DNA of 64,000 nt, taken from NCBI RefSeq assembly GCF_019008365.1, contig NZ_JAHHUL010000013.1, positions 1 through 64,000 of the forward strand, in the 5' to 3' direction. The translations under genes were made by a program, and so were the position numbers. How positions within the stretch are numbered: the first letter of the stretch is position 1; every line of letters starts with the position of its first letter. The notes beneath the pieces are model-generated. The model was not told the DNA's origin. It searched no databases and saw only the letters and a list, made by a program, of their open reading frames with translations. Shown here piece after piece: positions 1-64,000 of the stretch. The DNA is from Phosphitispora fastidiosa (lineage in GTDB: Bacteria > Bacillota > Thermincolia > Thermincolales > UBA2595).

Positions 1-1598
1 AAGTGCAGGTGGGAACCGGTACTCCGCCCCGTTGAGCCAACCAAGCCAATAAGGTCTCCTCTGCCTACTTCCTGACCCACAGAAACCTTTATGCTGGAAA
101 GATGAGCATATCTGGTCACCAAGCCATTGCTGTGTCTTAAGGTAACCATTTTGCCGTAAGAACCCTGCCACCCAGCCGAAGTTACTTTACCTGACTCGGC
201 AGCGCCAACCGGCTGACCGGTTGTTCCGTTGATATCAAGACCTGTATGGGTCCCACTGCCCCGCTTTCCGTAACGGGAGGTAATCTGACCCCTGATAGGC
301 CAACCCAAGGTGCCGCTGCCCCCACGGGAAGCTACCACCACTCTGGATCCCTTAATAACAACCTTGTCCTTTGCTTCCTTTAATACCTTTTCCTGAAGGA
401 CTTCTTTGGATACGATATCACCATTTCTCATTACAACCTTGTAAGTTACTTCTTTTAAGCCGTTTTCACCGTTGGTTTTAACCTTCTGTGAACCGCGCCA
501 TAAATCTTTGTTGGTTTCCACAACAACTTTAAAAGGAACTGTTTCCTCTAATGTAAGTTCTCCGGTTGCCTCAACATTTATCAAAGGTTCGATAGCTACA
601 AGATTCAATTCCTGTCCTATATCAAGGTGTTCTCCATCAAGGGAGGGATTAGCTTTAAGAAGGTCTTCCACATGAGTGTCATTTTTCCGGGCAATTGTCC
701 ATAAAGAATCCCCTTCTTCAACAACGTGCACCTTTTTTTCTTCTTTTCCTTCAGTTATCAGCTGCAGGGCCTCTTCCCGGGACATCACATCATTAAGGGA
801 AACGGGGATGTTAACCATTTCAATCTTTTCCTTGAAACCAATATTTCCCACTTTAATGTCCCCATTTGAATATGAACCCCTGAGTTCCTGCAGGATGCCT
901 TCAGCGTCTTTTTCATCATGAACAACAGCCACAGTCTGACCGTCTGCCTTGATAGCAGTTGCCACTGCCACAAAATTCAGTTTCTGGTCAAAGATGCTTT
1001 TTAGTTCTGCTGCCTCGTCAACCTGATATCTTTTGGCCTCAGTGTCCTTGAAGGTCACTGTCTGAGTTAAATCTACCCTGCGTTTCCACTCAGCAGTCTT
1101 CGCCTTTTTCATAGATGATAATAATTTTTCGGCTTCAGCCCGGTCACTGACATATGATATGTTCTTACCATCAATGAGTACTGCATACGCAGGTACGGCA
1201 GAGAATTCATAAACAAATACCCCGCCTGATATCAGTACAAATACAGCAATCGCCGCAGTTTTAAGATTGAAGCGGTTTCTGTTATTAAAAAAATGTGCAA
1301 GGGAAATTTCGGTTGGCCTCAAACCGGAAACAAATTGTAACAATCTGTTTTGGGTGATATTTTTCAGTGGTGTGTTGTTTTTCTGTAAAACACTGTTTTG
1401 AACGGCGCTATTTCTGCTTTCCTTTAATTGATGATATTTCTGTTTAAGGGCTTTAGTCCTACTGGCATGATTATTAGCTAATCGTGTTACAACATCAGTT
1501 AACGTAATTTTTCTGGAACGGAGTCTTTGAAAGGCGGTATCGATACTGTTCTTTACCACATCAAACAATGCTGCAAGCTTCATGTTGTTTGACTTCAT
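1..1598 (-). CDS. M23-family cell-wall peptidase with LysM and G5 domains (3' end outside window)
   Basis: Membrane-anchored peptidoglycan hydrolase read through to the window edge, at least 532 residues. A roughly 110-residue cytoplasmic/basic N-terminus is followed by one membrane segment (about residues 113-130), a LysM domain (about 288-335, with VVEEGDSLWTIA), a G5 domain (about 340-420) and the M23 lasso-type endopeptidase domain from about 426. The zinc motif HTGLD and the SHLH that supplies the HxH ligand are both visible, the latter at positions 3-14. The ATG at 1598 is preceded by AAAGGAGCATGT. Family knowledge: such proteins cleave peptide cross-links, often in spore or division septum remodelling. 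The gene is expressed from a long structured leader. The last residues lie beyond the window. Confidence 0.93.
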   Translation of the reverse strand, partial: MKSNNMKLAALFDVVKNSIDTAFQRLRSRKITLTDVVTRLANNHASRTKALKQKYHQLKESRNSAVQNSVLQKNNTPLKNITQNRLLQFVSGLRPTEISLAHFFNNRNRFNLKTAAIAVFVLISGGVFVYEFSAVPAYAVLIDGKNISYVSDRAEAEKLLSSMKKAKTAEWKRRVDLTQTVTFKDTEAKRYQVDEAAELKSIFDQKLNFVAVATAIKADGQTVAVVHDEKDAEGILQELRGSYSNGDIKVGNIGFKEKIEMVNIPVSLNDVMSREEALQLITEGKEEKKVHVVEEGDSLWTIARKNDTHVEDLLKANPSLDGEHLDIGQELNLVAIEPLINVEATGELTLEETVPFKVVVETNKDLWRGSQKVKTNGENGLKEVTYKVVMRNGDIVSKEVLQEKVLKEAKDKVVIKGSRVVVASRGGSGTLGWPIRGQITSRYGKRGSGTHTGLDINGTTGQPVGAAESGKVTSAGWQGSYGKMVTLRHSNGLVTRYAHLSSIKVSVGQEVGRGDLIGLVGSTGRSTGSHLH

Positions 1599-1671
1599 AC
1601 ATGCTCCTTTCTGAACAAGAATCCCTTTGGATTAACAGAGCTCTTACGACAAGCAGAGTTTCTACCCCAAC

Positions 1672-1751
1672 CTGACATTAGAACTCGTTATCCACGAGCT
1701 TAGCCCCGCTTATAACCCGCTTGAAGCAAGCAAGCCTTTAGCGGCGGTCAG
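1672..1751 (-). promoter_or_regulatory. structured RNA leader of the M23 peptidase gene, class unknown
   Basis: On the minus strand CTGAC (1751-1747) pairs with GTCAG (1676-1672), enclosing a GCTTG/CAAGC hairpin (1731-1719) and a CTCGT/ACGAG hairpin (1698-1684). The 70 bases between this and the ATG contain further short pairings. The position upstream of a wall hydrolase suggests a cis-regulatory RNA such as a riboswitch, but I could not find the GGGGAACC-type signatures expected of the c-di-AMP (ydaO) class, so no class is assigned. Confidence 0.4.
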
Positions 1752-1760
1752 TTATCGGAT

Positions 1761-1792
1761 AAAAAAGGACATTCTTCTGTGATGTCCTTTTC
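1761..1792 (-). terminator. intrinsic terminator/attenuator inside the M23 leader
   Basis: AAGGACAT and ATGTCCTT form an 8-bp stem (1765-1790) followed on the minus strand by TTTTTT. It lies between the predicted promoter at 1883-1911 and the structured leader, so it would stop transcription before the M23 gene unless it is bypassed or a second promoter lies downstream. Confidence 0.6.
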
Positions 1793-1882
1793 ATTGGAGA
1801 ATATTTAAAATATGAGCTTTTAAGCAATTTTTAGCGGCAGTTTTTTTTGGAATAAATCATTTTTTTGGAATAAATCATAATA

Positions 1883-1911
1883 ATTATAACACAGGAAACC
1901 TTTACCGTAAA
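1883..1911 (-). promoter_or_regulatory. sigma-A-like promoter for the M23 leader
   Basis: TATAAT (1888-1883) with TTTACG (1911-1906) 17 bases upstream. The start of transcription is expected near 1876, about 280 bases before the M23 ATG. Just downstream is a tandem copy of TTTTTTGGAATAAATCAT (about 1843-1880). Confidence 0.5.
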
Positions 1912-1974
1912 CACTAAATTTTCGACAAAATGTATAACCGCCCCAGCAAGGGCGGTTACCGGAGAAACAACGTG

Positions 1975-3408
1975 TTATTTCAAGCTATTTGAAGCAGATC
2001 CGGTTTTAAGGACCTGAATATATATGGCACATTCAAGTCTCTTCTTTTCCAGTTCACAACCAATACCGTAAGGTTCTGTAATGATACCGTTAATAAGTTC
2101 GGCATTGGCGTGACATCCCCCGCCGCAGTGAAAACGGGCCCAGCAGCAGCTGCATTTTTCCTTATTATAGATGTGGGCATTCCGGAACTGTTTCACTATA
2201 TCAAAATTAATTATACCATCAGTGACATTACCAACACGGTACTTTTCTCTCCCCACAAATTGGTGACAGGGATATAAGTTCCCCTCCGGCGAAACGGCCA
2301 TGTACTCGTGTCCTGCTCCACACCCTGACAGCCTTTTGGGCAGACACGGACCATTATCCAGGTCAAGATTAAAGTGAAAAAACTCAAATTCCCTTTCTGT
2401 ATTCAGCCTGACTGCATACTCCCGGCACAAGGTCTCATATTCCCCAAAAGCCTCCGGAAGGTCTTCCTCCCTGATTGCCCAGCCATCTGAAGGCAGGCTC
2501 ACAACCGGTTCCACAGAGACAAACCTGTATCCCGCATCCGCCAGATGCAGGGCATCACAGGAAAAATCAAGGTTATAATGGGTATAAGTTCCCCTGACAA
2601 TATAATTATCATTATTTCTGCTGTGAATAAACTTAGTAATGTTGGGCTTTATCCGGTCATAACTTCCGCTATTTGCCGGAGTAACTCTCATGTAGTCATT
2701 TACTTCAGGCCTGCCATCTAGGCTCAAAACAACACTGATATTCTCCCGGTTTAAAAAATCGGTAATTTCACTGTTCAGGCCGACTGCATTGGTAGTCAGG
2801 GTAAACTTTATCTGCTTACCCCGCCGGGCAGCCCGGCTGTTACCATAAGCAACAATTTTCTCAACCGCCCCAATGTTCATAAGAGGCTCCCCACCAAAAA
2901 AGTCAACCTCACAGTGTTTACGCCCCGCAGAACTCTCCAGGAGAAAATCAATTGCCTTGCAGCCGGTTTCCGCCGTCATTAACATTCGTTCTCCCCCAAA
3001 TTGACCACTCCCGGCAAAACAGTATTTGCACCTTAAGTTACAGTCATGAGAGACATTCAGGCACAGTGATTTGACTACCGGTCGGTTGCCATTGCGAAGT
3101 GGTAATTGAGCGCTGTAAATGTCATTAGAAAACAAAATGCCCTCATCCACCAGAGCAGTAAATTCCTCCAGCACCTCTGCAACATCTGCAGGCCTATACC
3201 TGGCAGAATATTTGTCCATGATCTCCTCATGCTTGATGACTGAAAAATCATCAATTATATCCCAGGCAAGGGAATCAAATACGTGTACCGCTCCGCTGTT
3301 AACATCAAGTACAATTTTGGTGCCAAAGAGCTCGAATTTATGTATCTGTCCGGGTTTTCCCTGATGGTCCTGCCCCGATTTCTGAATTATTCCTGTATAT
3401 TTCATCAC
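1975..3408 (-). CDS. scfB: radical SAM/SPASM thioether maturase of the SCIFF ranthipeptide
   Basis: Installs sulfur-to-carbon thioether cross-links in the SCIFF precursor encoded immediately upstream. The radical-SAM motif CNLRCKYC is present, with the SPASM domain cysteines in the C-terminal third (GCGAG, PCHQF, CSCCWARFHCGGGC), which bind auxiliary Fe-S clusters. The N-terminal IHKFELFGTKIVLDVNSGAV is typical of this family. The frame opens at 3459, but that ATG lies inside a terminator hairpin. GGAGG at 3415-3419 points to the GTG at 3408 (9-base spacing) or the ATG at 3405, giving 476-477 residues, close to the family length. Confidence 0.93.
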   Translation of the reverse strand: MMKYTGIIQKSGQDHQGKPGQIHKFELFGTKIVLDVNSGAVHVFDSLAWDIIDDFSVIKHEEIMDKYSARYRPADVAEVLEEFTALVDEGILFSNDIYSAQLPLRNGNRPVVKSLCLNVSHDCNLRCKYCFAGSGQFGGERMLMTAETGCKAIDFLLESSAGRKHCEVDFFGGEPLMNIGAVEKIVAYGNSRAARRGKQIKFTLTTNAVGLNSEITDFLNRENISVVLSLDGRPEVNDYMRVTPANSGSYDRIKPNITKFIHSRNNDNYIVRGTYTHYNLDFSCDALHLADAGYRFVSVEPVVSLPSDGWAIREEDLPEAFGEYETLCREYAVRLNTEREFEFFHFNLDLDNGPCLPKRLSGCGAGHEYMAVSPEGNLYPCHQFVGREKYRVGNVTDGIINFDIVKQFRNAHIYNKEKCSCCWARFHCGGGCHANAELINGIITEPYGIGCELEKKRLECAIYIQVLKTGSASNSLK

Positions 3409-3444
3409 CGCTGCCGTCCTCCATTTAAATCTTTGCATTTTATC

Positions 3445-3478
3445 AAAAAATAACCTCATCCCTAAGGATCAGGTTATT
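3445..3478 (-). terminator. intrinsic terminator between scfA and scfB
   Basis: On the minus strand AATAACCT-GATCC-TTA-GGGAT-GAGGTTATT folds into a long near-perfect hairpin followed by TTTT. It sits about 35 bases after the scfA stop and 37-40 bases before the scfB start. Partial read-through would give far more peptide precursor than maturase transcript. Confidence 0.75.
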
Positions 3479-3511
3479 AGTGCCTGGATTATTTAATGCA
3501 TATCCGTTTCG

Positions 3512-3652
3512 CTATTTAGCGCATACCTGATTGCCAACTGTACAGGAAGTCTTGCAGGCTGACTGGCATGAAGCCTGGCACTCACCGCAGCCACCCTTCT
3601 TCACAGTTGCCTGTAGGTTCATTTTGTTTACAGTTCTGATATGTTTAGCCAT
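3512..3652 (-). CDS. scfA: SCIFF ranthipeptide precursor (six cysteines in forty-five residues)
   Basis: 46-residue peptide beginning MAKHIRTVNK with six cysteines at 22, 25, 29, 33, 37 and 44. This is the hallmark of the SCIFF family, near-universal in Clostridia and modified by ScfB to thioether-linked ranthipeptide. AGGAGG lies 8-9 bases before the ATG. It follows tRNA-Gly by 48 bases on the same strand and precedes scfB. Some ranthipeptides are linked to cell-density signalling; the function here is not visible from sequence. Confidence 0.95.
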   Translation of the reverse strand: MAKHIRTVNKMNLQATVKKGGCGECQASCQSACKTSCTVGNQVCAK

Positions 3653-3700
3653 ATTTAACTTCCTCCTATGTATGGATTGGTATTTTATTATAATTGCAAT

Positions 3701-3775
3701 TGGAGCGGATGACGGGACTCGAACCCGCAACCCTCGGCTTGGGAAGCCGATACTCTACCATTGAGCTACATCCGC
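3701..3775 (-). tRNA. tRNA-Gly (anticodon CCC)
   Basis: Cloverleaf with acceptor GCGGATG/CATCCGC, anticodon loop TTCCCAA between TCGGC and GCCGA, TTCGAGTCC T-loop and an encoded CCA at 3701-3703. It may be co-transcribed with scfA. Confidence 0.95.
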
Positions 3776-3969
3776 ATGATAACATGACCAAGCGACGAGT
3801 TGTTTTTCGTCCTTTCCGTAAGATTTATTATACGACTTTAGAGATTATTAGTCAAATGGTTAATCTGTGAAAAAAACCACTTTTTTACTAGGGATTATTA
3901 ATGATTGTTGTGGTATATTGTTTCAGAGCAAGATAAGGATAATAGAGGTTTCTCAACAAAAATGCGGCT

Positions 3970-4460
3970 TTAATAAAATAAATTTTGCTGTAATTTTTCC
4001 AGTTCACATTTTCGGACATTTAAAATTAATTCCAGGTTTATTTTATCTATAAATTTATAACAGTAACTACCCTTTATATAGATTTTGTTCACCTTTCTAA
4101 ACAAGTTTTTCATTTTTTCTTCACCATTATTCTCTAAGATTTAATTTCTTTTTCAACTTCTTTCCATTTAACGGGAGGTTTTGCATCATATTTAAATCTA
4201 TCAGCATCATAACAACAGATTACAGTAAAATCCACCCCTGGATATTTTGGCAAGATTTCATTTTTTAACTTTCTTGGTGCTTTAGATCCGTAATTACCAA
4301 CACCTTTTACATTTTTTACAACGATCTCAACACATTGCTTCTCAGGATTCAGTTCTCTTAGATGCTTGATAATAGCCTCGTAAAATACCTTTTCTGTTTC
4401 TCCTTCAACAAAAATTACTATTCCTCTCTTGGGTGGAGGGGTATCTCTCTTTTTCTTCAA
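3970..4460 (-). pseudogene. frameshifted TOPRIM-like (RloB/DUF4276-like) partner of the upstream ATPase
   Basis: The intact part encodes about 108 residues from a TTG at 4460 (GGGGGG six bases upstream) to a TAG at 4134. It carries IVIFVEGETEKVFYE and CCYDADRF, the E and DxD of a TOPRIM-type fold. An ATG at 4478 is an alternative start overlapping the ATPase gene. The product is about half the usual RloB length. A second minus-strand frame continues open from the break to a TAA at 3970 and reads like a degraded continuation (VNKIYIKG), so I infer a frameshifted, decaying gene. The AT-rich base composition matches the ATPase gene and differs from neighbours. Confidence 0.6.
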
Positions 4461-4464
4461 AACA

Positions 4465-5775
4465 CTACCCCCCCACATAAGACAGGAGTAAAGAGTTATC
4501 TAATTTACTTTCGATCAGTATATTAAAGATATAATCACCAACAGAAATTCCTTCCTCCCTAGCATTCCTTAATATAACTCTATGGGCGGACTTTTTGACC
4601 TTTTTAAATTGTCCAATCCCGTCAGAATAAGGTATCCCTAAATAGATGTTCTTCAAGTCTAAATATTGAATTAAATAAGGGGAGTGACTTGTTACTAAAA
4701 TCCTGCAGTCAGTTATTATTTCGCTAAGAGTAATTATCAACCCTTGAAACAGGTACGGGTGGACACAATTTTCTAATTCTTCAAATGCAATAAGCGATAT
4801 GTTCTTAATATCGGCAACTATAGCAGAAGTCAACAGAAGAAATATTCTGCGTGAACCATTAGATAAATACTCAATGTTTGTTGTTTGGTTATTTTGCGAT
4901 TCCTTTACTCTAATCGAATACACAGTATCAACAATCTTGAAAGGCAGGTCATCGGAATCATTTTCCAACCTAAGAACCGCCTTTTCTTCAGATTCGCTGG
5001 TCAACTCTGAAGATACTGGTTCGATCATTTCTATATTGGGTACTAAAGATATAAAAGAATTAATCAACAACTCATATTTATCGGGGTAATTCTGTTTTAA
5101 GTGAAAAATGACTTTATTAATATTTTGACCAAACTGTTTATTCAAGTCATAAACGCTCTCCCTATTCATCTCAAAAGGAAAGAACTCAAAAGCAAGACTA
5201 GTGTCACTGTAATTGTTTAAATCAAACTTAATTTGATTGAGTTCATTAATTATTGCTAAGTAGTATAAGGTGTCATGCTTTTGCAATTTATTAATAATTA
5301 ATTCGTCGTCATCAATATTAATTTTAGTATTTGTCCGGCCAGTTGTAGAAGATTTATAGAAACCCTCACTCCATTTCCGTGTAATGTACTTGTAATACTT
5401 TACATTACCTTCCTCTTTTAATTTAAGTGTCTCGCTCTTAATCCTACACCCTTTATTTTCTGCCTTAATCCATTCAAATGAAAATTCATAGATAACGAAT
5501 ATTTCATGACCACCAAATCTTGTAGAATACTCTATTTCGAAAATAAAATCACGGGAAGCCATCTTTATATTAATTGGTAGATTCTTTTCGCTTTTCATAA
5601 GTTTTCTTTTGCTTACACTGGGATACTTGATAAACTTCTGTGCAAAATCAAGACTATCTATAAAATTTGATTTACCATAATTGTTAAGACCAACAAGTGA
5701 CACAATATCACCAAATTCTATAGTTGTATTATTAATATTTCGAAACCCATCAACTCGTAATTTATTAATCAGCAA
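4465..5775 (-). CDS. ABC/SMC-type ATPase (AAA_15/RloA-like), probable defence gene
   Basis: 436-residue ATPase of the AAA_15/OLD-RloA group. Walker A is GLNNYGKSN (residues 29-37), an ABC-like signature YLSNGSRR is near 305, Walker B is LIAFEELEN (328-336) and ILVTSHSPYLI follows at about 359. TTG start at 5775 after GGGGGTGGGGAC. It is followed four bases later by the TOPRIM-like gene, the arrangement seen in RloA/RloB and related abortive-infection or PARIS-like systems. The gene is much more AT-rich than its surroundings and lies between two tRNA loci, both signs of horizontal acquisition. The ATPase frame looks intact although its partner is broken. The exact defence family is not established. 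Confidence 0.75.
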   Translation of the reverse strand: MLINKLRVDGFRNINNTTIEFGDIVSLVGLNNYGKSNFIDSLDFAQKFIKYPSVSKRKLMKSEKNLPINIKMASRDFIFEIEYSTRFGGHEIFVIYEFSFEWIKAENKGCRIKSETLKLKEEGNVKYYKYITRKWSEGFYKSSTTGRTNTKINIDDDELIINKLQKHDTLYYLAIINELNQIKFDLNNYSDTSLAFEFFPFEMNRESVYDLNKQFGQNINKVIFHLKQNYPDKYELLINSFISLVPNIEMIEPVSSELTSESEEKAVLRLENDSDDLPFKIVDTVYSIRVKESQNNQTTNIEYLSNGSRRIFLLLTSAIVADIKNISLIAFEELENCVHPYLFQGLIITLSEIITDCRILVTSHSPYLIQYLDLKNIYLGIPYSDGIGQFKKVKKSAHRVILRNAREEGISVGDYIFNILIESKLDNSLLLSYVGG

Positions 5776-5983
5776 GTCCCCACCCCCAAATGATATTCAT
5801 TTTACCTTTTAGTCAATAATATAATCCAATTATATTATGATTATTCATAAATATGCAATAAGTTTTTTCTTTTACCCATATACTTTCTTTTTTGTTTAGG
5901 CCGAATAACTAAAAATTAAATACGGTTTTTCTCTTAAAAACATCCTCGAAGTCATTGACAAGGCTGCGCATTTTTAAATAGGC

Positions 5984-6012
5984 AAAAGGGCTGCTGAAAA
6001 CTTCAGCAGCCC
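5984..6012 (-). terminator. intrinsic terminator after the tRNA-Glu/Lys transcript
   Basis: GGGCTGCTGAA/TTCAGCAGCCC, an 11-bp stem with a 3-base loop, followed on the minus strand by TTTT. It lies 15 bases after tRNA-Glu. Confidence 0.85.
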
Positions 6013-6026
6013 TTCAATTTACATAA

Positions 6027-6102
6027 TGGTGACCCCTACGGGATTCGAACCCGTGTTACCGCCGTGAAAGGGCGGTGTCTTAAACCGCTTGACCAAGGGG
6101 CC
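6027..6102 (-). tRNA. tRNA-Glu (anticodon TTC)
   Basis: Acceptor GGCCCCT/AGGGGTC, anticodon loop CTTTCAC between CCGCC and GGCGG, T-loop TTCGAAT, encoded CCA at 6027-6029. Six bases after tRNA-Lys, co-transcribed. Confidence 0.96.
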
Positions 6103-6107
6103 ATAAA

Positions 6108-6183
6108 TGGTGAGCCATGCTGGGCTCGAACCAGCGACACCCTGATTAAAAGTCAGGTGCTCTACCAACTGAGCTAATGGCTC
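6108..6183 (-). tRNA. tRNA-Lys (anticodon TTT)
   Basis: Acceptor GAGCCAT/ATGGCTC, anticodon loop CTTTTAA between CTGA and TCAG, T-loop TTCGAGC, encoded CCA at 6108-6110. Confidence 0.96.
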
Positions 6184-6332
6184 GCAATCTATTGGATGTG
6201 AGCCGGAAATTGCGTCTCACAGATACATATGTTACTACAAACATAATATCTTGTCAACCGGTTTTTTAAGATTTTAATGTGGTATTAGCCGCCTCAACTG
6301 GAGAATCGTGGTATTCGGCATCAGCATCAGCC

Positions 6333-8498
6333 TCAGGCGGTCTTTCCCTTACAGGTTTTTCCCCCATTCCCGTTAGTACCAAAGAACCCCTGGATGGCAT
6401 TCTCCTTGAGGCTGACATAATCAGTTTTTCCGCTGCCTAAAAGCGGCAATTCATTAATAACCATAACTTTTGACGGACACCAAAGCATACTGTACCCTTC
6501 AGATGCCAGATAATCCCTCATTTCCTGAAGGGAAACCTGTCTCCCGGTAACAAAAAGAATAATTCTCTCGCCCTTCCCTGAATCCGGCAGACTGATGGCC
6601 GCATACTGCCCTTCAGGACCAAAACACTTCTCTGCCAATTCCTCTACCAGGTTGAGGCTGACCATTTCCCCGCTTATTTTAGCAAACCGTTTCAGGCGGG
6701 ACTTAATGGTAATATATCCTCTGGCGTCAACTGTCACGATATCCCCACAGTCGTACCACTCATCCGCCGGAACATAGCCCCGCTCATGTAAAAGATAGCC
6801 CTCCATAACATTTGGCCCCCTCACCAGGAGGTTTCCCCCGTCTCTTATACCTTCAACTGCTTCCACCCGATACTCAATTCCGGGGAGAAACCTGCCGACA
6901 GCTCCTTTATGATAACAAAGCGGCGTATTCAGCGATAATACCGGAGCCGTTTCAGTACAACCATAGCCTTCCATTATCCTGATGCCGAACTTCTCCAGCC
7001 AAAGTGTCCTGACCTCCTCTTTCAACTTCTCTGCTCCTGCAAAAACATAGCGGATAGAATAGAAGTCATAAGGGTGTGCATACTTGCCGTAACTAGCAAG
7101 GAATGTGGATGTTCCGAATATTATCGTTGCATTGTTACTATATATCATCTCAGGAATTATTTTGTAGTGAAGCGGTGATGGGTAAAGAAAAACCGGAACT
7201 CCTGACAAAATCGGCAGGAATACACCGGCTGTCAGACCAAAGGCATGAAACATTGGCAGGAAATTGAGTATCCTGTCCCTGCCGTGAAAATCTATCACAC
7301 TGGATACCTGATGAATGTTTGCTGTTATATTGCTGTGTTTGAGGATTACTCCTTTGGGCTTGCTTTCGCTGCCTGATGTAAACAGGATTAAGCGGTGCCT
7401 ATCTCCTTTATTTCTTCTCTTCCCCGTCCACAGGCTCAACAGACCGGAGATTTTGTCCGTAAGACTTATAGTGGTTCTGACATCTTCAAGATAAATAACC
7501 TTACAGCATACATCCAGAGACTCTATCAAGACTTCAAGGTCCGCTTTCTCAACAAATTCTCTTGAAGAGAAAACAGTTTTAATACTTGCTGTCCTTACAC
7601 AATCAACAACATTTCTGGGACCTGCTGAAAAGTTTATTATTGCCGGGGTTTTGTTTAGGTAAGATAAAGCAAATATCGTGGATACATGGGCTACCGCACT
7701 GGGCAGCAGCACCCCAACAGTCTCTTCGGAATCGTTCAAAATACTTTTGAATTTACCTGCCAGTATATATGCAGCCAAAACCAGGTTCCGGTATGACACC
7801 TTCTGTTTGAGGTCTTCAACTATACACGTTTTCCAGCCGTATTTCCGCGCAGCCGCGGCGAGTTCATCAAACAGGTTCACATCCTCCTTGAACCTGCTTC
7901 TAAACACTGCTTTTTGCATTATGCTCAGCATCCTGTCACTAACCTCACGTTTTTGTTCCTGAAGACTGCTGTGATCATGAAGTTCAAAGCTGACGGGGTC
8001 ATCCGCATATAAATCAACTTGGGGAAACCACCTGCTCTTTACTTTATCCGTAATTCTCGAAAAATACGAGTATTCGGGACCGTTAATAATCAAAGGATAG
8101 ATTACCGCACCTGTCTTCAGGGCTATGACGCCTATGCCGTCATATATTTTCATCAAGCCCTTTGTGGTCGTGATGCGCCCTTCCGGAAAAAGCACCACTG
8201 GGGTTTCACCATTTACCAAATTAATAATCTGTTTCAATGCATATGGATTCTGGGGATCAATTGTGAGATGATTAACAAACCTGAGGATAAACGAAAACCT
8301 GCGGGCGATATCTGTGTTGATAACATAAACGGCTTCTTTGGGAAGAAACAGGTAAAGCAGTACTCCGTCAAGAAACGACGGGTGATTTGGCGTAATGATG
8401 ACCTTTCCTTCCATTTTGAGTCTGTCAAAATTGATGGTCCTGACCCTGAACAATAGCGCCATAATTTTTTTCAATAAAAGCTTGACTGCAGTTTTCAT
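6333..8498 (-). CDS. Aas-like fusion: lysophospholipid acyltransferase (PlsC) plus acyl-ACP/CoA synthetase
   Basis: 721 residues. The N-terminal 200 or so form a PlsC acyltransferase domain with NHPSFLDG (His39, Asp44) and FPEGRI. The rest is an AMP-forming adenylate ligase with the P-loop FTSGSESKPKG, YGCTE, the YDCGD ATP-ribose motif and the C-terminal GKTDYVSLKE lysine. This is the architecture of E. coli Aas, which activates free fatty acids and reacylates lysophospholipids at the membrane. A role in fatty-acid salvage or phospholipid repair is inferred. The ATG at 8498 lacks a strong ribosome-binding site. The gene is monocistronic. Confidence 0.88.
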   Translation of the reverse strand: MKTAVKLLLKKIMALLFRVRTINFDRLKMEGKVIITPNHPSFLDGVLLYLFLPKEAVYVINTDIARRFSFILRFVNHLTIDPQNPYALKQIINLVNGETPVVLFPEGRITTTKGLMKIYDGIGVIALKTGAVIYPLIINGPEYSYFSRITDKVKSRWFPQVDLYADDPVSFELHDHSSLQEQKREVSDRMLSIMQKAVFRSRFKEDVNLFDELAAAARKYGWKTCIVEDLKQKVSYRNLVLAAYILAGKFKSILNDSEETVGVLLPSAVAHVSTIFALSYLNKTPAIINFSAGPRNVVDCVRTASIKTVFSSREFVEKADLEVLIESLDVCCKVIYLEDVRTTISLTDKISGLLSLWTGKRRNKGDRHRLILFTSGSESKPKGVILKHSNITANIHQVSSVIDFHGRDRILNFLPMFHAFGLTAGVFLPILSGVPVFLYPSPLHYKIIPEMIYSNNATIIFGTSTFLASYGKYAHPYDFYSIRYVFAGAEKLKEEVRTLWLEKFGIRIMEGYGCTETAPVLSLNTPLCYHKGAVGRFLPGIEYRVEAVEGIRDGGNLLVRGPNVMEGYLLHERGYVPADEWYDCGDIVTVDARGYITIKSRLKRFAKISGEMVSLNLVEELAEKCFGPEGQYAAISLPDSGKGERIILFVTGRQVSLQEMRDYLASEGYSMLWCPSKVMVINELPLLGSGKTDYVSLKENAIQGFFGTNGNGGKTCKGKTA

Positions 8499-8510
8499 GT
8501 TTTCACACCT

Positions 8511-8550
8511 ACCCTGTAAATCTTATTCAGCCACCCTGTAAATCTTATTC
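8511..8550. repeat. 22-bp tandem duplication upstream of the Aas-like gene
   Basis: ACCCTGTAAATCTTATTC occurs at 8511-8528 and again at 8533-8550. It is either a simple duplication or a two-site operator. Confidence 0.6.
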
Positions 8551-8594
8551 GCTTTTGACCGGAAAGTTCCTTGTATTATGGCTCATATTTTGTC

Positions 8595-8645
8595 AAAAAA
8601 ACTCCTGTATACAATGTCATATAACATTATATACAGGAGTTTTTA
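8595..8645 (-). terminator. intrinsic terminator of the pabB-pabC operon
   Basis: AACTCCTGTATA/TATACAGGAGTT long stem with T-runs on both sides (TTTTT at 8641 side for the plus strand, TTTTTTT after 8601 for the minus strand), just after the pabC stop. It may work in both directions. Confidence 0.85.
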
Positions 8646-8648
8646 CGA

Positions 8649-9506
8649 TTAGGCCTTTCCAAGAGCATAACACCTGTACCTCTTTAACAGCTCAAGGGTG
8701 ACCTTTCCGGGCTTTCCGTCTCCCACACGCCCGCTGTCCAATTTCACAACAGGGACCACTTCTGAACCCGAATTGGTGTAGAAAACCTCCTCGGCATTCA
8801 AAAGATCTTTCCGGCTGAGGATCGTTTCTTCTACCCGCCACCCCATTTCACATCCTATTTCCATAACCTTCATCCTGGCAATGCCCTCCAGAAGCCCACA
8901 TGCCGGGGACGGAGTCAACAGGCATTGGTCCCTTACCATAAAGACATTACTTACAGTCCCTTCAGTGACCTGCCCTTTATAGTTAAGCATAAATCCCTCA
9001 TCCGCACCGGAGCTTACTACCTCCTGCTTTGCCAGGATATTATTTAAGAAATTCAGGGATTTTATGTCCGTTCTTGCAGCTGCTGCCAGATTCCGCGGGG
9101 TTTCGACAAATACCGCTTGGGCCCCTTCCCTGTAAAGACGCTCATTGATGTTAATCTCCTTGGAAACAGCAGTTATTGTCGGTTCAGGACAAAGGCGGGG
9201 GTCAATACCCACAGGACCCGGACCTCTGGTAACGGTCAGGCGGATATACTGGTTATCCCCATTCAGGGACACCAACCTGGCAAGGACTTCTGTGAGTTCC
9301 CCCCGGGACCACGTCATATTTAGCTCCAATTCTTTTGCCGAACTGTACAGCCTGTCCAGGTGTTCGGAAACCATGAAAATGCGGCCATCATATGCCCTCA
9401 TGGTCTCAAAAATGCCGTCCCCGTAAAGAAACCCATGATCAAAAACAGATATCTTGGCTTCTGCAGCAGGAACAAACTCACCATTCAAATACACCATATC
9501 ACCCAT
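8649..9506 (-). CDS. pabC: class IV PLP aminotransferase fold: 4-amino-4-deoxychorismate lyase
   Basis: 285 residues of fold-type IV PLP enzymes with YLNGEFVPAAEAKISVFDHG at the N-terminus, KSLNFLNNILAK carrying the PLP lysine region, and the C-terminal EVFYTNSGSEVVPV. IlvE-type branched-chain or D-amino-acid aminotransferases look similar. The gene lies three bases downstream of a chorismate-binding synthase, which favours ADC lyase, the step making p-aminobenzoate and pyruvate for folate. GGGGGAG is eight bases before the ATG. IlvE remains the alternative. Confidence 0.78.
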   Translation of the reverse strand: MGDMVYLNGEFVPAAEAKISVFDHGFLYGDGIFETMRAYDGRIFMVSEHLDRLYSSAKELELNMTWSRGELTEVLARLVSLNGDNQYIRLTVTRGPGPVGIDPRLCPEPTITAVSKEININERLYREGAQAVFVETPRNLAAAARTDIKSLNFLNNILAKQEVVSSGADEGFMLNYKGQVTEGTVSNVFMVRDQCLLTPSPACGLLEGIARMKVMEIGCEMGWRVEETILSRKDLLNAEEVFYTNSGSEVVPVVKLDSGRVGDGKPGKVTLELLKRYRCYALGKA

Positions 9507-9509
9507 ATG

Positions 9510-11069
9510 TTATTCTCCCCCGGCAGCTTGTACTTCTTTATTTTCAGGTTTTTTCCGGATTGTTTCCCCGGAAGCTTCCTCAGAAACCTCTTCAGCCACT
9601 TCCATTGCCCGCAGCAGGGCCTCAGCTTTTTTCATAGATTCAAAATACTCCCGTTCCGGAATAGAATCAGCTACAATTCCGGCCCCTGCCTGGACATATG
9701 CCCAGCCCTCCTGCATTAGAATAGTGCGAATTACAATATTCATTTCAAATTCACCGGCATACCCGAAAAATCCGATGGACCCTGTATAAGGACCCCGCCG
9801 GGTTGGTTCGAGTTCTTCGATTATTTCCATAGAACGTATCTTGGGCGCTCCTGTGATAGTGCCTCCCGGAAAACAGGCTCTGAACAGGTCAAACCTGTCC
9901 TTACCCTCTTCCATGATGCCCCTGACATTTGATACAATGTGCATAACATGTGAATACTCCTCAATGACCATTAATTCATTTACCTCAACAGAACCATAGC
10001 GGCAGACCCTGCCCAGGTCATTTCTCTCCAGGTCAACCAACATAATGTGTTCTGCCCGCTCCTTGGCATCGGAAATCAATTCCTGTGCCAGGGCCAAATC
10101 CTCTTCCCTGCTCTCCCCGCGTTTCCGGGTTCCGGCAATGGGCCGGGTGTCAGCCTTGTCACCCGTAAGCCGAACCAGAAGTTCGGGAGAGGAGCTTACA
10201 ATATGCAGATCACCAAAATCTATAAAGCTCATATACGGGGACGGGTTAATCTGACGCAGCACCTTGTAAAGTAAGAACGGCTCAACATTTGTTTCTTTTC
10301 CCAGTCTGAGGGAAAGATTAACCTGAAATATGTCCCCAGCCTTAATATACTCTTTAGCCTTTGCCACCATATCCTCGAACCGCTCCCGAGTTACATTGCA
10401 ACTTGGCTGAAAATTGTTCTGCAGCACCCTGCCGCTTTTAGAAATCAATATTTCCTCTCCCGAATTCCCGCTTTTTATAGCCTGTGCAATCCGGTTAATC
10501 TCTTTTCGTGCCGCCCAGTAAGCCCGCTCCGGGTCTGAAGTACTCCCCGGGTCGGTAGTAACAATAATCTTCATGGTTTTTTTTAAATGGTCAAAACAAA
10601 TCACTTTGTCAAAAAACATGAAATATGAGTCCGGTACCTGCAGGTCATCTATTGACGTTTCCGGAAGCTTTTCAAAAAACCTTCCCATATCATAGCTGAA
10701 ATAACCCATAGCCCCTCCCCAAAATTTGGGCAGCCCGGCAAACCTTAAGCCCTGGTACGAATCAACCGTTTTCTGCAGTTCAACATATGGGTCACCGGTT
10801 AATGAATGTACTGAACCATCCCGGGAGACTTCCACCCGGCAGCCATAGCTCTTAAAAATACAATGGGGTTCAAATCCCAGAAACGAATATCTGGCCATGT
10901 TTTCTGTCCCCTTACCGCTTTCCAGCAGGCAGAGGGGCGCCCCAGCCAGTCCCAGTTTTTCTATCACCGTAACCGGTGTATCACCTGCTAATGGCAGCTC
11001 TGTCATCACCGGAACTCTGAGTCCCTTACGGTAATAAGCGCTATACTCCTCTTTTTCCGGAAAAAACAT
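9510..11069 (-). CDS. pabB: aminodeoxychorismate synthase component I (chorismate-binding)
   Basis: 519 residues: an N-terminal anthranilate-synthase-I domain and a chorismate-binding domain with PIAGTRKRG, ERNDLGRV and the PGGTITGAPK signature near residue 430. Anthranilate synthase (trpE) shares these motifs. The partner lyase downstream and absence of trp genes favour PabB. The loop is PIAGT rather than the PIKGT lysine form of E. coli PabB. No glutamine amidotransferase (pabA/trpG) gene is adjacent, so the ammonia subunit must come from elsewhere. A Glu-rich C-terminal tail extends about 40 residues past the core. GGGGGA precedes the ATG by eight bases. Confidence 0.82.
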   Translation of the reverse strand: MFFPEKEEYSAYYRKGLRVPVMTELPLAGDTPVTVIEKLGLAGAPLCLLESGKGTENMARYSFLGFEPHCIFKSYGCRVEVSRDGSVHSLTGDPYVELQKTVDSYQGLRFAGLPKFWGGAMGYFSYDMGRFFEKLPETSIDDLQVPDSYFMFFDKVICFDHLKKTMKIIVTTDPGSTSDPERAYWAARKEINRIAQAIKSGNSGEEILISKSGRVLQNNFQPSCNVTRERFEDMVAKAKEYIKAGDIFQVNLSLRLGKETNVEPFLLYKVLRQINPSPYMSFIDFGDLHIVSSSPELLVRLTGDKADTRPIAGTRKRGESREEDLALAQELISDAKERAEHIMLVDLERNDLGRVCRYGSVEVNELMVIEEYSHVMHIVSNVRGIMEEGKDRFDLFRACFPGGTITGAPKIRSMEIIEELEPTRRGPYTGSIGFFGYAGEFEMNIVIRTILMQEGWAYVQAGAGIVADSIPEREYFESMKKAEALLRAMEVAEEVSEEASGETIRKKPENKEVQAAGGE

Positions 11070-11111
11070 TTTACATTCCCCCTAATAAATGGAAAATAAG
11101 TAAATGAAAAC

Positions 11112-11141
11112 AAAAAACCGAATAGGCTAAGCCTATTCGGT
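11112..11141 (-). terminator. intrinsic terminator downstream of purA
   Basis: ACCGAATAGGC/GCCTATTCGGT with a TAA loop, followed on the minus strand by TTTTT. It separates purA from pabB and ends about 40 bases before the pabB start, so it could also act as an attenuator for pabB. Confidence 0.8.
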
Positions 11142-11294
11142 GGGATGCCCGCTGAAGCTATTAATATCACACAGCCAGAGGACCAGATCATACCGAAGTC
11201 ATATGGTAGTATTCGTATTTTAAAATTACTCCACTAGTTTGTCTGTATTTTCTGTCTCTTCCATGCTAACAGATTGTTTTGGCGGTGTCAATAA

Positions 11295-12596
<1,302 letters not shown>

Positions 12597-12648
12597 TTAT
12601 TAATGCCTCCGGCCTGTTCCTCTGGTGTATTCTTCAGGCTGTTTCCTA

Positions 12649-14046
12649 TCAGGCCTCTCTGTTAAGAATTGACCTTGCAGCCACAACTCCGGCAGCAGAA
12701 GCCTGGGCCAGACCCCGGGTAACCCCTGCGCCGTCACCTGCAGCAAAAAGATTTTTTATTTTCGTTTCCAGTTCGCCGGTAAGTTCCAGCCTTGAGGAAT
12801 AGAATTTTACCTCAACCCCATAGAGCAGGGTGTGTTTGGAATAAACCCCCGGCGCTATCACATCAAGAGCCTTAAGCATTTCCACAATGCCCATCAGATG
12901 ACGGTAGGGGAATACCAGACTTAGGTCTCCCGGAGTAGCATCCTTTAACGTAGGCTCCACCAAGCACTTACTGAGCCTGTCAGCATCTGTCCGCTGACCC
13001 TTAATCAAGTCGCCCAGCCGCTGGACGATAACTCCCCCGCCCAAAAGGTTAGCCAGGCTGGCCACATATTTACCGTAAGAGATTGGGTCTTTGAACGGCT
13101 CTGTAAAAGTCTTACTGACCAGAATAGCAAAGTTGGTATTTTCGGTTTTTTTATGGGCATGGCTGTGCCCGTTAACGGTTATCAGGCCGCTGTTGTTTTC
13201 CGCAACCACTTCACCGTAAGGGTTCATGCAAAAAGTACGGACCTTGTCATCAAAAGATTTGGAAAAATAGATAAACTTAGATTCGTAAATTACCTTGGTC
13301 AGGTGTTCCATGACGGCTGCCGGGAGTTCCACCCTCACACCGATGTCCACCGGGTTCACCGCGGTCCTTATTTTATGCTGCTGTGCCTGGTGGGACAACC
13401 ATTCGGCGCCTTCACGCCCGGGGGCTACGATTACATACTTACCGCTGATTACCTGCCCATCCTCGGTCTCTACCCCGTTAATAACATTATCCTGCGCCAA
13501 CAGGTTCTTTATACCCAATCCTGTACGGATATCCACTCCCTGAGACAAAAGGTGATCCCTCATCCTTTCAAGTATCTCCTGGCATCTTCCCGTACCAAGG
13601 TGGCGTATCGGCGCAGGGATTAGTTTTAGTTCTGCAAAAGCCGCCTTACGTTCAATATCTCTGATGGCATCTTCCTCATGAAGACCGTATACCTTTTCCG
13701 GACCTCCAAATTTAACATATATGTTATCTACATAAGACACCATTTCTTCAAGTGATTTTTCCCCTATATAGTTTGCCAGCATTCCGCCAACTTGTGTGGA
13801 AAGCGTAATCTTCCCATCACTGAAAGCTCCGGCGCCACCCCAACCACATAAAACCGAACAGGGTGAACAGTTTAGGCACCCGTTACCTGACGTTTTGGAA
13901 GGACAGGTCCTATGATCAATATCCCTTCCTTTTTCAACTATAAGAACCTTCGTCTCCGGTTTGGCAGTTAACAGTTCCAGTGCCGCAAAAATCCCGGCAG
14001 GCCCTGCACCGACAATAACTACGTCATATTGCTGGCGCTTCGTCAT
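12649..14046 (-). CDS. FAD-dependent oxidoreductase of the COG2509 type
   Basis: 465 residues with an N-terminal Rossmann motif VGAGPAG and a C-terminal FAD-contacting AAGDGAGVTRGLAQASAAG. A cysteine cluster (CPSKTSGNGCLNCSPCSVLCGWGG, split between residues 48 and 71) is typical of these uncharacterised FAD-dependent dehydrogenases. The substrate is unknown. GGAGG is seven bases before the ATG. Commonly found near purA in Peptococcaceae-like genomes, but this suggests only conservation, not function. Confidence 0.8.
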   Translation of the reverse strand: MTKRQQYDVVIVGAGPAGIFAALELLTAKPETKVLIVEKGRDIDHRTCPSKTSGNGCLNCSPCSVLCGWGGAGAFSDGKITLSTQVGGMLANYIGEKSLEEMVSYVDNIYVKFGGPEKVYGLHEEDAIRDIERKAAFAELKLIPAPIRHLGTGRCQEILERMRDHLLSQGVDIRTGLGIKNLLAQDNVINGVETEDGQVISGKYVIVAPGREGAEWLSHQAQQHKIRTAVNPVDIGVRVELPAAVMEHLTKVIYESKFIYFSKSFDDKVRTFCMNPYGEVVAENNSGLITVNGHSHAHKKTENTNFAILVSKTFTEPFKDPISYGKYVASLANLLGGGVIVQRLGDLIKGQRTDADRLSKCLVEPTLKDATPGDLSLVFPYRHLMGIVEMLKALDVIAPGVYSKHTLLYGVEVKFYSSRLELTGELETKIKNLFAAGDGAGVTRGLAQASAAGVVAARSILNREA

Positions 14047-14361
14047 CCTGTCGCCTCCTATCGCTGTAAATACAGTTCCCCTTATAATAAATCCTGCTAT
14101 ACATAAAAATAACCCATACAGATTACTGATGAGTGTACTAGAAAAGCGCGTGTGTTTCGGTTCCCTATGCGCGCGCTTTCACCCGCAAGGGGTGGGCCGC
14201 ATCCCTAATAAGCTGCGCTTCAAGGGCTGCGCACTCTGTACTACTTTCCTTAGCCTTTTCCACTAATGGGGAAAGATTACGCAATGTGTCTGACTTACAC
14301 AAAATGCCCAACGATAATATTGTAACAAAGCATACCGGCAATGTCAAAAATTTTTTCAGCA
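14047..14361. other. intergenic region between dnaB and the FAD oxidoreductase
   Basis: About 315 bases with no convincing gene. A 65-codon minus-strand TTG frame (14165-14362) starts inside the dnaB terminator hairpin. The stretch contains a GC-rich patch (GCGCGTGTG to GCGCGCGC, 14145-14170) that could form local stems. No clear promoter was identified. Confidence 0.5.
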
Positions 14362-14394
14362 AACAGCACGGGAAACTTACTCCCCGTGCTGTTT
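14351..14394 (-). terminator. probable terminator of dnaB
   Basis: AACAGCACGGG/CCCGTGCTGTT stem (about 14363-14394) right after the dnaB stop, with AAAAAATTTTT shortly downstream on the minus strand. The T-tract is not immediately adjacent, so strength is uncertain. Confidence 0.6.
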
Positions 14395-15720
14395 ATCCAA
14401 ATTAACAAACTTGGTGTATTCCTTCATAAAGCCCAGGTCAACAGAACCAACGGGACCGTTTCTCTGTTTGGCTACGATAATCTCTGCCTGGCCTTTTTTC
14501 TCCGAATCCTCAGGATGATAATATTCATCCCTGTATATAAACATTACTATATCCGCATCCTGCTCCAGGGAGCCACTCTCCCGCAAATCAGACATCATCG
14601 GCCTTTTATCCTGCCTCTGTTCCACGGCACGACTTAACTGTGACAGGGCAATAACAGGAGCCTGGATTTCACGGGCCAGCATTTTCATGGAGCGGGAAAT
14701 ATCCGAAATCTCCTGCTGCCTGTTCTCAGTCCTTTTGCGGCCACCCTGCATAAGCTGCAGATAGTCAATGACAATCAGTGACAGACCGTGTTCTGCCTTC
14801 AACCTCCTGCATTTGGCCCGCATTTCCATAGGGGTAATTCCCGGAGTATCATCTATGAACAAAGATGCCCTGGCCAGGGGTCCAGCCGCCATAGTCAGCT
14901 GCTGCCAGTCCTTGTCGGCAAGCTGGCCGGTCCTTACCTTTTGCTGGTCCACCATGGCTTCGGCACACAGCATCCTGGTAACAAGCTGTTCCCTGGACAT
15001 CTCCAGACTGAACACGGCTACCGGAAGCTCTTTCCTTAAAGAAGCATACTGGGCAATGTTTAGGCACAACGCTGTTTTTCCCATCGATGGCCTGGCAGCC
15101 ACTATTACCAGGTCAGAAGGCTGAAAACCGGAGGTCAGCTTGTCCAGATCGGCAAATCCACTGGGAACCCCAGTGATCCCGCCCTTGTTCTGATGCAGGA
15201 ATTCTATCCGTTCAAAAGTCTCCATAAGGATACTTTTAAGGTGAGCAAAGCCTGACCGGCTTTTACGCTGGGCCAGTTCAAAAATCATTTGTTCCGCCCT
15301 ATCAAGCAGCGCCTCTGTGTCCTCTTCACCCTCATAACCCATCTGGGTAATTCTTGTGGATACACTGATAAGTCTGCGCAAAAGGCTTTTTTCCAAAACA
15401 ATCCGCGCATAGTGCTCCACATTTGCCGACGTAGGTACCGAATTGGCTAGTCCGGCGACATAAGAAACCCCGCCCACCTGGTCAAGCTGCCCTGATTGCT
15501 TGAGTTCTTCGGAAAGTGTGATCAGGTCAACTGCTTCATTACGGTTAAAAAGGTTGGCTGCAGCTTCAAAAATATGGCCATTGGCATCACGGTAAAAATC
15601 GTCAGGCGTTAGAACCTGAACAGCTTTTACCACGGCCTCCTTGTCAATCAGCATCGCCCCGAGCACCGATTGCTCGGCATCCAGGTTCTGTGGTGGGACT
15701 TTTTCCAATGGGATACTCAT
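14377..15720 (-). CDS. dnaB: replicative DNA helicase
   Basis: 447 residues: the N-terminal primase-interaction domain starting PPQNLDAEQSVLGAM, then the RecA-like helicase core with Walker A ARPSMGKTAL (near 210), FSLEMS, VIDYLQLM and SDLRESG. Unwinds DNA at the replication fork as a hexamer. Gene order lonC-dnaB downstream of rplI is common in this lineage. GGAGG lies nine bases before the ATG. Confidence 0.98.
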   Translation of the reverse strand: MSIPLEKVPPQNLDAEQSVLGAMLIDKEAVVKAVQVLTPDDFYRDANGHIFEAAANLFNRNEAVDLITLSEELKQSGQLDQVGGVSYVAGLANSVPTSANVEHYARIVLEKSLLRRLISVSTRITQMGYEGEEDTEALLDRAEQMIFELAQRKSRSGFAHLKSILMETFERIEFLHQNKGGITGVPSGFADLDKLTSGFQPSDLVIVAARPSMGKTALCLNIAQYASLRKELPVAVFSLEMSREQLVTRMLCAEAMVDQQKVRTGQLADKDWQQLTMAAGPLARASLFIDDTPGITPMEMRAKCRRLKAEHGLSLIVIDYLQLMQGGRKRTENRQQEISDISRSMKMLAREIQAPVIALSQLSRAVEQRQDKRPMMSDLRESGSLEQDADIVMFIYRDEYYHPEDSEKKGQAEIIVAKQRNGPVGSVDLGFMKEYTKFVNLDKQHGE

Positions 15721-15771
15721 CCTCGCCCACCTCCTTAAGAAAAACTCTCCTGTCTACGGCAGGTAAGGCAA

Positions 15772-17739
15772 TCAAACAACCAGTTGTTGACCGGCATGCT
15801 GGAACAGGTGTGCCAGGGCCTCATCAACATTATCTGCAAGAACAACTTCAATACCTTTAAGGTCAACCGGAACATCCTTGCTGTTCTCACCGGGGACGAT
15901 TACTTTTTTCATGCCCGCCTGCTTGGCCCCGTAAATCTTTTCAAAGACCCCGCCAACCGGTTTCACCCGTCCCTGAATGGAAACTTCCCCGGTGACGGCA
16001 ATATCCTGGCGAATCGGCTTGTTTTGCAATGCACTCAAAATTGCCGCTGTAATTGCGATTCCGGCAGATGGCCCGTCAATACGGCCTCCACCAATAATAT
16101 TCACATGTATATCATAGTTTTCGATATCCTCTCCGGAAAGCCTCCGGATTACTGAAGCCGCGTTAAATACGGAATCCTTGGCCATACTTCCGGCAGTATC
16201 ATTAAACCTGATGGTGCCTTTACCGTCAGATTTGGCCTTAAAAGCTACAGCTTCTATTTCAATAACCGAACCGACAAATCCGGCAACTCCGAGACCAAAT
16301 ATCCGACCGTTCTCATAGTTGGGTGACCCCTTAACCGTAACATATGGAGACAGCCTGCTGACCTGAGCCACTTCAAGAACGTCTTCCATCCGGACTATAA
16401 CCGGCCCGGCTTGCACCGCTTCGGCATCGCAGTCCACAACCCCATTAGTTTTATACAAAGCCAGTCCATATGATTCAGCAAGGATATTGACAGCCTTCCT
16501 GCCTTCTATGGTATATTCACTGATAGCCTCCGAAATCCCCCCGTCCAGAGTGACCTCCAGCTTGGCGGCTGCATTGATGATGATATCTTCTATGTCTTTG
16601 GGGGTCAGCGGCTCAAAATATACTTCGGCACAGCGGGAACGGATAGCAGGATTTATATCTGACGGGTCTCTGGTGGTAGCTCCGATAAGAATAAAATCTG
16701 CAGGAGCCCCTTCCTCAAAAAGCTTTTTGATATAATGAGGAACATTTGTATCATGAGGGTCATAATAAGCAGAATCAAATGATACCCGCTTGTCTTCAAG
16801 TACCTTCAAGAGCTTGTTCTGCAGGACAACATCCAGTTCGCCGATTTCATCAATAAACAGAACTCCTCCATGGGAATCTGTTACCAAGCCGGGCTTTGGT
16901 TCAGGAATTCCCGTCTCCGCCAGATCCCGCCTGGCTCCCTGGTAAATTGGGTCATGCACCGAACCCAGAAGAGGGTTGGTTACATCCCTGGGGTCCCATC
17001 TTAAAGTAGTTCCGTCAACCTCTATAAAAGGCGCATCCTCTTCAAAAGGAGTTCCCCTTAATTTCTTCGCCACTTTCAGCGCCAGGCGGGCTGCCGTAGT
17101 TTTCCCGACCCCCGGAGGCCCGTAAAGAATTATATGCTGTGGGAAGGGGCAGGCCAGTTTGGCCATCAGAGACTTAATAGCTCTATCCTGTCCAATAATC
17201 TCTTCAAAAGAATCTGGTCTTAGCGCTTCAATTGCAGACCTGGAAAGCTTTTTCTGTTCCATCTTTTCCAGAATAGCAAGCTTCTTCAGAGTCTGGGCAT
17301 TTTCAGGCCCGGCATTTTCCTTGATAATCTGCATCTTGATTTCTTTTACATATTCCTCATGGCGCTGCTGCATTCTTTCGGCAATCTTTTTTTCCAGTTT
17401 GTCCTCAACAGACCTCCTGGCAATAATATCTGCAATTTCATCTTCGAGATCATCTATAATCTGAGGTATCTCCTCCATAGTGGGGAGCTTGTCAATTGTC
17501 GGGTCCTCAAAAACTATTTTTTGCAGCCCCAACACACGCTCCTCAAACAAATCGGAGCGGAGCAGATTAAGCGCTTCCAGCTTGCCTGCTTTTAAAACAA
17601 CCTTATCTGACCCGTATATGTTTGTCAGCAATCCATAAAGGGCATTGACCTGCCGCTTTAAGTATTCTTCCTCAGTAAACTTTTCGGCCATTTCAGGCTT
17701 GTCAGGCCGGGAAATAAACTTATCCAAAAAATTTTTCAT
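15772..17739 (-). CDS. lonC: sporulation-associated Lon-family ATP-dependent protease LonC
   Basis: 655 residues, longer than LonB (about 550) and without the large Lon N-domain. A helical N-terminal region of about 180 residues is followed by an AAA+ domain (Walker A GPPGVGKTT, Walker B GGVLFIDEI) and a C-terminal Lon protease domain with the catalytic Ser in GPSAG and Lys in KIYGAKQAG. Matches the LonC subfamily found in endospore formers. Substrate is unknown. Lies 33 bases downstream of rplI. Confidence 0.9.
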   Translation of the reverse strand: MKNFLDKFISRPDKPEMAEKFTEEEYLKRQVNALYGLLTNIYGSDKVVLKAGKLEALNLLRSDLFEERVLGLQKIVFEDPTIDKLPTMEEIPQIIDDLEDEIADIIARRSVEDKLEKKIAERMQQRHEEYVKEIKMQIIKENAGPENAQTLKKLAILEKMEQKKLSRSAIEALRPDSFEEIIGQDRAIKSLMAKLACPFPQHIILYGPPGVGKTTAARLALKVAKKLRGTPFEEDAPFIEVDGTTLRWDPRDVTNPLLGSVHDPIYQGARRDLAETGIPEPKPGLVTDSHGGVLFIDEIGELDVVLQNKLLKVLEDKRVSFDSAYYDPHDTNVPHYIKKLFEEGAPADFILIGATTRDPSDINPAIRSRCAEVYFEPLTPKDIEDIIINAAAKLEVTLDGGISEAISEYTIEGRKAVNILAESYGLALYKTNGVVDCDAEAVQAGPVIVRMEDVLEVAQVSRLSPYVTVKGSPNYENGRIFGLGVAGFVGSVIEIEAVAFKAKSDGKGTIRFNDTAGSMAKDSVFNAASVIRRLSGEDIENYDIHVNIIGGGRIDGPSAGIAITAAILSALQNKPIRQDIAVTGEVSIQGRVKPVGGVFEKIYGAKQAGMKKVIVPGENSKDVPVDLKGIEVVLADNVDEALAHLFQHAGQQLVV

Positions 17740-17780
17740 GCTGTTTCCCCTTTCATTTCCTGTTTCTGCAACTATTACGG

Positions 17781-18227
17781 CTATTCTTCCACGACATGTA
17801 CATCAATTTTTGCCTGAACCTGTGGGTGCAGTTTAGCTGTGACGGGAAACACTCCGAGAGATTTAATAGGACCTTCCAAGTCCATTTTCTTTTTATCTAT
17901 ATCGATTTTATGCTGGGCTTTCAAAGCATCGGAAATATCCTTGCTGGTTATTGACCCAAACAATCTGCCGGCATCGCCAACCTTAGTGGAAATTTTCACC
18001 GTCAGTTTGCCCAGCGTTTCAGCAAGCTTCTCTGCTTCTTCAAGTTTCTTTTCCTTTTTGTGGGCCTCAGAGGCTTTTTTCTGCTGCAGGTCTTTCACAT
18101 GACCCTGAGTAGCCTCCACGGCAAGCTTCCGGGGCAACAGATAGTTTCGTGCATAACCCTCGGCAACCTCAATAATATCACCTTTTGACCCCATTTTTTT
18201 GATATCCTGAATCAGTATTACCTTCAT
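17781..18227 (-). CDS. rplI: 50S ribosomal protein L9
   Basis: 148 residues starting MKVILIQDIKKMG, with the N-terminal KGDIIEVAEGYARNYLLP motif and the long connecting helix. The frame is open upstream to 18290, but the GAGGAGG seven bases before 18227 and family alignment fix the start. Ten bases downstream of yybS; the phosphodiesterase gene gdpP that often lies between them is absent. Confidence 0.97.
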   Translation of the reverse strand: MKVILIQDIKKMGSKGDIIEVAEGYARNYLLPRKLAVEATQGHVKDLQQKKASEAHKKEKKLEEAEKLAETLGKLTVKISTKVGDAGRLFGSITSKDISDALKAQHKIDIDKKKMDLEGPIKSLGVFPVTAKLHPQVQAKIDVHVVEE

Positions 18228-18237
18228 GACTACCTCC

Positions 18238-19194
18238 TCACTCATCCGCTGACTTACGCCACCTTGTGCGGAATGAAACCAGTGGATCAAACAATCCTAT
18301 GAGAGTAAACAACACCAGCGTTCCACTGAAATTTATAATAGCTATAATAATAAGCAGCGCTTTAGACCATTTTGGTATCTTCCATTTTCGAAAAAAGTAC
18401 GTGCCTACAGACAGTCCAATGATAAAAAACAGTGGCGAAGAAATAAAAACCATATTCTTTCCGATAGCTGCCACTGCGCCTAGTTTGTAATAGTCCCCGG
18501 CAAGGCTCATTACCAGTCCGGCAATCAGAACCCAGACAGAATACCATGGTATCTGCCAACTGCTAAAGGGAGGCAGGCTGTCTATTTTATAATTTAACCT
18601 GCGCATTACCCTGACGGCAACTATATATGTGAAAAAAGCCCGAACAACAGCCACAATAGCCAGAGTGCTTGGTATTAGCACCAGAGTAAGCCTGATTGCT
18701 GTTTCCACCATAGCACGGGCCTGGTTCATATCCATCCCGAGACCTGTGTAGAGTGAGACAAATTGCTCTACATGTGCCCTGAGTTCCTGCTCTGTAGGAA
18801 CAATCAGCACATCCATGAGGTAGAAATAACCCAATACCGTAATCAAATCTGAAATGATGGAAACAACCACTCCGACTACAAGAGTAGTTCCCGGTGATTT
18901 CTTATATTTAAACAACATGGCATATGCTGCTGCCAAAGGGGCCAGTTCCATAAGTAAAATTAGTGTCATAACAGGTCCTGCGATCAGAGCTGTAATAAAA
19001 AAAGTTGCCCCAACTGTAAGGAGACCGGTTCTGAGATCATACCTCTTTGTAATAACAATTATCGGAATCCCCCAGATAAAATCAACCAGGAACTTAACAG
19101 GCAAAAACCAAATGGCTAGAGCCCCGATAACCGCTGTAATTAAAGCCATAAAAGCTCCTTCTACAAGCGGGCTCAGCCTCTGCTGCTCAGTCAA
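18238..19194 (-). CDS. yybS: YybS-family (DUF2232) multi-pass membrane protein
   Basis: 318 residues with about eight hydrophobic segments spread over the length. Position between rpsR and rplI is diagnostic of YybS. Function is not established, although DUF2232 proteins resemble membrane transport S-components. Starts at a TTG (19194) with GAGGTG six bases upstream, adjacent to the stop of the MazG-like gene, implying translational coupling. Confidence 0.85.
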   Translation of the reverse strand: MTEQQRLSPLVEGAFMALITAVIGALAIWFLPVKFLVDFIWGIPIIVITKRYDLRTGLLTVGATFFITALIAGPVMTLILLMELAPLAAAYAMLFKYKKSPGTTLVVGVVVSIISDLITVLGYFYLMDVLIVPTEQELRAHVEQFVSLYTGLGMDMNQARAMVETAIRLTLVLIPSTLAIVAVVRAFFTYIVAVRVMRRLNYKIDSLPPFSSWQIPWYSVWVLIAGLVMSLAGDYYKLGAVAAIGKNMVFISSPLFFIIGLSVGTYFFRKWKIPKWSKALLIIIAIINFSGTLVLFTLIGLFDPLVSFRTRWRKSADE

Positions 19195-19518
19195 TTATTT
19201 CACCTCTTTTTTGTCACCTTTGTACCTGAGCAATGCCGTCAGGTCCCCGTACCAATCTTCTAATTCGTGCTGTTCTCTGATAGCTTTTCTTATTTTGCTT
19301 TCTACCCTTATGTCAAGTTGAGCAAAACTTACACCCAGCCTGCGAGCCATCACATAAACAGTCATAACCATGCTTGCCAAGGCGTCTTCAACGGCTTCCT
19401 GGCTGTTTTTCATCATCGCTTTGAACAAAGCAGCAACAGCAGTTACCAGTTCCGTTTTCAGCCATTCGATAACCCTAATGTTTTTGGCAATGTCGATTCC
19501 CTGGTTAATTAAGGGCAT
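19195..19518 (-). CDS. MazG-like family protein
   Basis: 107 residues, all helical, with the family pattern IRVIEWLKTELVTAVAALFKAM and a C-terminal KIRKAIREQHELEDWYGD. MazG-like proteins are NTP pyrophosphohydrolase relatives, but this short family lacks a clearly visible EExxE-type metal site, so enzyme activity is doubtful. GGGGG precedes the ATG by seven bases. Directly coupled to yybS. Confidence 0.75.
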   Translation of the reverse strand: MPLINQGIDIAKNIRVIEWLKTELVTAVAALFKAMMKNSQEAVEDALASMVMTVYVMARRLGVSFAQLDIRVESKIRKAIREQHELEDWYGDLTALLRYKGDKKEVK

Positions 19519-19673
19519 ACCAAGACCCCCTTTTTGATATTCTGCTAACTATTCTGCAAACACTTTTGGTTTTCCTTCAAAGATACCGAATCAATTTATT
19601 CCAGACCAGTATCTTCAACCCTAATAGTCAGGAAGGGGAGCACCAGGTGCTCCCCTTAAACATCCATGTTTTA

Positions 19674-19904
19674 TTATTCTGCAGTAAATGGCAGTAAAGC
19701 CATATGACGCGCCCTCTTAATAGCTATGGTAAGCTGGCGCTGATGTTTGGCACAGTTTCCAGAGATACGGCGCGGCAGGATTTTGCCGCGTTCTGTAACG
19801 TATTTTTTAAGCTTTCCGCCATCTTTATAATCAATAGCTTGGACCTTATCTATACAGAATGAACAGACCCTTTTCCGGGGTCTTCTGCCTCGGTCACGTT
19901 TCAT
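19674..19904 (-). CDS. rpsR: 30S ribosomal protein S18
   Basis: 76 residues with [21 protein letters not shown] and [13 protein letters not shown]. Retains the cysteine form (CSFC at 14-17 and NCAKH), i.e. the zinc-binding C+ version. AGGAGG is six bases before the ATG. Part of the rpsF-ssb-rpsR operon; S6:S18 regulates the operon through the leader at 20722-20762. Confidence 0.97.
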
Positions 19905-19952
19905 TTTATCCCTCCTAAGGCTAAAAGTGACAATCGATTGTCAATAAGTTTC

Positions 19953-20366
19953 TTAAAACGGTATGTCATCATCAGAAAAATCAATTTCTTTGCCCATAAT
20001 ACCGGAACTAGCTGAACCAGCCGAACTAGCTGAGCTGCTGGCTGAGCTATCCCTGGGGCTTAAAAAGCGCACCGTATCAGCTACTACCTCGGTAACCCAG
20101 CGGCGCTGACCGTCCTGTCCCTCGAAGGTACGAATTTGAAGCCGACCGTCCACCGCTGCCAATTTTCCCTTTGCAAGATAGTTAGCACAGTTTTCAGCCT
20201 GGGTTCCCCATACGACTATGCTGATGAAGTCTGCTTCACGTTCGCCCTGCTGGTTTTTAAAGGGCCTATCAACTGCCAGGGTAAACCCGGCAACTGCCTT
20301 GCCATTTGGCGTATACCTCAACTCGGGGTCCTTTGTTAACCTGCCGATAAGTACAATACGGTTTAA
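19953..20366 (-). CDS. ssb: single-stranded DNA-binding protein
   Basis: 137 residues from a GTG at 20366 ([18 protein letters not shown]), with GGGGG nine bases upstream. A frame-open ATG at 20435 would overlap rpsF by 14 bases and add residues not seen in the family. OB-fold followed by a short Ser-rich linker and the acidic tail DFSDDDIPF that recruits partner proteins. Binds ssDNA during replication and repair. Confidence 0.96.
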
Positions 20367-20421
20367 CACGAAAAAATACCCCCTTGGCCGTTCTATCCGG
20401 TCTCTGCAAATATCCCGGAAA

Positions 20422-20706
20422 TTAATCTTCTTCACGAAGAATCATAAACTTAACAATTTCGTCTGTAATGCGGAAAACACGGTCTAACTCTGATGCGGTT
20501 TCAGGTACACCATTGAACTTCATCAAGACATAATACCCTTCCCGGTTATGCTTGATTTCGTATGCGAGTTTGCGTTTTCCCCACTTATCGAGGCTGGCAA
20601 CTTCTCCACCATTGTTTTCAATCAGGCTCTTAAATTTTTCGATAACAGCTTCTGTTTGTTCTTCTTCCAACGTTTTGATAATGTACAACACCTCATAAGC
20701 TCGCAT
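20422..20706 (-). CDS. rpsF: 30S ribosomal protein S6
   Basis: 94 residues starting [11 protein letters not shown], with [13 protein letters not shown] typical of S6. GGAGGAGGTG precedes the ATG. First gene of the rpsF-ssb-rpsR operon, with a strong promoter and an autoregulatory leader directly upstream. Confidence 0.98.
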
Positions 20707-20721
20707 AGCTATTCACCTCCT

Positions 20722-20762
20722 CCCTGCGGACTAGCGGCCCCACCATTAAAAGTGGAGCAGGG
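20722..20762 (-). promoter_or_regulatory. S6:S18-binding leader of the rpsF operon
   Basis: CCCTGC (20762-20757) pairs with GCAGGG (20727-20722), enclosing a CTCCAC/GTGGGG hairpin and the unpaired GGCCGC and CCG bases expected of the bacterial rpsF leader that S6:S18 binds to repress translation. It ends about 15 bases before the ATG. Family recognition is by structure and position. Confidence 0.75.
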
Positions 20763-20796
20763 CTGTAAAACGAGACCTCAGGGGCCTCGATGCACT

Positions 20797-20825
20797 ATTA
20801 TATCACATTAGTCGGATGATGGCAA
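20797..20825 (-). promoter_or_regulatory. strong sigma-A promoter of the rpsF operon
   Basis: TTGCCA (20825-20820), 17-base spacer, TATAAT (20802-20797). A small CGAGGCC/GGTCTCG hairpin followed by TTTT lies between this promoter and the S6:S18 leader (about 20767-20790) and may attenuate. Confidence 0.8.
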
Positions 20826-20857
20826 GAATTAACGATTTTTAAAACTCTTCCGGTAAG

Positions 20858-21601
20858 TTAACTGTTAGACCCGGGGAATCTGAAGTGATACTTTATTGGA
20901 CTGGGCCAGTCCAAAAGCATATCGTTTTCCCGGGGACAAGGGCCGCCATTATGTATCAGCAGGGGGACCCCGTCCTCTCTTCTGGTATCGGAAACAATAC
21001 CAATATGCCACAGCGGCGGGCCATATACAACTATGTCCCCACCCTGCCACTGGATAAGGTTTTCATGGTCATAGTGCCTGATTTCGGTTGTCAGACTATC
21101 GGCATGCCGTTCAAAAAAAGAAACCAGGTTGGGTACTCTTCTGAAATCAATATTGGGGTCAGGTCTGCCTTCTACTCTTGGGTAAGCCCTGGGGTTTCTG
21201 CGGATATCCTCATCGACCATATCCTTGAGGTTGTAACCGGCATCTTTGAAAGCCCGCCAGATTACATCAGTACAAACCCCTTCATTCTCGGGAGGATAAC
21301 CCCCGCTGTAATACGCGCTGGTATAACCCGGTCCTCTCTCCACTTCTGCCCTGCCGCCGGCAACTATGTCCTCAAGGTCATCAAGGCCGTCATTATCCGT
21401 ATCTTTTTCTGAAAATATCCGTTCTATATCCACTTGCTCCCTTACCGGCCTTTCATCTTGAGCCGGGAAATTTCCCGAATCATTTCCCCCATTACCCGGT
21501 GGCGGTAACCCGCTGCCTGCTTGGGACACACACCCGGCAAAGATTCCGCTGCCTATAAAAAAAACAACTGCCAGGCTTAAAAACAAGGCATTTCTTTTCA
21601 C
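20858..21601 (-). CDS. DUF1287 lipoprotein with Ca-binding-like DxDxDG repeat
   Basis: 247 residues. Signal peptide with lipobox IFAGC (Cys at about 23), a Gly/Pro-rich linker, an EF-hand/TSP3-like DTDNDGLDDLED, then a DUF1287 domain. The domain has EGVCTDV (likely nucleophile Cys), HIGIV and LIHNGG, resembling an NlpC/P60-like papain fold. Probably a lipid-anchored extracytoplasmic cell-wall amidase/peptidase, by inference. Starts at a GTG with a weak ribosome-binding site. Confidence 0.75.
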   Translation of the reverse strand: MKRNALFLSLAVVFFIGSGIFAGCVSQAGSGLPPPGNGGNDSGNFPAQDERPVREQVDIERIFSEKDTDNDGLDDLEDIVAGGRAEVERGPGYTSAYYSGGYPPENEGVCTDVIWRAFKDAGYNLKDMVDEDIRRNPRAYPRVEGRPDPNIDFRRVPNLVSFFERHADSLTTEIRHYDHENLIQWQGGDIVVYGPPLWHIGIVSDTRREDGVPLLIHNGGPCPRENDMLLDWPSPIKYHFRFPGSNS

Positions 21602-21836
21602 TTATGGCACCACATTTCTTGCTATTTACTCTTGCATTTTTACCGTTTTCCATTACCATTGCTATTACCATTTTATCACTGAAGCAAGACTATGAACAGG
21701 CTATACGGTAATATATACTGCCTCAAATACCTGCTAAAAGGCTTTCTCCTCGAACAGTTGCAGGAATTTGTCGTTTACTGTCGAATAACATATTCTATCC
21801 AGTTGTTGGAATAATTGCCAAAGGGGGGATTTATCT

Positions 21837-23084
21837 ATGTCCGCCAATCCATATATGCGAACTATTGCCAAAGGCACCGTGCTCTTCCTGGAAAAGGCTC
21901 CCGGACACGAGATGTTTATTGTATTGAAAGGTTCTGTGGAACTAAGCACCATATCCAACAAGCGAAAAGTAATCCTTACCCACATCCCACAGGGAGGCTT
22001 TTTCGGGGAAATGTCCCTCCTGGGAGGAGAACACCGGGGATATTCAGCCATAGCTTCCGACAATTCCGTCCTGCTCATCATTAACAGGGATAATTTTGAT
22101 GAAATTGCCGCTACCAATCCCCAGCTTATCTTCCGCATTATGCAGGGCTTATCCGCACGTATCAGCGATTTAACTAGCCGTCTCAAGAATGCAGGCATTA
22201 CCGGGTATTCGCTTTGGGGGCAGGAACATGACAAAGATTCGGACAGAAATGCCGATACTCCGCCCGATGATGAGAAATCTGTGCCCGGAGACGCTGACAC
22301 TGCCAGAGGACCGTCAACAACAGAAACTTCCCCGGTTTTTGGAGTCGGAAAACTGAACAGTGATAAGGCTGTTGCCCGCGACAACCCCGCTGTTGTCGAA
22401 CAATATACCTTTAATAAAAAAGTAAAATGCCCGGTATGTAACAATAATTTTGAAACCCTTACCATCAGGGACAGTCGGCTGAAACAGGTTGACAGAACAG
22501 AAGAACTAAGGGTGCTTTATGAAGATATAGACCCATTAAAATATAATATATGGATGTGTCCCGAGTGTTTTTATGCCATGCGGAGAACGGAATTTGACAA
22601 ACTTAACGGTATTCAGAAACAGAAACTGGCCAACCTAACCGAACAACGCAAATCCCGATTCACTCCAAATTTTAAGAAAATATATACCCGGGGTTTTGCC
22701 ATTAATGCTTACCTGATTTCAATTGACTGCTGTGACGGGTTTATTAAAAGCGAAGGTATTGATGAAAGAATTGCCGGCATGTGGTTAAATGTTGCCTGGC
22801 TCTATGATGATATGGATGAGCCTGACAAGGCTGGGGAAGCCCGGAAGAATGCACTGGAAAAGTTCAAGCTTGCCTATATGTCAGGCCACAGGTCTGAGGG
22901 ACAGGACCAGAAGATAGAGTATCTGGTAGGTCGGCTGGCTTTTGGCCAGGGTAATGTCAAGGAAGCTAGGGAATACTGGTTCAGGGCTAACAGTCGGCGG
23001 AACGGGGTCCCACTTCTCAAAGAATTAGCCCGGGACGGGCTTGATATGTTAAAAGAGGTGGAACAGGAAAAAGAAAGTACTTGA
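21837..23084 (+). CDS. cyclic-nucleotide-binding domain fused to DUF2225 protein
   Basis: 415 residues. The N-terminal 120 residues form a cNMP-binding/Crp-like beta barrel (GFFGEMSLLGG is the phosphate-cassette region), without an adjacent Crp HTH. A low-complexity acidic linker (about 135-190) leads to a DUF2225 domain with KCPVCNN and CPECFYAM zinc-ribbon cysteines and TPR-like helices at the C-terminus. Role unknown; a sensory protein is plausible. AAGGGGGG precedes the ATG. It is one of few plus-strand genes left of the origin. Its stop codon lies within the foldback element at 23074-23386, so the last residues (KKEST) may be derived from that element. Confidence 0.85.
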   Translation: MSANPYMRTIAKGTVLFLEKAPGHEMFIVLKGSVELSTISNKRKVILTHIPQGGFFGEMSLLGGEHRGYSAIASDNSVLLIINRDNFDEIAATNPQLIFRIMQGLSARISDLTSRLKNAGITGYSLWGQEHDKDSDRNADTPPDDEKSVPGDADTARGPSTTETSPVFGVGKLNSDKAVARDNPAVVEQYTFNKKVKCPVCNNNFETLTIRDSRLKQVDRTEELRVLYEDIDPLKYNIWMCPECFYAMRRTEFDKLNGIQKQKLANLTEQRKSRFTPNFKKIYTRGFAINAYLISIDCCDGFIKSEGIDERIAGMWLNVAWLYDDMDEPDKAGEARKNALEKFKLAYMSGHRSEGQDQKIEYLVGRLAFGQGNVKEAREYWFRANSRRNGVPLLKELARDGLDMLKEVEQEKEST

Positions 23085-23386
23085 TGGGTACCCCATAATT
23101 AATGGGAGATATTCTGTAAAATAACAAATTATAAGAGGGGCAGATAGATTCCTCCACGACGGCAACAATTCCGCTTGGTCCCCAATTCGTTACCGTCGTC
23201 TCACACTAAAAACCAGCGTGAGACTCCGACGAATCGGGGAGGCCCCTGACCGGCTCCCGCATTCGCGGCTCGCCGACAAGCGGACATCAGACTCGTCGTT
23301 CCGGAACATATCTGCCCCTCTCACTATTTAACAATTTAAGAAACCATCCAATTACATTCTATGGGGACAGCCCCATCAAGTACTTT
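23074..23386. repeat. 313-bp foldback element with nested inverted repeats
   Basis: Ends are a perfect 15-bp inverted repeat, AAAGTACTTGATGGG at 23074-23088 and its complement at 23372-23386. Inside are AGAGGGGCAGATA (about 23134-23146) against its complement (23309-23322), TTCC-ACGACG pairings, and a central imperfect hairpin of CCCCAATTCGT...GTCTCAC against GTGAGACTCCGACGAATCGGGG (about 23181-23238). There is no transposase frame. It resembles a MITE-like or large palindromic element, and occupies the whole 330-base gap between two converging genes. Confidence 0.75.
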
Positions 23387-23417
23387 ATTATCGGCAGCTG
23401 CTTTTTATACAATAGAT

Positions 23418-24512
23418 TTATACATTGAAGCGGAAATAGACCACATCGCCGTCTTTCATGATATATTCCTTGCCCTCAAGGCGGACCTGTCCCTTCTCCT
23501 TGGCCTGATTCTGAGAACCTGCAGCCATCAAGTCGTCATAGGACACTATCTCTGCCCTGATAAATCCCCGCTCAATATCAGTATGGATTTTACCTGCAGC
23601 CTGCGGAGCCTTGGTACCGCTCCTAATGGTCCATGCCTTTACCTCCTGGGGACCGGCGGTAAAAAAGGTCAGCAGACCAAGCAAGCGGTATCCCGCTCTG
23701 ACCAACCTATCCAGCCCGGATTCATGAAGACCCAGATCAGCAAGAAACTCCACCTTTTCTTCATCTTCAAGTTCAGCAATTTCGGCCTCGATTTTCCCAC
23801 AGACCACTACTGCTTCCGAGTTCTCCAATGCTGCAATCTTCCTGACTTCCTCCACCAGACGGTTTCCTTGAGCGTCGGGCAGGTCATCCTCACTTACATT
23901 GGCCACATACAGCACCGGTTTGGAGGTCAAAAAATTAGCATCCTTTAACAAAACCTGTTCTTCGGGCTCAAGCTCAACACTTCGTACCGGCATACCTGCA
24001 TCCAGGGCTTCCTGAATACGTTCCAGCACTTTCAGTTCTGCCCCATACTTTTTATCATGAGTTTTCATCATTTTCCGAGTCCGCTCAAGCCGCTTATCCA
24101 TGGTTTCCAGATCCGCCAGGACCAGTTCCATATTAATTGTCTCAATATCCCTTGCCGGGCCGATATCGCCTTCCACATGAGTAACGTTGGTATCCTGAAA
24201 ACACCTGACCACATGGACTATGGCATCTACTTCCCTTATATGGGACAGGAATTTGTTGCCCAAGCCCTCGCCTTTACTGGCTCCTTTCACCAAACCGGCA
24301 ATATCCACAAACTCCGTCACAGTTGGAACAACCTTTTGAGGCCTGACCATTTCAGCCAGCCTGTCCAGTCTTTCATCAGGCACTTCCACAACCCCGACAT
24401 TGGGGTCTATGGTACAAAAAGGGTAGTTGGCCGCTTCGGCTCCTGCCCTGGTGATTGCATTAAAAAGGGTTGATTTGCCTACATTGGGCAACCCTACGAT
24501 TCCTAGCTGCAT
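23418..24512 (-). CDS. ychF: Obg-family ATPase YchF/EngD
   Basis: 364 residues, full length. G1 motif GLPNVGKSTLFN, KGASKGEGLGNKFL, the coiled-coil insertion and a C-terminal TGS domain ending KDGDVVYFRFNV. An ATP-preferring translation-associated GTPase relative that binds ribosomes. AAGGATG precedes the ATG. Monocistronic and convergent with the gene at 21837. Confidence 0.98.
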   Translation of the reverse strand: MQLGIVGLPNVGKSTLFNAITRAGAEAANYPFCTIDPNVGVVEVPDERLDRLAEMVRPQKVVPTVTEFVDIAGLVKGASKGEGLGNKFLSHIREVDAIVHVVRCFQDTNVTHVEGDIGPARDIETINMELVLADLETMDKRLERTRKMMKTHDKKYGAELKVLERIQEALDAGMPVRSVELEPEEQVLLKDANFLTSKPVLYVANVSEDDLPDAQGNRLVEEVRKIAALENSEAVVVCGKIEAEIAELEDEEKVEFLADLGLHESGLDRLVRAGYRLLGLLTFFTAGPQEVKAWTIRSGTKAPQAAGKIHTDIERGFIRAEIVSYDDLMAAGSQNQAKEKGQVRLEGKEYIMKDGDVVYFRFNV

Positions 24513-24652
24513 TAAAGGTTCATCCTTTCTTGTCAGACAAAGTCATTCAAATATAACCAATATAATATACCCCAGACTTCAGTAATTGTAAATATATTTG
24601 GCCAAATTTAATGTGGATTTTTAGTATTTGAAAATTCTTACTGCCAAGGATA

Positions 24653-26143
24653 TTAACCTCCTACTCTCGTCTTACCGCTGCCATCTAAGCGTATCCGGTA
24701 AACAGGATATACATTACTTTCAACCCAGTTGCATTGGTAGAAAATCCAATCTCCAACTATTCCTAGACGATAGGCATGTACGTCACTCAATTTCGTTTTC
24801 TGTGTTCCGTCCAATTTCATTCTATAGAGTGCACCATTGTCTTTATATTCCCAAAAACACACCCACTCACCAGAAATATTCATCTGAGAAGGTACCGAGT
24901 TACTGGATATCTGGACTTTTTCTGTTCCGTCTGATTTCATCCTATAGAAACCGGGGTTATCACAATAATAATCAGAGCAATAAAAAATTGTGTCTCCGAC
25001 AACATCAAAACCGGCATAGGGTATCATTTCATTTAAAATTTTTGATCTCTCCGTACCATCGGTTTTTATTTTCCATAGCCCATTTTGAAAATATTCACTC
25101 TCCCAGTTATAAGGCGTCTGGTAATAAATCCATCCGTTGCTTACACAAATATTATAAGGCTCTGCCAATTGATCACCAATTCTTGTTCTTTGGGTGCCAT
25201 CAACTTTGATTTTTGATAGCTGATTATGTTCATTTACATAATAGATCCAATTGCCTGCCACTGCCAGCCAGTTTAGTGATTTCTCAGTGCTGATTTTGGT
25301 TCTGCCGGAACCGTCAATTCGTATCTTATAAATATCAAATATTGTTTCATCGAAAAGGGAATCCCCAATCCTGGTTTTCCGAGTTCCGGAAGGAGTCGCA
25401 TAGTAAATCCAGTTTCCGATGAAATTTATTGAAAAAGGGATGTCGTTGCTCAGCTTGGTTTTGTTTAATCCATCAAACTTGCTTTTATATAGTCGATCAT
25501 TATCAAACGGATTATAGAATACCAGCCAGTCTCCATACTGGGCATAAGCCGCATCGTTCATTAAGTTACCGGTACTGTTACCTATTCCCGTACACTGGAA
25601 TATCAATTCATCAATGATTCCTGAATCCAAAATGGGATCCAGGATGTTGTCCTCATTACTTATAACAATTAATCCACTGTGAAAAAAGACTTTTCTATTC
25701 AAGGCTTCTGCCAAAGCTCTTAGTGGTATGTAAGTCCTTCCCTGCCTTAACTCTGCCGGAACATTCAGAGTAGAAACTTTATTGTTTACAATCATCTCTT
25801 CATTTCCGAGTGTTATCTTTACTATTATGTCACCCAAATAAACTGTTGCAGTATTGCTCTTTGAATTCCAGTCCACTTTAGCCCCCAGGCTTTCTGATAC
25901 AAATCTTAATGGCAATAAGGTTCTTCCATTTTTTACAACAGGAGTTATTTCAGCGTCAGACAGATCAATGACCCTTTTCTCACCATTAACGAGTGCCATG
26001 GGGCTGTCAAGATAAAAAACAGCTGCCTCTTTTACTTTAATTAAGACATCATCAGTAAGATTGTCTTGGGCTAGAGCTGTTCCCGAATAAAAAAGACAGC
26101 TTAAAAATACCAGTATCAAGGATAGCAATCTTTTAATATACAA
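24653..26143 (-). CDS. secreted protein with copper-amine-oxidase N-terminal domain and DUF5050-like repeats
   Basis: 496 residues. A signal peptide (IKRLLSLILVFLSCLFYSG) precedes a copper-amine-oxidase N-terminal stalk domain (about residues 45-165: VNGEKRVIDL, RTLLPLRFVSE, GRTYIPLRALAE). The C-terminal 320 residues are six or seven repeats of the type GDWIFYxxxxxxxxLYRxxxDGTxKTKL, a DUF5050-like beta propeller. A surface-layer or sensing role is inferred. The TTG at 26143 is seven bases after GGGGGGA, and an upstream in-frame TTG at 26158 overlaps that site. Confidence 0.82.
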   Translation of the reverse strand: MYIKRLLSLILVFLSCLFYSGTALAQDNLTDDVLIKVKEAAVFYLDSPMALVNGEKRVIDLSDAEITPVVKNGRTLLPLRFVSESLGAKVDWNSKSNTATVYLGDIIVKITLGNEEMIVNNKVSTLNVPAELRQGRTYIPLRALAEALNRKVFFHSGLIVISNEDNILDPILDSGIIDELIFQCTGIGNSTGNLMNDAAYAQYGDWLVFYNPFDNDRLYKSKFDGLNKTKLSNDIPFSINFIGNWIYYATPSGTRKTRIGDSLFDETIFDIYKIRIDGSGRTKISTEKSLNWLAVAGNWIYYVNEHNQLSKIKVDGTQRTRIGDQLAEPYNICVSNGWIYYQTPYNWESEYFQNGLWKIKTDGTERSKILNEMIPYAGFDVVGDTIFYCSDYYCDNPGFYRMKSDGTEKVQISSNSVPSQMNISGEWVCFWEYKDNGALYRMKLDGTQKTKLSDVHAYRLGIVGDWIFYQCNWVESNVYPVYRIRLDGSGKTRVGG

Positions 26144-26333
26144 TTTAATTCCCCCCAAATTAGTTATTTAAATCATCCCTAGCCTATATTCCAAAAAACA
26201 GCTGCCTTAAATACGGTTGTCCCCTAGTCCGTCCATTCATTTCGGCCGACCATACCGGCTATACCCATTATATTCCATTTCAATAGCCGTTGTCTAGGCA
26301 TTGCCCCCTCAAGTTAAATCAAAGGAAAAAATA

Positions 26334-26366
26334 AAACAGCCTTTATAATAAAAGACTGTTACAATG
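26334..26366 (-). terminator. intrinsic terminator of the mscS/DUF951 operon
   Basis: AACAGTCTTT/AAAGGCTGTT stem (26360-26335) followed on the minus strand by TTTTATTTTTT. Confidence 0.75.
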
Positions 26367-26392
26367 CCTTACTTACCACCGTATCCTGAAAT

Positions 26393-26605
26393 TTATTTCG
26401 GGTTCCCGGCAGCCTGAATAACCTTTTTTACTCCCTTTTCAAACTTGGGCCGCGGCAGCATAAGCTGACGCCCACAGCCCAGGCACTTAATTCTGAAATC
26501 CATTCCGGTGCGGGTCACTTCCCAGCGGTCATTGCCGCAGGGGTGAGCCTTTCTCATCTGAACAATATCACCAACCTGATATTTATGTGTTTTAGCTGTC
26601 TCCAT
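26393..26605 (-). CDS. DUF951 family protein
   Basis: 70 residues with YQVGDIVQMRKAHPCG and CLGCGRQLMLPRPKFEK, the compact DUF951 pattern with a CxxC that may bind metal. Family function is unknown. The frame is open far upstream, but the ATG at 26605 matches the family start and overlaps the end of mscS by 14 bases, implying coupled translation. Confidence 0.85.
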   Translation of the reverse strand: METAKTHKYQVGDIVQMRKAHPCGNDRWEVTRTGMDFRIKCLGCGRQLMLPRPKFEKGVKKVIQAAGNPK

Positions 26606-27512
26606 GATATTCAGCCCCGCTTCCCGGCACACCGGCAGTATCTCGAATATCTTCAGCGCCCCCCGTAATGATAACCTGGCGGGGATACGGAATTTCGATG
26701 CCCTCCCGGTCAAAGGCCTCTTTAAACCTCTTGCGCAGCTCACGTTCTACGCGCCACTGCTCCATTGGCCTGGTTTTGGCCACCGTCCGGATAACAACTT
26801 CACTTGGGCCCAAGGCGACTACCCCCAGGACTTCCGGTCCTTCTGCTATAACATCCCCAAATTCGCCGGCAAGCTCGATAGCTGTCTTTTGCATAACATC
26901 AAGAGCCTTGTCAATATCTTCTTCATAGGCAATTCCGATTTCAACCAGAGCTCTCATGTTTCCCCTGCTGAAGTTGGTGACAGCAGTAATCTGTCCATTG
27001 GGGATAATATGATATTCTCCGCCCCAGTCTCTCAACTTAGTTACACGGAGTTCAATTTCTTCAACGAAACCCGAAAAACCGCCGGTTGTGATATATTCAC
27101 CCACTACATATTGATTTTCCAGCAGTATAAAAAACCCTGTGATAACATCCCTGACCAGACTCTGGGCGCCAATACCAAGAGCCACCCCCAGGATACCCGC
27201 ACCTGCCAGGAATCCTTTGAGGTCAGTACCTGTAAGCTGTGCAATCTGTCCTAATACGGTAAACCCAACAATAAAATAGACAGCATACCTTAATATACTC
27301 TTGGCAAGTGTCTTTAAGGTGAGCAGCCTTCGTTCATCAAAATAAAACTTTTGGTCCCGCGGCTTAAGAATGCGGTTGATAATCATGTCTCCGGTCTTAA
27401 TCAGCACAAAAGCTAAAATAATAGTACCGGCTATAGTTCCGCCAAACTTCAGCAGTTCGTCTTTATAAGCAAAGACCTTTTCAGTTTGCAGTGACAGACT
27501 TTCCATGTTCAT
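26592..27512 (-). CDS. small-conductance mechanosensitive channel MscS-type
   Basis: 306 residues. Three hydrophobic segments in the first 130 residues and the pore-lining GAGILGVALGIGAQSLVRDVITG, followed by the beta domain GEYITTGGFSGFVEEI and a C-terminal alpha/beta domain. Opens on membrane tension to release osmolytes. AGAGGAG is 12 bases before the ATG. Confidence 0.93.
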   Translation of the reverse strand: MNMESLSLQTEKVFAYKDELLKFGGTIAGTIILAFVLIKTGDMIINRILKPRDQKFYFDERRLLTLKTLAKSILRYAVYFIVGFTVLGQIAQLTGTDLKGFLAGAGILGVALGIGAQSLVRDVITGFFILLENQYVVGEYITTGGFSGFVEEIELRVTKLRDWGGEYHIIPNGQITAVTNFSRGNMRALVEIGIAYEEDIDKALDVMQKTAIELAGEFGDVIAEGPEVLGVVALGPSEVVIRTVAKTRPMEQWRVERELRKRFKEAFDREGIEIPYPRQVIITGGAEDIRDTAGVPGSGAEYHGDS

Positions 27513-27566
27513 CCTGACTATTTTCTCCTCTTTATAAACCGTATTTATTTGACAAGGTGATGGGCT

Positions 27567-28502
27567 TTATTTATACCTGATTATTATACTTGCTCCGTCG
27601 CCCTCAATTTCCCTAATTATTTCCTGCGCTTTTTCAGCAGAAGGGTGTCCTTTAATAAGCGCTGTTTCCCTAATAACTTTCAAGCCCTCAGAACCCATAC
27701 TACGAAGGGCATCTAAGGTCATAAACCTGACGATACCGTCATGGTGGCTGAGCATTCCGCCCAGATAACCCGTTACTTCTGGCCCGCCAATCTTCCCAAG
27801 GGATCTGACGGCCTGGACAACTACTTTCACTTCAGGTTCTCCCAGAGCCTCTACGAGGGATGGGATAGAATTCTTGTTCCCAATTTTACCCAGAGCTCTG
27901 GCTGCTTCCAGCCTGACATTCATCGCTTTATCGCTCAGGGCATACTGCAAGGCCGAAACTGAAGAGGGCTCGCCTATTTCCCCCAGGATTTCTATTAAAT
28001 ACCCTCTAAAAACAGAATCATCATCCTCCAGAGCAGCCAGTAAGGCCGGCACGGCGCTCTGACCCAGAGCTACCAATACTTCTGCCGTTCTGGCCGGCAG
28101 CCACCGGTTAGGTTCTTTTAGTGATTGGACCAACGACCCTGCAATAGAAGCATCGCCCATACTTTTCAGGGCTTCAGCTGCTGCCAGCCGTACCTCTTCA
28201 CGCTTATCTGCCATCGCCATGAACAACGGCTCGGTTAAAGTACCCCTGATTAGTTTCTGCTTTTCAGCGGGGTAACCTTTGATTTCCCGGGTAATCTGCT
28301 CTATGACTGCGAAATTTCTCTCCCTTACATGCCGTTCCAACTCGCCGATGTCATCAGAATTATAATTCGGGTGGAGCCCTGAACCCACCACCTCGGCAGA
28401 GTCAACAGGAATTGAGCTCTTGCCTGCCGCCTTCCAGAAAAACAATCCCGCAACAAGGATTACTCCCAATATGAGCAGCGTGATTCCATATAAAGAAACC
28501 AT
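27567..28502 (-). CDS. membrane-anchored HEAT-repeat protein
   Basis: 311 residues: one N-terminal membrane segment, then six or so HEAT/PBS-lyase repeats of the form LxxALxDxxxxVRxEAARALGKIG (about residues 55-290). These form a protein-binding solenoid. The ligand is unknown. GAGGGTGA lies nine bases before the ATG at 28502; the earlier in-frame ATG at 28520 overlaps this site. Confidence 0.82.
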   Translation of the reverse strand: MVSLYGITLLILGVILVAGLFFWKAAGKSSIPVDSAEVVGSGLHPNYNSDDIGELERHVRERNFAVIEQITREIKGYPAEKQKLIRGTLTEPLFMAMADKREEVRLAAAEALKSMGDASIAGSLVQSLKEPNRWLPARTAEVLVALGQSAVPALLAALEDDDSVFRGYLIEILGEIGEPSSVSALQYALSDKAMNVRLEAARALGKIGNKNSIPSLVEALGEPEVKVVVQAVRSLGKIGGPEVTGYLGGMLSHHDGIVRFMTLDALRSMGSEGLKVIRETALIKGHPSAEKAQEIIREIEGDGASIIIRYK

Positions 28503-28605
28503 TAAACCATTCACCCTCATTCATATCCCCAAATGCTTGTAAATACTTTCGACGCATCCAGGATAAATCCTTTTAAAAAAAATCCAGCCCAATGGCTGGA
28601 ATAAG

Positions 28606-30048
28606 TTAACTTTTGAAAAAAGCCTTATATGCCTCATAACACATATAGATATCCGCCTTGTGAGATATCTCCACAGGTGCGTGCATGCTTAACAGCGGCG
28701 GGCCGCAGTCCAGCACATTCATTCCATAGTGGGCCATAAACTGGGCTATAGTACCACCCCCGCCTTGGTCTACTTTACCAAGTTCACCTGTCTGCCAAAC
28801 AATTTTGTTGTCATTAAATATCCTTCTGACCTCGGCAACAAATTCCGCATTGGCATCACTGGTAGAGTATTTCCCCGCTGTACCGGTATACTTTGTAACT
28901 ACAACTCCATTGCCGAGCCGAGCGGCATTATACTTATCGTGGGTACCTTCCCATCCCGGGTCAATACCTGCACTGACATCGGCAGACAGGGCCTTCGCAT
29001 TGGCCAAGGCCTTCCTGCAGTATATCTCGTCATAATCGCCGGTAATCAGATATAATAGTTCGGCAACCGTATTCTCTAGAAATCTGGCTCTCATTCCCGT
29101 GTTGCCGGTACTGCCTATTTCTTCCTTATCAACAAATACTGCCAGCGCTGTATGAACTGGATTCTGGCACTCCAGCAAGGCCTTCATTGAAGTGAAGGCA
29201 CAAATTCGGTCATCCTGACCATATGCGCCAACCATGCTGCGGTCAAGGCCTACATCCCTGGCGCGGGCCGCCGGTACCAGTTCCAGTTCCGCACTTATCA
29301 GGTCTTCTTCCTTGATACCATACTTTAGCTGCAAAAGTTCCAGTACAGCCAATTTGACTCTTTCCCTGGCCTTTTTTTCCTCAAAAGGCAGAGTCCCGGC
29401 AAGTATGTTAAGGGCTTCGCCAGTTACAGCTTCTCCGAGTTTTTTCTTTAGCTGTTCTTTGGCCAGATGTGGCAGCAGATCTGTTATTACAAACACCGGG
29501 TCATTCTCCGCTTCACCTATCTGGATATTTATCTTTTCTCCCGTTTGCCTGATAACTACCCCATGAATCGCCAGGGGATGAGAAACCCATTGGTACTTCT
29601 TGATTCCCCCGTAATAATGAGTCTTTAGAAATGCTATTCCCTGGTCCTCATAGAGAGGGACCGGCTTTAAATCAAGCCGGGGTGCATCAAGGTGAGAACC
29701 AATCAAATTGAGGCTCTTCCATACCGGTTCTTTACCAATAACTATAAGGGCGACATTTTTATCGCGATTTACGGCATAAACCTTGTTCCCCGGTTTAAGC
29801 TTCTTACCGCGGTCCATCAGCTCCTCCAGGGAAACATAACCCTCCTTTTCAGCCAGGTTAACTATTTCGGCAACCGCTTCCCGTTCAGTTTTGGCTTTAT
29901 TGAGAAATTTCTTATATTCTTCGGCAAACTTCTGCGTTTCCTCCCGCTCCTGAGGGGATAAGGTATCCCAAACAACCCTCTGCTCAAAGCTCAGTTCATT
30001 CCGGAGCTCCTTCCAGCGCTCTTTTAATTCTTTCCCTTCCTTTTCCAT
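28606..30048 (-). CDS. M18-family aminopeptidase
   Basis: 480 residues. Metal ligands visible in SHLDAPRLDLKP, DDRICAF, DKEEIGSTG and the late SMHAPVEISHKAD, all typical of M18 (aspartyl aminopeptidase-like) dizinc enzymes. Cytosolic trimming of peptides is expected. The start at 30048 follows GGAGGGTTTC; the frame is open to 30099 but without a ribosome-binding site. Confidence 0.92.
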   Translation of the reverse strand: MEKEGKELKERWKELRNELSFEQRVVWDTLSPQEREETQKFAEEYKKFLNKAKTEREAVAEIVNLAEKEGYVSLEELMDRGKKLKPGNKVYAVNRDKNVALIVIGKEPVWKSLNLIGSHLDAPRLDLKPVPLYEDQGIAFLKTHYYGGIKKYQWVSHPLAIHGVVIRQTGEKINIQIGEAENDPVFVITDLLPHLAKEQLKKKLGEAVTGEALNILAGTLPFEEKKARERVKLAVLELLQLKYGIKEEDLISAELELVPAARARDVGLDRSMVGAYGQDDRICAFTSMKALLECQNPVHTALAVFVDKEEIGSTGNTGMRARFLENTVAELLYLITGDYDEIYCRKALANAKALSADVSAGIDPGWEGTHDKYNAARLGNGVVVTKYTGTAGKYSTSDANAEFVAEVRRIFNDNKIVWQTGELGKVDQGGGGTIAQFMAHYGMNVLDCGPPLLSMHAPVEISHKADIYMCYEAYKAFFKS

Positions 30049-30121
30049 GAAACCCTCCAGTTCATAAGAATACACTTTTACTATTTTATGTACAAACACC
30101 TAAAATAAAACCATGCCGGTA

Positions 30122-30826
30122 TTAAAAAAATCCGTTCAGTAAGCTCATTATTCTTTCCACAGCGATAGAACCGGCCATTATATCTGCCAGGGGGCTTTCA
30201 TTTCCCTTCATGGCCCCCATTGAAGCCAGGGGAGTAAGTAAAATAACGATTGCACCGACTGTTAGCAGGCCTCCACCCATACTAAGGACAGAGCCGCTTA
30301 TTTTATCAATAAAGTTTATCGGTTTCGGATTAACCCCGGTAAACAACTTGGGGATAACTATCCTGAACAAAATAGAAAGCAGCGTATATATTAGTACAAA
30401 GCTGATGGCATTCAGGATAAAGCCGCTTACTGTATATGTTATGCCCTCGCCAAGTGTGTTCACTCCGCTGCTTAGCGGCACTTCTGCAATTTTACTGATA
30501 ATGTCCTCCATGATGTTGTGAAACAACTCGGGAAGCTGGTAACTTTCCAAGATGCCCGTGGCTTTATCAAAGGCCACATCAGTGATTTCAGTCTGAAATG
30601 ATGCCGCCGGAATAGCCATCTTCTTTGCTATCCAAGGAGAGAGTACTTCTCTCAACCGCATTTCATTTCCCAAAAAAAGGGCCAGCGGCTGATACAGCGC
30701 CATGGCTCCAATCAACCCTGCCACATAGCCTGCCACCCGGGAAACCGTGGCAAATAAACCTTTTTGGTAACCCCGGTATGCGCAATATCCCAGAATTATA
30801 ACAAAAATGATGTCAAGAACGTTCAT
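30122..30826 (-). CDS. CvpA family membrane protein
   Basis: 234 residues with four hydrophobic segments; the start VLDIIFVIILGYCAYRGYQKG is the CvpA signature. E. coli CvpA affects colicin V export and envelope homeostasis; its job in Firmicutes is unclear. AGGAGTGG precedes the ATG. It lies 18 bases after hypB. Confidence 0.85.
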   Translation of the reverse strand: MNVLDIIFVIILGYCAYRGYQKGLFATVSRVAGYVAGLIGAMALYQPLALFLGNEMRLREVLSPWIAKKMAIPAASFQTEITDVAFDKATGILESYQLPELFHNIMEDIISKIAEVPLSSGVNTLGEGITYTVSGFILNAISFVLIYTLLSILFRIVIPKLFTGVNPKPINFIDKISGSVLSMGGGLLTVGAIVILLTPLASMGAMKGNESPLADIMAGSIAVERIMSLLNGFF

Positions 30827-30844
30827 TAAACCACTCCTGTTTTC

Positions 30845-31522
30845 CTATTTTACGGTCTTTTCCTTCAAGTTGTTATTTACCCACTCAGTCAACCATTCAG
30901 TCCATTGGTCCATACCCTGCCCGGTACGAGCCGAAACCTCAAAAATCTTTATCCCGGGGTTAATTATTTGGATATCCTGACGCAGCGCTTGGAGGTCTAC
31001 ATCAGTAAATTCCAATATATCCATCTTATTCAGGATAACCGCCGCTGACTCCCGGAAAAGCAGGGGATATTTCATCGGCTTGTCATCTCCCTCGGTAATA
31101 CTGAGGACTGCAATTTTGAGGTCTTCACCAAGGTCAAATTCAACGGGGCATACCAGGTTTCCCACATTTTCGACAATCATCAGATCAAGCCCGGGTAAGT
31201 CAAACTTATTGAGCGCCCCTGATACCATTTTAGCATCGAGATGGCAGGCCCCGCCGGTATTTATCTGTTCCACAGGAACCCCGTGTTTTTCAATTCTTTT
31301 GGCATCCTTACTGGTATAAATGTCTCCTTCAATCACTGCCAGCCTGACCTTTCCGGCCAGAATATCTATTGTTTTTTCCAAAACCGTTGTCTTTCCGGAA
31401 CCTGGGGAACCCATTATATTTATCGCAAAAACGCCGCTTTTCCTAAACAAGCTCCGGTTCACCAGCGCTTTTTGCTCATTTGCGCTGAGGATACCGGTAT
31501 TTACTTTAATCTCCAACTCCAT
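30845..31522 (-). CDS. hypB: hydrogenase nickel-incorporation GTPase HypB
   Basis: 225 residues: G1 GSPGSGKTTVLEK, the metal-switch GGACHLDAKM, ENVGNLVCP and NKMDILEFT. No N-terminal His-rich or CxxCGC nickel-storage segment. Delivers nickel with HypA to [NiFe] enzymes. ATG at 31522 has GGAGG only three bases upstream; a TTG at 31516 has nine-base spacing and may be the real start. Overlaps the 3' end of hypA. Its position downstream of a large-subunit gene that lacks nickel ligands is odd. Confidence 0.95.
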   Translation of the reverse strand: MELEIKVNTGILSANEQKALVNRSLFRKSGVFAINIMGSPGSGKTTVLEKTIDILAGKVRLAVIEGDIYTSKDAKRIEKHGVPVEQINTGGACHLDAKMVSGALNKFDLPGLDLMIVENVGNLVCPVEFDLGEDLKIAVLSITEGDDKPMKYPLLFRESAAVILNKMDILEFTDVDLQALRQDIQIINPGIKIFEVSARTGQGMDQWTEWLTEWVNNNLKEKTVK

Positions 31523-31859
31523 CCACCTCCAGGCTTTCCACGTACAATTCCCGACCGGAAACCACTTCCATGCCAAGGGATGAGCAGCCGGGACACATAA
31601 AAATGTGTTTTTCTGTTTTGCCTTCCCATCCGCAGCCCCGGCATCTCGCTATCAGAGGCACCTCCTTGATGACCAGTTCGGCGCCCTCAACCGAAGTTCC
31701 TTTGGCATATACTTCAAAGGCCGCTTCCAGGGCCTCAGGCACTGCATTGGTCATTTCCCCGACAACTAAGGTCACCCTAGTGACGTTTTTTTCCGGCAAG
31801 TCTTCCGTATTCTCCCTGATTATTTCAAATACACCTGCCATTAAGGCCATTTCGTGCAA
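31506..31859 (-). CDS. hypA: hydrogenase nickel chaperone HypA
   Basis: 117 residues. The N-terminal MHEM supplies the nickel-binding His2; the zinc site is CRGCG and CPGC near residues 74-93. Starts at a TTG with GGGGGG six bases upstream, 18 bases after the cytochrome b gene. Works with HypB on hydrogenase or urease nickel insertion. Confidence 0.95.
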   Translation of the reverse strand: MHEMALMAGVFEIIRENTEDLPEKNVTRVTLVVGEMTNAVPEALEAAFEVYAKGTSVEGAELVIKEVPLIARCRGCGWEGKTEKHIFMCPGCSSLGMEVVSGRELYVESLEVDGVGD

Positions 31860-31877
31860 AACAGTCCCCCCATATCT

Positions 31878-32516
31878 CTAAAACACCTCAGGTTCTTCAC
31901 CTTCAAATTCCCCAGCTACCGGCTGCATATATATTCCTTCCGGCAGATACCCCGTAATCATGGACTTTATGACCGTCCATCCACCTATAATGGAAAGGTA
32001 AACATGAAGAGCAACGGTTAGGATAAATACCCAAGTAACGGCAAAATGAACCTGCCTGACAACCACCGGTCCCCCCAGGGCTCTAACATATGCTGCCAAC
32101 CCCTCAGTAAAGTAGAGTCCGAACCCTGTAATGGCCTGTACCAGAACCAAGACTGCCCAGGCATTGTAAAGCAGCTTTTGGCCTGCATTATATTTTCCTG
32201 CTACGGGAGGCTCTTTACTTAAAAAAAGATAATACCTGAACAAGGACGGGAAGCCCCTAATATCCCGCAGCCGGAACATTAATTCACGGTAATCCTTGCT
32301 TACCCATGAATAGTATATTCTTATCAAGATGCCATAAATAATAAGATACATGGCAATAAAATGTGTTTTTCGGGCAATATCCATGTTGGCAAAAAGCGCA
32401 AAAAGCTCCGGATCCCTTATATACATGCCCGATGTGGTTAGCAGGCCTATATTTGCAGCATTTATCCAGTGCAGTATACGGGCTGGCATGGTATGACAAT
32501 ATATTTCGGTTGCCAA
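31878..32516 (-). CDS. [NiFe]-hydrogenase-type cytochrome b subunit
   Basis: 212 residues with four membrane helices and conserved heme ligands: His in ARILHWIN, His in KTHFIAMY, and two in VHFAVTW and ALHVYLSI. This HyaC/FdnI-like cytochrome passes electrons between the small subunit and the quinone pool. The TTG at 32516 follows AGGAGAGGTG. Lies 24 bases downstream of the large-subunit gene. Confidence 0.9.
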   Translation of the reverse strand: MATEIYCHTMPARILHWINAANIGLLTTSGMYIRDPELFALFANMDIARKTHFIAMYLIIYGILIRIYYSWVSKDYRELMFRLRDIRGFPSLFRYYLFLSKEPPVAGKYNAGQKLLYNAWAVLVLVQAITGFGLYFTEGLAAYVRALGGPVVVRQVHFAVTWVFILTVALHVYLSIIGGWTVIKSMITGYLPEGIYMQPVAGEFEGEEPEVF

Positions 32517-32540
32517 TACAGGTCACCTCTCCTGTTCCCG

Positions 32541-33896
32541 TTAAAATGACCGGGCAACCCGAAACACCTCTATAGGGTTTTCCGGATTAACCACTGTTAG
32601 CCCGATAAGGGCCTGCTCCAGTGGACCCATGCTATTATCGGCCGTTCGCGGACAGAGATTCCATGAAAATGAGTCCATGGCATTATATGCTTCAATCTTA
32701 CCGTCACTTAATGAAACGTAATGAATAACCGAACCCTGGGAAGCCTCCGCGGCACCTACTCCCTGACCCGCTTCCGGCATCTCAGCCTCTACAGTCAGCG
32801 GTCCATCCGGTTCATATTCATCTATCCAGGCAGATATTTTGGTCACCAACGCCTTAGTCTCCTCAAGACGGGCCTTAAAACGCCCCATAACGGAAAAAGC
32901 GCTCGCCCCCATGGATGTGATGACAGGGTTTCCTGATAACAGCATTCGCGCAGGAGCCCCTACCTCACAGGTCTTCTTATCATATAAAGCACCCTTCACC
33001 CAGGAATATCCTCCCTGTTTATCAGGCGAAACCCGAAACGGTCCTGCCAGGGAACTGCTCCCTGAGCCTGCTGTCTCAAACCAGGACCCGGCACAATCCA
33101 CAGTTATTAAATCAGTATCCAGCAGCTGATTTCCTGAAATACCAGTTCTCACTGAACCAGAGATCATGTATTCCCCCAGCCCGTTTCCCGGAAATTCACT
33201 TACCGTTAACAGGCGTCCTTCTCCCTTACCCATATTATACCAATCAGGATACGCTTTTTCCAGGTCTCCCAGATCAACGGTATAATTGTTGTTTATGAAC
33301 CTGCCGACCTCCCCAAGAATCGATCTTAGCTTGAGTAAGTCTGCTATATTTAAATTCCGGGTAATCCCACCGAAAACAACATTGCAGATGTGGGGCGCTT
33401 TTCCTGCCACGATACCCGTCATGGTATGAATCAGACTGCGAATCTCAAGTGCCTTCCAAACATTAACCGCAATTCTGTCTGCAGCAGCAGATAAGAGCCG
33501 ATAGTCCCTGTCCCGCAGATGCTCCGCAGCACCTGACCTTAGAGGCACATAGTCAGGCACGGCGTTTTGGTAAAAGTGTGCCAAATTACCGTAAATCATA
33601 TCCAGCGCCAGCAGGATATTTCTAACCAACCGGGCGTTTGGAGGAACCGAGACCCCGGCTATACCCTCTAAAGCTCTGACTGCAGCAACGGCATGTGAAA
33701 TAAAGTCTATTCCGCTGCACCGTTGTGTCAACTGGACAGCATCCAGAGGGTCTTTGCCCTTAAGCGTCTTTTCAAAATCCCAATAATATGTGGTCCCTGT
33801 TTTTGCAGATATTACCTTGCCAACATCTGTTTCTAATTCTAGTCTTATAGGCCTTATGCCCCTGTTCAGAGGATGAATAACCAGTAATTCCGCCAT
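32541..33896 (-). CDS. [NiFe]-hydrogenase large-subunit homologue lacking the nickel site
   Basis: 451 residues, clearly of the group-1 large-subunit family: ALEGIAGVSVPPNARLVRN, GNLAHFYQ, SWNLCPR, GPLEQALIG and NPENPIEV all align. The active site is gone. The RxCGxCxxxH motif reads RCSGIDFISH (residues 59-68), so Ser61 and Asp64 stand for the two Cys. RIEGH near the start is replaced by LNRGI. The active-site Arg loop EAPRG reads EASQG. The protein ends at VARSF, exactly before where DPCxxCxxH should start. The frame is otherwise uninterrupted and the ATG overlaps the small-subunit stop by one base. I infer a maintained, non-hydrogenase role; recent inactivation is less likely. Confidence 0.9.
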   Translation of the reverse strand: MAELLVIHPLNRGIRPIRLELETDVGKVISAKTGTTYYWDFEKTLKGKDPLDAVQLTQRCSGIDFISHAVAAVRALEGIAGVSVPPNARLVRNILLALDMIYGNLAHFYQNAVPDYVPLRSGAAEHLRDRDYRLLSAAADRIAVNVWKALEIRSLIHTMTGIVAGKAPHICNVVFGGITRNLNIADLLKLRSILGEVGRFINNNYTVDLGDLEKAYPDWYNMGKGEGRLLTVSEFPGNGLGEYMISGSVRTGISGNQLLDTDLITVDCAGSWFETAGSGSSSLAGPFRVSPDKQGGYSWVKGALYDKKTCEVGAPARMLLSGNPVITSMGASAFSVMGRFKARLEETKALVTKISAWIDEYEPDGPLTVEAEMPEAGQGVGAAEASQGSVIHYVSLSDGKIEAYNAMDSFSWNLCPRTADNSMGPLEQALIGLTVVNPENPIEVFRVARSF

Positions 33897-34957
33897 TATT
33901 TATCATCCCCCCGGCTGTTCTTTTTGCCAATTCGCCCGGAAAAGTAGTTTCCAGCTAAATGAACCGCAAACCCTGCAGCCGTAACCGCACCTGCCGTGAT
34001 ACCGATGGCATCGGCAGTTGATGTAATTCCTGGTCCCTTTATTTCGGGCATTCGTTTATAGAAAGGCATAGTCAAATCAGGGAAACTGGGGTCAGTACAT
34101 CCGATACAGGGAGCATTTGCATTGACACACCATGATGATGCCCCGTTCCACAGCCTGGTAGGACAATCACCATGAGCCAGTGGGCCCTTACAGCCAATCT
34201 GCAGTAAACATCCTTCTTCACCGTACTTCCTGGCAAAGATACTGTTGTCAAAATACTGCCTTCTGGGACAATTATTATGTATCAGGCCTTGGAAAAATGT
34301 TTTGGGCCTGCCATAATCATCAAGCTCCGGCCTGCCAAACAGCAGCAGATGAGCAAGGGTTCCTACTATCCAATCCGGATGAGGCGGGCAGCCGGGAATA
34401 TTAATAACCTTGCTCACCTCTATAAGTTTTTCCAATCCCACACATTCCGCATCATTGGGCTCCGCAGCAGAAATCCCTCCAAAGGAGGCACACGAACCAA
34501 CGGCAACTGTGGTCTCGGCAAGTTCCCCCAGTTTCTCCAGCAGCTCTATAAGGGTAACCTTTTTCCCCCGGGAGTCTTGCCCGATAATATGGAAGTTTCC
34601 ATGATCAGCTGTTGGAATAGCCCCTTCCACAACCAGGATGAACTTTCCGCTGTTTTTTTGGGCTGTGTCCACAAGATAATCTGGAAGGAACCTAACAGTT
34701 TCCGCCGCCAGCCCCGGGTGATATGAAATATTTATAATTTCATCAAGTACTTCCTTTATATTGGGATGAACCGAATTCATCAGGGAAGACGAACATCCGT
34801 TACAGGCAGAACCCTGAATCCAAAGCACAGGTGGACTGCCCTGAACCGTTTTTTGAAACGCCTCTCCAATTGCCGGAACCCACACCTGGGAAATCCCGAG
34901 GGCTGTAACAGATGCTGTACATAGTTTTATAAATTGTCTGCGGCTAAAGCGTTTCAT
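33896..34957 (-). CDS. [NiFe]-hydrogenase small subunit, Tat-exported
   Basis: 353 residues. Twin-arginine signal RRQFIK at 6-11. Proximal cluster motif SACNGC (Cys52, Cys55), VGSCASFGG and IPGCPPHP; medial/distal motifs HNNCPRR, GCLLQIGCKG and the CPTRLW-CVNANAPCIGC set. A C-terminal membrane helix (about 320-340) anchors it. All three Fe-S clusters look preserved, unlike the nickel site of the partner. GGAGG is six bases before the ATG. First gene of the operon with large subunit, cytochrome b, hypA and hypB. Confidence 0.94.
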   Translation of the reverse strand: MKRFSRRQFIKLCTASVTALGISQVWVPAIGEAFQKTVQGSPPVLWIQGSACNGCSSSLMNSVHPNIKEVLDEIINISYHPGLAAETVRFLPDYLVDTAQKNSGKFILVVEGAIPTADHGNFHIIGQDSRGKKVTLIELLEKLGELAETTVAVGSCASFGGISAAEPNDAECVGLEKLIEVSKVINIPGCPPHPDWIVGTLAHLLLFGRPELDDYGRPKTFFQGLIHNNCPRRQYFDNSIFARKYGEEGCLLQIGCKGPLAHGDCPTRLWNGASSWCVNANAPCIGCTDPSFPDLTMPFYKRMPEIKGPGITSTADAIGITAGAVTAAGFAVHLAGNYFSGRIGKKNSRGDDK

Positions 34958-35070
34958 TTATGACCTCCGCCCACATTACAACTGGATTTTAAAACTTTTT
35001 TCGACAAATGAGCCGAAAACTCCTTTTTTAGCCATTTAAGTATAATTTGATTTTAATGTACATATAAATA

Positions 35071-35137
35071 TCTCGGATAATTACTTTTTAAAATCTCGGA
35101 TAATTGCTTTTAATTTTCCCGGATTACTACTTTCTGG
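35071..35137. repeat. 23-bp tandem repeat between the hydrogenase-like operon and yyaC
   Basis: TCTCGGATAATTACTTTTTAA-type unit at 35071-35093, again at 35094-35116, and a degenerate third copy beginning TCCCGGATTACTAC at 35117. Lies between divergent genes and directly upstream of the yyaC ribosome-binding site, so it could be an operator array. Confidence 0.7.
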
Positions 35138-35145
35138 AGGTCAGT

Positions 35146-35748
35146 ATGCACCTTTTCCCATCTGTCCAACGGAGCAGTCCGACACATGTAAAGATACATG
35201 TTGAGGACAAAGAGGCATTAAATAAGTTTGCCGCCGCATTCTCACAACAAATCAGAAAAAACATTTCCCCGGATCGCCCCCGGGTTATTGTTTGTATCGG
35301 TACAGACAGGTCAACAGGGGACAGTTTGGGTCCTTTAGTGGGAAGCAGCCTGCTGGAGACCAACCATAAATTTTTTAAGGTTATGGGAACACTTGAAAGC
35401 CCTGTACACGCAACCAACCTGTCAACTTACATGAGTGTGGTGGACCAGTTAAGAAACCCTTTTGTGGTGGCTATAGACGCTTGCCTTGGCAGCGTAGACA
35501 GCGTTGGCTATATAAACATAGGGGAAGGTGCTCTTAAACCAGGCGCTGGTGTTAATAAACACCTGCCGCCGGTAGGCCACCTCCACATTACGGGAATCGT
35601 TAATGTTGGCGGATTTATGGAGTATTTTGTGCTTCAGAATACCCGTCTCAATATTGTAATGAAGATGGCTAAAATTATTAGCCGCGGAATCCATGAAAGC
35701 AGCACAATGGTTGATATGGAACAGCACTGTATAAAAAACATCGACTGA
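35146..35748 (+). CDS. yyaC: spore protease YyaC (DUF1256)
   Basis: 200 residues from ATG 35146, five bases after GGAGG; the open frame begins at 35104 without a site. Signature GTDRSTGDSLGPLVG and PVHATNL, with DACLG. YyaC belongs to the HybD/GPR-like peptidase fold; it is a sporulation protein in endospore formers and in Bacillus lies beside spo0J as here (five kb away). It sits divergent to the hydrogenase-like operon; the family is not the hydrogenase-maturation endopeptidase itself. Confidence 0.93.
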   Translation: MHLFPSVQRSSPTHVKIHVEDKEALNKFAAAFSQQIRKNISPDRPRVIVCIGTDRSTGDSLGPLVGSSLLETNHKFFKVMGTLESPVHATNLSTYMSVVDQLRNPFVVAIDACLGSVDSVGYINIGEGALKPGAGVNKHLPPVGHLHITGIVNVGGFMEYFVLQNTRLNIVMKMAKIISRGIHESSTMVDMEQHCIKNID

Positions 35749-35949
35749 ACTGCTTATTTTTTTGGGGCTGTCTGCAAACAATACCAGTACAACCCTGAAG
35801 GAGTCAGGTTTTTCTGAAGTCCAGCTAGACAGGATCAGCAGGTACGGAGTTTCCAATAACGCCGAATACAATAATCCCATTGCCGGCCGGGCTGAATCAC
35901 TTACCGGCCTGACACTGTTTTCGGAAGCACAGACAAACCAAATACAGGT

Positions 35950-35984
35950 AAAAAACGAGGTCTATGATGACCCCGTTTTTGTTT
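35950..35984. terminator. bidirectional terminator between yyaC and the phosphoribosyltransferase gene
   Basis: AAAAACGAGGTC/GACCCCGTTTTT stem with a TATGAT loop and TTTTTGTTTT downstream on the plus strand; it overlaps the last codons of the minus-strand gene. Confidence 0.75.
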
Positions 35985-36618
35985 TGCCATTATTCTCCTC
36001 TAATAACTGAATTACTTCATCATCTGTAGTCTGGGTGAAATCCCTGTAAAATTGTCCTACAGCACTGAAATTTTCTGCTATATGCAGACAAACCAGGTCA
36101 TCAACCATTTCTTTCAAAACCCCGGCTGTATCTGCAGGCATAACCGGAACAGCCAATACCAGTCGGGATGGAACCGCTTTTCTGAGTGATTTGAGGGCAG
36201 CCTTTACTGTAAATCCGGTAGCAATCCCATCATCAACCACGATTACCGTTTTTCCCTGCAAATCATGTGCAGACCTGCCCTTTCGGTACACACTTTCCCT
36301 GCGGTGAATCTCTTCAGAGACTGAAGCGGCCAGGTTTTCTGCCTGTTTCTGCGAAACCTCCAATACTCTTAGCATATAGTCATCTGTAATAATGGTCCCA
36401 TCAGGAGCAACTGCGCCAATAGCCACTTCAGGATTGTGTGGAGCGCCGATTTTCCGCGGAATAATTACATCCATGGGTGCTTCGAGGACTTGGGCAGCTT
36501 CGGCAGCCACTACAATACCGCCCCGTGGTATACCCAGGACTATCACATTTTCACCTAGGTATTTTTTTAATACAGAGGCAAGTTTTATTCCGGCATCTTT
36601 ACGGTCTAGAAAAAGCAC
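35962..36618 (-). CDS. phosphoribosyltransferase family protein
   Basis: 218 residues with the PRPP-binding motif VIVVDDGIATGFT (about 125-137) and IPRGGIVVA. The family is shared by many stand-alone predicted phosphoribosyltransferases; the base accepted cannot be told from sequence. GTG start with GGAGG eight bases upstream, overlapping the end region of the UPF0180 gene by none (three-base gap). Confidence 0.85.
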   Translation of the reverse strand: MLFLDRKDAGIKLASVLKKYLGENVIVLGIPRGGIVVAAEAAQVLEAPMDVIIPRKIGAPHNPEVAIGAVAPDGTIITDDYMLRVLEVSQKQAENLAASVSEEIHRRESVYRKGRSAHDLQGKTVIVVDDGIATGFTVKAALKSLRKAVPSRLVLAVPVMPADTAGVLKEMVDDLVCLHIAENFSAVGQFYRDFTQTTDDEVIQLLEENNGKTKTGSS

Positions 36619-36621
36619 TAA

Positions 36622-36912
36622 TTATCCCTCCAACCGGCCAAATCGGTGGTTGATTAGAGTAACCACCTGTGCCGGGGAATGGCTGTGGGCATTAACCAGC
36701 ATCACACCGGAAGGGTTGCTGACACCCATTGTCGTTCCGTCACCATAGTAATCCACTGTATCAAACACTGTAAGGTCATTGGATACCCCTGAGTATACAA
36801 TCACGTCAACCGATCCGATATCGTCCTCCATGTTGACCACATTATATCCCTGCTCTCTCAGGGCAGCGGCAATATCCCCCAGTCCATTTTGAACCGCAAT
36901 AGTTAATGGCAT
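36622..36912 (-). CDS. UPF0180/YkuS family protein
   Basis: 96 residues beginning MPLTIAVQNGLGDI; the family pattern is a small Rossmann-like protein of unknown function. GGAGG lies eight bases before the ATG at 36912. Upstream is a direct repeat of TATTATCAGGA (36920-36950). The open frame extends further upstream to 37062, but that part overlaps DUF4446. Confidence 0.85.
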   Translation of the reverse strand: MPLTIAVQNGLGDIAAALREQGYNVVNMEDDIGSVDVIVYSGVSNDLTVFDTVDYYGDGTTMGVSNPSGVMLVNAHSHSPAQVVTLINHRFGRLEG

Positions 36913-36997
36913 TTCCGGCGCCTCCTGATAATAGTTTTCCTGATAATAATTTTCTTTATCTTTCTCAAGAAGGCAGCCATTTATCCAGGATAGGTTA

Positions 36998-37495
36998 TCA
37001 TTTGTTAAGGGCCTTTTTGATGGCCTGTTCCTCTTCACCGGACAAGGGATAATCTGACACACCGTTAGTTACGGGCTTTGCATAGGTACGCGTTTCATTC
37101 CTTCCAAAAAGGCTGCTGATAACCAAACCATCACCCCTGTGATTAAGCAGCGCCACGGCAAAGCTAAGGTCGCTTCCGGTATCGTCAAAAGCATTGTATC
37201 TGACAACACCCACGTTTTGGATGGAATTTTTTGCCATTGTCATAATTTCGGTGTAGGCCTGCCTCACTTCTTCAGTCTTTGCAAGGGAAGCATCCACTTT
37301 GGACATATAGGTGTTTAGCACTTGCTCCAGATCCTGGCCCTGCGCTCCTCTCATCATCACCTTATACCTTTTCATCAGACGGCCTGTTCGAAACAAATTG
37401 ATAAACAATAATAATAAGGACAAGGCCGCAGCAAATAAAGAGATGAGGGTAAGAATTTCATTATTGGACTTAATAACTATAAGGGCTTGTTCCAT
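36998..37495 (-). CDS. DUF4446 family membrane protein
   Basis: 165 residues. One N-terminal membrane segment (SLFAAALSLLLLFINLF), a helical region, then VRYNAFDDTGSDLSFAVALLNHRGDGLVI, the DUF4446 signature. Unknown function; often found near parAB and other origin-proximal genes. GGAGG is 12 bases from the ATG. Confidence 0.82.
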   Translation of the reverse strand: MEQALIVIKSNNEILTLISLFAAALSLLLLFINLFRTGRLMKRYKVMMRGAQGQDLEQVLNTYMSKVDASLAKTEEVRQAYTEIMTMAKNSIQNVGVVRYNAFDDTGSDLSFAVALLNHRGDGLVISSLFGRNETRTYAKPVTNGVSDYPLSGEEEQAIKKALNK

Positions 37496-37602
37496 TTGTT
37501 TGATTCCGCCTCCCCAAAATTGTTAGCCCTATTAATTTTCAACATTTGCCGACAAAATCCTCTTGGCACAAGTTACTTTTCGTATGATATTATTATGTTA
37601 AT

Positions 37603-37631
37603 TTGACAACCTGTTAGCCCTGTATTAAAAT
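37603..37631 (+). promoter_or_regulatory. sigma-A promoter of larE-larB
   Basis: TTGACA (37603-37608), 17-base spacer, TAAAAT (37626-37631), 45 bases upstream of the larE ATG. Confidence 0.75.
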
Positions 37632-37675
37632 GTAAACACATTATTTCGCATGTTTTTCGGAGGTAACATCAGATT

Positions 37676-38503
37676 ATGGCAAATATCCTTTTCCAAAGCT
37701 TGCAGGAACAATTGCTGCATATGGGGGCAGTACTAGTTGCCTTTTCAGGGGGAGTAGACAGCACACTGGTGCTCAAAGCAGCTATAGCAGCGCTGGGGAA
37801 CAGTAATGTCCTTGCTGTTACGGCGGCTTCAGAAATCTATCCTGCAGCTGAAACGGAAAACGCCCGGAAAACAGCGCAGTTTATCGGCGCCAGACACCTT
37901 GTCATTACAACAGAAGAAATGAACAGCAAATTATTTGTCAGCAATCCCCCAAATCGCTGTTATCACTGCAAAACCGCTCTTTTCCAGCGGCTGAAGGGAC
38001 TTGCCGTTGAACATGGTCTCAATTATGTTGTTGACGGTTCAAATGCTGATGATACCACTGACTACCGTCCCGGGACCAGGGCTGCCAAGGAACTTAGTGT
38101 CAGGAGCCCGCTTCAGGAGGCCGGATTTTCAAAAGCTGACATCAGGCAGGTGTGTCGGGACCTTGGTCTGCCCAACTGGGATAAACCGGGGATGCCTTGT
38201 CTTTGCACGAGAATCCCTTATGGACAGGCAATTACAAGTGAAAAGCTGAGGCAGATAGACCAGGCAGAGACATTTATAAGATCCTTAGGGATTAAAGATT
38301 TGAGGGTCAGGCACCATGGCAGCCTGGCTAGGATAGAAGTGCCGTTACACCTTGTCAATAAAATCCTCTTAGAACAAGTGCGCTCAGAAATCCTTAAAGA
38401 GCTTGAGGCTATTGGTTTTAATTATATTTCCCTTGATTTGAAAGGCTTGAGAAGCGGTAGTTTTAATGAGACTCTTTCAGAGGAGATTCGATATGGACAG
38501 TAG
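37676..38503 (+). CDS. larE: sacrificial sulfur transferase LarE
   Basis: 275 residues. PP-loop SGGVDSTL near residue 20; RCYHCKTALF and PCLCTRIPYG, the latter holding the conserved sulfur-donating Cys region. In some LarE proteins several Cys hold an Fe-S cluster instead of one sacrificial Cys; the CxC here may indicate that, which is inference. Adds sulfur to the nickel-pincer nucleotide of lactate racemase-type enzymes. GGAGG 12 bases before the ATG. Confidence 0.93.
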   Translation: MANILFQSLQEQLLHMGAVLVAFSGGVDSTLVLKAAIAALGNSNVLAVTAASEIYPAAETENARKTAQFIGARHLVITTEEMNSKLFVSNPPNRCYHCKTALFQRLKGLAVEHGLNYVVDGSNADDTTDYRPGTRAAKELSVRSPLQEAGFSKADIRQVCRDLGLPNWDKPGMPCLCTRIPYGQAITSEKLRQIDQAETFIRSLGIKDLRVRHHGSLARIEVPLHLVNKILLEQVRSEILKELEAIGFNYISLDLKGLRSGSFNETLSEEIRYGQ

Positions 38504-39251
38504 TTCTTTACGCGACCTGCTTGACCGGCTGAAAAACGGCCAGATAGATACTGATACCGCCCTGGAAAGACTTAAAACGCTTCCTTTCGAAGACATTGGT
38601 TATGCCAAGCTTGACCACCATCGAAGCCTGCGGACCGGCTTTCCTGAAGTCATCTTCTGTGAGGGCAAGACAAGTTTGCAGGTTTCTCAAATTTTCACAA
38701 AACTCGCCAACTGTAACAGCAATGTTCTGGCAACAAGGGCATCCAGAGATGTTTATACTGCCGTAAGCACGGCTTGTCCCAAAGCCCAATATCACGAACT
38801 CGCCCGTTGCATCACCATTGAAAAAGAGACAGTGCAAAAATACATGAGCCCTGTCCTGGTGATGAGCGCAGGCACTGCCGACCTTCCGGCGGCGGAGGAG
38901 GCAGCTGTTACTGCAGAAATAATGGGAGGGAATGTTACCAGGCTTTATGATGTCGGAGTAGCCGGAATTCATCGTCTCTTCAGTCATCATGAGCTAATCA
39001 TGAAAGCCTCTGTAATAATAGTGACAGCTGGAATGGAAGGCGCACTAGCCAGTGTGGTTGCCGGGTTTGTGGATGTACCCGTAATTGCCGTCCCTACCAG
39101 TGTAGGTTATGGAGCCAGTTTTGGAGGCCTAGCAGCGCTTTTGGCTATGCTTAATTCCTGCGCCTCGGGAATTGCGGTTGTTAATATAGATAACGGTTTC
39201 GGAGCTGCTGCGATGGCTATTTCAATTATACGTCTTGCCGAAAAGAATTAA
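38493..39251 (+). CDS. larB: nickel-pincer cofactor carboxylase/hydrolase LarB
   Basis: 252 residues from ATG 38493 with GAGGAG seven bases upstream, overlapping larE by 11 bases. LDHHRSLRTGFPEVIFCEGKT and a PurE-like C-terminal domain (TAGTADLPAAEEA, GMEGALASVVAG). Carboxylates nicotinic acid adenine dinucleotide in the first step to the nickel pincer cofactor. larC, the nickel-inserting enzyme, is not in this window. Confidence 0.93.
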   Translation: MDSSSLRDLLDRLKNGQIDTDTALERLKTLPFEDIGYAKLDHHRSLRTGFPEVIFCEGKTSLQVSQIFTKLANCNSNVLATRASRDVYTAVSTACPKAQYHELARCITIEKETVQKYMSPVLVMSAGTADLPAAEEAAVTAEIMGGNVTRLYDVGVAGIHRLFSHHELIMKASVIIVTAGMEGALASVVAGFVDVPVIAVPTSVGYGASFGGLAALLAMLNSCASGIAVVNIDNGFGAAAMAISIIRLAEKN

Positions 39252-40393
39252 GGCATCTCGGCTATTATTCCTTCAAGAGCATGAAGCGTTTTATCAACAT
39301 CCTCTATTGTGTTATACATAGAAAAGCTGAACCTTACGGCGCCCTGATTAAGGGTGCCGATTGTTTTGTGTGCCTGTGGGGAACAATGCAGGCCGCTGCG
39401 ACAGGCAATATTAAACACCTTGTCAAGGATGAAAGCAATCTCTGAGGAATCCTGGTCTTTGACATTTATTGATACCACCGGAACCTGAAGCATCGGATTA
39501 CCGGGTCCGTAAATCTGTATTTGTTTTAGTTGTTCAAGCCCGTCAAGAAACCGTCTCAGAAGCATGTTTTCATGTTTCCTTATTTCACCGAGCCCTTTTT
39601 CCGTAACAACCCTGACTCCTTCTGCCAAGCCCGCAATGCCTGGAGTATTCGGAGTCCCGCTTTCGAACCTATCCGGCAAATCAGGTGGCTGCTCAAGTGA
39701 CTCAGACTTACTGCCCGTGCCCCCCTGTAACAATGGGATAACTTCCAAACCTTCTCTTATAAAAAGCCCCCCCGTTCCCTGGGGACCGTATAAACCTTTG
39801 TGTCCTGTAAATGCGAGAGCATCAAGATGCAGTCTTTCTACATCGATATCAAGCAGGCCGGCTGTCTGTGCTGCATCTAAAATGAATTTAATACCATGGT
39901 TAGCGGCAATTTCGCCCAGTCTCTCAACCGGCATTATGACACCGTTTACATTGGAGGCATGAAGGACAACTATTGCAGTTGTGTTTTTTCTTATAGCCTT
40001 CTCTACATCCCCAGGGTCCATAATGCCCGCGGGGGAGCACTCTATCTCACTTACTTCTACCCCTTGTCCCTTCAGAAAGTGCAAGGGACGGGCCACCGCA
40101 TTATGTTCCATGGAACTGGTAATAACGTGATTGCCGGGCTTTAGAATGCCTTTCAATACCAGATTCAGAGACTCTGTTGCATTGCCGGTAAAAATTATTC
40201 TTGAAGGATTGTCAACGTTAAATAATTTTGCCAGCAATTCTCGAGCATTGTAAATCAACCGTCCTGCCGCAAGTGACATCTTGTGGCCGCCCCTGCCGGG
40301 GTTGGCGCCGTTATTTCTTATGCAATCAGCAATCGAAGCAACGGTTTGCTCAGGTTTAGGCCAGGTTGTAGCCGCATTATCCAAATATATCAT
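39248..40393 (-). CDS. cysteine desulfurase-like class V aminotransferase
   Basis: 381 residues. YLDNAATTWPKP at the N-terminus, FTGHKGLYGPQG with the PLP lysine, and CRSGLHCSPQAHKTIG carrying the persulfide Cys. Matches the Firmicute EF2568-type desulfurase subfamily, which supplies sulfur for cofactors; the acceptor is unknown, and LarE nearby is a tempting but unproven partner. Start ATG at 40393 or 40396 after GGAGGTAT. Ends four bases inside larB, tail to tail. Confidence 0.87.
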   Translation of the reverse strand: MIYLDNAATTWPKPEQTVASIADCIRNNGANPGRGGHKMSLAAGRLIYNARELLAKLFNVDNPSRIIFTGNATESLNLVLKGILKPGNHVITSSMEHNAVARPLHFLKGQGVEVSEIECSPAGIMDPGDVEKAIRKNTTAIVVLHASNVNGVIMPVERLGEIAANHGIKFILDAAQTAGLLDIDVERLHLDALAFTGHKGLYGPQGTGGLFIREGLEVIPLLQGGTGSKSESLEQPPDLPDRFESGTPNTPGIAGLAEGVRVVTEKGLGEIRKHENMLLRRFLDGLEQLKQIQIYGPGNPMLQVPVVSINVKDQDSSEIAFILDKVFNIACRSGLHCSPQAHKTIGTLNQGAVRFSFSMYNTIEDVDKTLHALEGIIAEMP

Positions 40394-40430
40394 CATATAC
40401 CTCCACACGAGACCCGGTAATCCCTTAACC

Positions 40431-40460
40431 AAAGCAACCACCCGTACGGGTGGTTGCTTT
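40431..40460. terminator. 30-bp perfect palindrome, likely terminator of parAB
   Basis: AAAGCAACCACCCGT followed by its exact complement ACGGGTGGTTGCTTT. It lies between the parB stop and the desulfurase start. The minus-strand T-tract is short, so termination efficiency is uncertain; on the plus strand it is followed by TTAACTTTTG. Confidence 0.6.
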
Positions 40461-40467
40461 TAACTTT

Positions 40468-40483
40468 TGTTTCACGTGAAACA
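40468..40483. other. parS: parS centromere site 1
   Basis: Perfect TGTTTCACGTGAAACA, the Spo0J/ParB-binding consensus, 30 bases from the parB stop. Confidence 0.97.
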
Positions 40484-40495
40484 AAAGGGTTTTAT

Positions 40496-40511
40496 TGTTT
40501 CACGTGAAACA
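40496..40511. other. parS: parS centromere site 2
   Basis: Second perfect TGTTTCACGTGAAACA, 28 bp centre to centre from the first, with two bases before the parB stop. Confidence 0.97.
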
Positions 40512-40513
40512 AT

Positions 40514-41377
40514 TTAAAGCTCAACATCCCCTAACAACAGCTCTATAAGTCTCTGTAATTCCTCTTCACCATAATAATCTATCTCTATTGACCCTTTTTT
40601 ATTCCTATCCTTAATTTGAACCTTGGTGCTGAATCTGGTCTTTAACCGCTGTTCAATTTCGTTTAATATCGGATCCTCCACAGGTCCGTACGACTTTTTA
40701 CCTTTCTTGGCCTGCACCATGTCTTGAACGGTCTTCTCAGTCTGTCTGACCGACAAGCCCTGTTTAATAATTTTTTCTGCCAGCGCTTCCTGTTCTCTTT
40801 CTTTTTGAATGCTCAAAAGAGCTCTGGCATGTCCCGCGGAAATTTTGCCATATGAAACAAGCTCCCTTAATCTCTTTGGGAGTGCCAGCAGCCTTAAAGT
40901 GTTGGCTATGAAAGGCCTGCTTTTACCTACCCTGTTAGAAAGCTCCTCCTGGGTAAGGCCAAATTGGTCAATTAGTGTTTTGTACGCAGAAGCCTCTTCA
41001 ATCGGGTTTAAATCTTCTCTTTGGATGTTTTCAATGAGAGCTATTTCTGTTGTTTCTTTTTCATCAAGGTCCTTAATTATAGCAGGAATGTTCTTTATCC
41101 CTATTTTCCGGCAGGCTCTCCATCTTCTTTCTCCTGCCACTATCTCATAAATCCCGATACCTGTTTTTCGTACTATTATCGGCTGAACTACTCCGTGCTC
41201 CTTTATGGACGAAGCAAGCTCATTGAGTTTTTCATCATCAAATACTGTTCTGGGCTGCTTCTGATTAACCCTTATGTCTGCTATTGGAATCTCAATAACT
41301 TTTCCTATTTCACTGGTATCATCTTTTGTGCCAGGTAATAATGCCTGCAGGCCTTTACCAAGTCCCCTTTTACTCAA
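40514..41377 (-). CDS. parB: chromosome partitioning protein ParB/Spo0J
   Basis: 287 residues. N-terminal RGLGKGLQALLP, the CTP-binding GERRWRA box, IENIQREDLNPIEEA and a helix-turn-helix near 130-170; a C-terminal dimerisation domain ends the protein. Binds parS and spreads with CTP. Overlaps parA by eight bases. Two parS sites lie immediately downstream. Confidence 0.98.
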   Translation of the reverse strand: MSKRGLGKGLQALLPGTKDDTSEIGKVIEIPIADIRVNQKQPRTVFDDEKLNELASSIKEHGVVQPIIVRKTGIGIYEIVAGERRWRACRKIGIKNIPAIIKDLDEKETTEIALIENIQREDLNPIEEASAYKTLIDQFGLTQEELSNRVGKSRPFIANTLRLLALPKRLRELVSYGKISAGHARALLSIQKEREQEALAEKIIKQGLSVRQTEKTVQDMVQAKKGKKSYGPVEDPILNEIEQRLKTRFSTKVQIKDRNKKGSIEIDYYGEEELQRLIELLLGDVEL

Positions 41378-42131
41378 TTCCTGTCACTTCCTTCGCCAGT
41401 TCCTGATAAACTTCTGCTCCTCTGGACCTGGGGTCATAAATAATAATTGGTTTCCCATGACTTGGAGCTTCACTGAGCCTAACATTTCTCGGAATAATAG
41501 TGCTGTAAACCTTGTTTTTAAAATAAGACTTTACCTCCTCGACCACCTGTATAGAAAGGTTAGTCCTGGCATCAAACATTGTCAGCAGCACACCTTCAAT
41601 TTCCAATCCGCCGTTAAGGTGCTTCTTAATGAGTTCTATGGTGTTCATTAATTGTCCAAGTCCCTCTAAAGCATAATACTCGCACTGAATTGGAATCAAA
41701 ATGGAATCTGCTGCGGTAAGGGCATTTATTGTCAATAGTCCAAGAGACGGGGGGCAATCAATAAAAATGTATTCGTATTTGTCCCTGATATTTTGTATGG
41801 CCTTTTTCAATTTTACTTCTCTGGAAATTGCAGTAACCAGTTCAATCTCCGCACCCGCTAACTGTATTGTTGCAGGCACTACTTCCAATCCTTCAATTTC
41901 AACTTTACATGTAACGCTCTCAACAGGAAGGCTGTTAATTAATACATCATAGATACAATAAGTTAGGCTGTTTTTGTCCAGCCCCAGTCCACTTGAAGCA
42001 TTGCCCTGTGGGTCAATGTCTATTAACAGCACTTTCTTCCCCTGCGCCGCAACACAAGCGGCAAGATTAACAGCAGTGGTTGTTTTGGCTACACCGCCTT
42101 TTTGGTTTGCAACCGCAATGACCCGTCCCAT
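41370..42131 (-). CDS. parA: chromosome partitioning ATPase ParA/Soj
   Basis: 253 residues from ATG 42131 (GRVIAVANQKGGV). Deviant Walker A reads KGGVAKTTT, with Ala instead of the more usual Gly before the second Lys. DIDPQGNASSGLG and DCPPSLGLLT follow. A GTG at 42179 gives 16 more residues, and neither start has a strong ribosome-binding site. Works with ParB-parS in origin segregation. Confidence 0.96.
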   Translation of the reverse strand: MGRVIAVANQKGGVAKTTTAVNLAACVAAQGKKVLLIDIDPQGNASSGLGLDKNSLTYCIYDVLINSLPVESVTCKVEIEGLEVVPATIQLAGAEIELVTAISREVKLKKAIQNIRDKYEYIFIDCPPSLGLLTINALTAADSILIPIQCEYYALEGLGQLMNTIELIKKHLNGGLEIEGVLLTMFDARTNLSIQVVEEVKSYFKNKVYSTIIPRNVRLSEAPSHGKPIIIYDPRSRGAEVYQELAKEVTGIE

Positions 42132-42512
42132 CCCTTTTACACCATCCAATCTTAACCCTGTTTTATCTCTTAATTCCACATGATATTTTTAATTTCCTTC
42201 ATATTTCATTTTATAATTTAATTATAACAGCTTTTTGTCAGCTTTCTGCAAATTTCTATATAAAACTTCATTACGCTCAATACCCCACCATTACCATTTA
42301 TTTACATCGCTGCCGATTGTGTCATTTTTCCCTTTTGAGCAGGATACCCCACTGATAAAGGCTTTACCCTTAACCCCGTCTAATTGAGGCATTATATGGC
42401 AATTTAGCGCGGGAACACACGTTCGCTCAAAGGCACTTTATTTGTGCTGCTAAAAAGGGTGTATCCCTCTATAAAGTTAGGATACACCACCTCAAAATCA
42501 GTTAAGCTTTTT
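42132..42512. other. intergenic region parA-rsmG
   Basis: About 330-380 bases between the two genes, with no gene I accept (the position often held by noc in Bacillus is empty). It contains the rsmG terminator and the parA promoter region; no strong -10/-35 pair was confirmed. Confidence 0.6.
42451..42488 (-). terminator. intrinsic terminator of the mnmE-mnmG-rsmG operon
   Basis: GGTGTATCC/GGATACACC stem (42458-42488) followed on the minus strand by CTTTTTA. It lies 25 bases after the rsmG stop. Confidence 0.8.
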
Positions 42513-43256
42513 TTAGGAAAGAGGTCTTTTTTCAGGCATGCCTGCCTTTCTGGGATACTTCTCAGGGGTGGACGCAACCTTTTCAATAATTACAATAAAG
42601 CGACTCTGCTCCATACCCGGAAGCTTAACATCTTTTACTTCTGTAATCCTGCCTCCTAAAATGTTGACAGCCTTTTCGCCTTCTTTAATCTCTTCATTGA
42701 CGTTTGGTCCTTTATAGGCGATAAAAATTCCATTTACCTTTACAAAGGGCAGACAGTATTCGGACAATACAGCCAAACCGGAAACTGCCCGCGAAACAGC
42801 TATATCATAACTTTCCCTGTATCCCTGTTGCTGCCCGAAATCTTCAGCTCTGCCATGTACCGGATTGATATTGTCCAATCTCAGTTCAATAATCAGGTGT
42901 TCTAAAAACTGCACCCTTTTTTTTAAAGAATCCAGCAGAACTACATTTGTTTTTTGCAGAAACTCATTTTCCCGGAAAGCTATTTTTAGCGGTATCCCAG
43001 GGAAACCGGCCCCTGTACCTACATCGATAACCTTACTGGGTTTTCTTTCGATGATCAATGGAAGAGGAGCTATGCTGTCCAGAAAGTGCTTTTTAATTAC
43101 TTCTTCAGGCTTCACGATCGCAGTAAGATTGAATTTTTTATTCCACTCCAGAAGAATCTTGAGATACCTAAAATAAAGTTCTACTTCCACTTTTGTCAGG
43201 GATATTCCAAGCGCTTTCGACCCGTCATATAATATACCTTCAAGCATCTCTTGCAT
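42513..43256 (-). CDS. rsmG: 16S rRNA m7G527 methyltransferase
   Basis: 247 residues. SAM motif DVGTGAGFPGIPL near residue 75 and WNKKFNLTAI. Methylates 16S rRNA near the decoding centre. GGAGG inside the mnmG 3' end is nine bases before the ATG. Confidence 0.97.
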   Translation of the reverse strand: MQEMLEGILYDGSKALGISLTKVEVELYFRYLKILLEWNKKFNLTAIVKPEEVIKKHFLDSIAPLPLIIERKPSKVIDVGTGAGFPGIPLKIAFRENEFLQKTNVVLLDSLKKRVQFLEHLIIELRLDNINPVHGRAEDFGQQQGYRESYDIAVSRAVSGLAVLSEYCLPFVKVNGIFIAYKGPNVNEEIKEGEKAVNILGGRITEVKDVKLPGMEQSRFIVIIEKVASTPEKYPRKAGMPEKRPLS

Positions 43257-43260
43257 TTTT

Positions 43261-45150
43261 TCAGTCCTCCACAGCCATTTTTCTGTTTTTCTGTTCTATA
43301 TGTACCAGAAGAACCGAAATGTCTGCCGGTGAGACTCCCGAGATTCTTGATGCTTGTCCGACAGAACCAGGCTTTATAACAGAAAGTTTTTGTTTTGCTT
43401 CATTTGAAAGACCATTAATATTTTCGTATTCCACCCATTCCGGTATCCTTTTGTTTTCCATTTTAGCAAACCGTTCCACCTGTTCCATTTGTCTTTTTAT
43501 ATAGCCTTCATATTTTATCTGAATGTCAACCTGTTCTACTACTTCTTCAGGAAGAAGCGGAAATTCATCCATTAGCTGTTGAAGTTCTCTGTACTCAAGC
43601 TCTGGCCTTTTCAACAGATCAATTACTTTTATGTTTTGGCGTATTTCGGTGCTGCCCTTGTCGACAAGATATTTCTGTACGTTGTTGTTTACTGCTATAG
43701 TGGTTTTACGCAACCTTTCTTTTTCATTTTCAATCATAGACCTCTTTTCACTGAAAACCCGATAACGCTCTTCGTTTATCAGCCCTATCCTGTATCCTAA
43801 CTCAGTAAGCCTCAGGTCAGCATTATCCTGCCTCAGAAGGAGTCTGTATTCCGCTCTTGAGGTCATAATGCGGTAGGGTTCATTCGTCCCTTTTGTGACC
43901 AGATCATCAATAAGTACACCTATATATGCATCAGACCGCTTTAATATAAGCGGTTCTTTTCCACTTACATAACATGCTGCATTAATACCGGCAACAATAC
44001 CCTGGGCAGCTGCCTCCTCATATCCTGAGGTGCCATTTATCTGTCCTGCAGAGAAAAGCCCGCTGATAAGCTTGCTTTCCAGGGTAAGCTTTAGCTGGGT
44101 AGGGGGCAGGTAATCATATTCAATAGCATAACCTATTCTCATAATTTGAGCATTCTCAAGGCCTGGAATAGTCCGCAGCATCTTAATCTGGACCTCCTCA
44201 GGCAAACTTGTAGAGAATCCCTGAACATACATTTCTTTGGTATCCAAACCCTCTGGTTCTAAAAATATCTGGTGACTGGATTTGTCAGCAAATCTCACCA
44301 CTTTGGTTTCAATTGAGGGGCAATAACGCGGGCCTACCCCTTCAATTTTTCCACTGTACAATGGTGAACGATGCAAGTTTTCTCTGATCACCTTATGTGT
44401 TTGTTCACTTGTATATGTAAGCCAGCAGGGAACCTGCTCCCGTGGAACAATCTGCCCTATAAATGAAAACCGCTGCGGATTATCATCTCCTGGCTGAATT
44501 ATCATTTTGGAAAAATCAACTGAATCCCGATGTATCCTCGGCGGAGTTCCTGTTTTAAACCTTGCCAGCTCCAGCCCGGCTTCCTTTAAACTGTCAGTGA
44601 GTTTAAGAGAGGGCTCCTGTCCATTGGGTCCGCCGCTGTATGCCGTATCGCCAATTATGATTTTACCTTTCAGAAAGGTACCTGCTGTTACGATAACAGT
44701 TCTGGAATAAAAAACAGCCCCATTTCTTGTGATGATGCCCTTTATCCTGTTACCCTTCACCAAGACCTTTTCAACCATAGCCTGTTTCAGGTCCAGACCT
44801 TCCTGATTTTCCAGCACCGCCTTCATCCTGGCCTGGTACGCCTGCTTATCAGCCTGTGCCCGCAGCGCATGTACTGCCGGACCTTTTCCCGTATTCAGCA
44901 TTCTTACCTGGATATTTGTGTGATCAATATTAATACCCATTTCTCCCCCCAGGGCGTCAATCTCCCTAACCAGATGGCCCTTGGCCGGTCCTCCTACAGC
45001 GGGGTTGCAAGGCATAAAAGCCACATTCTCCAGGTTTAGCGTCAATACCAGGGTACGACAACCCATCCTTGCTGCGGCCAGCGCAGCCTCACAACCTGCA
45101 TGGCCTGTACCTATAACGATTACATCATAATCTCCAGCGTGATATTCCAT
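43261..45150 (-). CDS. mnmG: tRNA uridine 5-carboxymethylaminomethyl modification enzyme MnmG
   Basis: 629 residues. FAD-binding [27 protein letters not shown] and the C-terminal helical domain with YEGYIKRQ. Acts with MnmE on wobble uridine 34. AGGAGG precedes the ATG. Ten bases after mnmE. Confidence 0.98.
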
Positions 45151-45159
45151 AATATCCTC

Positions 45160-46551
45160 CTATTTTCCAATACAAAACTGGCTGAAAATTTGATCTAAAA
45201 TGTCTTCACTTACAGTCTCACCGGTTATTTCACCGAGTGCTTCCCAGGCAGCCTTTAAGTCTATGGCGACACAATCAACAGGCATGTCAGCATTGATTGT
45301 GTTTACTGCCTCTTCCAGACTATGTTGAACCAGTTCCAGGGAATTTTTATGTCTGATGTTTGTAATCATCACATCATCCTGTACAAAGACTCTTCCCGCA
45401 TATACCAGTTGTTCGATTTTTTCTTCCAGGGCTTCCAGTCCTTCACCTGTTACCAGAGACATTTCCACGATATCTTTTGGTCCAACAAATCCTTTAATTT
45501 CCGAAAAATCAATTTCCAAAAAATCCGATTGCTTTTTTAAATCAGTTTTATTTATAATTACCAAGGAATTTTTATTTTTCATAAGCTTAATAATTTCCCT
45601 GTCTTCTTCAGTTAAACCGGTAGAAGCATCTGTCATGAAAAGTACCAGATCTGCTCCGATAAACATTTCTTTGGACCTTTCAACGCCCATTTTTTCGACG
45701 TAGTCCTCAGTCTCTCTAATGCCAGCCGTGTCCACAAGTTTCAGGGGGATACCCCTGATGCTTACAACCTCTTCTATTATATCCCTGGTAGTACCGGGGA
45801 CATCTGTAACTATAGCCCTTTTTTCCCGTAACAGGGCATTCAGCAGTGAAGATTTTCCTACATTTGGTTTGCCAATAATGACCGTTTTTATACCTTCGCG
45901 AAGTATTTTTCCCGTATCTGCTGTCTCAATCAACTTCCTTATATCTCCCAATACTTCTCCAAGTTTTTTTCTAATTTTGGTTACGGTAATTTCTTCAATA
46001 TTATCTTCCGGAAAATCGATTCCGGCCTCAATATGTGCAATTAACTCTAATAGCTGACTACGCATAAATCTGATGTTCTCTGAAAGGGTCCCTGCCAGTT
46101 GACCAACAGCAACCTGCAGACTCTTCTCAGTTTTTGCGTTAATTAGGTCAATTATAGATTCAGCCTGGGCCAGGTCAATCCTTCCATTCAAAAATGCCCT
46201 TTTACTGAATTCTCCAGGCTCAGCCAGCCGGGCTCCCTCTTTTAAAACTATTTCCATTACCTTTCTAACCGCGACAACTCCGCCATGACAATTTATTTCC
46301 ACAACATCCTCAGCTGTAAAGCTTTTTGGGGCCCTCATAATTGAAACCAATACTTCATCAATAACTTCTTCATTCCTGTTAATTATGTGCCCATAACTGA
46401 TACTAAAGGCAGGAGCTTCGGTAAGTTTCCTTTTTTTGCCCCGGAATATGCTCTCTGCGATCATAACAGCTTTTTTGCCGCTCAGCCTTACTATTCCTAT
46501 TCCAGCAGAGCCTATTGGGGTTGATATCGCCGCTATAGTATCCTCTATCAC
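45160..46551 (-). CDS. mnmE: tRNA modification GTPase MnmE
   Basis: 463 residues from a GTG at 46551 (IEDTIAAISTP). The frame is open to an ATG at 46566, but that ATG contains the GGAGG ribosome-binding site. G1 GKPNVGKSS, DTAGIRETED and the C-terminal CIGK that activates the substrate. Partner of MnmG. A TTG at 46554 is a second candidate start. Confidence 0.96.
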   Translation of the reverse strand: MIEDTIAAISTPIGSAGIGIVRLSGKKAVMIAESIFRGKKRKLTEAPAFSISYGHIINRNEEVIDEVLVSIMRAPKSFTAEDVVEINCHGGVVAVRKVMEIVLKEGARLAEPGEFSKRAFLNGRIDLAQAESIIDLINAKTEKSLQVAVGQLAGTLSENIRFMRSQLLELIAHIEAGIDFPEDNIEEITVTKIRKKLGEVLGDIRKLIETADTGKILREGIKTVIIGKPNVGKSSLLNALLREKRAIVTDVPGTTRDIIEEVVSIRGIPLKLVDTAGIRETEDYVEKMGVERSKEMFIGADLVLFMTDASTGLTEEDREIIKLMKNKNSLVIINKTDLKKQSDFLEIDFSEIKGFVGPKDIVEMSLVTGEGLEALEEKIEQLVYAGRVFVQDDVMITNIRHKNSLELVQHSLEEAVNTINADMPVDCVAIDLKAAWEALGEITGETVSEDILDQIFSQFCIGK

Positions 46552-46601
46552 CAAAGCCACCTCCATAATAAAAGTTGCTTCACTCAGTTACTTCACTTTA
46601 T

Positions 46602-46635
46602 AAAAACCCAGTAATATTAGTTATTACTGGGTTTT
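46602..46635 (-). terminator. intrinsic terminator downstream of jag
   Basis: AAAACCCAGTAATA/TATTACTGGGTTTT stem followed on the minus strand by TTTTTAT. It separates the jag-yidC-rnpA-rpmH operon from mnmE. Confidence 0.9.
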
Positions 46636-46666
46636 AACAATTTTATTATATGTTTTGGAAGGCAAT

Positions 46667-47287
46667 TTATTTTTTCGGTGAAATTATAATCTTTCTGTAC
46701 GGCTCTTCACCTTCGCTGTAGGTGAAAACTTCCTTATGATCCTGTAGTGCCGTATGTATTACTCTTCTTTCGTGTGGATTCATCGGCTCCAAGACAACGT
46801 TTCTACCCTTTCTCTTGGCCTTATCTGCCAGTTTCAGAGCAAGCCTGCTCAGGGTTTCCTGTCTTCTCTGGCGATATCCTTCAACATCAATAATAAATTT
46901 GACCCTTTTCTCAGCTTTTTTGTTGGCCGCCAGGTTAATGTAATACTGCAAAGAATCCAGGGTATCACCTCTGCGTCCAATGAGTATCCCAAGGTCTGGC
47001 CCGGAAAGGTCTATTTTTGTATAGTCTTTATAATCACTGGAATTAATTTCAACTTCAATCTCCATATAATTAAAAATCTGCCGCAGGATCCGGCCCGCTC
47101 TTTTCTCCGGAACAACTCTTTCAGTTACTTTAACCTTGGCGTCTTTTGTCCCCAGAAAGCCAAAAAGACCTTTACTTGCTTCCTCCAGAACTTCAATTTC
47201 AACCTCATCATTTTCCAGCCTTAGTTCTTTTAAAGCTTCCTTTACTGCTTCTTCCACCGTCTTTGCGCTTTTGGTTATCTCCTTCAT
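46667..47287 (-). CDS. jag: RNA-binding protein Jag/KhpB
   Basis: 206 residues. N-terminal Jag_N domain, KH domain GILIGRRGDTLDSLQ and R3H domain NPHERRVIHTAL. ATG at 47287 is 12 bases after GGAGG; a TTG at 47296 has only three-base spacing. The gene overlaps the 3' end of yidC by about 80 bases, an unusually long overlap for coding regions in different frames. Confidence 0.94.
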   Translation of the reverse strand: MKEITKSAKTVEEAVKEALKELRLENDEVEIEVLEEASKGLFGFLGTKDAKVKVTERVVPEKRAGRILRQIFNYMEIEVEINSSDYKDYTKIDLSGPDLGILIGRRGDTLDSLQYYINLAANKKAEKRVKFIIDVEGYRQRRQETLSRLALKLADKAKRKGRNVVLEPMNPHERRVIHTALQDHKEVFTYSEGEEPYRKIIISPKK

Positions 47288-47948
47288 CTTCGGCAACTTC
47301 CTCCTTTATAACATCCGGTAAAGGCTGTCTGTTGATAAAATATTGCTGAACAGCGCCCACAATATTTGTCATCACCCAGTACAGACCTAGACCTGCAGGA
47401 AACTTATATGTAATAAAACCAATAAACAACGGCATCCCAAACAGCATTGTTCTTTGAGTTGGGTCTTTCATGTTTGTTGTCATCCTCTGCAGTCCAAAAG
47501 TAGTCACTGCAGCAAGTATTGGCATTATGTACAAATGGTCTGGTTCCTTCAGATTCTGAATCCAAAGAAAAGCCGCATGTGCCTTTACTGGAAACTGAAA
47601 TTTATAAAGCGTCTGGTACAAAGCAATTAATATAGGCATCTGAATCAGCAGCGGCAGGCATCCGGACAGGGGACTGGCACCATATTGTTTATAAATCTCC
47701 ATTACAGCTGCCTGGGCTTTTTGTGGGTCTTTTTTATACTTTTCCTGAACTTCTTTGATCTTTGGCTGTAGGTGCTGAGTAATTTTAAGAGACCTCATCT
47801 GTTTCACACTAAGAGGATAAAGCAGCATTTTTATGGCAACAGTTAAAAATATGATTGCCAACCCATAACTGGGAAGTCCTATCTGTTTGGTAATATTGTA
47901 AAAAAAGTTCAGTACCTGTGTCATCCCGTCTACAAACAGGCTCAACAA
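47208..47948 (-). CDS. yidC: membrane protein insertase YidC/SpoIIIJ
   Basis: 246 residues. TM segments include FFYNITKQIGLPSYGLAIIF, and the YidC motif KQMRSLKITQHLQPKIKEVQ follows the second helix. No lipobox at the start, the short form usual in this lineage. The C-terminal tail after about 215 is charged and overlaps the jag start. TTG start with GGGGGG nearby. Confidence 0.95.
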   Translation of the reverse strand: MLSLFVDGMTQVLNFFYNITKQIGLPSYGLAIIFLTVAIKMLLYPLSVKQMRSLKITQHLQPKIKEVQEKYKKDPQKAQAAVMEIYKQYGASPLSGCLPLLIQMPILIALYQTLYKFQFPVKAHAAFLWIQNLKEPDHLYIMPILAAVTTFGLQRMTTNMKDPTQRTMLFGMPLFIGFITYKFPAGLGLYWVMTNIVGAVQQYFINRQPLPDVIKEEVAEDEGDNQKRKDGGRSSKGSFKRTKAGK

Positions 47949-47973
47949 TTAACCCCCCTTTAGAAAAGCTCTT

Positions 47974-48183
47974 TTATTTCACAGGGTCATACCCTCCCGG
48001 ATTGAAAGGATGACACCTAATTATTCTGGCCAAAGCTTTTAGAGTACCCTTAATAACACCATACTTGGCAATTGCCTGCAGCGCATATTCCGAACATGTA
48101 GGATAAAAACGGCAGCTATTAGGTTTCATCGGCGACAATACCTTCTGATAAACCTTAATAATCAATATTAACAATTTTCTCAT
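47974..48183 (-). CDS. yidD: membrane protein insertion efficiency factor YidD
   Basis: 69 residues with [11 protein letters not shown] and [11 protein letters not shown], the complete YidD signature. Amphipathic inner-membrane-associated protein. Lies between rnpA and yidC, seven bases after rnpA. Confidence 0.96.
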
Positions 48184-48189
48184 GACTGT

Positions 48190-48531
48190 TCAACTCTTTC
48201 TAATAAGACCTGCCCTTGCAGCCAGATTAAAAAAACTCTTTTCCATATTTTTGTAATCAGGAGATTCCTTAATTCTTGGCCTTACTATAATTACACAGTC
48301 AAAACCTTCCTTGATGATATCACAGTTTGTCCTACATATTTCTCTCATAATCCTTTTAATCCTGTTTCTCATAACTGCGTTTCCAATTTTTTTTCCTACT
48401 GAAAAGCCAAATCTGGTTATGCCAATGTCATTAGGAAGACAGTAAATTACCAAATACTTGTCAACAACTGTTTTTCCGCCTTTATAGACCTTATTAAAAT
48501 CCTTGCGTTTAGTTAAGCTATTTAAACCCAT
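48190..48531 (-). CDS. rnpA: ribonuclease P protein component
   Basis: 113 residues with RFGFSVGKKIGNAVMRNRIKR and the following IMRE, the RNase P protein signature. Processes tRNA 5' ends with the rnpB RNA. GGAG is six bases before the ATG. Confidence 0.97.
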   Translation of the reverse strand: MGLNSLTKRKDFNKVYKGGKTVVDKYLVIYCLPNDIGITRFGFSVGKKIGNAVMRNRIKRIMREICRTNCDIIKEGFDCVIIVRPRIKESPDYKNMEKSFFNLAARAGLIRKS

Positions 48532-48642
48532 ATTTTACTCCATAGCGAAGATATCCCAATTAACCTCAATTACCCTTAACATGTATAATATACCCTTTTC
48601 ATTATGTTTTAATTACAATTACCTTTTTTTAGCACGAATAAA

Positions 48643-48668
48643 CTAAAAGGCCACTAAAAGCGGCCTTA
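48643..48668 (-). terminator. weak hairpin after rpmH
   Basis: AAGGCC/GGCCTT stem with a short TTTTAGTTT tail directly after the rpmH stop. Probably an attenuator or partial terminator between rpmH and rnpA. Confidence 0.55.
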
Positions 48669-48800
48669 TGCTGACAGTTTTGCTCTTCCTTTAAGACGTC
48701 GTCTTTTTAACAAATTCCGACCTGCTTTTGTACTCATTCTTTTTATAAAGCCATGAACCCTTTTATGCTTACGGTTCTTAGGCTGGTAAGTCTGCTTCAA
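48666..48800 (-). CDS. rpmH: 50S ribosomal protein L34
   Basis: 44 residues from a TTG at 48800: [17 protein letters not shown], then [27 protein letters not shown] is nine bases upstream of the start. Conserved first gene of the rpmH-rnpA-yidD-yidC-jag cluster facing away from oriC. Confidence 0.98.
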
Positions 48801-49519
48801 AATATCGCACCTCCTTTTTGTTATTCACCCTTTACAAACCCTAAAATCAATCATTTGGTATCAGTTTTACCTCAGTCCAGAGACATACATACAAAATTAT
48901 ATATTAATCATACTATAACGTCAAGGGCAATAGCTGGATTACCTTTTCTTCCAATAAAAATTAACTTTGCCAATTGTGTATAACTTTTAAATTAATTGTT
49001 GATAACATACCTGAAATTTGATATCATTAACTTACCAAAATTAAGACAAGCCTGATTTTTATTCCAGTTGGGCTTTTTATATGTTTAGACGATGAGTACT
49101 GTCTATTACATTAATTAATATTACAGTCTGGGGATAGAATGTGAATAAATGATATCTTCTAAACTTTAATACCATTTTTACAAATGGTATTTTTGTTTCT
49201 CTTTTGGCCTGTATTAAATTAATATATTAAAAATCCACAGTTATTTTTTATTGTGTATAAACTGTGAATAACTCATCTAATTTTAAGTCCTCCGGGCCTC
49301 TAAGGCACGTAGTAATATTTCACAAATTCTCTTTTTGTTTTTTTTATAATGCTCCTTAAGCCTTGATACTTATAGGCTTTCAACACCTAAACCCGGAGTA
49401 TAATCGAAACAAACCCAGATAAATCAAGTGTTTTTCAAGATTATTTTGTAATTGTGGATAACTTTTAGTATTTATTCTTAATAGTAAATAATTGTTTTTC
49501 TTTTCTAGGAGGTTTTACT
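48801..49519. other. oriC: oriC, rpmH-dnaA intergenic part
   Basis: About 720 bases of AT-rich DNA with no gene and several DnaA-box-like nonamers: TGTGTATAA at 48975-48983 and 49252-49260, TGTTGATAA at 48997-49005, TGTGAATAA at 49263-49271 and the perfect TGTGGATAA at 49454-49462. Long A/T runs (48590-48630, 49190-49270) are candidate unwinding sites. Two promoters diverging to rpmH and dnaA are expected but were not resolved. Confidence 0.85.
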
Positions 49520-50941
49520 ATGCTGTTAGCGGAAATCGACGAAATTTGGCAACAAGCCTTATCTGTTTTAAAAAAACAGGTAAGTAAACCCTCATTTGAG
49601 ATGTGGGTTAAATTTACCAGGCCTGTTCAGTATCGTGACCACACCATGATAATTGAAGTACCCAATGACTTTGCCAAAGACTGGCTGGAAAGCCGGTATT
49701 ATGAAGTCATCAAGGGTTCCCTGGAAAAACTCCTTAATAGGGAAATTGGGCTTTCTTTTGTTCTTCCCAGCTCAGGTGAAGCCTGTTTTCCAGATGATAC
49801 TTTTGAAATGGATTCAATTGCAAGCACCAATACTTATAATAACGATTTTAGTGATAATGGTGAATCCATAAAAATTACCTTTGATGAAAAAAATAATTTT
49901 GCTCAATCTTCTTACTCTTACTTAAATCCAAAATATACTTTTGATACTTTTGTCGTAGGTAACAGTAACCGCTTTGCACATGCAGCTTCACTTGCAGTTG
50001 CAGAATCTCCTGCTAAATCATATAATCCTTTATTTATTTATGGGGGAGTTGGTTTAGGAAAAACTCACCTAATGCAGGCAATAGGCCACCATATCCTTGT
50101 CAATGCATCTTCCACAAGAGTTTTTTATGTATCTTCAGAAAAGTTTACTAATGAACTTATCAATTCCATCAGAGATGATAAAACTGTCGACTTTCGAAAT
50201 AAATACCGGACAATGGATATACTCCTTGTTGATGACATTCAGTTCCTGGCCGGTAAAGAAAGAACACAGGAAGAATTTTTCCATACATTTAATGCTTTGT
50301 ATGAAGCAAACAAGCAGATTATCATCTCCAGTGACAGACCTCCAAAAGAAATACCTACTTTGGAAGACCGGTTACGTTCACGTTTTGAATGGGGCCTTAT
50401 TACTGATATCCAACCGCCTGATTTAGAAACCAGAATAGCCATACTCAGGAAAAAAGCTAAACTTGAGAATCTCAAAGTTTCCGATGAAGTAATATCATAC
50501 ATTGCCGATCATATTCACTCAAATATCAGGGAACTTGAAGGTGCTTTGATAAGGGTAATGGCATATTCCTCAATTAAACATGCGCCTATTACACCTGAAT
50601 TAGCACATGAAGCCTTAAAAGACATTTTACCGGCAAGAAAACCTAAAATAATTACTATTTCTATTATTCAAAAATCTGTTTCTGAATACTTTAACCTTAG
50701 ATTGGAAGACTTTAAATCAAAAAGAAGAACCCGATCTGTTGCTTTCCCCAGACAGATAGCTATGTATCTATGCAGAGAATTAACCGATAATTCTCTCCCA
50801 AAAATAGGTGATGAATTCGGTGGAAGGGATCACACAACCGTAATGCATGCATATGAAAAAATATCAACTTCACTTCAGGAAGATACAGTTCTCCAATCAA
50901 CAGTAACGGAATTAAAAAATATTATTATGCAATCTAATTAA
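49520..50941 (+). CDS. dnaA: chromosomal replication initiator DnaA
   Basis: 473 residues. Domain I at the N-terminus, AAA+ domain with [16 protein letters not shown] and LLVDDIQFL, and domain IV with the DnaA-box reader [15 protein letters not shown]. Loads DnaB at oriC. AGGAGG is seven to eight bases before the ATG. Confidence 0.99.
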
Positions 50942-51213
50942 CCTGGGGATAAAGCCTTATTATAAAGGGTCTTATTTGTGAATAGGTGTGCATAACTTTC
51001 CTCTTTTTTTATTTCTTTAATATTTTGTTAATAAAAGAATCAAACTATAAACATTTTTTCAACACCCTTTAAGAGAAGAGGGACATGCTTTTAAAAAGCA
51101 TATCCACATATTCACATGTATTACTACTATTACTCCTTAAATTATTTAAATATAATAAAAGAGAAAAGTTTTTATATTAATAAACGTCCCTTGTGGATAA
51201 AGGAGGTCAATTC
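50942..51213. other. oriC: oriC, dnaA-dnaN intergenic part
   Basis: AT-rich 272 bases with more DnaA-box-like nonamers: TGTGCATAA (50987-50995), ATATCCACA (51100-51108) and the perfect TGTGGATAA (51192-51200), which overlaps the dnaN ribosome-binding region. Together with the rpmH-dnaA part this makes a bipartite origin with dnaA in between. Confidence 0.75.
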
Positions 51214-52323
51214 ATGAAAGTTATTGCTTCAAAAGATAACTTTTTACATGGAGTACAGGTCGTTCAAAGAGCTGTTTCTGCAAAAAACCCTCTTGCGGTA
51301 TTAACAGGAATTTTAGTTAAAGCATCTGAAGGAATTCTCACCTTTAGCGCCACTGATCTCGAACTTGGTATAGAATGTGTTGTGCCTGTCACCGTAGAGG
51401 AACAGGGAGGAGTAGTTCTTCCGGCAAAATATTTTACGGAAATTGTACGGCGACTGCCAGATGTACCCATAAATTTTGAAAGCAGTAAAGAAAAAAATAA
51501 CACCTTAATTAAATATGGGCAAGCAGAATTCAATCTTCTTGGAATGCCTGAAGATGATTTTCCTCTTATTCCAAAGATAGACAGTGATTCTATTCTTACA
51601 GTCAAACAGGAACAATTCAAGACTATGATAAAACAGGTTGGTTTTGCCACCTCTAATGATGATAACAGGCCAATTTTTACAGGGATACTTATGGAAATTG
51701 AGCAGGGAAATATGAAAATGGTGGCTACTGATACTCATAGGCTTGCCTATCGAACAGGGATAATTGCTAATGGTGAAGAAGTATTGGAAAAGTCTGTTAT
51801 TATTCCGGGCAAGACTCTTAATGAGCTTAACAGGATAATGACTGGAGAAGGTGAAGATTTAAAGATTGCTTTCGGAGAAAACCAGGTGGTATTTGAAATG
51901 CCAGGAATCAGGTTTATTTCGAGGTTAATAGAAGGACAGTTTCCAAATTATCGTCAAGTTATTCCACAAGGATGTAAAACAAAAATAAAGGTTAAAACAA
52001 AAGATTTGATGGATTCGGCAGAAAGGGCCTCATTATTAGCCAAAGAAGGTTCTAATGTGATAAAATTTAATATTGAGGAAGATTATATGTTGATTTCATC
52101 AAATAGTCCTGATATAGGAAAAATAGAGGAACAGGTTTCAATCGTAATGGAAGGGGAAAAAACCCAGATAGCCTTTAATTCAAAATACCTGCTTGATGTT
52201 ATTAAAATAATAGAAACTGATGAAATGATATTAGAACTGACAGGACCATTAAGCCCGGGAATAATTAAGCCTATGGACGACGAAAGCTATATTTACCTGA
52301 TATTGCCTATAAGGGTAGTATAG
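51214..52323 (+). CDS. dnaN: DNA polymerase III beta sliding clamp
   Basis: 369 residues starting MKVIASKDNFLHGVQ, with AGGAGG seven bases upstream of 51214; the frame is open seven codons earlier through the DnaA box. VATDTHRLAYR and the C-terminal LILPIRV are typical. Encircles DNA for processive synthesis. Confidence 0.98.
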   Translation: MKVIASKDNFLHGVQVVQRAVSAKNPLAVLTGILVKASEGILTFSATDLELGIECVVPVTVEEQGGVVLPAKYFTEIVRRLPDVPINFESSKEKNNTLIKYGQAEFNLLGMPEDDFPLIPKIDSDSILTVKQEQFKTMIKQVGFATSNDDNRPIFTGILMEIEQGNMKMVATDTHRLAYRTGIIANGEEVLEKSVIIPGKTLNELNRIMTGEGEDLKIAFGENQVVFEMPGIRFISRLIEGQFPNYRQVIPQGCKTKIKVKTKDLMDSAERASLLAKEGSNVIKFNIEEDYMLISSNSPDIGKIEEQVSIVMEGEKTQIAFNSKYLLDVIKIIETDEMILELTGPLSPGIIKPMDDESYIYLILPIRVV

Positions 52324-52353
52324 CGCTGTTTCTGGGTGAGGAGATGTTTTTAA

Positions 52354-53478
52354 TTGCAGGTGAGTGGCATTTCTCTACATAATTACAGAAATTACCAAGA
52401 AGCACAGGTAGATTTTCATCCTTTTTTAAATATAATTACGGGCAGAAATGCACAGGGTAAAACCAACATTTTGGAAGCAATTTTTTATACTGTTACGGGC
52501 AAATCACATCGTACTGGTTTTGATACAGAACTGATTTTTTGGGGAGAAAAATTTTTCAGGATAATATTAAATGGAGAGAGGTTTTCAGGAAGAGTAAAAA
52601 TTGAAATATCAACGAGGTCAGACGGAAAAAAAATTCTTAAAGTAAACGGTCAGCCGAGAAAAAAACTTAGCGATCTGATAGGTATTATTAATGCTGTGCT
52701 TTTCTCACCGGAAGACATGATGCTGGTTAAAGGAGGCCCCTCTGTAAGGAGAAGATACCTGGATATAGAAATTTCCCAGGTAAGTTCTTATTATTGTCAT
52801 TGCCTGGCCAATTATAACAGGATATTATTACAGAGAAACTCTCTCTTAAAGGCCGTCAGGGAAGGTAAAGAAAGCGATGAACTTCTTGGTGTATGGGATA
52901 AGCAGCTTGCAGAATATGGAGTAACCATTATCAGAAAGAGAGAAGAAGTTATTAAAAAACTCTTACCACTTGCCCAAAAAATACATCTAAATATTACTGA
53001 GGGAAATGAAGAGCTTAATCTTAAATATATACCTTCAATAAATTTAGATATAGAAACTTCTAAAAGCTCTGATGAAGATAATTTTTTAAAAAGGCTTAAA
53101 GAAAACAGGAAAGTGGAAATACTAAAAGGAATAACAGTATCAGGACCACACAGAGATGATATTGATATCAGAATAGGAAATATTAATGTTAAAGCATTCG
53201 GATCACAAGGGCAACAGAGGACAGGGGCTCTTAGCATGAAGCTTTCTGAAATAGAATTCATGAAAAATGAAACCGGAGAATATCCGGTATTACTCCTTGA
53301 TGATGTTATGTCTGAACTTGATACTAATAGAAGAAAATATCTTCTTAAGGTAGTAAAGGGGAAGGTACAGACTTTTGTTACAACAACAGGAATTAAAGAT
53401 GTCTTTGATACCGTTATAGAAAACAGTCGAATATTTGAAGCACAATCAGGTATCATAAATATAGTACAGGAGGGTTGA
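52354..53478 (+). CDS. recF: recombination mediator RecF
   Basis: 374 residues. GRNAQGKTNILEAI Walker A near residue 30, SGPHRDD, GSQGQQRT signature and LLLDDVMSELD Walker B. TTG start ten bases after GAGGAG. The small S4-domain gene (yaaA) that often lies between dnaN and recF is missing; only 30 bases separate them. Confidence 0.98.
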   Translation: MQVSGISLHNYRNYQEAQVDFHPFLNIITGRNAQGKTNILEAIFYTVTGKSHRTGFDTELIFWGEKFFRIILNGERFSGRVKIEISTRSDGKKILKVNGQPRKKLSDLIGIINAVLFSPEDMMLVKGGPSVRRRYLDIEISQVSSYYCHCLANYNRILLQRNSLLKAVREGKESDELLGVWDKQLAEYGVTIIRKREEVIKKLLPLAQKIHLNITEGNEELNLKYIPSINLDIETSKSSDEDNFLKRLKENRKVEILKGITVSGPHRDDIDIRIGNINVKAFGSQGQQRTGALSMKLSEIEFMKNETGEYPVLLLDDVMSELDTNRRKYLLKVVKGKVQTFVTTTGIKDVFDTVIENSRIFEAQSGIINIVQEG

Positions 53479-53479
53479 A

Positions 53480-53761
53480 ATGTTTATTCATCTGGGAGGA
53501 GATACTGTTGTCCCCAAAGAAGAAGTAATAGCTATTCTTAGTTTAAAACTGGTAAATAAAGCAGATATAAATCGAGAATTTATGGTACTTGCTGAAGAAG
53601 AAGGGTTTATCAGCAATATCACAGATAATGCCGCCTCAAAGTCTTTTATAATAACAACAAAGAAAATTTTTCTATCTCCCATTTCACCAAGTACCCTGAA
53701 AAAGAGGTCAAAAGAGGAGATTGATAAAAATGAAAGACAGGTAAAAGACAAGCCGTGGTAA
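53480..53761 (+). CDS. remB: RemA/RemB-family (DUF370) regulatory protein
   Basis: 93 residues: MFIHLGGDTVVPKEEVIAI and SKSFIITTKKIFLSPIS. Recognised by sequence and by its location between recF and gyrB. RemA relatives bind DNA and regulate matrix genes in Bacillus; the role of RemB is less clear. It begins one base after the recF stop. Confidence 0.92.
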   Translation: MFIHLGGDTVVPKEEVIAILSLKLVNKADINREFMVLAEEEGFISNITDNAASKSFIITTKKIFLSPISPSTLKKRSKEEIDKNERQVKDKPW

Positions 53762-53781
53762 GAATAGGAGCCACGGTTTTT
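53751..53781 (+). terminator. intrinsic terminator of dnaN-recF-remB
   Basis: CCGTGG/CCACGG stem (53753-53776) followed by TTTTT, overlapping the last codons of remB. Confidence 0.75.
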
Positions 53782-53790
53782 GCGTTATTC

Positions 53791-53819
53791 TTGTGGTTAA
53801 CGGAATAATGTGGTAAAAT
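53791..53819 (+). promoter_or_regulatory. gyrB-gyrA promoter
   Basis: TTGTGG (53791-53796), 17-base spacer, TAAAAT (53814-53819), 39 bases before the gyrB ATG. Confidence 0.7.
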
Positions 53820-53836
53820 ATTGATTTGGAGATTAA

Positions 53837-55765
<1,929 letters not shown>

Positions 55766-55801
55766 TTATAAAGAAATGAACTAACCAAGAGGTGAAAAAA
55801 C

Positions 55802-58237
55802 TTGACAGAACAAGGTGCAGGGAAAATACTGCCTATTGACATTAATGATGAAATGAAGAATTCGTATATAGATTATGCCATGAGTGTTATTGTAGGCAGG
55901 GCCCTTCCTGATGTCAGGGATGGTCTGAAACCGGTACACAGACGTATTTTATATGCAATGCACGAATTGGGAATGAATCCCGACAAACCGCACAAAAAGT
56001 CAGCCCGGATTGTTGGGGAAGTACTGGGTAAGTACCATCCCCACGGAGATTCGGCTGTTTATGATGCCATGGTAAGGTTAGCCCAGAACTTTTCGTCCAG
56101 GTATCCTCTTATTGACGGTCACGGTAACTTCGGGTCTGTAGACGGGGATTCTGCAGCGGCCATGCGTTATACTGAGGCCAGGATGTCAAAAATCGCCACT
56201 GAACTTCTCAAGGATATTGACAAAGATACAGTTGAATACATGGCTAACTTTGATGACAGCCTAAAAGAACCTGTTGTGCTGCCGGCAAGAATACCAAATC
56301 TGCTCATAAATGGGTCTTCTGGTATTGCAGTAGGGATGGCTACAAATATTCCGCCCCATAATATTGGGGAGGTAATTGATGGCGTAGTTGCGGTTATTGA
56401 TAACCCGGATATAACCCCAAATGAACTTATGATGAATATCAAAGGTCCGGATTTTCCAACAGGCGGAATCATTATGGGCCGTGAGGGGATAAACAGTGCC
56501 TATGCAACCGGACGGGGAGTAATCAGGGTAAGGTCACAAGCCAGAATAGAACGCATGTCTAACGGTAAAATGAGGATACTTGTTACCGAACTCCCTTATC
56601 AGGTAAACAAAGCGAGACTTATAGAAAAAATTGCAGATCTGGTCAGGGATAAGAAGTTGGATGGCATAACTGACCTGCGCGATGAGTCTGACCGGACCGG
56701 AATGCAGATAGTCATTGAACTTAGGCGTGATGCCAATGCCAATGTAATTCTGAACCAACTCTATAAGCATACTCAGATGCAGGAGACCTTTGGAGTAATA
56801 ATGCTTGCACTGGTTGATGGGCAGCCGCGGATTTTGAATTTGAAAGAGGTATTGTTTTATTACCTTGAACACCAAAAGGATGTTACTACAAGGAGAACAA
56901 GGTATGAACTTAATAAGGCTGAGGCAAGGGCACATATCGTCGAGGGCCTTCGAATTGCCCTCAATAATTTGGATGCTGTAATCAAGACTATTAGAGAGTC
57001 ACGTACAGCTGATATTGCCAGAACCGCTTTAATGGAAAGATTCGGCCTGTCGGAAAAGCAGGCACAGGCTATCCTGGAAATGCGTCTCCAAAGGCTGACC
57101 GGTCTTGAAAGAGATAAACTTGAAGAGGAATATAAAAATCTTGTCGAAAAAATCACGTATCTTAAGGCTGTACTGGCAAATGAGCAGATGGTCCTGGATA
57201 TAATTAAAGAGGAATTACTGGAGATTAGGAATAAATACATTGACGAGAGAAGGACAGTAATCACTGACGATGATACCAGAATTGATGATGAAGATTTGAT
57301 TGCCGAAGAGGACATGGTTATTACGGTTACTCATTATGGGTATATCAAACGTATTTCCTTAGATACATACAGGAGTCAGAAACGGGGCGGTCGGGGTGTT
57401 ACGGCAATGGGAACAAAAGAAGAGGATTTTGTGGAACACCTCTTTATTACAACAACACACCATTTCATTCTCTTCTTCACCAAAAAAGGAAAAGTCTACA
57501 AGTTAAAGGTTCATGAAATTCCGGAAGCGGGGAGGCAGGCTAAAGGAACAGCGATTGTCAATCTTCTGCAGATAGCGGGTGATGATACAATTACTTCTGT
57601 TATCCCGGTAAAATCTTTTGCAACCGAGCTATTTCTGTTTACTGCAACAAGGAAAGGGATAGTTAAGAAAACACCTATTGGTGAATATATCTCTTCCAGG
57701 AAAGACGGCCTGATAGCTCTAACTCTTGATGATGGAGATGAATTGATAGATGTCAAGCTTACTTCGGGTGATGATGATATCATTATTGGTACTGCCAATG
57801 GTATGTCGATAAGATTCCATGAAACTGAAGTAAGAAGCATGGGGAGAACGGCCAGGGGTGTCAGGGGAATTACCCTGACAGGCAGGGACCTTGTTGTTGG
57901 AATGGACCTCGCACAAAAAGGGACACATCTCCTGGTAGTTTCCGCAAATGGTTATGGCAAAAGAACCAAACTGGAAGAATACCGAACTCAGGGCCGCGGC
58001 GGTAAAGGTATGATGACAATAAAGCGGACCAAACGGAACGGGCCATTGGTTGGTATCAAGATTCTCAATGTTGATGAGGAAATCATGATGATTACGGCAG
58101 AGGGAATAATTATCCGAATGGATGTAAAGGATATTTCCTCTATGGGGAGAACTACTCAAGGAGTTACCATGATGAGGCTTGATGAAAAGGATTCTGTTGT
58201 AGCGCTTGCTAAAGTGGTCACAAAAGAAGAAGATTAA
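55802..58237 (+). CDS. gyrA: DNA gyrase subunit A
   Basis: 811 residues. [21 protein letters not shown], catalytic-region [11 protein letters not shown], quinolone-determining [12 protein letters not shown] with wild-type-like Ser and Asp, and the GyrA box QKRGGRG near 525 that distinguishes GyrA from ParC. TTG start after AGAGGTG. Six-bladed C-terminal wrapping domain present. Confidence 0.99.
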
Positions 58238-58808
58238 ATATTTTTCAGAAAAATATCAGATAATAGAAGGAATTTTTGATGTAGATGCGAATAGAATTAA
58301 CTGAAACAAAAAATCCACACATTAAAAAGAAAAATAAAGTCCCGAGGCAAGAGTCCCGCGACAAAAAGTCCAGAGACCGGTTTGTTAACCGGTCTTTCCT
58401 TATGGGATTACCAACTTAATTAGCCGCATTTTTTGTCGAAAAAACACAGAAAAAGGAATATTTTTCTTTAATAAAAAAACAAGGAGTTTTATCTTAGCGT
58501 AAGAATACAATATAATAAGCACATAAAAACACAAAGCTGCGCGGCATTTGTGAAAAGTGACACTAACTCTCACAAAAAAAAGAGGATTTTCCAGAACAAT
58601 GAAGAAGTGTACACAAATCAATACACCATGAGAGTAAGAGATTCTTTGGAAAAGCAATGTTTTAAAATGGCCTTGTAAAATACATAAGTCATAGTGTCTG
58701 CGAATCGGTTAACACTTTGGGGGGAAATCAGAATATTCAGGCAATGTACAGGAGATGTAGGATTTTGTACAATTGGAAAAGTCTTATAGAATATTGGAGG
58801 GATGGAGA
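58238..58808. other. gyrA-com1 intergenic region
   Basis: About 570 AT-rich bases between gyrA and the first zinc-ribbon gene. It includes the first copy (A) of the tandem GTCC element and terminator (58339-58401), which also ends the gyr transcript. The remaining 400 bases have no accepted gene; a weak -35/-10 pair TTGTAC/TAGAAT lies about 20 bases before the start region of com1. No other structure was identified. Confidence 0.55.
58339..58401 (+). promoter_or_regulatory. tandem GTCCNGAGRC element copy A with terminator
   Basis: Three boxes: GTCCCGAGGC (58339), GTCCCGCGAC (58353) and GTCCAGAGAC (58368), then the terminator stem GACCGGTT/AACCGGTC (58375-58394) followed by TTTCCTT. The last three bases GAC of box 3 are the first three of the terminator stem, so the two structures compete. 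Confidence 0.75.
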
Positions 58809-58994
58809 ATGCTAGATGTAAGATGTGATTGCGGAAAAATAGTTTGTCAGTCAGACCATGAGTTTGTGGTAATAAAGTGTCGCCACTGTAAAAGGTTTGT
58901 TTTTATAAAAGCAGAAGATAATAAACTCTCAATTTCACCGCACTTGATTAACAGGGTGAATAGTCATCATCGCAATTGTCATAAGACAATGTAA
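58809..58994 (+). CDS. small zinc-ribbon protein resembling phage Mu Com
   Basis: 61 residues from ATG 58809, eight bases after GGAGG. VRCDCGKIVCQ (Cys-x-Cys and Cys) and IKCRHCKRFVF give a four-plus-cysteine zinc ribbon, the pattern of Mu Com-family proteins. Com binds the mom mRNA leader and activates translation; an RNA- or DNA-binding role here is inferred from the fold only. Closely related to the gene at 59262. Element B starts five bases after its stop. I do not recognise a named family member in bacteria. Confidence 0.75.
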   Translation: MLDVRCDCGKIVCQSDHEFVVIKCRHCKRFVFIKAEDNKLSISPHLINRVNSHHRNCHKTM

Positions 58995-58998
58995 AGTA

Positions 58999-59048
58999 GT
59001 CCGGAGACTTTCGAGTCCAGAGGCCAGCAAAATATGCTGGCCTTTTTT
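58999..59048 (+). promoter_or_regulatory. tandem GTCCNGAGRC element copy B with terminator
   Basis: GTCCGGAGAC (58999) and GTCCAGAGGC (59015), 16 bases apart. GAC-T-TTCG-AGTC between them makes a UUCG-type hairpin. Stem GGCCAGC/GCTGGCC (59022-59042) followed by TTTTTT. Overlap of box 2 with the terminator stem is conserved. Confidence 0.8.
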
Positions 59049-59100
59049 CATCCCTAAAATATAGAGAAGTATTAAACAACTAAAAAGTAAAAGCCCGAAA

Positions 59101-59147
59101 GTCCAGAGACGAATCAGTCCAGAGGCCAGCGAAGATGCTGGCTTTTT
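59101..59147 (+). promoter_or_regulatory. tandem GTCCNGAGRC element copy C with terminator
   Basis: GTCCAGAGAC (59101) and GTCCAGAGGC (59117), then GCCAGC/GCTGGC (59125-59142) and TTTTT. Copies B and C stand in tandem between the two zinc-ribbon genes. Confidence 0.8.
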
Positions 59148-59261
59148 GTATACCTTGATGGGGAGGTGACCCATAAAAACCATCTTATGGTTCCGGAAGG
59201 AGTGTTTACAGGCATCCACCGGTAAAGGGGGTAAAACTATTAGCAAAGAAGGTGAATTTTT

Positions 59262-59435
59262 ATGGAAAATGTCAGGTGCAGATGTGGCAAGATTGTTTGT
59301 CAGTTGAAGGGAAATGTAGTTTTGGTAAAGTGCCGTCACTGTAAAAGATTTGTTATCCTCGAATTTGCCGATCCTGAAGGCCAGGACGGTGAAACAGCGC
59401 TAAAGCAAAACAGACCAAAAATTGAATACAAATGA
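59262..59435 (+). CDS. second Com-like zinc-ribbon protein
   Basis: 57 residues: VRCRCGKIVCQ, then VKCRHCKRFV, same spacing as the upstream paralogue, with a divergent charged C-terminus (DPEGQDGET). Below 60 residues and so easily missed. An upstream AGAAGG is 8-12 bases before the ATG. Stop TGA 59433-59435; element D begins five bases later. Tandem duplication with the gene at 58809. Confidence 0.75.
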   Translation: MENVRCRCGKIVCQLKGNVVLVKCRHCKRFVILEFADPEGQDGETALKQNRPKIEYK

Positions 59436-59439
59436 GATA

Positions 59440-59504
59440 GTCCGGAGACAAAAAGTCCAGAGGCCAGCAAATGTATGCTGGCTGATTCTGTAAGGCCAGT
59501 TTTT
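59440..59504 (+). promoter_or_regulatory. tandem GTCCNGAGRC element copy D
   Basis: GTCCGGAGAC (59440) and GTCCAGAGGC (59455) with GAC-AAAAA-GTC pairing between them. The GCCAGC/GCTGGC stem (59463-59482) lacks an adjacent T-run, but CTGGC (59478-59482) can instead pair with GCCAG (59495-59499), followed by TTTTT. Confidence 0.7.
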
Positions 59505-59600
59505 AGTTTGTTCTGATTCGGACTTAAAGGTCCAAGGTAAAGCAACCGGGTATTTTTTCGGAAGGTAGTGAACTGGTTCCTTGAAAGGAGGGGCTATTGT

Positions 59601-59798
59601 ATGAAAACTATGTTTTTGCTAATTATGGTATTGATTCTTTTATTCAGCTTCTGTATCAGCGGGTATATATCCTTTTTCAAGTTTCCGTTACGGGACCCCA
59701 AATTAAAAGTGGTGGTTTTCATGATGATCGGTGCGGCTGCTTCAGCATTTACCTTTATATTATGTCTTACTGTTATATGGCCGCCTGTAATGATGTAA
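59601..59798 (+). CDS. small two-helix membrane protein, paralogue 1
   Basis: 65 residues from ATG 59601 with AGGAGG nine bases upstream. Two hydrophobic helices flanking a basic/acidic loop FFKFPLRDPKLK; ends LTVIWPPVMM. Shares the C-terminal IWPPVM with the next gene. Family unknown. Placement before the cytochrome genes suggests a membrane partner of the respiratory complex, by inference. Confidence 0.75.
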   Translation: MKTMFLLIMVLILLFSFCISGYISFFKFPLRDPKLKVVVFMMIGAAASAFTFILCLTVIWPPVMM

Positions 59799-59829
59799 AA
59801 AAATTGTTTTAGGGAAGGGGGGAAGGCTA

Positions 59830-60024
59830 ATGTCAGCTCTGTTTATAATTGGTGTATTATTAATTGTCCTCTTTGGTTTCAGTGTCAGTGCTTATCTTAC
59901 ATACTATAAGTTTTCTATTCAAAACTTTATTGGTAAACTGGTGGTATTCGTGTTACTGGGTGTGATTTTCTCAACTGTAACATTCACTATTTCCTTAACA
60001 TTGATTTGGCCGCCGGTAATGTGA
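59830..60024 (+). CDS. small two-helix membrane protein, paralogue 2
   Basis: 64 residues, MSALFIIGVLL start with GGGAAGG and GGGGGAAGG upstream. Two helices with YYKFSIQNF between and ending LTLIWPPVM. Same length, order and C-terminal motif as the preceding gene, from a tandem duplication. Family unknown. Confidence 0.75.
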   Translation: MSALFIIGVLLIVLFGFSVSAYLTYYKFSIQNFIGKLVVFVLLGVIFSTVTFTISLTLIWPPVM

Positions 60025-60047
60025 CGAAACCTTTTAAAGAAATACCC

Positions 60048-60104
60048 GGACTTTAGTCCTGAGGCAAACCAGTCCAGAGGCCAGCATCCGATGCTGGCGT
60101 TTTT
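60048..60104 (+). promoter_or_regulatory. tandem GTCCNGAGRC element copy E with terminator
   Basis: GGAC-TTTA-GTCC hairpin (60048-60059), boxes GTCCTGAGGC (60056) and GTCCAGAGGC (60072), GCCAGC/GCTGGC stem (60080-60098) and GTTTTTG. About 20 bases before the seven-heme cytochrome start, so it lies in its leader. Confidence 0.8.
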
Positions 60105-60124
60105 GTGAACAAGAAAGGGGTGAG

Positions 60125-61018
60125 ATGCTCATGGGCACAAATAAAAGCTGCACCGCAAAAACTCTTGTTATAGCCACACTTGTTGCAGTAATTTGTCTTG
60201 CGTTCGGTCCGGCTGCTTTCGCAGAAGACCTGCTCCAGAAGGCAGTTATTATAAATGAAGGATGCTTACGCTGCCACGCAGCCCAGGGGTTAAATGCCAA
60301 TTTTGACGGTAAGACCGTATCCCTTTATGTGGATAAGGCTAAATATGAGGTTTCCATGCATGGTACAATGCCATGTACCTATTGCCACACCAATATTACG
60401 GACTACCCTCATACCGGGGCCTTAAAGGGAAAAGCGCTTGCTGCACAGGTTAACGGCGAATGCCGCAGGTGTCATAAAGATGTAGCTCCTGATTACAACA
60501 AGAGTGTGCATGGGCAGGTGAACAGCGCCGAAGGCAGGCTAAATGCATTTTGCAGTGACTGCCACGGCATTCATAATATTTATAAAAAAGAGGTTGCTGA
60601 AGCAACCATTAATCACAATCAAGTACCACACACCTGTGGTAACTGTCATGAAGAACTATTGGAGCAATATGAACTTGATTTTCACGCAAAAGCAGTTCTT
60701 TTAGGCGGCAAAGAAGCTGCCAGCTGTGTTAGCTGTCACGGCAGCCATAATATTCTCGGCCCAGAAGAAAAAGAGTCAATGGTGTCTACTGAAAACACCC
60801 CCAAGACTTGCGCTAAGTGCCACCTCTTCCCCCTGGAGAACTTTGCCAAGGGAAAGATGCATTATAGTTTAACACCCACAGGTGATGGGGCTGTATCGTT
60901 TTGGGTATTGATTGTTTTTTCGTGGCTGGTAATAGCATGTATTAGCTTTGTTCTAATATGTATATTGCTTGAGCTGCGCCGTAAATGGGCTGATGTTAAC
61001 AAGCCTGGCAGTCATTAA
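60125..61018 (+). CDS. seven-heme c-type cytochrome, membrane-anchored
   Basis: 297 residues. Signal peptide with likely cleavage after AFA (about residue 33), seven CxxCH heme sites (Cys47, 84, 113, 143, 171, 201 and 229), then one C-terminal membrane helix (256-282). Electron carrier on the outer face of the membrane. The start ATG 60125 or the in-frame ATG 60131 follows AAAGGGG. Followed by a cytochrome b, consistent with electron flow from quinol to the cytochrome. Confidence 0.93.
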   Translation: MLMGTNKSCTAKTLVIATLVAVICLAFGPAAFAEDLLQKAVIINEGCLRCHAAQGLNANFDGKTVSLYVDKAKYEVSMHGTMPCTYCHTNITDYPHTGALKGKALAAQVNGECRRCHKDVAPDYNKSVHGQVNSAEGRLNAFCSDCHGIHNIYKKEVAEATINHNQVPHTCGNCHEELLEQYELDFHAKAVLLGGKEAASCVSCHGSHNILGPEEKESMVSTENTPKTCAKCHLFPLENFAKGKMHYSLTPTGDGAVSFWVLIVFSWLVIACISFVLICILLELRRKWADVNKPGSH

Positions 61019-61077
61019 TGAGATTCAGGAGAGGCAGTTAATTATCCCGGATAATAAAAGGGGAGTAGGTGATAATT

Positions 61078-61848
61078 ATGGCTGACATTAATTCCGGTTT
61101 TCCGCAAAGCAAAACAGTTTATCAGCGTTGGAACATACACCACCGCCTGGTACACTTTGGAATTTACGCTCCGTTTATTCTATGTGCTATCACAGGATTG
61201 CCTATTAAATTCCATCATAAAGGCTGGGCACAAGCTCTTGCTTCCTTTTTCGGCGGCGGGGATGGACTCTTATTTTGGCACCTGCTTGCGGGAGTATTGA
61301 TTTTTTTAACCTGTATTTACCATTTAGGGTATTCGCTTCTTTGGGCCGTCAAGTATCGCCATAATTTGACGATTCCGATGCTGCCATGGGCAAAAGGGAC
61401 ATGGACGGCTTTGAAACAGTATTTTGCCTACCAGTTGGGCAAAAGTGACGAACATCCTAAATTTGGGCGCTACCAGTGGAAAGAGATGTTTGACTACTGG
61501 GCGGTTTTCTGGGGGATGTTCATGATTGGTGGGTCCGGTCTTTTGATGTGGTTCCCGGAGTTTACGTTTCAGTATTTTCCCAAGTGGTTTGTTGATGCTT
61601 ATCGGTGGGCTCACAGTGATGAGGCTGTACTTGCAGTGGTCTTTATTTTCACCTGGCATTTCTATAATGTTCATTTCCAACCTGAATTCTTCCCTATGAG
61701 CTGGGTATGGTGGGATGGAAAAATGTCTGTAGATACTATGGAACTTGAACATGGATTGGAATTGGAAATGCTTACGGAACAACAGCAGGAGATGCCAGGA
61801 AGGGGAACAGTTTCTTCTCCAAACAAAAAGTTTCCCAGTTCTGGTTGA
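61078..61848 (+). CDS. cytochrome b-type membrane subunit (FdnI/NrfD-side type)
   Basis: 256 residues from ATG 61078 (an upstream frame-open ATG at 61069 adds three residues). Four to five hydrophobic helices with conserved His: RWNIHHRLVHF, WHLLAGVL, HSDEAVLA and FTWHFYNVHF. Resembles formate-dehydrogenase/hydrogenase-type cytochrome b. Carries electrons across the membrane between quinone and the multiheme proteins. Charged 35-residue C-terminal tail. Confidence 0.86.
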   Translation: MADINSGFPQSKTVYQRWNIHHRLVHFGIYAPFILCAITGLPIKFHHKGWAQALASFFGGGDGLLFWHLLAGVLIFLTCIYHLGYSLLWAVKYRHNLTIPMLPWAKGTWTALKQYFAYQLGKSDEHPKFGRYQWKEMFDYWAVFWGMFMIGGSGLLMWFPEFTFQYFPKWFVDAYRWAHSDEAVLAVVFIFTWHFYNVHFQPEFFPMSWVWWDGKMSVDTMELEHGLELEMLTEQQQEMPGRGTVSSPNKKFPSSG

Positions 61849-61881
61849 TTGGACTTCCTGATGTGAAAGGAGGAAAACTAG

Positions 61882-62001
61882 ATGGCTGGTCGTTTTTCTA
61901 AAAGTAAACCCCTCATTATGGCGGAGTTCATTTTCTACAGCATTATATTAATCGCCTTTTTAACATGGATGCTTCCCATGGGATTTGGGAAATTTCATTA
62001 A
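61882..62001 (+). CDS. 39-residue single-helix membrane peptide
   Basis: MAGRFSKSKPLIM then a helix EFIFYSIILIAFLTWMLPM and a short GFGKFH tail. AGGAGG is six bases before the ATG. It lies between the cytochrome b and the NapC-like gene with 34- and 61-base gaps. Size and place suggest a small accessory subunit. Too short for long open-frame scans. Confidence 0.75.
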   Translation: MAGRFSKSKPLIMAEFIFYSIILIAFLTWMLPMGFGKFH

Positions 62002-62062
62002 AAAATATCCGGCAAAATGATATACCATCCAGCCTTTTTTAGGAAAGGAGGTCCGGTGATAA

Positions 62063-62692
62063 ATGAGATTTATAAAATTAATGGTGGCAATGTTTGCAGT
62101 GGCTGTAACAGCAGCATTCTTGTTCAATATTCAGGCATTTACAGATAAGAGTTTTAACAAAGAAGTGGGGTTTTGTGCCAACTGCCATGAAATGAAACCA
62201 AACTATTATACCTGGCTGGTGACATCTCACAATCAATTTGGCTGCTTAAGATGTCATCAGGATATCACAATTGGTACCTTTGCGTACAAACACTGGAGAA
62301 ACGTTATACCAGCACCTGTTGAGAAAAAAGGCATAATTCCAGACGATGTCTGCAGGTCGTGTCATACCAACACCCGTAATGTTTCTCCGCCCGGTGATAT
62401 TATTTTCCCTCATGAATTGCATGTTGTTAAGCAAATTGACTGTGTTGACTGTCACAGCAATGTAACCCACCTTCACGTGTCAGAGTATATTAAAACTAAT
62501 TACATAGAAAAGCAGAAGGAATTTACACCGGCTGTGTTTACAGACACCCAGGCAAAACAACTTATTAGAAAAGATAATCAGATATTGATGCCGGTGTGTA
62601 TGCGCTGCCACAACGGGGACATGGCAACAGATGCCTGCAATGCATGCCATAAAAATATCAAAGCAGAAGATAAAATCGTTGTTAAGGAATAA
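62063..62692 (+). CDS. six-heme NapC/NrfH-like cytochrome c
   Basis: 209 residues. N-terminal membrane anchor (residues 4-22), six CxxCH sites (Cys38, 61, 97, 127, 179 and 192). The first site is CANCHEM, the CxxCHxM of NapC/NrfH quinol dehydrogenases with its Met ligand. Typical NrfH has four hemes, so this is an extended type. Accepts electrons from menaquinol for the extracytoplasmic heme chain. Strong AGGAGG upstream. Confidence 0.92.
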   Translation: MRFIKLMVAMFAVAVTAAFLFNIQAFTDKSFNKEVGFCANCHEMKPNYYTWLVTSHNQFGCLRCHQDITIGTFAYKHWRNVIPAPVEKKGIIPDDVCRSCHTNTRNVSPPGDIIFPHELHVVKQIDCVDCHSNVTHLHVSEYIKTNYIEKQKEFTPAVFTDTQAKQLIRKDNQILMPVCMRCHNGDMATDACNACHKNIKAEDKIVVKE

Positions 62693-62710
62693 TAAGAAAT
62701 TTCTAAGATT

Positions 62711-62745
62711 CCACGAAATAAATTTTCGTGGTTTTCTTTTTGTAG
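62711..62745 (+). terminator. intrinsic terminator of the cytochrome locus
   Basis: CCACGAAA/TTTTCGTGG stem (62711-62731) followed by TTTTCTTTTTG. Confidence 0.85.
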
Positions 62746-62876
62746 TAAAAGAAAAGTGCTTGTTTAGTCCCGCCCCTTGTTTGTTGTAAAAAACTGTAGT
62801 AAAATATTTAAGTATCAATAGTTGCACATTTTAAAAGACTATTGGTAAGCCTAATAGAAATGTCTATGTAGTATAG

Positions 62877-62906
62877 TTGACATAAGGATAAAGACAATGT
62901 TTACAT
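62877..62906 (+). promoter_or_regulatory. candidate pdxS promoter
   Basis: TTGACA (62877-62882), 17- or 18-base spacer, then TTTACA or TTACAT. The -10 is weak but the -35 is perfect; the site is 24 bases before the pdxS ATG. Confidence 0.45.
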
Positions 62907-62928
62907 AAACAGGAGGGGAATATTTATT

Positions 62929-63813
62929 ATGGCTGAACAGGGAACGTGGAAAGTAAAAAAAGGCCTTGCAGAAATGTTAAAAGGCGGAGTTATCATGGAT
63001 GTAACTACACCGGAGCAGGCCCAAATTGCAGAAGAAGCTGGGGCTTGTGCCGTTATGGCTCTCGAAAGGGTTCCGGCAGATATACGAGCAGCAGGAGGAG
63101 TTGCCCGGATGGCTGATCCCACCGTGGTTCAGAAAATCCTAGATGCAGTTACTATTCCTGTTATGGCTAAATGCAGAATAGGACATTTTGTTGAGGCGCA
63201 GATTTTGGAATCACTTGGAGTTGATTATATTGATGAGAGTGAGGTTCTGACACCTGCAGATGAACAGTTTCATGTAAATAAAAACATTTTTAAGGTTCCG
63301 TTTGTCTGTGGCGCCAGAAATTTGGGGGAAGCTCTGAGAAGAATCGGAGAAGGGGCTGCAATGATCCGTACCAAAGGGGAACCGGGAACCGGCGATGTAG
63401 TGGAAGCCGTACGGCATATGCGCATGGTTATGAGTGAAATACGTAAGCTGCAGAATCTGCCCGAGGAAGAATTAATGAGTGCAGCCAAGGAGATGGGGGC
63501 GCCTTACAATTTGGTTGTAGAAGTGGCCAGGCTGGGCAGGCTGCCGGTAGTCAACTTTGCAGCCGGTGGGATAGCCACTCCGGCAGATGCAGCCTTAATG
63601 ATGCAGCTTGGCTGTGACGGTGTTTTTGTAGGTTCAGGTATTTTTAAATCAGGAGACCCTGCGAAGAGGGCTAAGGCTATTGTGGCAGCAACTACACACT
63701 ACAATGATCCTCAGATGTTGGCAGAAGTGTCAAAAGATTTAGGAGAGCCGATGGTGGGAATTAATATTTCCACACTGGCCAATGTGGACCGGATGCAGGA
63801 AAGAGGATGGTAA
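62929..63813 (+). CDS. pdxS: pyridoxal 5'-phosphate synthase subunit PdxS
   Basis: 294 residues: [34 protein letters not shown], the catalytic lysine region [27 protein letters not shown]. Makes PLP from ribose 5-phosphate and glyceraldehyde 3-phosphate with ammonia from PdxT. AGGAGGGG before the ATG. Followed by pdxT, seven bases later. Confidence 0.98.
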
Positions 63814-63820
63814 GATAATT

Positions 63821-64000
63821 ATGCGGGTTGGAGTACTAGCTCTGCAGGGAGCTTTTATTGAACATGAAAAGTCCCTGAAAAGCCTGGGATGTGAGACTAT
63901 TCAGGTAAGGAAAAGGGAACAGTTGGAAAACATTGATGGGTTAATTATTCCAGGTGGGGAAAGTACCACAATTGGGAAGCTGATGAACGATTTTGACCTT
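63821..64000 (+). CDS. pdxT: pyridoxal 5'-phosphate synthase glutaminase subunit PdxT (partial)
   Basis: First 60 residues only, running off the window: [18 protein letters not shown] and [13 protein letters not shown], the glutaminase family start. The catalytic Cys lies beyond the end. Delivers ammonia to PdxS. Confidence 0.96.

Follow-up and report, generated by a model that had tools for sequence, protein, structure and literature searches.

A group 1 [NiFe]-hydrogenase-like large subunit without nickel-iron ligands in a putative electron-transfer complex of the Thermincola order

Introduction

Can a hydrogenase large subunit that has lost every ligand to its nickel-iron site remain a working part of a complex, or is it the remnant of an enzyme in decay? 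The question is raised by one gene of the window, the whole 64,000-nucleotide stretch of Phosphitispora fastidiosa DNA that was analyzed. An earlier note, made from the sequence alone, had proposed a conserved non-hydrogenase subunit beside an intact small subunit and cytochrome b. That proposal is now well supported, as the homologs in sister genomes also lack the motifs in question and dN/dS is far below 1. The reading favored here, at slightly better than even confidence, is an electron-transfer complex of group 1 origin, located outside the cell and linked to menaquinone, that carries Fe-S clusters and hemes, does not handle H2, and has a new partner at the emptied site; this partner is inferred and has not been demonstrated.

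Operon structure and profile matches

The gene lies at 32541-33896, as the earlier note had placed it, and is read from the minus strand; the plus strand across the same interval contains many stops. It stands second in a minus-strand operon encoding a small subunit, the large subunit, a b-type cytochrome, HypA, and HypB:

33896..34957, minus strand: small subunit, with a Tat signal, 12 Fe-S ligands, and a C-terminal anchor
33896 to 32541, minus strand: ligandless [NiFe]-hydrogenase-like large subunit, 451 aa, ATG start, TAA stop
31878..32516, minus strand: b-type cytochrome (Ni_hydr_CYTB), with conserved His 8, 16, 52, 157, and 171
31506..31859, minus strand: hypA, the sole HypA gene detected in the genome, separable from the complex
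30845..31576, minus strand: hypB, whose product is the genome's sole HypB above the curated cut-off; separable from the complex

The small-subunit stop and large-subunit start share one nucleotide (TAATG), an overlap present, with ATG or GTG, at seven of the eight family loci. The large subunit matches Pfam PF00374 at 236 bits and the NCBIfam model NiFeSe_hydrog at 317.7 bits, far below the cut-off of 600, while matches to NuoD models are marginal (20-28 bits); its best profile and fold matches are to NiFeSe/group 1 proteins. No antiporter-like gene occurs in the operon, and the membrane partner is the cytochrome b.

The neighboring gene at 35104..35748 matches the spore protein YyaC, which ruled it out as a hydrogenase maturation protease. 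RNA folding at the junction between the large subunit and cytochrome b genes was unremarkable (z -0.74). A few kilobases from the operon, on the opposite strand, the window also encodes LarE and LarB of nickel-pincer cofactor synthesis (37676-39251, plus strand), with conserved synteny; a LarC-like gene adjoins LarE/LarB in genomes G004, G005, and G009, with none adjoining in the window.

Loss of the nickel-iron site

Alignment with intact paralogs showed that the large subunit lacks all four Cys ligands of the NiFe site, the catalytic Glu, and the catalytic Arg. The affected positions are as follows:

33849..33872, minus strand: degenerate P-V-T-R-I-E-G-H region (P9-P16, PLNRGIRP), with I14 at the catalytic Glu position
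33777..33782, minus strand: W39-D40 in place of an R-G pair present in 48/48 of the intact large subunits
33693..33722, minus strand: degenerate L1 motif R59-C60-S61-G62-I63-D64-F65-I66-S67-H68, with the Cys pair replaced by S61 and D64
32733..32747, minus strand: E384-A-S-Q-G388, with Q387 at the catalytic Arg position
32541..32552, minus strand: R449-S-F451-stop, the end of the protein exactly before DPCxxCxxH

The group 1 L1 motif RxCGxC is thus absent, with S61/D64 in its place, and the L2 motif DPCxxCxxH is absent from all family members, each having a stop codon directly before it. These losses are not attributable to chance, because C61, C64, R387, and both Cys of DPCxxC are invariant in all 48 intact large subunits compared. 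Most of what the earlier note had read from the single sequence was borne out by the alignment, namely the replacement of the L1 Cys pair by Ser61/Asp64, the Gln at position 387 where EAPRG has its Arg, and the end of the protein at RVARSF-TAA immediately before the DPCxxCxxH position. Its reading of the RIEGH motif held only in part: the Glu is gone, but in the aligned register T-R-I-E-G-H faces N11-R12-G13-I14-R15-P16, and the motif's Arg is retained as R12. The protein is not filed here as a hydrogenase, as the defining ligands were tested for and are absent.

An active hydrogenase could still be hidden here if the missing Cys were supplied by a separate peptide, as in VhuU, or by recoding, and split subunits of the VhuU type do exist. 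This explanation is hardly credible, as the L1 Cys are lost as well, the stop codons of the orthologs vary among TAA, TAG, and TGA, and no DPC occurs downstream. No separate DPCxxCxxH peptide restoring the site was found in a whole-genome motif search, which returned only the three intact large subunits and one unstudied match elsewhere. Rescue of L2 by a split or selenocysteine-type arrangement was rejected: apart from the one unstudied match, no candidate for a rescuing peptide was found, and no DPC comes after the stop. The unstudied DPCxxCxxH-encoding match lies outside the known large subunits, at G000:C1:22525-22551 on the minus strand.

Orthologs, synteny, and origin

Two genomes of the genus carry orthologs with 86 and 78% identity, and five more genomes in the family carry orthologs with 46-54% identity; none of these proteins has either Cys pair or the catalytic Arg, and R-S-F is the C terminus in every case. 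The earlier note would have been contradicted by sister-strain homologs carrying full CxxC and DPCxxC motifs; the close homologs that were found are instead without them. In G009, from a second family of the order, an ortholog with 34% identity also lacks the ligands and ends in R-A-F-E. In total, nine genomes of the Thermincola order, eight from the family and one from its sister family, carry the ligandless form, all at one syntenic locus. A scan of the whole GTDB collection, restricted to two conserved peptide patterns, returned seven loci, corresponding to seven family genomes. Of 123 distinct large subunits checked for motifs, 113 were intact, nine were the ligandless orthologs, and one was a fragment. 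A search for further ligandless large subunits among matches in 398 genomes of the phylum retrieved 60 additional matches, all of them motif-intact.

In an unrooted tree of 57 sequences, the nine ligandless proteins formed one side of a branch with support of 100/99, with G009 on a long branch. Four derived residues, W39, P118, W147, and D408, are common to all nine, and W39 replaces the Arg found in every one of the 48 intact enzymes. Both in the family and in G009, the operon lies between yyaC and a CvpA-type gene with an aminopeptidase gene, although other genes stand in place of hypAB and cvpA at the G005 locus. Because these flanks are common to the family and G009, the locus must be older than the split of the two families. 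As inferred from these sequence comparisons, the gene is of single origin and has been vertically inherited across the Thermincola order. All eight family proteins have the same last residue, although the stop codon may be TAA, TAG, or TGA and the 3′ sequence varies, and this constancy indicates that the terminus itself is under selection.

Selection and residue constraint

Within the genus, large-subunit dN/dS, calculated pairwise by the Nei-Gojobori method, was 0.199, 0.127, and 0.110; the small subunit had values of 0.06-0.11 and an intact large-subunit paralog values of 0.09-0.12. By this estimate, the ligandless large subunit is under purifying selection. A dN/dS near 1 would have spoken against the earlier note; the range obtained was 0.11-0.20, compared with 0.09-0.12 for the intact paralog, and these values, together with open frames in nine genomes, agree with its argument against recent decay. 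That the gene is a decaying hydrogenase, or the product of a sequencing error, is accordingly very improbable: nonsynonymous change is faster than in the intact paralog, as decay would have it, but the open frames, a dN/dS far below 1, the identical terminus, and the deep single origin are all at odds with such an explanation.

In the closest pair of genomes, dN was 0.070 for the large subunit versus 0.038 for the small subunit, so that the large subunit evolves faster; the intact paralog pair shows the reverse, with a slower large subunit (dN 0.043 versus 0.055). The faster change would fit a loss of catalytic constraint with retention of structure. The intact enzymes have 80 near-invariant columns; all eight family members retain 38 of these and all eight lack 22, the lost columns including the four Cys, the Arg, R39-G40, and the entire L2 motif. 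At a further 25 positions, among them D64-F65, W39-D40, and C415, the eight family members share a residue that intact enzymes seldom have, and this pattern suggests a new constraint.

The large subunit may therefore be only an inert scaffold that supports folding, Tat export, and stability of the small subunit and cytochrome b, with the partner docking on the small subunit. This possibility counts against the favored reading, and its grounds are the faster evolution of the large subunit, the retention of just 38 of the 80 near-invariant columns across the family, and the absence of any new ligand-like residue set conserved in all nine proteins. It is nonetheless considered the less likely of the two, a minority view still to be taken seriously, as the 25 family-invariant residues suggest that a new constraint has been gained and the large subunit invariably accompanies the other two genes.

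Small subunit and cytochrome b

The small subunit and cytochrome b had been described as intact, and the Fe-S ligands and His residues are indeed all present. The Fe-S ligands of the small subunit are C52, C55, C156, and C190; H227, C230, C250, and C256; and C265, C277, C284, and C287. All 12 are found in seven family small subunits and in that of G009, with four Cys each at the proximal and medial clusters. [NiFeSe] enzymes typically have a fourth Cys at the medial cluster. The small subunits also retain their Tat signal and C-terminal anchor. Five His residues of cytochrome b are conserved in all eight clade members aligned, and two of these are mostly absent from the cytochromes of intact operons.

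Small subunits of the C12-type paralogs of the order differ at these clusters, with Pro at the position of the fourth medial Cys. Two small subunits of intact C12-type hydrogenases, at L050:6314-7501 and L055:6788-8086, have Asp or Asn for one proximal Cys (CTGD and CSGN). A second, truncated small subunit of 244 aa is encoded in G009 between the ligandless large subunit and cytochrome b (L046:11105-11839, plus strand) and keeps only the Cys of the proximal cluster, like NuoB.

Separation from nickel maturation

The hypA and hypB genes presumably serve the intact hydrogenases of the genome, because they are its sole HypA gene and its sole HypB gene above the curated cut-off. In G004, a member of the family, the locus reads yyaC-hypA-hypB-cvpA-aminopeptidase, with exactly the small subunit, large subunit, and cytochrome b missing, and in G005, another member, the three genes of the complex are present while hypAB are absent from the locus. 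Taken together, these patterns mean that the complex and hypAB are separable in both directions, and the linkage to hypAB, which had been considered as a sign of nickel dependence, was rejected as such after this comparison. No HypA, HypB, HypD, or HypF exceeded the cut-off anywhere in the G005 genome, which is listed as 100% complete. The complex thus appears to persist where the known route cannot make the NiFe cofactor, which points to independence from the Hyp system, although this is a genomic inference only. One caveat is that G005 also encodes a large subunit with intact NiFe motifs (L053:5031-6443, G005:C40), which is unexplained without Hyp proteins.

Predicted structure and the emptied pocket

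The AlphaFold2 model of the large subunit, built from 57 sequences, had a pLDDT of 92.3 and a pTM of 0.93, and its best Foldseek matches in the PDB were [NiFeSe] large subunits, with TM scores of 0.94-0.95 by query length. Since the input alignment consisted mostly of intact hydrogenases (48), retention of the fold is not an independent result; the model is compatible with a [NiFeSe] large-subunit fold without proving it. Removal of the tail, which usually occupies the site, and replacement of the ligands suggest an open pocket beside the proximal cluster, an inference for which there are no cavity data.

The pocket could instead bind a different metal or cofactor through D64, Ser or Asn at position 61, and H68, as all eight family members have D64 and H68, with S or N at position 61. 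Little weight is given to this idea, because the sister-family protein has Leu for D64, and H68, like R59, is invariant in intact enzymes too and hence not specific. The same failure of the sister family to keep D64, a pocket residue, also counts against the favored electron-transfer complex with a partner at this site.

Proposed function

A new electron-transfer complex remains the best inference for the three genes, with no direct evidence for it; no substrate, partner, or activity is known, and both the absence of H2 handling and the redox function are inferred. The ancestor of the three-subunit complex would be a group 1 ([NiFeSe]-like) hydrogenase exported by Tat and anchored in the membrane. 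In canonical hydrogenases, the large subunit is retained until it has received its nickel and its C-terminal extension has been cut. Neither nickel insertion nor C-terminal processing would be needed for the small and large subunits described here to assemble, as the large subunit is synthesized with its end already at the processing region. It could join the small subunit without delay and be exported with it by way of the small-subunit Tat signal, so that the complex would sit outside the membrane. Electrons would then pass between menaquinone and the proximal [4Fe-4S] cluster, with the cytochrome b hemes, the distal cluster, and the medial cluster as intermediates. At the emptied pocket by the proximal cluster, a quinone, flavin, humic shuttle, or redox protein may replace H2, in the manner of quinone at NuoD/NuoB of complex I.

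An alternative role for the complex, as a sensor or regulator of redox state and not as an oxidoreductase that conserves energy, was considered in view of G009, where a gene for a 731-aa protein with Fe-hydrogenase and sigma-54 activator domains overlaps the start of the operon. This role is improbable, since the family genomes have no such gene adjoining the locus, and a membrane cytochrome b with a full Fe-S chain is better suited to electron flow. The G009 protein (L046:6191-8386, plus strand) combines 4Fe-4S, Fe-only hydrogenase C-terminal, sigma-54 activator, and Fis-type HTH domains and is possibly a redox-sensing regulator.

Viewed more broadly, the electron-transfer complex might represent a new class of extracellular respiratory complex, in which a group 1 hydrogenase independently repeated the step taken by complex I, with the NiFe pocket becoming a quinone-like or shuttle site by the proximal cluster, possibly tied to extracellular electron transfer, a process known from Thermincola. 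This wider proposal is speculative and remains a minority possibility. The extracellular pathway described for T. ferriacetica comprises the multiheme proteins ImdcA, PdcA, CwcA, and OcwA, with ImdcA proposed as the oxidizer of the quinone pool (PMC7911101), and no link between that pathway and the present complex has been shown.

Comparison with known systems

Hydrogenase relatives without the ligands are already known. HydDB lists Nuo and Ehr as hydrogenase homologs that do not metabolize H2 (PMC5037454), NuoD and FpoD have lost L1 and L2 (PMC7886697), and Ehr proteins, which fall within group 4, lack the Cys in CPR bacteria (PMC7304191). By HydDB and these papers, such non-H2 relatives (Nuo, Fpo, and Ehr) belong to the group 4/complex I side. 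No description of a ligandless group 1 large subunit was found in the literature searched, which mostly excluded subscription journals, and this is not proof of novelty. If true, a conserved case from group 1, as part of an exported Fe-S/heme complex, would represent an independent step from hydrogenase to another oxidoreductase, and the three-gene complex makes such a step testable. Homology-based annotation, whether by PF00374 or by the domain-plus-similarity check of HydDB (PMC5037454), can miscount genes of this kind as H2-uptake hydrogenases.

The closest known systems are the group 1 [NiFeSe] and [NiFe] hydrogenases, including those of Desulfomicrobium baculatum (4kl8/1cc1) and D. vulgaris Hildenborough (3ze7), with which the large subunit shares its predicted fold (TM 0.94-0.95). 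These likewise have a small subunit with full Fe-S ligands and a Tat signal, and a cytochrome b in the operon, but the present protein is without the four NiFe ligands, the catalytic Glu and Arg, and the C-terminal DPCxxCxxH. NuoD and FpoD of complex I belong to a different branch of the superfamily, and unlike them the present protein is part of a putatively Tat-exported complex with three clusters and a cytochrome b and with no antiporter-like subunits in the operon. The likeness to Nuo, Fpo, and Ehr is that NiFe ligands have been lost in a conserved and selected protein; those systems represent the group 4/complex I branch, whereas its profile, its fold match, its small subunit, and its cytochrome partner all place the present complex with group 1.

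Follow-up and report, generated by a model that had tools for sequence, protein, structure and literature searches.

The RAT antiterminators of the BglG/SacY/LicT systems are short imperfect hairpins with an internal loop, their 3' side being common to the terminator, and the loop of the PyrR attenuator holds the run CC-N-G-N-GAG. The ANTAR targets (EutV/eut, NasR and AmiR) consist of two small hairpins with hexanucleotide loops that carry A in position 1 and G in position 4 (PMC3369931). Concerning the small zinc-ribbon protein Com of phage Mu, its RNA site has been described as CC(N)2-3GAG beside a C-G closing pair, with the GA being essential; two site motifs bind Com better than one, and the protein opens a neighbouring inhibitory structure in the mom mRNA (PMC6483171). 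In two crystallised duplexes, a pair of Com motifs face each other and form A-C pairs (PMC6483171); as to whether hairpin or duplex RNA is preferred by Com, the published studies are at variance.

The window—i.e. the whole stretch of 64,000 nucleotides analysed here—originates from Phosphitispora fastidiosa, a Thermincola-like member of Bacillota with a genome of 4.09 Mb. It contains five tandem-box elements on the forward strand, before and between two com-like genes, a pair of small membrane proteins and a seven-heme cytochrome; when the box positions were checked, all five were found where the preliminary description had placed them. The E-values in the following list refer to R1, a covariance model in which the boxes are represented as sequence only and the terminator alone is paired, the model thus being blind to any pairing of the boxes.

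58339..58404, + strand: copy A, after gyrA and before com1; boxes 58339-58348, 58353-58362 (one mismatch) and 58368-58377; terminator stem GACCGGTTTGTTAACCGGTC 58375-58394 and T tract; E 2.9e-13
58809..58994, + strand: com1, 61-residue Com-like zinc ribbon (CxC...CRHCK), candidate factor
58999..59048, + strand: copy B, between com1 and com2; boxes 58999-59008 and 59015-59024; terminator stem 59022-59042 and T tract; E 1.2e-20
59101..59149, + strand: copy C, between com1 and com2; boxes 59101-59110 and 59117-59126; terminator stem 59124-59143 and T tract; E 3.3e-17
59262..59435, + strand: com2, 57-residue Com-like zinc ribbon, candidate factor
59440..59504, + strand: copy D, downstream of com2 and upstream of the membrane pair; boxes 59440-59449 and 59455-59464; stem 59462-59483 with a poor T tract; third arm GGCCAG 59494-59499, then TTTTT 59500-59504; E 5.6e-17
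59601..59798, + strand: small two-helix membrane protein, target; no Pfam family, conserved downstream of elements
59830..60024, + strand: second small two-helix membrane protein, target; no Pfam family, conserved downstream of elements
60056..60105, + strand: copy E, before the seven-heme cytochrome; boxes 60056-60065 and 60072-60081; terminator stem 60079-60098 and T tract; E 9.0e-15
60125..61018, + strand: seven-heme c-type cytochrome with a C-terminal membrane helix, target; seven CxxCH motifs, Cytochrome_C7 and related families
61069..61848, + strand: cytochrome b561-type membrane protein (Ni_hydr_CYTB, E 5e-10), probably in the same transcription unit as the seven-heme cytochrome
62063..62692, + strand: NrfH/NapC-like multiheme cytochrome, probably in the same transcription unit as the seven-heme cytochrome

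The box, as derived from 81 distinct elements of this and related genomes, reads AGTCC-N-GAG-R-C, the preceding A being found at 164 of the 168 boxes and position 9 being A or G without exception, with any base permitted there by the search. The linker between boxes covers 3-10 nucleotides, most commonly 5. Sites matching the box with at most one mismatch number 33 in the whole window, compared with 12.9 ± 3.6 in shuffled sequences. The middle box of copy A, GTCCCGCGAC, deviates from the box by one mismatch; the same position in a genome of the same genus (G001) is occupied by the exact box GTCCCGAGAC. A lone exact box, GTCCAGAGAC, is also present at 48875-48884 of the window, upstream of dnaA, and has neither a second box nor a clear terminator beside it (model E 0.7).

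Within its own genome, the tandem pattern gave six matches, versus none for the reversed-pattern control, and nine elements are recognized in total, five in the window and two on each of the contigs C1 and C11. Related genomes, in which the preliminary description had advised a search, yielded abundant matches: the exact tandem pattern occurs in 28 of 398 Bacillota genomes (the reversed control having three isolated matches in all), full-length R1 matches with E < ~3e-6 are present in 30 genomes, and relatives in about 15 bacterial families contribute some 100 further elements. The named carriers include Thermincola, Carboxydocella, Candidatus Frackibacter and Candidatus Acetocimmeria. Viral contigs gave no match to the tandem pattern. 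Genome-wide pattern matches in Streptomyces, Bacteroidetes and others were set aside, many of them being devoid of a terminator and resembling simple repeats or chance. The opinion that the motif is not a recognized riboswitch holds, since no Rfam family matches it: at the gathering score, only tRNAs were found in the window, and the Rfam matches with E up to 10 are at chance level, with nothing relevant among them. In the open literature, searched also for the literal box sequences, no earlier description of the elements was found.

With regard to the terminator half of the element, the last box enters the 5' arm of a terminator-like stem in every copy, as originally proposed, the arm being GACCGGTT in copy A and GGCCAGC in copies B-E, and the end of the box varies together with the stem between A and B-E. 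The terminator attributed to each copy is present in A, B, C and E; for copy D that view was corrected, the T tract right after its stem being poor and a third arm lying downstream. Among the 81 elements, the R of the last box faces the 3' arm of the terminator as a G-C pair in 60, an A-T pair in 18 and a G-T pair in 3 cases, with zero mismatches, and the changes in the terminator pairing are two-sided in 15 cells, versus 3.3 in shuffled data (37 distinct elements). This comparison shows the last box to form part of the predicted terminator. The box remains intact beside stems as unlike as GGCCAAG and GACCTAA, and box and stem are thus separate constraints having three nucleotides in common.

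The preliminary description had proposed mutually exclusive structures resembling two-hairpin antitermination, with the GRC of one box pairing with the GTC of the next, and had pointed to covariation of these pairs as a check. Covariation was found, and it upholds the mutual exclusivity; the two hairpins are not retained, since the alternative structure is one single nested hairpin. The pairing proposed originally—the first GRC with the last GTC—forms its inner helix, the first GTC pairs with the last GRC as the outer helix, and a symmetric CNGA/CNGA internal loop is left between them. The 136 R1 matches in the examined loci provided 21 distinct elements with altered arms, which represent ten distinct arm sets and, because some are from related genomes, fewer than 21 independent events. 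The nested fold is complete in 20 of these 21, whereas hairpins internal to the boxes are complete in 11; nine fit the nested fold only and none the box-internal one only, and permutation of the arms resulted in p 0.002 for the nested and 0.94 for the box-internal fold. The arm set GCC..GAC..GTC..GGC was seen at three separate loci and GTC..GGC..GCC..GAC also at three; further divergent sets are GTC..AGC..GCT..GGC and GCC..GAA..TTC..GGC. It should be noted that canonical elements cannot separate the two folds, because their GTC arms are invariant, and that a comparison of 18 variants was given no weight, being drawn mostly from a scan that required the nested fold. The box-internal mini-hairpins, which had been the first model, were rejected, as the extension into their flanks had no support and the neutral R1-based test favours the nested fold.

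The nested hairpin would exclude the terminator because it removes the three nucleotides of the last-box GRC from the terminator stem; both folds covary and this GRC is common to both. Judged from comparative sequence analysis, the element is a widespread predicted antiterminator/terminator switch, new to the literature searched. That the copies might be nothing more than constitutive terminators, duplicated along with a conserved sequence leading into them, would agree with the strong intrinsic terminator in each of them and with the several copies in tandem; it is nevertheless very improbable, given that the boxes are constant while the terminator stems vary, that the arms of the boxes covary in a fold excluding the terminator, that the same kinds of genes lie downstream in about 15 families, and that a plain terminator has no need of two boxes at fixed spacing.

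The mean calculated energies amount to -15.4 kcal/mol for the terminator, -2.2 for the nested fold and -0.8 for the two mini-hairpins. With the terminator being stronger than the nested fold by ~13 kcal/mol, a ligand would be needed, and since the box fold is weak alone, the choice by a protein or a small ligand, envisaged originally, is plausible. The cost of the bound state in the window copies is 3.7 (A), 10.6 (B), 7.8 (C), 0.5 (D) and 3.8 kcal/mol (E), so that termination would be the expected default and the ligand would have to act before the 3' arm of the terminator is made. In four of these copies, the bound fold costs 4-11 kcal/mol at equilibrium, and the factor should therefore act during transcription.

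The third arm of copy D (GGCCAG-TTTTT, 59494-59504) is able to pair with the 3' arm instead. A third arm of this kind, followed by T's, occurs in 13 of the 81 elements, compared with 0.3 expected, the set including the counterparts of copy D in two genomes of the same genus. Since the bound state is predicted to form the third-arm hairpin, binding may stop transcription at copy D, and the three-arm subset suggests a switch with reversed polarity. Copies A, B, C and E would, on this view, be simple antiterminators, copy D possibly terminating when bound. These third arms, in copy D and 12 others, fit also the idea that Com-like proteins bind the elements but mainly repress, either by stabilised termination or by blocked translation, with the copies serving autorepression: a sequestered first arm would favour the downstream terminator, and repression of the own gene is frequent among small RNA-binding proteins. 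Such a role as the main one is, however, distinctly unlikely, because 68 of the 81 elements have no third arm found and the bound fold breaks their sole terminator.

Among the known antitermination systems, the ANTAR targets resemble the elements in several respects, both having tandem conserved segments upstream of several genes within a locus, the last of which overlaps an intrinsic terminator on its 5' side, as well as a short linker and a presumed protein dimer (PMC3369931). They differ in that ANTAR targets form two hexaloop hairpins, whereas the present elements form a single nested hairpin with the CNGA/CNGA internal loop; the loops read C-C-N-G-A-G or C-N-G-A and do not show the ANTAR hexaloop with A1 and G4. 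Like the RAT, the elements would be short hairpins sharing their 3' side with the terminator, but the sequence differs, the loop is symmetric, there are no sugar-transport targets, and a CAT_RBD protein is absent from the own genome, being present in 2 of the 16 genomes tested. With the PyrR attenuators they have in common the protein-controlled attenuation, but pyrimidine genes are not among the targets, and the PyrR attenuator family (RF00515), with no match at the elements, matches contig C23 of the genome instead. The assumption that a known factor—an ANTAR protein, a BglG/LicT-type protein or PyrR—acts on the elements could be based on the tandem conserved segments with the terminator overlap, on the short nested hairpin and, for PyrR, on the CC-N-G-N-GAG run; all three were rejected as a general factor on the grounds of genome distribution and RNA matches, so that a role for any of them is hardly conceivable unless relatives in the genomes concerned escaped recognition. 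No ANTAR protein was found in the element carriers G047, G381, G075 and G090, three of which have 2-6 elements or completeness above 93%, two of the four being Frackibacter-type genomes that are 99% complete.

A different candidate is offered by the genes adjoining the elements, which encode zinc ribbons of 50-60 residues with invariant CxC and CRxCK. In 32 sequences, the cysteines C6, C8, C24 and C27 as well as R25 and K28 of the second knuckle are invariant, the cysteines aligning with those of phage Com, where the first motif is CxxC instead of CxC. The relation to Mu Com is remote in sequence, both being small Com-type zinc ribbons: the PHROG gpCom profile was matched by 26 of the 32 sequences (best E 2e-4), and hhalign of the family against six phage Com sequences (Mu and relatives) gave 95.9% with E 5.8e-9. 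For the Pfam family PF10122 (Zn_ribbon_Com), com1 and com2 are below the gathering score and there is no match in the whole genome; an intermediate Com-like group in G177 scores 23.9 against the cut-off of 22.9. A fold search with the predicted structure of com1, which is poor (mean pLDDT 68), yielded no match with an E-value of 0.001 or below.

As far as the distribution is concerned, a Com-like gene is present in 26 of the 28 exact-motif genomes among the 398, the two exceptions being 61% and 63% complete (Fisher p 3e-27 by genome and 3e-15 by family), and in 28 of the 30 genomes with full-length R1 matches, where the exceptions are MAGs about 60% complete. The genome G175 has a Com-like gene and diverged elements, with the exact motif absent, and genomes with CKK-type Com-like proteins only mostly do not have canonical elements. 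This co-occurrence could partly reflect the com genes being the commonest targets.

In its core, CC(N)GAG, the box is similar to the Mu Com site CC(N)2-3GAG, the spacing being N1 here versus N2-3 in the published site; since the box was defined before this comparison, the resemblance may count as independent support. The nested CCNGAG against CCNGAG would be a one-molecule counterpart of the facing motifs in the Com crystal duplexes, and the C-G closing pair and the neighbouring inhibitory structure appear common to the Mu Com site and the elements. On the other hand, Mu Com activates translation, whereas transcription termination is the predicted step for the elements, and it serves phage DNA modification, whereas the elements precede chromosomal respiratory genes.

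The Com-like zinc ribbon whose gene adjoins the elements is thus a well-supported candidate, and the best one, for the ligand. That the switch is real but its ligand is a small molecule, metal, heme or unrelated protein, with the com-like genes as merely frequent targets, deserves some weight, as the structural evidence does not name the ligand and the Com-like proteins are only distant relatives of Com. It is, however, rather unlikely in view of the Com-like gene in nearly every element-bearing genome, of the box core and facing arrangement recalling published Com sites, and of the size of the conserved part—two CNGA segments—which would be too small for a typical riboswitch pocket.

A second Com-like type, CxCNRLIC...IEIKCxKCKR, was observed at the loci L183-L190 (G248, G080, G230, G134, G303, G177, G077 and G294), in genomes without these elements; one of these proteins exceeds the Pfam Com cut-off, and the genes are probably prophage ones. 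At L239:5144-5195 (minus strand), a diverged element stands before another small zinc-ribbon gene (CKCGQIHTNAD...CRRCSRR), possibly another Com-like branch.

Taken together, the comparison of sequences brings out both the terminator and the alternative fold, as well as the link of the elements to com genes, and we infer that Com-like proteins bind the elements, their binding leading to read-through. It is proposed, with moderate confidence, that the elements are protein-dependent antiterminators, their nested fold being stabilised by a Com-like zinc ribbon in a positive loop. When the factor is missing, the last box would contribute its GRC end to the 5' arm of the terminator and transcription would stop; if the two boxes fold back on each other, three nucleotides would be lost to the terminator stem, and this weak nested fold would be stabilised by the Com-like protein (com1 or com2), probably as two molecules with one CC(N)GAG half-site each. 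In the positive loop, the protein would allow RNA polymerase to reach the com-like genes themselves, those for the small membrane proteins and the multiheme cytochromes, and targets at a distance. To our knowledge, little has been established on how multiheme cytochromes carrying electrons out of the cell are switched on in Gram-positive metal reducers, and their control becomes directly testable with a transcription switch for which a candidate protein can be named. If the proposal is true, the Com family, so far a phage curiosity whose RNA site is disputed, would become a class of antitermination factors encoded on chromosomes, and the symmetric Com-RNA duplex of the crystals would have its natural single-molecule equivalent in the tandem elements.

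The genes following the elements encode Com-like proteins, two-helix membrane proteins of 64-70 residues, multiheme cytochromes, MFS transporters and a chelatase-like AAA/vWA operon, and furthermore NuoK (in Frackibacter-type genomes), a FeMo-Co-binding-like protein and a small protein that, judged by eye, resembles an accessory subunit of ATP synthase; energy metabolism suits most of them. On contig C1 of the own genome (G000; L010:7373-12468), two elements are located before and inside an operon that encodes a chelatase-like AAA ATPase together with two vWA proteins, and its tie to cytochromes is not obvious; dense low-complexity CTCCTGTCTCCTGACTCC-like units were seen there just upstream of an element (L010:7040-7290 and 6080-6120). 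On contig C11 (L235:5639-5793, minus strand), two successive elements precede an MFS transporter, as they do also at L118, L120, L121 and L237; in these pairs the last box of the second element has GCC for GTC.

Elements with variant loops stand directly before CKK-type com-like genes (L110:11618-11672 and 11887-11950; also L193, L201, L203 and L205). Their loops TATA/AAAA, CGGGA/CCAAA, TTTA/AAAC and AGAAA/GTAA replace the canonical one, the arrangement as two nested helices and the terminator overlap being kept. Non-canonical terminators fitting the nested fold account for 11 of 75 within 300 nt upstream of com genes, versus 38 of 3172 elsewhere. It may tentatively be suggested, though this is more doubtful than the proposal made above, that paralogous Com-like proteins read different internal loops, providing parallel and diversifiable chromosomal switches for electron-transfer genes. 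It should finally be mentioned that the model matches at L241:3357-3432 and L242:4536-4605 are followed by a common AACCCCATCTTACCTTTTTTT stretch and a perfect inverted repeat, ATCCGCCAGTAACTGGCGGAT.
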